In this document: one piece after another, positions 1-24,413 of the stretch
How the letters are laid out: every line of letters begins with the position of its first letter
Position numbering within the stretch: the first letter of the stretch is position 1
Origin: a virus
Length of the DNA: 24,413 nt
Virus record (IMG/VR): IMGVR_UViG_3300020055_000151
Span: 1 to 24,413 of that record
Direction: 5' to 3' (one strand)
Made by a program: the position numbers and the translations under genes
Notes under the pieces: model-generated
Databases searched by the model: none
What the model was told of the DNA's origin: nothing
What the model saw: only the letters and a program-made list of their open reading frames with translations

Positions 1-187
1 TTTCTTTTGAAATAACATCAAAGTGTTGGGTGCATTCTACTTCAGAGTCAGGATGACCGTAGTGGTACACTGCATGACCTCTTTGAGTCATGTGTTTGCA
101 AAACTTATAAACCTTTTGGACAAACGGGGAAATAGTGATTTCTTTGCGCGTTGGGTAAGATGGAATAGAAAGCACATGGAATACCAT
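1..187 (-). CDS. Glycosyltransferase, N-terminal fragment (runs off left edge)
   Basis: On the minus strand an ATG at 187-185 opens a frame without stops to the window edge (62 codons). The product begins MVFHVLSIPSYPTRKEI and continues with FVQKVYKFCKHM, GHAVYHYGHPDSEV and EC. An HVLS(I/V)P start, then an F/Y-T/V-QKV-x-x-FCKxM helix and a GHxVxHYGHxxSEV turn is a pattern I recognise from phage-encoded GT4-like glycosyltransferases, where it forms the first Rossmann strand, helix and turn of the acceptor-side domain. The catalytic half lies outside the window, so donor and acceptor cannot be judged. Such phage enzymes usually decorate DNA, virion proteins or host surface sugars. The gene is divergent from the PhoH gene and shares a 56-base intergenic region with it. 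A TATAAT on the minus strand (201-196) lies 8 bases before the ATG. Family assignment is from recalled motif similarity only. Confidence 0.6.
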   Translation of the reverse strand, partial: MVFHVLSIPSYPTRKEITISPFVQKVYKFCKHMTQRGHAVYHYGHPDSEVECTQHFDVISKE

Positions 188-243
188 ACGATAATATTAT
201 AAGGTTAAATTACATTATCAAGTGTAATATATACTATCATAAT
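188..243. promoter_or_regulatory. Divergent promoter region with a small dyad
   Basis: This 56-base AT-rich spacer separates two divergent genes. On the plus strand a TATACT (230-235) lies 8 bases before the PhoH start. On the minus strand a TATAAT (201-196) lies 8 bases before the glycosyltransferase start. Either would give an almost leaderless mRNA if it is a true -10 box. A perfect dyad, ATTACA (209-214) and TGTAAT (223-228) with an 8-base spacer, sits between the two boxes and could be an operator. I see no convincing -35 box or Shine-Dalgarno site for either gene. Confidence 0.4.
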
Positions 244-960
244 ATGAGTAGACGAAAAAAGGCAGCGGATTCAGCTGTTGACGATTCGGTTTTAGAAATT
301 AAATCTAAATTTAAACTTTTGTTCGAAAAATTCGATTTAACTCAAAAACAAAAAGATTTTTTAAAATTAGCTTTTGATGAAAACACAAAGATTGTGTTTT
401 TAGTAGGGCCAGCGGGGAGCAGTAAGACTTTTATTGCGACTTATGCTGCTCTGCAATTGTTCAACATGAACAATGAATATGATATTTTTTATGTAAGAAC
501 CATAGCTGAAAGTGCAGAAAGAAGTTTAGGGTCTTTACCGGGAAATGTTGAAGAAAAGTTTGATCCTTTCATGATGCCTTTGAGAGAAAAACTGCAAGAA
601 ATTTTAAAACGGCAAAGCGTAAAATCTTTATTTGATGATGAAGTTATTAGTTGCGCTCCGATAAATTATTTAAGAGGGGCAAGCTGGAAAAACAAATTGT
701 TGATTTGTGACGAAGCTCAAAACTTTACAAACAAAGAGTTGGTAACATTAATAACAAGAATAGGAGACAACTGTAAGTATTTTATATGCGGCGACTTGAT
801 GCAATCTGACATTAATGGCAAAAGCGGATTAGCCCCTATATCGTTGAAGTTTACAGATAAAGAATCTGCTCAAAACGGTATACATGTTTTCGAATTTGGA
901 AAAGAAGACATTTTAAGAAGCGAAATACTTAAATTTATTATAAGTAAACTTGAAAATTAA
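244..960 (+). CDS. phoH: PhoH-like ATPase
   Basis: A 238-residue P-loop protein of the PhoH family, the single-domain size usual for phage versions. Residues 55-62 read GPAGSSKT (Walker A; the more common form is GPAGTGKT), residues 152-160 LLICDEAQN (Walker B with DE and the following AQN typical of PhoH), and 182-187 CGDLMQ matches the family's GD-x-x-Q sensor. LRS near 224-226 resembles the conserved C-terminal arginine motif. PhoH proteins bind and hydrolyse ATP and resemble the N-terminal half of superfamily 1 helicases; their role in phages, where they are common marker genes, is unsettled (RNA/DNA metabolism or phosphate stress). First gene of a plus-strand cluster. The ATG is preceded by a TATACT-like box rather than a Shine-Dalgarno site. 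The gap to the next gene is 22 bases, so co-transcription is likely. Confidence 0.9.
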   Translation: MSRRKKAADSAVDDSVLEIKSKFKLLFEKFDLTQKQKDFLKLAFDENTKIVFLVGPAGSSKTFIATYAALQLFNMNNEYDIFYVRTIAESAERSLGSLPGNVEEKFDPFMMPLREKLQEILKRQSVKSLFDDEVISCAPINYLRGASWKNKLLICDEAQNFTNKELVTLITRIGDNCKYFICGDLMQSDINGKSGLAPISLKFTDKESAQNGIHVFEFGKEDILRSEILKFIISKLEN

Positions 961-982
961 AAAAAGAAAGGAATAATAAAAA

Positions 983-1354
983 ATGGCACATTTATTTTGT
1001 AGCGAATGCGGAAGCAAAAATATTTATACATTATCTAAGCCAAAGTTTTGTCAATCTTGTGGCAACCAATTTGGCATGGCCGCACCCATGAAAAGATCTG
1101 CGGCATCTGCGACTGTAACAGAAGGTGAACAGTTAGAACATGTACCTCAGATTTCAAAGCTACAATATGAAATTAATGTAGGGAAAAATAATTTGGATTT
1201 AGGCTCTTTAATAAATAACCCAATGAATCCTAGTGACATGAATTATAATGAAGGCAGTATTGATTATAAGCCCATGTCAAGAGAAGAATACCTGAATTTA
1301 TCTACATCTGAATGTGCTTCCAGTAGGACGGCTAAACACATAGAGGGTGAATAA
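983..1354 (+). CDS. Small zinc-ribbon protein
   Basis: A 123-residue protein whose first 27 residues carry two CxxC knuckles, C6-x2-C9 and C23-x2-C26, each followed by glycine (ECG, SCG), a classic zinc-ribbon arrangement. The rest (about 30-123) is polar, without a recognisable domain, and looks largely disordered; an S/A/T-rich linker covers 38-47. The start is well supported: AAAGGA (967-972) lies 10 bases ahead of the ATG, one of only two clear Shine-Dalgarno sites in the window. The 3' end overlaps the sigma-like gene by 8 bases. Zinc ribbons next to sigma-like genes suggest a role in transcription or nucleic-acid binding, but that is inference from position. I do not recognise a named family. 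Confidence 0.7.
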   Translation: MAHLFCSECGSKNIYTLSKPKFCQSCGNQFGMAAPMKRSAASATVTEGEQLEHVPQISKLQYEINVGKNNLDLGSLINNPMNPSDMNYNEGSIDYKPMSREEYLNLSTSECASSRTAKHIEGE

Positions 1355-2045
1355 AAAATACACATATGTAGATAAAACTGATATTATTGACAATGAAATA
1401 AGAAAGCGATTTTATAAGTGGCATTTAAAAGCTCTAGCATGGCTAGATTTTGAAGATGTGTCTCAAATAATACGTTTTCATATATACAAAAAATGGGACC
1501 AGTGGGACCAAAGCCGCCCGATAGAACCTTGGGTAAATAAAATCATATCAAACCAGTTAAAGAATATACTACGTAATCATTACGCTAGTTTTGCTCGTCC
1601 GTGTTTAAACTGTAAATACAATCAAGCGTATTCAGATGCTGATCATAGTTTATGCGGATACACCTCTAGTGGATTTCAAGATTCTAATTGCGAAGAATAT
1701 GCAAAATGGGAAAAAAGCAAAAAGAATGCTTATGATATAAAAATTCCAGTATCTTTAGAAAACGTCACCTACAAAAAAACTTCTCAATTTTCTGATCACG
1801 TTTCTATGCATGGTGCGGAGCGCAAACTGCATAGTGTAATGCGTGAACACTTAAGTAACCGTCACTTTTTTATTTACAAGATGCTTTTCATAGATTGCGT
1901 AGATGAAGAGCAAGTCGCCCAAATATTAGGGTATAAAACTAATGAGAAAGGACGCAAAGCTGGATACAAACAAATAAAAAATTTGAAAAATATGTATAAA
2001 AACTTAGCTAAAAAAATAATTAAAAATTATGACATATTCTTATGA
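1347..2045 (+). CDS. Phage RNA polymerase sigma-like factor with a Cys4 insert
   Basis: A 232-residue protein resembling a short sigma-70 factor. Residues about 22-80 look like sigma region 2: FEDVSQ (35-40), a W-rich stretch KKWDQWDQSRPIEPWV (48-63) and a basic helix NQLKNILRNHY (69-79). Residues about 170-225 resemble a region 4 helix-turn-helix (DEEQVAQILGYK 186-197, then a Lys-rich recognition helix). Between them lies an insert with C86, C89, C103 and C115, a likely zinc site not present in ordinary sigma factors. Start: GTG at 1347 is the only usable start after an in-frame TAG at 1341-1343, and no in-frame ATG follows nearby; GAGG sits directly before it. It overlaps the upstream gene by 8 bases and the downstream gene by 4 (ATGA). 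By analogy to T4 gp55 it may direct host RNA polymerase to late promoters; this is inference. Confidence 0.68.
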   Translation: MNKKYTYVDKTDIIDNEIRKRFYKWHLKALAWLDFEDVSQIIRFHIYKKWDQWDQSRPIEPWVNKIISNQLKNILRNHYASFARPCLNCKYNQAYSDADHSLCGYTSSGFQDSNCEEYAKWEKSKKNAYDIKIPVSLENVTYKKTSQFSDHVSMHGAERKLHSVMREHLSNRHFFIYKMLFIDCVDEEQVAQILGYKTNEKGRKAGYKQIKNLKNMYKNLAKKIIKNYDIFL

Positions 2046-3148
2046 AAGAGCCAACTTCAACTTACTATGTTTTAACTGAAGAAGAAAAAGCTGAAAGTTT
2101 AAAGTTGTTTAAAAAACATGATGGCAATTTATTGTTATGCATAAGGGAATTATTCAACAACCCAAAAGAAAGAGGCACTACTAGCAAAGGTAGAGCCGTA
2201 AGAGAATTTTGGATAGAAAAAGGTTTAAATTACAGAACTAAAGTTAGAATGAATTCTGGCTCACCTTCTTCTATCCCTAAAAGCAAAATCATTTTAACTG
2301 CAGAAGAAGAGTCTTTTATTAAACAGCATTATACTCCAGAACTAACAAAAAAAGAAGTTGCCAAAATTATTTGGCCAGAAGAAAGCAAAAAAAATAATTT
2401 TTTCCTTGGAAAAAAATTTGCTTTGATGTCTGAATTCATAAATGAAGAATTTAGTTCGGTCAACCTCAGAGATAATGCTATTACCGAAAAATATTCCCCG
2501 CCTAGAATATTGTCAGCTTTAGTTAAAAGAATAAACAAGATAGTTATGAAAGAATTTGATTCTGAAAAACTATCCATGCAAGACAAAAAAAATCTAGAAA
2601 AATTATTAAGTTATCTAGCTGCCCCAAGGTTTAATCAAGTCATAAACTCTTATGTCACTAAAGAGTCTAGGGATTTATTTGAATCGGAGTATATACGAAG
2701 TACTTGGGATAAACCTGATTTAACATCAGATGAATTAAATTTATATATCAATGTTTGTATGGATTACGTTAACCTTAGAGAAATAGAAATACAAAAACAA
2801 AAATTAAATCAAATGTTCGATGAAACTGAAGGGCAGAATGATTTGACTATGAGGTTGACAGAAATGTTAAAAACGAAAGCTGAAGAATATAATCAGTGCA
2901 CTAATCGAATAGATAAAATGTTGGCCAAGTTAAATGGCGAAAGATCTAAAAGAATTCAAAATCAACATCAACGAAATGCTTCGATTATTTCTTTGGTTCA
3001 ATTGTTTCAAGATGAACAAGAAAGAAAGTTGATGATTCAGATGGCAGACATGCAAAAGAAAATTGTTTATGAAGAAGCGGATCAAATTGAAAAAATGTCT
3101 GAGTGGAAAGCTAGAGTTTTAGGCATAAGTAAAAATGACGCAATATGA
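2042..3148 (+). CDS. HTH and coiled-coil protein of unknown function (possible small terminase analogue)
   Basis: A 368-residue charged protein that I do not recognise with certainty. The N-terminal third holds two stretches that could be helix-turn-helix units: about residues 12-60 (EEEKAESLKLFKKHDGNL, then GRAVREFWIEKGL) and about 85-112 (LTAEEESFIKQHYTPELTKK followed by EVAKIIWPE). The second resembles a homeodomain-like DNA-binding helix pair. A middle helical part (150-235) follows, and the last third (about 240-355) is rich in E, K, Q and M with heptad-like spacing, likely a coiled coil. It overlaps the sigma-like gene by 4 bases (ATGA) and the nuclease gene by 14, so it is translated with them. 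Its place two genes ahead of TerL, with DNA-binding and oligomerisation-type regions, fits a small terminase subunit, but no family motif proves it. Confidence 0.5.
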   Translation: MKEPTSTYYVLTEEEKAESLKLFKKHDGNLLLCIRELFNNPKERGTTSKGRAVREFWIEKGLNYRTKVRMNSGSPSSIPKSKIILTAEEESFIKQHYTPELTKKEVAKIIWPEESKKNNFFLGKKFALMSEFINEEFSSVNLRDNAITEKYSPPRILSALVKRINKIVMKEFDSEKLSMQDKKNLEKLLSYLAAPRFNQVINSYVTKESRDLFESEYIRSTWDKPDLTSDELNLYINVCMDYVNLREIEIQKQKLNQMFDETEGQNDLTMRLTEMLKTKAEEYNQCTNRIDKMLAKLNGERSKRIQNQHQRNASIISLVQLFQDEQERKLMIQMADMQKKIVYEEADQIEKMSEWKARVLGISKNDAI

Positions 3149-4091
3149 ATTGAGCTGTAAAGTTTGCGAAAAGAAGTTCACTAAACTTGTATCTTTGCAC
3201 AAGCACATAAAGCAACATAGTATGCATTTAGCAGAATACTATGTAAACTTTTTTGGCAGAAAGAATTTGCTAACTGGAGACCTGTTACCGTTTAAAGATG
3301 TAGAATCTTATTTTCACAAAGATTTTACTAACAGGATACAAATGAATAAATGGTTAAGGCAGGTTGGCCAAACAAAAGCTAAAGAATATGTGCAGTCAAC
3401 TATATTAAAAAGGGTTTATGATAAAAAAAGAGAATATTTGCCTTTTCATTTAGAAATGGAACATTGTTTTTTACCTAAGCTCGATATAGTGCGAGAGCTT
3501 TTTGGTAGTTATTCAAATTTTGCAGAAGGCTGCGGAATAGAGCTTATGTTCGATAAACCTTTGGTCAAAGATTTTTTTAATTTAGATCTACCTGAAGATC
3601 TTGAAATATTTATAGATACAAGAGAGCAAAAACCATTAGATTTTAATTTTAAAACTAAAAATCAAAAATTATCTTTTGGTGATTATGCTGCGGCAGGAAA
3701 TTATTATGATTATACTTTTGTAGACAGAAAGTCTGCGAATGATTTTTGCGGAACGTTGTCGAGTGGAAACATAGATAGGTTTAGGCGTGAATTACAATTA
3801 ACAGATGATATGGATTCATGTATGTTTGTTGTTGTTGAATCAACAATACAAAAAATCATAGCGCAACAAAAAGTTTTTAAAAGAAAAGCTACTATAGATT
3901 ATTTATTAAAAAATTTAAGAGATATAATGTACGAGTTTCCTAGAAGGTGTCAATTCATTTTTACAGGAAGCAGAAACAACTCTAAATTTATCATTCCTAG
4001 AATTTTATTTTTTGGGAAAAAACTTTGGAGAACAGACTTGCAATATTTTGTAGATTATGAGCTGGATAGAAGGAAAGCAAACAAGGCATAA
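3135..4091 (+). CDS. C2H2 zinc finger plus ERCC4-type nuclease
   Basis: A 318-residue protein with two recognisable parts. Residues 8-28 form a textbook C2H2 finger: C8-x2-C11-x12-H24-x3-H28. Residues about 157-225 carry the XPF/ERCC4 nuclease signature: DTRE (161-164), GDY (182-184) and the core DRK-x3-D (197-203), matching GDXn(E/D)RKX3D, followed by an R-rich helix with Q221. These acidic residues normally bind the metal ions that cut branched DNA (flaps, forks, Holliday-like junctions). The linker (31-150) contains a YYVNFFGRKNLLTGDLLPF stretch that I cannot name. The gene overlaps the upstream gene by 14 bases and the TerL gene by 35, so it is translated with packaging. A debranching role before packaging, as for T4 endonuclease VII, is a reasonable inference; homing or recombination are alternatives. 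Confidence 0.75.
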   Translation: MTQYELSCKVCEKKFTKLVSLHKHIKQHSMHLAEYYVNFFGRKNLLTGDLLPFKDVESYFHKDFTNRIQMNKWLRQVGQTKAKEYVQSTILKRVYDKKREYLPFHLEMEHCFLPKLDIVRELFGSYSNFAEGCGIELMFDKPLVKDFFNLDLPEDLEIFIDTREQKPLDFNFKTKNQKLSFGDYAAAGNYYDYTFVDRKSANDFCGTLSSGNIDRFRRELQLTDDMDSCMFVVVESTIQKIIAQQKVFKRKATIDYLLKNLRDIMYEFPRRCQFIFTGSRNNSKFIIPRILFFGKKLWRTDLQYFVDYELDRRKANKA

Positions 4092-7000
4092 GGCTAGAAC
4101 CAGAAATAATAAAGAACTTTTAGATTTGGATGGTTTCTTGGAAGAAAATGACGCCAAGATAGCTTTATACGAATTTCTAAGAGGAAATATTACCTTTGCT
4201 TCTGACCTGATTTTAGGAATCAAGTTATTTCCATTTCAACATATGGCTGTAAAGTCTATGTTTGAAACAGATTATTTTTTGGGCGTGTGGTGTTTAAACC
4301 AAGACGATTATGTTTTATCAGAACACGGTTTCAAAAAAATAAAAAATGTTGAAATTGGAGATAAGGTTCAGTCAAGAAAAAAATTAAACTTAGTAACTGA
4401 TAAAAAAACAAACCCTTTAGAAGAAGGCTTAGAAATCGTTCTGAGCTCAGGCGACAGTTTTAAAGCTAAAAAAGGCCATAAAGTCTTAGTTTACGATAAA
4501 AACAATTTTGTTTTTAAAAATGTAGAAGATTTAAATTGTGAAGATGACATTCCTATAAAATTAGCGACTGATATTTGGGGCGACTTAGATATAACAAAAG
4601 GCTCTAATTATAAAAGGTCTTCTTATTTATTTTATGCATTAGGTTATATTTTAGGGGATGGGTGGGTAAATCAAGATGGTTTGCATTATTGCTCTCAAAA
4701 TGCAGAAGTCCATGAAACTATTTACAATTTTATAAATGAAAATGGATTAAAATCTTATTCAAGACAAAGGTCAGATAATTTATATTTTTACGAATATTCT
4801 ATTTTTAATAGGGAGCTGGTTTCTTGGCTTGAAAGTTTAGGTTGGGATAAAAGCTTAAAATCTAAAGATAAAATTATATCTGATGAGTTATTGAAAGGTT
4901 CTAAAAATGAATTGTGCGCTTTGATAGGGGGTTTATTTGATGCAGATGGGTATGCGGCTTTCAACCAAAAAAGTAATAAAGTTGGTTTAAAGAGTACATC
5001 TTTAAGCATACTAAGGCAAGTTAAAATGTTGCTTAATAATATTGGGATAATTTCTTTCCTAAGAAAAAGTGGGCAGCACAAAAGTCGCTCTTACTATGAT
5101 TTAGTAATTTCGAATGATAGCCAATCGTTAAGATTATTCAAAAAACATATAGATTTTATAGTAGAACATAAAAAAGAAAATCTCAATAAGATTTTGCAAT
5201 TTAGCGAAAAAAGAAATTATCAAAACAATTTAGTGCCACATCTAGGGCAAGTTTTAAAACAAGAAGGATCTTTTAAAAAAATAACAGGGCGCAGAGGTAA
5301 TTGGGGCAAATCATTTTCTCAAAACAGTTTTGATCAATTAAAAAATTTATCCCTTGAGACTGAAAACATTATCAAGAACATAAAAGATGAAAAAGTGTTT
5401 TTTTCTAAAATTGAATCTATCAATAATTGTAAAGTTATTTCTGTTGATATAACGGTAGAAAACGAAGAAAATTATTTAGGAAACGGTTTTGTGCATCATA
5501 ATAGCCGTGGTATGTCTAAATCTTTTACCACAGGTATTTATGCGGCACTTGATGCAGTATTAAATCAGGGAGTCGAAATAGGAATTTTGTCTAAATCATT
5601 TAGGCAGGCGAAAATGATCTTCAAAAAAATAGAAGATATTGCGGCAAAACCAGAAGCTGCTTTTTTCAAACAATGCATTACTAAAGTTTCCAAAAGCAAT
5701 GATGAATGGTTGATGGAAATCGGAAGAAGTCGTATTAGAGCATTACCTTTAGGTGATGGTGAAAAGTTACGTGGTTTTCGTTTTCAAAGAATCATTATTG
5801 ATGAATTCTTATTGATGCCAGAAAGAATTTATAATGAGGTTATAGTTCCATTCTTGTCGGTAGTTGAAAACCCAACTCAACGCCAAGAGCTGTACGGTCT
5901 CGAAACAATGCTTATTGAGCAGGGTAAAATGAAAGAAGAGGAAAGGTATGTTTGGCCAAACAATAAATTAATAGCTTTGTCATCCGCATCTTACAAATTT
6001 GAATATTTGTACAAACTTTACAATCAATTCGACTTTTTAATAACTCAAGAAAACGAAAAAGATAAGGCGACAAGGTGCATCATGCAGTTTAGTTATGATT
6101 GTGCCCCAAGTCAGCTTTATGATCAAAACCTTGTTAATCAAGCTAAAGCTACAATGAGCCAATCTCAGTTTGATAGAGAGTTTGGTGCAGTTTTTACCGA
6201 TGATAGTTCAGGTTACTTTAAAACAAGTAAAATGGCAGACTGCACTATTCAAGATGGAGATTTGCCGTGCGTAGAAGTTCAGGGCGACCCTTCTGCTGAT
6301 TATATATTAGCTTTTGACCCTTCTTGGTCCCAAACAGAAAGTTCAGATGATTTTGCGATACAAATACTGAAGCTGCATCCAGAAAACGAAAAATGCACTC
6401 TTGTTCACAGTTATGCTTTATCTGGAACATCTTTGAAACACCACATCAATTACTTTTTATACTGCTTAGATAATTTTAATATTGTTGCTATAGTCGGTGA
6501 CTATAATGGAGGCGTTCAGTTTTTGCAATCTTGCAATGAAAGTGAAGTGTTTCAATCTAGGAAATTAAAATTAAAAACTATTGATATATCTTTTGAAAAT
6601 CCAGAAGAATATAAAAACGACCTGAGAATGTTCAAGATAGAATACAATAAAAACGACAATAAAATAGTTTATTTAAGAAAGCCTACTAGTAAATGGATTA
6701 GACTGGCAAACGAATTACTTCAATCTAATTTTGATCATAGAAGATTGTTTTTTGCTTCTAGAGCTATTGACGAATCTTACAGTCAGCAAAAAAAGAAAAG
6801 TATACCTATAGAAGATTTAAAATTTTTAAGATCTGCTGAAGAAACAAAGCAAAGTCCTGCAGCCAAAATGATTGATTTTATCGAGCACCAATCTGATATG
6901 ATTGACTTAACAAAGAATGAATGTGCTTTGATACAAATTACAACAACTTCTCAAGGAACCCAAACATTTGATTTGCCTCCAAACTTGAGAAGGCAGTCTG

Positions 7001-7134
7001 GACCAGATAAAGCCAGAAAAGACTCATATTCCGCTTTAGTATTAGGAAATTGGATGGCTAAAATATATTTTGATAGCAATAGTAAAGATGTAGAAGAGGT
7101 ATTCGAAACCTTCACTCCTATGTTTATAAGTTAA
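4057..7134 (+). CDS. terL: Terminase large subunit (TerL) interrupted by an intein
   Basis: A 1025-residue precursor. Removing the intein (residues 79-482) leaves 621 residues, a normal TerL length. The ATPase part has the terminase-type Walker A SRGMSKS (483-489, immediately after the intein), Walker B RIIIDEF (578-584) and a coupling motif LSSAS (641-645). The C-terminal RuvC-like nuclease shows FDPSW (D754), VGDYNGG (D815) and ARKDSYSA (D989), the usual acidic triad. TerL pumps DNA into the procapsid through the portal and cuts the concatemer. The ATG at 4057 gives MSWIEGKQTRHKARTRNN and lies 35 bases inside the upstream gene, without a Shine-Dalgarno site, implying translational coupling. 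Host factors are not needed for splicing: excision should join W78 to S483. A possible terminator hairpin follows the stop codon. Confidence 0.93.
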   Translation: MSWIEGKQTRHKARTRNNKELLDLDGFLEENDAKIALYEFLRGNITFASDLILGIKLFPFQHMAVKSMFETDYFLGVWCLNQDDYVLSEHGFKKIKNVEIGDKVQSRKKLNLVTDKKTNPLEEGLEIVLSSGDSFKAKKGHKVLVYDKNNFVFKNVEDLNCEDDIPIKLATDIWGDLDITKGSNYKRSSYLFYALGYILGDGWVNQDGLHYCSQNAEVHETIYNFINENGLKSYSRQRSDNLYFYEYSIFNRELVSWLESLGWDKSLKSKDKIISDELLKGSKNELCALIGGLFDADGYAAFNQKSNKVGLKSTSLSILRQVKMLLNNIGIISFLRKSGQHKSRSYYDLVISNDSQSLRLFKKHIDFIVEHKKENLNKILQFSEKRNYQNNLVPHLGQVLKQEGSFKKITGRRGNWGKSFSQNSFDQLKNLSLETENIIKNIKDEKVFFSKIESINNCKVISVDITVENEENYLGNGFVHHNSRGMSKSFTTGIYAALDAVLNQGVEIGILSKSFRQAKMIFKKIEDIAAKPEAAFFKQCITKVSKSNDEWLMEIGRSRIRALPLGDGEKLRGFRFQRIIIDEFLLMPERIYNEVIVPFLSVVENPTQRQELYGLETMLIEQGKMKEEERYVWPNNKLIALSSASYKFEYLYKLYNQFDFLITQENEKDKATRCIMQFSYDCAPSQLYDQNLVNQAKATMSQSQFDREFGAVFTDDSSGYFKTSKMADCTIQDGDLPCVEVQGDPSADYILAFDPSWSQTESSDDFAIQILKLHPENEKCTLVHSYALSGTSLKHHINYFLYCLDNFNIVAIVGDYNGGVQFLQSCNESEVFQSRKLKLKTIDISFENPEEYKNDLRMFKIEYNKNDNKIVYLRKPTSKWIRLANELLQSNFDHRRLFFASRAIDESYSQQKKKSIPIEDLKFLRSAEETKQSPAAKMIDFIEHQSDMIDLTKNECALIQITTTSQGTQTFDLPPNLRRQSGPDKARKDSYSALVLGNWMAKIYFDSNSKDVEEVFETFTPMFIS
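4291..5502 (+). mobile_element. In-frame intein with LAGLIDADG homing endonuclease inside terL
   Basis: The insert is 404 codons with exact splice junctions: Cys1 (TGT 4291-4293, residue 79), C-terminal His-Asn (H481, N482) and Ser as the +1 extein residue (AGC 5503-5505). Block A is CLNQDDYVLSEHGF with IGDKV downstream; block B has H141 in AKKGHKVLVYD; block F/G is VDITVENEENYLGNGFVHHN. The homing endonuclease has both dodecapeptide motifs, LGYILGDGW (195-203) and LIGGLFDADGY (289-299), each keeping its catalytic Asp, so it looks intact. Insertion falls directly before the Walker A serine, the most conserved site of TerL, as is typical for inteins. An unspliced protein would have no working P-loop. 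No stop or frameshift is seen. Confidence 0.93.
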
Positions 7135-7160
7135 AGTTAGAAAAGTAACTTTTAACTTTT
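7128..7160 (+). terminator. Possible terminator hairpin after terL
   Basis: AAGTTAAAGTTA (7128-7139), loop GAAAAG (7140-7145) and its complement in 7146-7158 form a stem of about 12 base pairs with one bulged T, followed by TT and AT-rich sequence. The stem starts inside the last terL codons. It has little GC, so termination would be weak; it could instead be an RNA processing or stabilising hairpin between packaging and head genes. The remaining bases to the portal start (7161-7207) hold repeated ACTTTT units and GTGTA (7193-7197). Confidence 0.35.
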
Positions 7161-7207
7161 AAAATACTTTTAAAGGAAACTTTTCATAACTTGTGTAATA
7201 AATATAA

Positions 7208-9181
7208 ATGTCTAAAAGAAAATATACTAAAAGATCGGATTACTGGAATAAGTTTAAATCTGAGCATGAGGCGTCTCTTTCAGAAATGTTTGTATCTCAA
7301 GCTTCTGAAAATTATGAGCCACAATTAATGGGTGAGCCTTTTTATGCTTACGAATCAAAAGCTTACTCCAGATCTTCTTTGAATGATAATAACGCTTTAT
7401 CAAGAAGAAATCAGGTTGCTGTAGGCCCAAAAGTATTTGGTTATACGAATATAAGGGCCGGGATGTTGCCTTATGACTACGGTATTGATGGTGTTAATGT
7501 TAGGGATGCTATTGAGCTTTGCCAGAAAGCATACTGCAATATTGCTATATTCAGAAATTCTATAGACATGATGGCGGATTTCGCTAATTCTAATTTATAC
7601 TTAGAAGGCGGAAGCGTAAAATCAAGAAAATTTATAAACTCTTGGTTTAAAAAAATAAAAATTTGGAGTTTGAAGGATCAATTTTTTCGGGAGTTTTACA
7701 GAAGCGGTAACGTCTTTCTTTACACCATTAATGGTAAATTTAATTTAGATGATTTTGCTAAAATTAGAGATTTAGGAATCCTTGGCAAAGTTAATAAAAT
7801 ACCTATTAGGTATATATTATTAAACCCCTATGATATGGCTGCTAAAAGATCCACTTCTTTTGAAAACGGGTTATATGAAAAAATTCTTAGTGAATACGAA
7901 TTAGAAAGATTGCAAAACCCTAAGACTGATGAAGATAAGGAGTTATTTAATTCTTTGACTGAAGAAATGCAGACAAAGATTAAAAAGGGTGGTTATTACA
8001 CTGACGGAATGAAAGTGGCCCTTGATCCTGAGAAGCTTCGTTATTCTTTTTATAAAAAGCAGGATTATGAGCCATTTGGTGTACCTTTTGGGTTTGGAGT
8101 TTTAGATGATATAAACTTCAAGCTAGAAATGAAAAAAATTGACCAATCTATTTGCAGAACAATTGAGAATGTTGTGCTGTTGATCACTATGGGTACTGCG
8201 CCCAAAGACGGAGGTATAAATCCTAGAAATATAGGGGCCATGCAGAAATTATTCCAAAACCAAAGTGTTGGTCGAGTTTTGGTTAGTGATTATACCACTA
8301 AAGCTGAATTTATTATCCCAGATTTGCAAAAAGTTATTGGCCCATCTAAGTATGAAGTAGTAAATCAAGATATTAAAGAAGGTTTGCAAAATATAATTCT
8401 CAATCAAGAAAAATTTGCTAGCACTGAAATCAAGGCTCAAATGTTTTTGCAGAGATTGAATGAGGCTAGAGACGCCTTTTTAAATGAATTTTTACAGCCA
8501 GAAATCAAGCAACTATGTAAGAACTTTGGTTTAAGGGATGTGCCGGTAGCTAAGTTTGAAACTATAGATCTCAAAGATTCTGCTCAAGTTCAAAGGGTCA
8601 TTACTCGAATGATGGAACTTGGTATTCTTCCTCCAGAGGAGGGAATCAAGGTTATAGAAACTGGAGTTTTTCCTAAAGAAAACGAGTTAAGAAAAGCTCA
8701 AGAAAGGTTTATCGAAGATCGTAAAAAAGGTTTTTATAATCCTATAGTTGGTGGGATTCCTTTTTATGAAGGGGATAGTGAAGAAGAAGTCGAAACCAAA
8801 GTTACTGTTACTCCTCGTCAATCTGGCAGACCTGTCGGCGCAAAATCTTTTGCTAAAGATAAATATTCTGTAGATACGATTAAACAAACAGTAGATAAAA
8901 CTGTTGATTTATATAATATATTATTATCCGAAGCAAAAAAAGTTTACAAAAAGAAAAGGCTTAATAAAGATCAAAAGCAAGTTTTAGCTAGAGTGTGCGA
9001 ATCAATAGTGGTTGGATGTGAGCATTCAGAGTGGGAAAAAAGGGCTGTAGATTGCTTAAACGACAATAAAAAAATGTTAGAAATAGGAACTTTAGAAGGC
9101 GTTGATAAAATAAGTAATGAGCATGTTCTTGATGCTTACGCATCAGCTATTTTGTATCATAGCAATAAAATTTCTTTTTAG
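7208..9181 (+). CDS. Portal protein
   Basis: A 657-residue portal protein, the dodecameric ring at the unique capsid vertex through which TerL packages DNA and onto which the neck is built. Support: position directly between terL and the protease/scaffold, length, and portal-like segments: a helical stem/wing start AIELCQKAYCNIAIFRNSID (101-120), FFREFYRSGNVFLYTING (159-176), the FGVPFGFGVLDDINFKLEMK region (290-309), and ELGILPPEEGIKVIETGVFP (470-489), a turn often seen near the end of the core. The C-terminal 130 residues are charged and helical, an extension beyond the core. The start is preceded by GTGTA (7193-7197) and AT-rich sequence and not by a Shine-Dalgarno site. The stop is 26 bases from the next gene. 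Confidence 0.85.
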   Translation: MSKRKYTKRSDYWNKFKSEHEASLSEMFVSQASENYEPQLMGEPFYAYESKAYSRSSLNDNNALSRRNQVAVGPKVFGYTNIRAGMLPYDYGIDGVNVRDAIELCQKAYCNIAIFRNSIDMMADFANSNLYLEGGSVKSRKFINSWFKKIKIWSLKDQFFREFYRSGNVFLYTINGKFNLDDFAKIRDLGILGKVNKIPIRYILLNPYDMAAKRSTSFENGLYEKILSEYELERLQNPKTDEDKELFNSLTEEMQTKIKKGGYYTDGMKVALDPEKLRYSFYKKQDYEPFGVPFGFGVLDDINFKLEMKKIDQSICRTIENVVLLITMGTAPKDGGINPRNIGAMQKLFQNQSVGRVLVSDYTTKAEFIIPDLQKVIGPSKYEVVNQDIKEGLQNIILNQEKFASTEIKAQMFLQRLNEARDAFLNEFLQPEIKQLCKNFGLRDVPVAKFETIDLKDSAQVQRVITRMMELGILPPEEGIKVIETGVFPKENELRKAQERFIEDRKKGFYNPIVGGIPFYEGDSEEEVETKVTVTPRQSGRPVGAKSFAKDKYSVDTIKQTVDKTVDLYNILLSEAKKVYKKKRLNKDQKQVLARVCESIVVGCEHSEWEKRAVDCLNDNKKMLEIGTLEGVDKISNEHVLDAYASAILYHSNKISF

Positions 9182-9207
9182 TTAATAAATAGTGTATTTT
9201 ATATTAA

Positions 9208-10824
9208 ATGAGTGAGCAACAAAAAGAGTATAAATACAAAACGCAATTTGACTTTAGTATCTATGCCACTAATGACTTAGAAAACGATCTAAGTATTAGT
9301 ATTGCTTCTTTGGAAAACTTAAAGCCTTTAATACCTAAATCAGTAGACTTAAAAAAGAACATTGATTTAGTTGGCGTTGCTTTTAATGCCGCAGTGGTTA
9401 ACAAGTTTAACAAAAACGGAGACGGCATTGATTCTGAAACTGCGACTGAAATAATTAAATATTTTGTTAACAAGCCTACCAATATCGAACATAAAAAAGA
9501 AAAAGTTGTAGGTCATATTGTAAACGCAGGTTTTACAGACTTAGAAAATTCAAAAGTTTTAACTTCTAATGAAGCTTCTGGAAGAGCAGAGCCTTACTTT
9601 TTATCTTTAGCTGCGGTTGTTTACAAAACTGTTAATCCAGATTTTGCTAACGCACTTCTTCAAACAGGGGATCCTGAAAGCCATTTATATAAAGCTATAT
9701 CTGCAAGTTGGGAACTTGGATTCAATGAATATAGCATAGCCGTTGGCTCTCAAGACTTAAACGAAGCTAAGATTATATCTGATCCAGAAGAAGTTGAAAA
9801 GTTTAAGCATTACTTAAAAAGCTTTGGCGGTTCAGGAAAACTAGAAAACGGAGAGCCAGTTTACCGTTTAGTTACAGGTGAAGTTTTTCCTTTAGGAATA
9901 GGCTTTACATCGAATCCTGCTGCAGACGTTAAAGGAATTTATATCGAAAAAAACGAAGATATAAAAATCAAAAAGGAAGATAACTCTTCTGAGCAAAATC
10001 AAAAACAAGAAATTGTTGATAATAATTCCCTAAAAATTTCACAAAACAGTGAAAATGATGTAAAATCACATAACAGTATATCTATCATGAATATAACAGA
10101 AATCACAAATGAGTTCGCAAAAATTCTTGATAGTAAGCTTTCCGAGAAAGCTGAATTCTCTCAAGAGGCTGTTGCTAGCATATCTTCTTTTGTCGCTGAC
10201 AAAATTAGAGAAAAAGATGTCGAGTTCCAAAAGGAACGTGAAGAGATCGAGCAGCAAAAAGCTTTGGCAGCAGAAGAGGCAGAACAGGCAAAGGCTTCTA
10301 TCGTAGAATTACAAGAGCAATTAAAGGAAGCGCAAGAGAAAATTGATTCTCTTGAGTCTACTATGGCTGCTGCTAAGGCAGAAGAGCTGTTCAACAGCAG
10401 AATGGAAGCCTTAGATGAAGCTTTTGATCTCAGTGATGCTGACCGTGCTGTCATCGCCAAAGAGGTTCAATCTTTGGATAGCGCCGAAGCTTCATTTGAT
10501 TCTTACCAAGATAAACTTAACACCCTTCTTCATCATAAGAGCAAAGCTTTTAAGTTGGAGCAGGAAAAAGTTATCAGCGAAAGAGTTGAAACTGAGGTTG
10601 AGAAAAGAATCGCTTCTTTGGATACCAAAGAAGAAAGCGCACCTGCTGCGCAGACAGTGGAAACGGCTGAAGCTTCAGACGCAGATGTTGAAGAGGCTTT
10701 AGATCGTGTGGAGGCTTCAGAAGAAGCTCCCGTAAATAATAATGGAGCTTCTGCACACGAAGAGTCTCTTCTGGAGAAATTTAGCAAAGCTTTTAACAAA
10801 GACAACATTCAAATTAAATACTAA
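9208..10824 (+). CDS. Prohead protease fused to scaffold protein
   Basis: A 538-residue two-part protein. Residues about 14-248 resemble a herpesvirus/T4 gp21-type prohead serine protease: NIEHKKEKVVGHI (92-104) supplies the likely catalytic histidine H95, and KAISASWEL (162-170) a serine (S165 or S167) in the family's small-residue context; PLGIGFTSNPA follows at 228-238. A polar linker (250-290) leads to a scaffold half: long E/K/A/Q-rich coiled coil at about 330-395, helices at 395-470, a flexible A/E/T-rich stretch (475-520) and an LLEKFSKAF helix before the C-terminus. Proteolysis after assembly would release and destroy the core. Upstream is GTGTA (9192-9196) before the ATG. Codon use changes inside the gene near the Met294 codon (10087), which may be a second start. 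The next gene starts 4 bases after the stop. Confidence 0.8.
   Translation: MSEQQKEYKYKTQFDFSIYATNDLENDLSISIASLENLKPLIPKSVDLKKNIDLVGVAFNAAVVNKFNKNGDGIDSETATEIIKYFVNKPTNIEHKKEKVVGHIVNAGFTDLENSKVLTSNEASGRAEPYFLSLAAVVYKTVNPDFANALLQTGDPESHLYKAISASWELGFNEYSIAVGSQDLNEAKIISDPEEVEKFKHYLKSFGGSGKLENGEPVYRLVTGEVFPLGIGFTSNPAADVKGIYIEKNEDIKIKKEDNSSEQNQKQEIVDNNSLKISQNSENDVKSHNSISIMNITEITNEFAKILDSKLSEKAEFSQEAVASISSFVADKIREKDVEFQKEREEIEQQKALAAEEAEQAKASIVELQEQLKEAQEKIDSLESTMAAAKAEELFNSRMEALDEAFDLSDADRAVIAKEVQSLDSAEASFDSYQDKLNTLLHHKSKAFKLEQEKVISERVETEVEKRIASLDTKEESAPAAQTVETAEASDADVEEALDRVEASEEAPVNNNGASAHEESLLEKFSKAFNKDNIQIKY
10087..10824 (+). CDS. Candidate separate scaffold protein from an internal in-frame start
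   Basis: The Met294 codon of the protease/scaffold gene (10087-10089) could start a 245-residue free scaffold protein, as Nu3 is made inside lambda gene C. What I see: the protease domain and a polar linker end just before it; from here GAG rises to nearly half of glutamate codons, against roughly one in five upstream, and GTC, TTC, GAC and CGT appear, as in the capsid gene; and TATATCTATC directly before the ATG resembles the TATACTATC before the PhoH start. There is no Shine-Dalgarno site. Expression of a separate product is inference. Confidence 0.35.
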   Translation: MNITEITNEFAKILDSKLSEKAEFSQEAVASISSFVADKIREKDVEFQKEREEIEQQKALAAEEAEQAKASIVELQEQLKEAQEKIDSLESTMAAAKAEELFNSRMEALDEAFDLSDADRAVIAKEVQSLDSAEASFDSYQDKLNTLLHHKSKAFKLEQEKVISERVETEVEKRIASLDTKEESAPAAQTVETAEASDADVEEALDRVEASEEAPVNNNGASAHEESLLEKFSKAFNKDNIQIKY

Positions 10825-10828
10825 CCAT

Positions 10829-11488
10829 ATGGCACTTAGATTATTACCTTTCAGACAATATTCTGACAACGATGTGGTCAACCTGTTTGCAAACCAGACA
10901 GTTGACTCTACGCCTAGCACTAACGGAAACGGTAGCGCTGGAGTGATGGTCAAAGTATTAAGCGGAAACCTCAATAAGGATGTTATTGATTTCATCGATA
11001 GCAGCTACCTTGGAAAGACTGATTACCCATTTTTGGGCGCTGACCAGTATCCTACGGTTCCTTTGAGAGTCACAGCCGCCACCGCAGACGCTTCTGTCTT
11101 AGGTGTTACTTTGAGACAAACCTTAGAAACTGACGAAAACGGAGAGAAACTCATCTACAACCCTATTAAGCGTGATGAGTTACAGGCTGTTCTTAGTGGG
11201 CAGGCTGTTCCTGTAGCAACCAAAGGTTTATTCACCTTCTCTGAAGATGGATATGAGAAGGATTCAAACTTTGCTCCCGGTAACCTCGCTGTTATCTCTG
11301 CAAACGCTGGCAAGCTTTCTGGTGTCGCATGGGCGAACACCTCTGGCGAAACCATTGTCGGGACCATTTTAGGAACTGGAAACAGAACTTCCCAGAATGG
11401 TCAGTCTGATCAATTCGCAGGTACTGGCACTGCTCAGTATGCGCTTGTTCAGTTGGATTGTTCAATTAGCAACACTTACACTGCTTAA
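10829..11488 (+). CDS. Probable capsid decoration or stabilisation protein
   Basis: A 219-residue protein lying between scaffold and major capsid genes, the usual place of head decoration proteins. It begins MALRLLPFRQYSDNDVVNLF and is mostly small-residue, beta-rich sequence: VPVATKGLFTFSEDGYE (127-143), APGNLAVISANAGKLSGVAW (149-168) and ETIVGTILGTG (174-184) resemble the strands of trimeric head-decoration folds (DUF2190-like). I chose ATG 10829, 4 bases after the scaffold stop. A longer frame from 10742 would add 29 residues out of frame inside the scaffold gene and lacks the small-residue character of the rest. Codon use is richer in C-ending codons than in the flanking packaging and tail genes, like the capsid gene, suggesting high expression. 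The assignment rests on position and general appearance, not a defining motif. Confidence 0.6.
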   Translation: MALRLLPFRQYSDNDVVNLFANQTVDSTPSTNGNGSAGVMVKVLSGNLNKDVIDFIDSSYLGKTDYPFLGADQYPTVPLRVTAATADASVLGVTLRQTLETDENGEKLIYNPIKRDELQAVLSGQAVPVATKGLFTFSEDGYEKDSNFAPGNLAVISANAGKLSGVAWANTSGETIVGTILGTGNRTSQNGQSDQFAGTGTAQYALVQLDCSISNTYTA

Positions 11489-11510
11489 TAAGTAGAAAGG
11501 ATTTATAGAA

Positions 11511-12665
11511 ATGAATATTACTCTTAAAAGAACCGATGAACAAGTTGAATTAGTTAAGGCTATGGCTTCTCGCAACAGAGATGTTGCTTACTCAGCTCAG
11601 GTTGCCTTGGCAGAATTCATTGGTCCAGTTTTAGCAGAGGTTATCAACAACGCTCCTACGATTAGTAACTTGTTTACTTCTCTTCAGTACAACGCTGATG
11701 ACAACCCTTCTATTCCTTTGGATCTTTATCACGACATTTTCGACGAGGATTATATCAAGGTTTACAGCCAGTCTGTTGCTGGTGGTCTTCCTACCAACTA
11801 TGTGCAGCCAACTGCTGCTGAGTTGAAGTTTACCACTTACACCTTGGATTCTGCTGTTTCTTTTGACCGCAGATACGCTTCTCGTTCTCGTTTAGATGTA
11901 GTTGGAAAAACTTTCACCAGAGTCGCACAGGAAGTTTTATTGAAGCAGGAAAGAACTTCTGCTAACTTAGTTTTCACCGCTGCTGCTAATGCTGCAACCG
12001 GAAATGATTCTTTCACTGCGAAGAATCGTCACATCTTCCGTACAGCTCAAGCTAACAGATTGTTATTGGATGACTTGAACAAGTTGTTCACTAAGGCTAA
12101 GAGAATCAATGCTTCTTTTGTTGGAGGTACTCCTACTGGCGCTCGCCGTGGAATCACTGATTTATTAGTTTCTCCTGAAGTTGTGGAGCAGATTCGTGCA
12201 ATGGCTTACAACCCAATCAATACTTTAGCACCTAATGGTGCTGCCGTTCAAGCCACTTCTCAGCCTATCGCTTTGAGTGAGAATGTTAGATCTCAGATCT
12301 TCTCTCAGTCTGGCTTAACTGAGTTCTATGGTGTTGCCATCATGGAAGTATTGGAAATGGGTATCGGCAAGAGATTCAACAGCATCTTCGGTACTGTTGC
12401 AGGATCTACCGATTACTTAGACCATGGTTCTACCTCCGCATCCAGTGCTTTCACTGCTGCGAGCGAAGAAGTCATCATTGGTCTTGACCGTAGCCGTGAC
12501 GCAATGGTTCGTGCTATTGCTGTTGATTCTGACACTGGTTCTGAATTCAACTTGGTGGCTGACGATCAGTTCTCTGCTAGACAGCAGCGCATTGGTTACT
12601 ACGGAGCTTTGGAAGAGGGCCGCATGGTTCTCGATAACAGAGCTTTAGTTGGTTTAATCATGTAA
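11511..12665 (+). CDS. Major capsid protein (HK97 fold)
   Basis: A 384-residue protein with the size and layout of an HK97-fold major capsid protein: an N-terminal helical arm (1-45), an extended stretch ADDNPSIPLDLYHDIF (62-77) as in an E-loop, a spine-helix region RRYASRSRLDVVGKTFTRVA (120-139), and a beta-rich C-terminus with FYGVAIMEVLEMG and GYYGALEEGRMVLDNRALVG. It assembles with scaffold and portal to form the procapsid. The start is firm: AAAGGA (11496-11501) lies 9 bases before the ATG, the best Shine-Dalgarno site in this region. Codon use is strongly biased (CGT/CGC, TTC, GAC, ATC common), as expected for the most abundant virion protein. A strong intrinsic terminator follows 27 bases after the stop. 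No separate protease site is evident, although the N-terminus may be trimmed. Confidence 0.85.
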   Translation: MNITLKRTDEQVELVKAMASRNRDVAYSAQVALAEFIGPVLAEVINNAPTISNLFTSLQYNADDNPSIPLDLYHDIFDEDYIKVYSQSVAGGLPTNYVQPTAAELKFTTYTLDSAVSFDRRYASRSRLDVVGKTFTRVAQEVLLKQERTSANLVFTAAANAATGNDSFTAKNRHIFRTAQANRLLLDDLNKLFTKAKRINASFVGGTPTGARRGITDLLVSPEVVEQIRAMAYNPINTLAPNGAAVQATSQPIALSENVRSQIFSQSGLTEFYGVAIMEVLEMGIGKRFNSIFGTVAGSTDYLDHGSTSASSAFTAASEEVIIGLDRSRDAMVRAIAVDSDTGSEFNLVADDQFSARQQRIGYYGALEEGRMVLDNRALVGLIM

Positions 12666-12692
12666 TTATACTGCTAAAATTCATTATGAATG

Positions 12693-12722
12693 CCTCGCCT
12701 CCATTTGGGGGCGAGGTTTTTT
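12693..12722 (+). terminator. Rho-independent terminator after the major capsid gene
   Basis: CCTCGCCTCC (12693-12702), loop ATTT, and GGGGGCGAGG (12707-12716) form a 10 base-pair GC-rich stem with one G-T wobble, followed directly by six T (12717-12722). This is a textbook intrinsic terminator and should end most head-gene transcription. The rest of the spacer to the next gene (12723-12758) is AT-rich and holds TATATAAAA before the ATG, a possible new promoter. Confidence 0.93.
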
Positions 12723-12758
12723 ATTGAAAAACTCAAAGAAAAATTATTATATAAAAAT

Positions 12759-13157
12759 ATGGCTCAACGTAAAAAGAAAACTAAGCAAAAGATTACTAAC
12801 CCTGATCAGCTTGAAAATTTTTCAAGCGGCAAGATAGAAGACGAAGCAATTCAAAAAACTAAAGAGCTAGAAGAGATGATGGGCATTAAGTCTGTAAACC
12901 ATTTTGGAACTAATGATCCTGATGTTTTTGAGGAAAAAATGAGAGACTGTAACTTGGCAGATCTTCAAAGATTATGTCAGAAAGTTGGCATTTTTCCTAG
13001 TCACGATAAAGTTAGACTAAAAGAGCAGTTAAGGCAAGCATTCAGAAGAACAACAAAAGGCACTAGAAGCGTAGTTCTTCAGCAAGAAATGGACGTTATG
13101 AATCCTGATCATCCTGATCACGAAAAGATCAAAAAGCTTCTTTCAGATGGATTTTAA
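12759..13157 (+). CDS. Small basic protein with SAP-like motif
   Basis: A 132-residue protein starting MAQRKKKTKQKI, with a lysine-rich N-terminus. Residues about 62-97 (CNLADLQRLCQKVGIFPSHD, then KVRLKEQLRQAF) fit the SAP pattern: short helix, L-x-x-L-C-x-x-x-G-I turn, and a second basic helix; SAP motifs bind AT-rich DNA. The C-terminus ends with an HPDHEKIKKLL helix. I chose ATG 12759. An in-frame ATG at 12690 would place the first codons in the terminator hairpin and encode an unrelated leader, so it is unlikely. The gene stands alone between two terminators, directly after the capsid gene, where head-completion or DNA-associated head proteins are often found. No Shine-Dalgarno site is visible. 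Function is unknown; the SAP call is by eye. Confidence 0.6.
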   Translation: MAQRKKKTKQKITNPDQLENFSSGKIEDEAIQKTKELEEMMGIKSVNHFGTNDPDVFEEKMRDCNLADLQRLCQKVGIFPSHDKVRLKEQLRQAFRRTTKGTRSVVLQQEMDVMNPDHPDHEKIKKLLSDGF

Positions 13158-13218
13158 GTTGGTTAAATAGGGTTTAGCGGACGTTTAACCTATCTAGCAG
13201 GGATACTGTCAACCAACT
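13157..13218 (+). other. Foldable 62-base intergenic element (possible three-way-junction RNA)
   Basis: AGTTGGTT (13157-13164) and AACCAACT (13211-13218) are perfect 8-base complements that close a 46-base interior. Inside, ATAGG with TT (13167-13174, one bulged G) pairs with AACCTAT (13187-13193), enclosing the 12-base loop TAGCGGACGTTT, and CAG (13198-13200) can pair with CTG (13206-13208) around GGATA. The layout resembles a junction RNA: closing stem plus two hairpins, in a stretch clearly less AT-rich than other spacers here. It begins at the last base of the SAP-like gene and ends 12 bases before the bidirectional terminator. It may be a stable 3' RNA end, a small RNA or a DNA site. Function unknown. 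Confidence 0.35.
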
Positions 13219-13230
13219 AAATTTAAACAT

Positions 13231-13260
13231 AAAAAAAGCCCCCCTTTCGGGGGGCTTTTA
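13231..13260. terminator. Bidirectional rho-independent terminator between convergent genes
   Basis: GCCCCCC (13238-13244), loop TTTC and GGGGGGC (13249-13255) make a 7 base-pair pure GC stem, extended by AAAA/TTTT. Seven A precede it and four T follow, so it can stop transcription from both sides. It sits between the plus-strand SAP-like gene and the minus-strand tail tube gene, exactly where convergent units must be separated. Confidence 0.93.
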
Positions 13261-13275
13261 CTTTACAATAATCGT

Positions 13276-14700
13276 TTACGTCGCAGGTGTAACACCGGCT
13301 ACTAATTGGCTTAGCTTCTTCTCGCCTAACGGGTAAGACCTAATACATCTAAATAAGTTGTAACTACCATTCATGATCAAACCGTTTGTGGTATCATTTG
13401 CGCCACCAACTTGGAATGAAAATGTCAAATCAGCAGTTTGATTATCTCCAATAGCGTTAGAGATAGTTTGACTTTCTAATCTAGCCCCTTTGATTTGGAA
13501 CTGAATATCAAAAGCGCCTGCTCCTGTTACAGCCGATCCAGTAGCTGGATTACAAGCATATAAGCTTAATGTCATATCTAAAGTTTGAGTATCACAAAGT
13601 TTATGGAATAAGTTTATTTTATTGTACTCAGAAACAATAGTGGACAAAGTGACCTCACCATTTAATGGTAAATCAACGACTCTTGCATATCCGAAAGTAT
13701 TACCTAATCTACCTAATACTGTGCGGGACATTGGCATGCTTAACGTGAAGCTTTGAATATGAGCTTTACCGTCTCCTTCAGTAACAATTATTCCATCAGT
13801 AGAATTAGAAAGGGACAATGTGATATCTCCCGGGCGTAATGCAGAAGGTGTTCCATCTGTACCTGTAGTATTAATAGCAAGCGTATCATTAGCATTTTCT
13901 TCTCCTTGCATAATAAACTGAGGAACGCTACTTGCAGTGCTTGCATCACCTGTCGAATAACTGCCTTCAGATGTTACAGAAGGAACGAATCTAGCATAAT
14001 GGTTAGAATTAGTAGGATCTGCTTGTGTTACAACACCACCTGATATTACGTCGTTTACGTTAATATTGAACGCTTCAACTGTGACGCTAGCAGTAGGGAT
14101 TGCCCCTACAGCAGCTTCTACAGTGTAATCTGTAATAAAACCGTTGCCAATACCGATAACATTGAATACTCCGCTTGATTGAGTTTTATCTGCATCGTGT
14201 ACATCAACACCTTCTTCACTGGTAAGGATGAAAAAATTGTTGCCTTGACTATCTTCAATTAACCCTGATAAAGCGCTAATTCCAGAGTAACAAACATCGC
14301 TTGAATTATAAAGAGCACTATCTCTAGAAGCTATTTTATTCGTAGGTATATTGAAACCCATTTTTCTTTCATTGGCACCATCAGTTAAATAATAACTGAA
14401 ATCCAAACCGACAGTTGGAGATTCCATGGAAATAGAATCTAATCGTGCAAGTTTGCCAAATTCATTAATATCAGTTCTGTTGATAGTAAAATTGAAATTA
14501 GCATTTTGCACTCTTGAAATGGGCATTGTTAAAGATCTTAAATTGTAACTACTTGTAAGATCGCCTATACCTGAAATATTACTCCATGTTTCATTTGCGG
14601 TTACATCGTCACCACCATTACTTTCTTGAAGACAGCAACCAGTTGAACCGGGGGTAATAAACAGCGCCTCGCTTTGATAAATTATTCTGTTTCTTGCCAT
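13276..14700 (-). CDS. Tail tube-like virion protein, copy B
   Basis: A 474-residue protein paralogous to its upstream neighbour. Both start MARNRIIYQSEALF and share LRSLTMP, ANFNFTINRTDINEF, GKLARLDS, MESPTVGLDF, YYLTDG, NGFI-x-DYTVEAAVG, PTASVTVEAFNI, LRPGDITL, SMSRTV-like PMSRTVL and RLGNTFGYARV. A protein with two beta-sandwich halves (about 55-230 and 290-460) with VTVEAFNI and the RLGNTFGYAR turn is what I expect of a large phage tail tube subunit with repeated tube domains. Location supports this: last in a minus-strand block running connector, neck, tube. Polymerised rings form the DNA channel of the tail. The ATG at 14700 has a weak AGAAAG upstream; the gap from copy A is 24 bases, so both are co-transcribed. 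The bidirectional terminator follows 15 bases after the stop. It could alternatively be a tube decoration protein. Confidence 0.65.
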   Translation of the reverse strand: MARNRIIYQSEALFITPGSTGCCLQESNGGDDVTANETWSNISGIGDLTSSYNLRSLTMPISRVQNANFNFTINRTDINEFGKLARLDSISMESPTVGLDFSYYLTDGANERKMGFNIPTNKIASRDSALYNSSDVCYSGISALSGLIEDSQGNNFFILTSEEGVDVHDADKTQSSGVFNVIGIGNGFITDYTVEAAVGAIPTASVTVEAFNINVNDVISGGVVTQADPTNSNHYARFVPSVTSEGSYSTGDASTASSVPQFIMQGEENANDTLAINTTGTDGTPSALRPGDITLSLSNSTDGIIVTEGDGKAHIQSFTLSMPMSRTVLGRLGNTFGYARVVDLPLNGEVTLSTIVSEYNKINLFHKLCDTQTLDMTLSLYACNPATGSAVTGAGAFDIQFQIKGARLESQTISNAIGDNQTADLTFSFQVGGANDTTNGLIMNGSYNLFRCIRSYPLGEKKLSQLVAGVTPAT

Positions 14701-14724
14701 TTTATATTCTTTCTATTTTAAATT

Positions 14725-16125
14725 TTAAGACCTGTAAGAACCATCTATAGCTTTATTTTTACCTAATGGGTAAAATGGTAGCGTCCTAAATAGTGGGTAG
14801 CTTCCATACATAAATATACCGTTATTTTGATCTTTTGCCCCGCCAAGTTGGCAGCTGAAAGTCATATCAACAGTTTCGTTGTCTCCAATAGCGTTAGAAA
14901 AAGTTTCACTATCTAATCTAGCATTTTTAACTTCAAATTTAATTTTGCTAGATCCCGGTAAACCTGTAGAAGGATCACAATTGTATAAATCCAAGGTGAA
15001 TGTGTGGGTTTGAGTGTGGCACAAATTATTGTACAAATTAAAGGCATTGTTTAATTCTGAAACAATTGCAGAAATAGAAACCTCAATATTTAAAGGTAAA
15101 TCTATAACTCTAGCATAACCAAACGTATTCCCAAGTCTTTGTAAAACTGTTCTAGACATTGGTACAGAGATACTCATACTTTGAATGTGTGCAACTCCAT
15201 CGCCTGCTAAATCTGTTATACCGTCATAAGCTCCAGATTGGCCAATGGTTAAAGTGATATCTCCGGGTCTTAATGCTGTTACGCTTCCAGTTCCAGAAAC
15301 ATTTAATGGTAGACCTACTGCCTCAGTGCCTTGAATGAAGTATTCTTGAGTTGAGTTGATAGAGCCATCACTAATATTAATCCAAGGAGAAATCGGTGAT
15401 GTGCTAGCGTTACCTGATGCTCTGTCTTCTACTTTGATATTAAAAGCTTCAACGGTAACAGAAGCAGTAGGAATAGATCCAACCGCAGCTTCAACGGTGT
15501 AATCAGATATAAAACCGTTACCAATTGAAACAACATCGTATTCTGTAGCAGCATTAGCTGATGTTACTGAGTTAGCTTGAACATCTTTGCCTTCTTTGGT
15601 CACAAGGATAAAAAAGTTATTTCCTTGGGTATCCTCAATTAAACCAGATAGTGCGCTATATCCTGATAAAGCCAAATCGCCAGTACTATAAGGAGTACTT
15701 GTATCTGGTCTACCTCCATCGTAACCATCTAATGTAGATGTTGGTACATTAAACCCTAGTTTTCTTTCGTTACCTCCATCAGTTAGGTAATAATTGAAAT
15801 CTAACCCAACAGTCGGGGATTCCATTGCTATAGAGTCTAATCGTGCTAACTTACCGAATTCATTGATATCTGTTCTATTAATCGTAAAATTAAAATTCGC
15901 AGATTGAATTCTTTCCAGCGGCATAGTTAAAGACCTTAATTTAGGTCCACTAGTGTAATTGGGACTTTCCCATTCTGTAATCCCAGTCCAAGAAGTATAA
16001 CCATGATCATCTAATACGTTTGGGGTATCAGATGCACCGGCACCTCCTTTTTGCAAATGGTAGCCAGTTGAACTGGGGGAAACAAAAAGAGCTTCACTTT
16101 GATAAATTATTCTATTTCTTGCCAT
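14725..16125 (-). CDS. Tail tube-like virion protein, copy A
   Basis: A 466-residue paralogue of the protein downstream of it, by eye well over half identical in the N-terminal 120 residues and in the VTVEAFNI and LGNTFGYARV blocks, and divergent in the loops (about 15-50, 140-160, 230-275). Loops are where tube subunits usually vary. Residues 1-14 are identical to copy B, which fixes the ATG at 16125. It follows three head-tail joining genes on the same strand, the normal slot for a major tail protein. The 64-base leader has no Shine-Dalgarno site; an exact TATAAATA lies 62 bases before the ATG and may be its late promoter. Whether A and B build one mixed tube, or one is the tube and the other a cap or decoration, cannot be told from sequence. 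Confidence 0.68.
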   Translation of the reverse strand: MARNRIIYQSEALFVSPSSTGYHLQKGGAGASDTPNVLDDHGYTSWTGITEWESPNYTSGPKLRSLTMPLERIQSANFNFTINRTDINEFGKLARLDSIAMESPTVGLDFNYYLTDGGNERKLGFNVPTSTLDGYDGGRPDTSTPYSTGDLALSGYSALSGLIEDTQGNNFFILVTKEGKDVQANSVTSANAATEYDVVSIGNGFISDYTVEAAVGSIPTASVTVEAFNIKVEDRASGNASTSPISPWINISDGSINSTQEYFIQGTEAVGLPLNVSGTGSVTALRPGDITLTIGQSGAYDGITDLAGDGVAHIQSMSISVPMSRTVLQRLGNTFGYARVIDLPLNIEVSISAIVSELNNAFNLYNNLCHTQTHTFTLDLYNCDPSTGLPGSSKIKFEVKNARLDSETFSNAIGDNETVDMTFSCQLGGAKDQNNGIFMYGSYPLFRTLPFYPLGKNKAIDGSYRS

Positions 16126-16186
16126 AATGTTTTAGGTGTTAAATTTACAATAATTTACAACTTTTGGTTAAATTTGAGAAATTTTA

Positions 16187-16194
16187 TATTTATA
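16187..16194 (-). promoter_or_regulatory. Candidate late promoter TATAAATA upstream of the tube genes
   Basis: Read on the minus strand, 16194-16187 is TATAAATA, identical to the T4 late promoter -10 octamer. It overlaps the stop codon of the 285-residue gene and lies about 60 bases before the copy A start, so it could give the tube genes their own strong transcript. The octamer is AT-only and also occurs by chance inside genes here (for instance near 1021 and 3607 on the minus strand), so the evidence is position, not sequence alone. Confidence 0.35.
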
Positions 16195-17047
16195 ATCTGG
16201 GGAACCGATACTTGTGAATTTCAAAATCTATAAACCCAACATACAAAGAAGGTTCTAAAACTTTTTTGATTCTATCCGAGAACTTCGATACCATAGTATT
16301 ATCTATTAAGTATATATCGTTAGGATAATTACTTGCTAACCCTGTATAATTATATCCATTGGGATATTGAGACGTTTTGATATCACCATATTCGTTTAAT
16401 GGAACTCCTGTAAATGGCACATTAGCAAATACTTCCTTGTTTGAATCATTGAATATAGAGAGTATACCGTCTAACTCGTACATATTTTCCGCAAATACCA
16501 CAGCTTTGCCTTGAGCTATAGTGTTATCTTCGCCGCCTAAAGCGAAAGGTTGGTTGTTTAAGCTTTCTATGGATAAAAATGCAGCAGGCGTTACTTGATC
16601 GTAAGGTTTTATGTTTGTAAGTGTTCTAGTATACCTACTGTTGCTTTCGTATTTACCTTCTAATATTAGTTGTTCTTCGTTTTGATTAGATATGTAAGTA
16701 TTAAAGTTTTTGACACTATAAGTGCCGCTAATATTTGTTCCAGTAGGAAACCCTTCGTCGAACATCACTCTTCCGTTATCATAATCTATAATTAAGCCAC
16801 TTACGCCTCTTGTGTATTCTACGCCATCGCCACTGACAGACTCTATAACAACAGCACTATCGATAGATTTATCAGCGACAAACTGTTTGTAAGGACTGCC
16901 AAAAACAACTTTGTCGGGAAACCTTGTGTCAGAATAATAATAAAAATCGCTAGTAAACGTTTCGTAAGCTTCGCCTTTTCTCATTAAATATGAGTCGAAC
17001 CATAAATAAAAACTGCTAAGTAGTTGGTGCTGAAAAACTGGTTTCAT
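16190..17047 (-). CDS. Head-tail joining or neck virion protein, unknown family
   Basis: A 285-residue protein without a motif I can name. It begins MKPVFQHQLLSSFYLWFDSY and is rich in Y, F, N and G with a beta-type pattern: SGLIIDYDNGRVMFDEGFP (82-100) and FLSIESLNN with PFALGGEDNTIAQG are strand-turn-strand segments, and the C-terminus (IKKVLEPSLYVGFIDFEIHK) looks like a strand-rich interface. No signal peptide, membrane segment or cysteine pair is apparent. It overlaps the upstream gene by 4 bases (ATGA) and is followed, after a 64-base gap, by the tail tube genes. In ordered tail modules this slot is filled by a tail terminator or tail completion protein, which is my best inference. Confidence 0.55.
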   Translation of the reverse strand: MKPVFQHQLLSSFYLWFDSYLMRKGEAYETFTSDFYYYSDTRFPDKVVFGSPYKQFVADKSIDSAVVIESVSGDGVEYTRGVSGLIIDYDNGRVMFDEGFPTGTNISGTYSVKNFNTYISNQNEEQLILEGKYESNSRYTRTLTNIKPYDQVTPAAFLSIESLNNQPFALGGEDNTIAQGKAVVFAENMYELDGILSIFNDSNKEVFANVPFTGVPLNEYGDIKTSQYPNGYNYTGLASNYPNDIYLIDNTMVSKFSDRIKKVLEPSLYVGFIDFEIHKYRFPRL

Positions 17048-17661
17048 TTCGTGTATCTATCTTCTAAATTTTTTACGTTTTTGTAATATTCGTTTAGTAA
17101 TTCACTTAAATAGCCTGTGTTTGTGAATTTACCTGACCTGATTTTTCTGTTAGCTTGTATACCTTCTCCAGACCTCGATTCTTCATGGTCAGATGTAATA
17201 TACATGCCGAAGCCTGATAGCCCTGTTTCCATGGCTTTAACCCATGATCTTCCTCTTGCCCAAGGTAAAGGAGTAGCTTTATATATTTTATCTTTTGTTG
17301 GTACGTCTATTTTAACATCTGTATAACCATTTCTACTAACAATTTTAATTTCGTATTCCATCAGTATAGCTTTTAAAACTTTTATAGGTTTTTCGTCTTC
17401 ATAAAAACCAATAAAACCAAACAAATTTGAATACCCTTTTAAAGTGCCGCTAAGATTGTATCCATTAGGACCCATATCTATTTCTCTTGATATAGGGTGA
17501 TTTAAAAAACTTTGTATGAATTTATTGCGAACTGATCGCATAGCCTTTTCAGCTCTAGTTCTAACTGTCTTTTTCCACTCCGCTGTTAAATGCAATTTGT
17601 TAAGCTCCGGTATTACGTAGAGCTTCATCAAATCCCTTTTTCTATAAGTGATAGATGGCAT
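17044..17661 (-). CDS. Neck or tail-completion protein
   Basis: A 205-residue basic protein. The N-terminal half is helical and positively charged (RKRDLMKLYVIPEL, KKTVRTRAEKAMRSVRNKFI). Then comes a G/Y-rich stretch GYNLSGTLKGYSNLFGFIGF and a block I associate with structural proteins of tailed phages: PLPWARGRSWVKAMETGLSG (131-150), FGMYI, SRSGEGIQ and a C-terminal TGYLSELLNEYYKN helix. The RSWVKAMETGLSG / SGxGIQ pattern appears in head-tail joining proteins with an HK97 gp10-like fold, but my match is by memory. Overlaps of 1 base upstream (TAATG) and 4 bases downstream (ATGA) show tight translational coupling with both neighbours. Expected to sit between portal ring and tail tube. Confidence 0.55.
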   Translation of the reverse strand: MPSITYRKRDLMKLYVIPELNKLHLTAEWKKTVRTRAEKAMRSVRNKFIQSFLNHPISREIDMGPNGYNLSGTLKGYSNLFGFIGFYEDEKPIKVLKAILMEYEIKIVSRNGYTDVKIDVPTKDKIYKATPLPWARGRSWVKAMETGLSGFGMYITSDHEESRSGEGIQANRKIRSGKFTNTGYLSELLNEYYKNVKNLEDRYTK

Positions 17662-18113
17662 TATTGAGATGATTTAACAAAGAATGTATAAAATTGAACA
17701 TCAAATAAACCATGCCCACGAAAATCGCTATCGACAAAGTAAACGCCATTATCGAATTCTAATCTTAGGCAATCTTTAACTGTGCTATAATCAGCAGCTT
17801 TAATTTTAAGCCTTATCTTGCCTTCTTGCATTTTAATTTTTAATTGAGAGTCTGCTTCAGAATCTGAAAAATAATCTTCATCATAAGATTTGTTATACAT
17901 AATTCTGGCATATATTTGCGCAGATTGAGGCGTATAAGTTATACTCGTTGTGGCCCCAGCATTTCCGTAAACTGAGTTGAAAGATGTACTTGGAGTAGAA
18001 ATAGTTTCTTTAGCTCTTTTATAAACAGTAACCAGCCTAGCAAAAGTATCATGCTGATCATTCATTATGCTATTTAATGCGCTTTTTTCTGTTGATGTTA
18101 GTAAGCTTGACAT
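17661..18113 (-). CDS. Probable head-tail connector protein
   Basis: A 150-residue protein and the first gene of the minus-strand module. It starts MSSLLTSTEKSALNSIMNDQ, has an S/T-rich middle (residues 38-60), then alternating strands: QIYARIMYN (65-73), KIRLKIKAADYSTV (98-111), CLRLEFDNGVYFVDSDF (114-130) and a final DVQFYTFFVK strand. The small beta-barrel look and the place ahead of neck and tube genes suggest a head-tail connector or stopper, but no family motif is certain. A TGTATAAT box starts 16 bases before the ATG, which would give a nearly leaderless mRNA, and an exact TATAAATA lies about 58 bases before it. It shares one base with the next gene (TAATG). Confidence 0.5.
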   Translation of the reverse strand: MSSLLTSTEKSALNSIMNDQHDTFARLVTVYKRAKETISTPSTSFNSVYGNAGATTSITYTPQSAQIYARIMYNKSYDEDYFSDSEADSQLKIKMQEGKIRLKIKAADYSTVKDCLRLEFDNGVYFVDSDFRGHGLFDVQFYTFFVKSSQ

Positions 18114-18183
18114 ACAAAAACATTATACACTTTTTAAAGTTTTTTTAGAAAATTGACACATTTTATTTAATATTTATAGTCAT
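18114..18183. promoter_or_regulatory. Divergent promoter region between tail modules
   Basis: This 70-base spacer drives the minus-strand connector/tube module and the plus-strand chaperone/tape measure module. On the minus strand it holds TATAAATA (18178-18171) and GTGTATAAT (18130-18122). On the plus strand there is TTGACA (18153-18158) with TATAGT 16 bases on, but this box ends only 3 bases before the ATG. No Shine-Dalgarno site is seen for either first gene. Confidence 0.45.
18171..18178 (-). promoter_or_regulatory. Candidate late promoter TATAAATA upstream of the connector module
   Basis: Minus-strand TATAAATA, identical to the T4 late octamer, about 58 bases before the connector gene start at 18113. 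Its distance matches the other intergenic copy at 16187-16194. A competing extended -10-like TGTATAAT lies closer to the gene. Confidence 0.35.
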
Positions 18184-18963
18184 ATGTTTAAGCAAATTTA
18201 TTCATTCACAATTCAAAGCGAAAAAGAGGTTGAAAAGATCACCAAAGAAATCATGAAAAATGATGAAGGTGTTGAAGAGGAGGTCGAAGTCAAGAAAAAG
18301 GTCAAAGAAAAATACCCTATTGAATTCATTATCAAGAAGCCCTCTAGGAGACAATTAGAGGAAGCAGATACTGAATATTCGATTGCGATGAGCCAATCTA
18401 TCAAAAAGGGTATTTTGACAAAAGCAATGTTGGCCAAAAAGTATGCTGATTCAGGCGGGGCATTGACAGAAAAAGATGCCCAAGAATTATTAGATAATTA
18501 TAAGAAGCTTAGCGATTTAGAGCAAGAAGTTACAAGAATGGCTATCTCTGGATATGACGAAAAAGACACAGACCAAAAAGCCAAAGCTAAAAAAATCAAT
18601 GATGAGTTAACTGTAGTTAAGCGTCAGATTGTAGATTTAGAAACTAATTACCAAACTATTTTTGCTCATACTGCAGATATCAAAGCTCAGCAAACTACAG
18701 TTTTGTGGTATTTGCTCAACCTCACTTACATTCAGTACGATTTAGGTGGGTCAACTAGCCCGAGTTTATATTTTACAGGTAAAACATTTGAAGACAAGTT
18801 GGATAATTACTATGAAAAAGATGAATCTTCTGACGAAATATTCAACAAGGTTATAAATAAACTTACCACAATTATTAGTTATTGGTACTACAGCGGAGAT
18901 AATTTTGACGAAGCTCAAGTCGCTGCTTTGGTTAAATCTGACTTAGATGAACCAGAAGAGTGA
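18184..18963 (+). CDS. Probable tail assembly chaperone 1
   Basis: A 259-residue acidic, helical protein directly upstream of a second chaperone-like gene and the tape measure, the standard place for the pair that keeps tape measure protein soluble until the tube forms around it. It begins MFKQIYSFTIQSEKEVEKIT, has a charged E/K hairpin (24-45), YPIEFIIKKPSRRQLEEADT (44-63), a coiled-coil stretch (about 105-160), and an aromatic C-terminal part (LWYLLNLTYIQYDL 174-187; ISYWYYSGDNFDEAQ 231-245). There is no membrane segment or signal peptide. The C-terminus overlaps the next gene by 17 bases in the +1 frame, and its stop is TGA followed by C. Assignment is from position and composition; sequence families of these chaperones are poorly conserved. 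Confidence 0.6.
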   Translation: MFKQIYSFTIQSEKEVEKITKEIMKNDEGVEEEVEVKKKVKEKYPIEFIIKKPSRRQLEEADTEYSIAMSQSIKKGILTKAMLAKKYADSGGALTEKDAQELLDNYKKLSDLEQEVTRMAISGYDEKDTDQKAKAKKINDELTVVKRQIVDLETNYQTIFAHTADIKAQQTTVLWYLLNLTYIQYDLGGSTSPSLYFTGKTFEDKLDNYYEKDESSDEIFNKVINKLTTIISYWYYSGDNFDEAQVAALVKSDLDEPEE

Positions 18964-19933
18964 CATTAACTATAGAGAAATGTTTAGAGATATTGTTTTT
19001 GGTTATTCTGAAATAGAATTCCAAAATCAAATCTTGTACATTAAACATTTGTCTGTTTTTGATCAAATTCACATTGATGAATTGCGAAATAAATTTTTAT
19101 CTGCCGCAAAAAAAAGAGGGATACCTACCGAAAAAGAGTATTTAGAATATCTTACAGAAAACAATATATGGACTTCTAAAGATGAAAGCGAATTAAAAGA
19201 AAAAACTAAATACTTAGAATCTTTAGAAACAACTAAAAAAGGTTTATATTTAACATCTGAAATAGACAACATCAATAAGCAAATATCTGATGCCGAAAAG
19301 GATGTAGCAAGCGTAAGGTATAAAAAACTGCAATTGATGACAGAAACTTGTGAGTCTTATGCGGACAAAAGAGTTTCTGAGCATTATGTATTTTTGTCTT
19401 TTTACAAAGAAAAAGATCTTATAAATAGGAAGTTTTGTCAAGAAGAAGTAGACGAGCTTTCAAAAAACGAAATGCTTGAGCTTGTCAATAAGTACAATTA
19501 CAAATACGAAGTCTTTAATGATTTAAATATACAGAAACTAACTTTAGAAGAATTTTTCTCAATGTATAGGCCGTTTTGCGAAAGCATTAACGACTTTTAC
19601 GATAAAAGTATATTTTTATTATCAACCCACCAGCTGAAGCTTATAGTTTATTCAAGAATGTTTAAAAACATTTTTGAAAATTATCCAAAGATACCTGATC
19701 AAATCAAAAAAGAACCCGATAAAATTATTGATTATGTCAATGCTCAAGATAAGGCGAAGAATACATTGAAGAATGTAGACAGAGAGGGGGCATCTACAAT
19801 TGTTGGGGCAAAAGAGTCTGATTACGATAATTTGGGCGTAGGAGGAAATAAATCTCAATCATTATCAGACATGCTGAAAAGTCATGGAGGCAAAATGGAC
19901 ATGAAAGACCTCATGAAAGCGATGAATAAGTGA
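18947..19933 (+). CDS. Probable tail assembly chaperone 2
   Basis: A 328-residue helical protein between chaperone 1 and the tape measure. N-terminal YREMFRDIVFGYSEIEFQNQ and LYIKHLSVFDQIHIDELRN give a small alpha/beta start; a long charged coiled coil covers about 78-135; a globular helical part (150-265) includes HYVFLSFYKEKDL, LEEFFSMYRPF and FLLSTHQLKLIVYSR; the tail (285-328) is G/S/K-rich and ends in SDMLKSHGGKMDMKDLMKAM. The ATG at 18947 follows an in-frame TAG at 18944-18946 by no bases, so the frame cannot begin earlier. A start at ATG 18980 (residue 12) is possible. It lies 17 bases within chaperone 1 in the +1 frame, indicating coupling or, less likely, a recoded fusion. The tape measure starts 36 bases after the stop. 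Confidence 0.55.
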   Translation: MNQKSDINYREMFRDIVFGYSEIEFQNQILYIKHLSVFDQIHIDELRNKFLSAAKKRGIPTEKEYLEYLTENNIWTSKDESELKEKTKYLESLETTKKGLYLTSEIDNINKQISDAEKDVASVRYKKLQLMTETCESYADKRVSEHYVFLSFYKEKDLINRKFCQEEVDELSKNEMLELVNKYNYKYEVFNDLNIQKLTLEEFFSMYRPFCESINDFYDKSIFLLSTHQLKLIVYSRMFKNIFENYPKIPDQIKKEPDKIIDYVNAQDKAKNTLKNVDREGASTIVGAKESDYDNLGVGGNKSQSLSDMLKSHGGKMDMKDLMKAMNK

Positions 19934-19969
19934 TTTTTTTTGTAAAAAAAGTGTATATTGATTAAGAAT

Positions 19970-22900
19970 ATGGCGATTAATATACCTGCGAATATAAATC
20001 TTCAAGTTAGCGGTTCTAGACCGTTAGGAAAATTAACTGGAGATTTGAATCAGTTTGAAAGCTCGTTACGTGCTGCTAACGCCCGTGTATTAGCTTTCGG
20101 TGCCTCTACTGCTATCATTGCAGGTATCACTAAATCGTTTAAAGATTTAGCTGCTACCACCATTCAAGTTCAAAAATCTTTCACTGACATTAATCGTATT
20201 TTATCTGTAACAGATTCTACTTTTAATAAATTTGGGTCAGATATTTTCAGGATAGCAAAGCAAACTGCCACAGGTTTTGATGATGTAGCCAAGGCTGCTT
20301 TGGAATTTTCTCGTCAAGGTTTGAGTGTTGAAGAGGTGTCTAAAAGAACCGCTGACGCTTTAACTTTGGTTCGATTGACGGGTATAGACGCAGAAAAATC
20401 AGTGAGTCTTTTAACTGCCACAGTAAATGCTTTTAGTAATCTAGATACAACAAAAGCTCTTAATAAATTTGTGGCTGTAGAAACTAAGTTTGCTGTTTCT
20501 GCCGGTAACCTTATTGAAGGTTTGAGTCGAGTTGGTTCTGCTGCAACTGATGCAAAAGTGAGTTTTGATGAACTAAATGCTTTGATTACAGCGGTTCAAC
20601 AAACAACCGGTAGAGGTGGTGCTGTAATTGGTAACGCTTTAAAAACTATATTTACTCGTTTGCAACGACAAAGCACACTAGAGCAATTAGAAAGGTTCAA
20701 TATAGGTGTGCGAGATATCGAAGGTAATATTTTACCGGCTGTTAGAATATTAGAAAATTTTGCTAAAGCTTATGATGGTTTATCTGATTCAACTCAAGCT
20801 TATTTAAGAGAGCAAGTTGCTGGAGTTTTCCAAGCGAACAATCTTTCTGCTATACTTAAAGATTTAAATAAAGAGCAATCTATCACAGCTAAATCTTTAG
20901 AAGTTTCAAAGAATGCTACCAATGAAGCTGCTTTAGCTAATGAAAAATTAAACAGAAGTTTAAGCGCATTATTAGCGCAGTCTTCTACAGAGGTAGCGCA
21001 GTTACAAGCTAATATTGGCAAGGTAACTTTTGAGCCGCTTGCAAAAAGTGTCACAAAAATTTTCGTAGATAGTTTAGAGCAAATCAACAAAGTGATATCT
21101 ACTCCTCAAAAAGATTTAGAATCAGCAGGCGAACAGTTTGGAGGTTTTTTGAGCAAAGGTATACTGAAAGGTTTGTCTAATTTATTATTACCTGCAACAG
21201 CTGGGATATTTACTGTTTTAGCCGTAGTCGCAAAAAGATTTTTAAAAGATTTGGCGGCGGCAGTGCCAGCATATTTAGGTTTAGAAACTCAAGCTGCTAA
21301 AAGGCTTCAACTAGAACAAAACATATTAAGAGTTTTGCAGCAGCAAAACGAACAAACCAAAAAAAACACAATGCTGTCCACTTTACCTGCCAATAAAAGG
21401 CAGGCTGCAGGAGTTACATCTATGGAATTAGGTGCTGAATCTGCTTCAGCTATGAAAGAGCAAAGGAGAATTCAGGACATACAGTCTAGAATTGCACTTG
21501 GTGGCGTTGGATCAAGCAAAGGTATGGTTTCAGCTTTTGGGAATGTAGCAGGTAGCTTGGTGGGTGGAGCTTTATCTATAGACCCTAAGGCTAGTGCATC
21601 GATGGTTGCTAAAGCAAACCAATTATCTTCTGCGTTAGCGGTTGGAGTAAAAGACCAACAAAAGTTCAATGCTCAAGTTAAACGTGTAGCTCAACAATAC
21701 GGTGTTAACTATAATCAATTGTTAGGGCAAATAAGAAATGCGTCTAAAGTTAATTTAGCTGGGGTAGTATCTCAAGCAAACCCAAATTTCAAAAAAATAC
21801 AAATTGAAGCTAGTAAGCTTGCTGGGTCAATAAATAGAGGTTCAATTCAAGCAGATGTAGCTGCTTTGGAAATGAAAGAATTTGCTATAAGTTTAGGTAT
21901 GAGTAGTGCGCAAGCTACTAAAATAGCAAACAGAATGCTTTTGATGTCTCAACAAGCGGATCAGGCCGCTAAAGGAGGCTTTTTTACAAGATTAAGTAGA
22001 AGAATGGGGGGAATGGGGGGGAGGCTTGGGTTGGGGCTTGCAACAGGCCTACCAATGGTCGCTGGATTAGCTGAGCAGGCTATTTTTAGTGATACGCCTA
22101 GAAGCAAACTAAGCGGAGGTGAGAGAATTTTTAAATCAGGACTAGCTAATGTCTCCAGTTATGCAAGCGTGGGCGGGACGGCAGGCTTTATTATGGGTGG
22201 GCCTGCTGGGGCGGCAGCAGGTGCGGCAGCTGGAGCTATAGCAGGATTAGCGCAAGCTGCATTGAATGCTAATTTAAGTTTAGATGAATTAGCTGAAGTA
22301 ACAGAAGAGTATGCTAACAAAACCAAAGAAGATACTAGCTTAGCTAACCAGTATATAGAAGCAGTCAGAAAATTGAATGATCCGGCTTTAAGTGGGCAAG
22401 CCAGATTGGAGGCTCAAAAGAAATTTCAAGAAGTTTTAGAAAAAGTTAGTAAAAGCGATTTGCCTGAAAGATTTAAATCAGCAGGCAGGAATGTAACCGA
22501 GCTAGCTAGTTCGCTTAAGCTTTATGAAAAAGAACGTCGTAGAGGAGAAGTAATTCGGGGATTAGGAACCAAAGGAGCTCAACTTCAATTACTACAAAGA
22601 GGTTTTACATCTGCTGCGGGAGCTCCTACAGGAGGATCTGCAGCAATAACCAGTGCAGAGGCTTATAAATTTTTCGATAAAGAAACTATTGCGTCAATAA
22701 CTCCGGCATTTGGAGAATTTTTTGGTTACTTTGCTGACGCAGCAGGTAAAATATCTCCAGAAACTGCGCAAAAATTAAATAAAATAGTAAAAGATAATAG
22801 TGGCGGACTTTTTGGTTTTGATGAGGAAGGTTTAGCCAAGGATTTGCAGAGCGCTTTCCCAGATACGATTGGGCTTGGAGATATTGAGATATTAAGTGAA

Positions 22901-24413
22901 CAGTTTAAGAAATTTGGAAACGAAGAATTAATAAAGTTGTTTGAAATGTCAACTAGTATTGTTGAAGAGTATTATGAGCTTCTTAATGGAGAAGTGGAAG
23001 TTGAGGAACTCGAAAGAAGCTTAATCAGAACTAAGCAAAGATTAACAAATATAACAAGGCAAAAGGGCGCAACCTCTTTTGATCAAAAAATTAGAGATAG
23101 TTACGATCAATTGTTGTCCAGTATACAAGATCAAATATCTACAGATTTAAAATTAACTGCTGAGCAACTTGTAAGGAGACGTTTCGGAAATCAATTAGCG
23201 CAATTAGGTCAAACTAGATCACAAGCAGAAGCTGCATTTAGTCTTAAAAATATAAGCGGATTGCAAACCGCTTTTGATCAAGCAAAATTTACTCAAAGTG
23301 ATCCGGCATTGCAAGCTTATGAACGTGCTATGGCAGATTTTGTGTTGAATCCTGATCAAGCATTAGCAGATTTAAGAAGCGATATATCTAAAGGCATTTT
23401 TCAGGGTGAAGATATAGATAAACTTCAGAATTATGTCGCAGATTTATCTGAAACAAGAAGGCAAGAATTAGTAAACCTTCAATACGAAGAAAATGTTTTA
23501 AGAGCTAGGCAAGAAATCGAACTACAGCGAGCAAAAAACACTGACAAGCTTGCTACTTTAGGCTTCCTTGAGCGTTCCGGTCAATTTCAAGCACGAATAA
23601 ATCAAGTAGGAACTATTAGGCCAATGCAAAGAGAGCTGGCTAACCTTGAATCTCAAAGAGGTCTTATTAGCAGTTCTCCATTTTTAAATGCTGCAGAAAA
23701 GTTTGAACAAACTCAAAAATTAGATGCAGATATATTTAAAAAGCAAAGAGAAATTGAGGCAGCTAGGCAAAAGTTTGAATTGGATATGTTTGATGCTCAA
23801 AAATCTTTCGAAAGAGAAAGATTGAGTACCGAATTATCATTAGCTGATGCGCAGGTAAGAGCTCAAGGCATTTTAACTCAAGCTTTAAATAATTTAGCCG
23901 AAGTCATAGCTAACCCAGCTTCTATTATTGAGCAAGCCAAAAAGAACGTATTAAACGATAGATATGAAAGATACAAGTCTGACTTTGAAGGAACAAAAGA
24001 TGTTGATAAGAGAAGAGCCCTGACTAAATCTTTCAAAGAGGATCAAAAATTAATAAATGATAGATACTCTCAGCTTCAAGAAACAACCGGATATTCTCCA
24101 AATAAAACAGGGTCAACAAGCGTAAGCGCTTTTCGAGGTGTGTCTGATAGTTTAAGCCAAGTTTCTGTAGAAATGAGTAGGCTGCAAATTTTAACAGATC
24201 AAGAAAGGGAGCTGATTGTAAAAACTTTTGGTGAAGACGGCATAGACGCTTTAAATAACTTTAAAGAAAAACAAAAAGCAGCGCAACAAGAATTTGAAAA
24301 TGTGCGTGGAGCAGGATCTTTTACGAGAGGCCTTGAAAAAGGTTTTAATAATATAACTGATGATGTAGACACTTTTAGATTTACTTTAGGGGAAGAAATA
24401 CCAAATCTATTTG
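19970..24413 (+). CDS. Tail tape measure protein, 5' part (open at right edge)
   Basis: An uninterrupted frame of 1481 codons still open at the window end. The start MAINIPANINLQVSGSRPLG follows GTGTA (19951-19955) by 14 bases. Residues about 25-330 match the phage tail tape measure core (TP901-type): SLRAANARVLAFGASTAIIA, TTIQVQKSFTDINRIL, FRIAKQTATGFDDVAKAALE, LVRLTGIDAEKSVSLLTAT and LKTIFTRLQRQSTLEQLERF. Gly/Ala-rich hydrophobic segments lie near 405-425, 677-705 (GGMGGRLGLGLATGLPMVAG) and 735-764, likely membrane-active or packing regions. The C-terminal half is long helical coiled coil rich in Q, E, R and L, as needed to span the tube lumen and set its length. At over 1481 residues and about 0.15 nm per residue, it predicts a tail of more than roughly 220 nm, or extra C-terminal domains. 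A G-quadruplex-type run lies inside. Confidence 0.9.
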   Translation, partial: MAINIPANINLQVSGSRPLGKLTGDLNQFESSLRAANARVLAFGASTAIIAGITKSFKDLAATTIQVQKSFTDINRILSVTDSTFNKFGSDIFRIAKQTATGFDDVAKAALEFSRQGLSVEEVSKRTADALTLVRLTGIDAEKSVSLLTATVNAFSNLDTTKALNKFVAVETKFAVSAGNLIEGLSRVGSAATDAKVSFDELNALITAVQQTTGRGGAVIGNALKTIFTRLQRQSTLEQLERFNIGVRDIEGNILPAVRILENFAKAYDGLSDSTQAYLREQVAGVFQANNLSAILKDLNKEQSITAKSLEVSKNATNEAALANEKLNRSLSALLAQSSTEVAQLQANIGKVTFEPLAKSVTKIFVDSLEQINKVISTPQKDLESAGEQFGGFLSKGILKGLSNLLLPATAGIFTVLAVVAKRFLKDLAAAVPAYLGLETQAAKRLQLEQNILRVLQQQNEQTKKNTMLSTLPANKRQAAGVTSMELGAESASAMKEQRRIQDIQSRIALGGVGSSKGMVSAFGNVAGSLVGGALSIDPKASASMVAKANQLSSALAVGVKDQQKFNAQVKRVAQQYGVNYNQLLGQIRNASKVNLAGVVSQANPNFKKIQIEASKLAGSINRGSIQADVAALEMKEFAISLGMSSAQATKIANRMLLMSQQADQAAKGGFFTRLSRRMGGMGGRLGLGLATGLPMVAGLAEQAIFSDTPRSKLSGGERIFKSGLANVSSYASVGGTAGFIMGGPAGAAAGAAAGAIAGLAQAALNANLSLDELAEVTEEYANKTKEDTSLANQYIEAVRKLNDPALSGQARLEAQKKFQEVLEKVSKSDLPERFKSAGRNVTELASSLKLYEKERRRGEVIRGLGTKGAQLQLLQRGFTSAAGAPTGGSAAITSAEAYKFFDKETIASITPAFGEFFGYFADAAGKISPETAQKLNKIVKDNSGGLFGFDEEGLAKDLQSAFPDTIGLGDIEILSEQFKKFGNEELIKLFEMSTSIVEEYYELLNGEVEVEELERSLIRTKQRLTNITRQKGATSFDQKIRDSYDQLLSSIQDQISTDLKLTAEQLVRRRFGNQLAQLGQTRSQAEAAFSLKNISGLQTAFDQAKFTQSDPALQAYERAMADFVLNPDQALADLRSDISKGIFQGEDIDKLQNYVADLSETRRQELVNLQYEENVLRARQEIELQRAKNTDKLATLGFLERSGQFQARINQVGTIRPMQRELANLESQRGLISSSPFLNAAEKFEQTQKLDADIFKKQREIEAARQKFELDMFDAQKSFERERLSTELSLADAQVRAQGILTQALNNLAEVIANPASIIEQAKKNVLNDRYERYKSDFEGTKDVDKRRALTKSFKEDQKLINDRYSQLQETTGYSPNKTGSTSVSAFRGVSDSLSQVSVEMSRLQILTDQERELIVKTFGEDGIDALNNFKEKQKAAQQEFENVRGAGSFTRGLEKGFNNITDDVDTFRFTLGEEIPNLF
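22006..22036 (+). other. G-quadruplex-type motif within the tape measure gene
   Basis: Four G-runs of 6, 7, 3 and 4 bases are separated by AAT, AGGCTT and TT, fulfilling the canonical G3+N1-7 rule on the coding strand, so it would also be present in the mRNA. The reading frame passes through as M-G-G-M-G-G-R-L-G-L-G and stays open, so the homopolymers do not mark a frameshift. It stands out strongly in AT-rich surroundings. Confidence 0.7.

Follow-up and report, generated by a model that had tools for sequence, protein, structure and literature searches.

A LAGLIDADG intein directly before the Walker A motif of a terminase_6-type phage large terminase, and relatives with two and three inteins

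Inteins in phage terminases

Inteins in the P-loop of the phage large terminase (TerL) are already known from mycobacteriophages. All five mycobacteriophage TerL inteins which were assayed (TerL1-b, TerL1-c, TerL1-e, TerL6-f and Pham3880-g) were found to splice, and TerL1-b and TerL1-c cut the intein-less partner genes in experiments (PMC5050341). TerL1-a is inserted in the P-loop at Lys|Thr, with TerL1-b shifted by one residue, and both lie in terminases of the terminase_1 type; the only terminase_6 insertion of that study, TerL6-f, lies in the C-motif (PMC5050341). The terminase of Psychrobacillus phage Perkons (MT325768, ORF209) also carries an intein in its P-loop, at GFGK|T. Two homing inteins in a single ATPase gene have been described for the MCM protein of Haloferax (MCM-a and MCM-d), one of them after the Walker A Lys. 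Homing of a single intein works there, joint homing of both into an empty allele is poor and sequential invasion was inferred (PMC10643990).

Here we analyse a TerL intein of an uncultured phage. The window, that is, the whole stretch of DNA under analysis, is the complete metagenomic virus record IMGVR_UViG_3300020055_000151 (positions 1 to 24,413; 24,413 nt). In contrast to TerL1-a and TerL1-b the intein interrupts a terminase_6-type TerL six residues before the Lys|Ser junction and is not of their type, and unlike TerL6-f it lies at the start of the P-loop. This insertion point is new for a terminase_6-type TerL and is absent among the seven sites described in PMC5050341, although by itself the intein of the window adds just one further case to the TerL inteins of phages. 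More surprising, and also new here, is that this site (site a) and the Lys|Ser junction (site b) are filled together in some relatives with only SRGMSK as middle extein, a difference both from TerL1-a/b and from Haloferax, where MCM-a and MCM-d are not six residues apart. The Perkons intein occupies the position of site b and shares about 24% identity with that of the window. We read the window element as a class-1 intein of full length whose homing endonuclease has two LAGLIDADG motifs, and which would splice and home as a selfish element; we give this reading a probability of about 0.88.

The terminase precursor and its intein

The TerL precursor of 1025 amino acids is encoded in a single open frame at position 4057–7134 (stop included; this and all following features of the precursor are on the plus strand). 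In profile searches the extein part matches Terminase_6N (E = 7.5e-7) and the TerL family phrog_2 (E = 2e-24), the latter match extending into the C-terminal part of TerL. The N-extein (4057–4290, 78 aa) ends with DYFLGVW and aligns without gaps to intein-less TerLs, for example with 84.6% identity to that of locus L005. The C-extein (5503–7131, 543 aa) starts with the +1 Ser of SRGMSKS. It is 73–100% identical to the best 80 TerLs of uncultured phages, the majority of which are intein-less. SRGMSKS is the Walker A motif (5503–5523) and aligns with residues 161–167 of T4 gp17 (SRQLGKT) as well as with SRGSGKS of the TerL of Bacillus phage Stills, and the Walker B motif IIIDE (5791–5805) aligns with IYIDE of gp17. 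Thus, the protein has the N-terminal ATPase with both Walker motifs of a T4/terminase_6-type TerL. The TerL alignment gave no match when its profile was searched against the PDB, and the AF2 model of the intein-less TerL was poor (pLDDT 48.5) and was left out of the site analysis.

The intein spans position 4291–5502 and comprises precursor residues 79–482, from Cys1 to the terminal HHN. An intact LAGLIDADG intein with these borders had been proposed in the initial annotation, and the profile matches, the predicted fold and the exact empty sites of relatives confirm it to the residue. The lengths of 404 residues for the insert and 621 residues (78 + 543) for the spliced TerL had also been given exactly. 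In two respects the proposal has to be refined. First, the insert had been placed exactly at the Walker A motif; it is indeed at the P-loop, but the alignment with T4 gp17 and Stills shows that it adjoins the first residue of the heptad and lies directly before it, not inside.

The intein region matches the Pfam families LAGLIDADG_3 (E = 8e-18) and Intein_splicing (E = 2e-12) above their curated cut-offs, and the match to TIGR01443 (intein_Cterm) likewise exceeds its cut-off. Every residue pointed out initially is in place: the splicing nucleophile Cys1 (4291–4293), the block B His63 within KKGH (4477–4479), the terminal His-Asn, the +1 Ser and two endonuclease motifs with Asp, that is, ALGYILGDG with Asp123 (4636–4662) and IGGLFDADG with Asp219 (4924–4950, covered by the LAGLIDADG_3 match). 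The splicing blocks F and G, which TIGR01443 recognizes, run from D386 to HHN404 (5446–5502). Across 35 homologues Cys1, His63, Asp219, Asp386, His402, His403 and Asn404 are invariant, and HHN|S is found in every aligned copy. Asp123 is nearly invariant, being replaced by Gly only in L145 and L146 (GDG to GGG). Endonuclease decay therefore occurs in this family; the window copy keeps Asp123. With Cys1, the block B His, HHN followed by Ser and a reading frame shared with intein-less orthologues, the insert has the features of a class-1 (HINT) intein, and the two motifs with their catalytic Asp are those of a LAGLIDADG homing endonuclease.

The second refinement concerns block B, in which class-1 inteins usually, though not obligatorily, have a Thr at position -3. 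Instead of this canonical Thr of TxxH the window intein has Lys60, as do all 35 aligned homologues, and the His of the usual block F consensus is also replaced. The rate of splicing is therefore not predictable.

The AF2 model of the intein, built on the 35 homologues, has a pLDDT of 94.1 and a pTM of 0.93. Its best matches among solved structures in Foldseek are the homing-endonuclease inteins PI-PfuI (1dq3, E = 6e-20), TliVMA (7qss, E = 5e-19) and PI-SceI (E of about 1e-14). These have the same predicted fold, a splicing domain plus a LAGLIDADG endonuclease, but reside in other host proteins and share 12–19% sequence identity with the window intein, for which the model predicts an intein splicing fold.

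For the window copy we infer both splicing and cleavage. Splicing would follow the standard route, with an acyl shift at Cys1, attack by Ser+1 and cyclisation of Asn404. It would join ...FLGVW to SRGMSKS..., restore the Walker A motif and yield the 621-residue TerL. Because the insert parts Walker A from the preceding segment of the ATPase, the anatomy implies that DNA packaging would depend on splicing. On co-infection the endonuclease would cleave the W|S junction of relatives with an empty site, and the cut allele would acquire the intein plus short flanking DNA through repair.

The gene order PhoH, Zn ribbon, sigma-like, unknown, ERCC4 nuclease, TerL and next gene is the same with or without the intein. 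The upstream neighbour of TerL (3135–4091) combines a C2H2-like zinc finger, which is below the cut-off, with an ERCC4-type nuclease domain; it shares 35 bases with the start of TerL and is kept beside TerL in all relatives checked. Another gene of the packaging cluster (1347–2045) has a weak match to sigma-70 region 2, just under the cut-off, and a conserved position. Between the forward-strand structural genes there are five minus-strand genes in a row (13276–18113), which have no significant family match. A genome scan for the host returned four MAG contigs with conflicting labels, and no host was assigned.

Empty sites, mobility and selection

We classed the P-loop in about 250 distinct TerL frames from all loci collected. 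About 203 have an empty P-loop. Only site a is occupied in 36 frames, among which are the window sequence itself and two of its fragments, only site b in seven, both sites in four, and sites a and b together with a third site (c) in one (L088). L146, the start of which is cut off, is a further case of a and b outside these counts. Besides the window, about 40 TerLs have a homologous intein at site a, 41–89% identical to the window intein. A comparison with relatives carrying an empty site had been proposed at the outset: about 200 TerLs are empty, and L005 and L006, the closest intein-less relatives (C-extein 92–93% identical), have the exact empty site DYFLGVW|SRGMSKS. In the window itself site b (between 5520 and 5521) and site c (junction 5607/5608) are empty. 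The +1 residue of site c is Ala in the window (5608–5610) and Ser in L088, where the site is occupied. At site a the +1 residue is Ser in all 41 occupied sites; among 191 empty sites there are ten with Ala and one with Gly. We considered whether a +1 Ala confers resistance to the intein, but such a distribution has a probability of about 9% by chance in our arithmetic, which ignores relatedness, and we set the idea aside as a mere suggestion.

The intein has moved among these phages. On a quick tree of 88 C-exteins, in which single branches are weak support for any argument, the state of site a changes at least 16 times, and well-supported branches require the a-only label to change no fewer than 13 times. 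The strongest evidence for homing comes from synonymous divergence. Between L109 and L112 it is 0 in the intein (404 codons) as opposed to 32% in the C-extein, and intein and extein also differ widely in L086/L094 (0 and 13%), L090/L095 (2 and 56%) and L130/L133 (7 and 70%). In such pairs the similarity of the flanks is highest beside the insertion site. The initial suggestion that the endonuclease could act on intein-less relatives thus receives strong comparative support for the site-a intein within this phage family.

Homing may also have left a trace in the codons at the site. In close pairs which differ in intein state, synonymous codon differences amount to 57% in codons 76–87 and to 19% elsewhere, with an excess in 10 of 11 pairs (p = 0.002). 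This footprint of about 36 bp (about 12 codons) returns to background within about ten codons. Pairs in which both sites are empty show no excess (0.11 versus 0.16 elsewhere), nor do pairs in the same occupied state (0.16 versus 0.16). A general synonymous excess at P-loop codons is ruled out by the empty pairs, and the excess is therefore tied to the change in intein state. Since carriers have codon strings in common, for example AGC AAA AGC TAC ACA, we favour short co-conversion tracts as explanation, from which surviving codon variants that escape the endonuclease are not separated.

The history of the window copy itself is quieter. The carrier L101 (intein 89% and TerL 98% identical) differs from it at synonymous sites by 0.45 in the intein and 0.44 in the extein. 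Since both parts are equally diverged, the copy was most likely inherited vertically since the split from L101, and a recent transfer is not visible in that interval. This equality, together with the endonuclease decay in L145 and L146, would suit an inherited passenger which still splices but has stopped homing, its endonuclease being inactive or without a target in the window lineage. We regard this as unlikely, though it retains some weight, as the window copy keeps both catalytic Asp residues and close intein-less relatives exist (L005 and L006). The dN/dS between window and L101 is 0.068 in the endonuclease part, no looser than 0.077 in the splicing part; it is 0.078 for the whole intein and 0.014 for the C-extein. 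The intein is under purifying selection, and we read the element best as selfish and recently moving among relatives.

The initial annotation had also proposed that splicing conditions could gate DNA packaging. An intein retained as a post-translational switch, the condition-responsive splicing of which times packaging, would profit from the position at the P-loop, which ties TerL activity to splicing, and there are reports of conditional splicing elsewhere, for example in mycobacterial DnaB (PMC6195587). The comparison of relatives speaks against it. The majority, about 200 TerLs, do without the intein, its presence is sporadic and varies between close relatives, and recent horizontal spread in the pattern of a selfish mobile element accounts for it without any benefit. 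No sign of a sensor was seen in the sequence. We consider such a switch improbable.

A degenerate, non-splicing intein or an assembly artefact, either of which would leave TerL dead, is conceivable for a metagenomic record that is possibly a fragment, but it is very improbable. The same precursor is present on a second contig (IMGVR_UViG_3300018428_000389), the related intein of L101 sits in a nearly identical TerL, the contig edge of L004 opens with HN|SRGMSKS, no catalytic residue has been lost and dN/dS is low. That the insert, in frame and intact as it is, might be an extein domain conserved throughout the TerL family can be dismissed, because about 200 relatives, some of them 92–93% identical, continue uninterrupted at the precise junction, and its fold is that of an intein.

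Relatives with two or three P-loop inteins

In several relatives the intein at site a is not alone. L087 (4146–6689), L144 (6001–8598) and L145 (1930–4527) have two complete inteins in the Walker A motif of one TerL with SRGMSK between them. In L087 and L144–L147 SRGMSK links the site-a intein to another, divergent one at Lys|Ser. The L087 sequence is identical in two datasets, and L144–L147 come from several assemblies. The site-b inteins are about 27–28% identical to the window intein. L088 (5415–8393) even has three inteins: a full one at site a, a mini-intein of 144 residues without endonuclease at site b, and another full one at site c, after SKSFRQ and about 30 residues further on. For other proteins that contain two inteins, spacings of 48 and 85 residues are stated (PMC8966425); in the literature, which we covered in part, we found no closer pairs and claim no priority.

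A pattern scan for alleles with only site b filled, in which GVW and RGMSK were required, returned no matches. The b-only alleles were found by other means and have RGLSK or GIW, outside the scan pattern. Close relatives can carry different alleles, as seen for L141 (2191–3438, only a), L271 (3705–5036, only b) and L144/L145 (a and b). Among L141, L271 and L144 the synonymous codons of the shared SRGMSK are strongly different, whereas the flanks are 93–100% alike. The b inteins of L271 and L144 are 99.4% identical between flanks which are about 93% alike, and the a inteins of L141 and L144 are 93% alike, equal to the flanks. The b intein is therefore more similar than its surroundings and the a intein is not, which suggests that site a was occupied first and that the b intein is a recent arrival.

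On balance we favour the view that the TerL P-loop is a crowded intein hotspot in this phage family, in which a and b inteins can sit around SRGMSK. If both inteins splice, the ATP-binding loop would be built by two splicing events with a common six-residue middle extein. If the hotspot reading is true, the targets of the two endonucleases, which are 18 bp apart, would rival or shield each other, and the footprint of about 36 bp in the P-loop codons would stem from co-conversion or target escape. The relatives form a natural series of alleles (empty, a only, b only, a and b, and all three sites) within one gene. With it one can test whether endonucleases whose targets are only 18 bp apart hinder or aid each other's homing, and what the minimum extein length between two inteins is. 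Virus surveys that rely on TerL will come across oversized terminases with an interrupted P-loop.

A distantly related intein was also seen on another viral contig (L277, 3768–4961), in a gene which by eye resembles DNA gyrase/topoisomerase subunit A.
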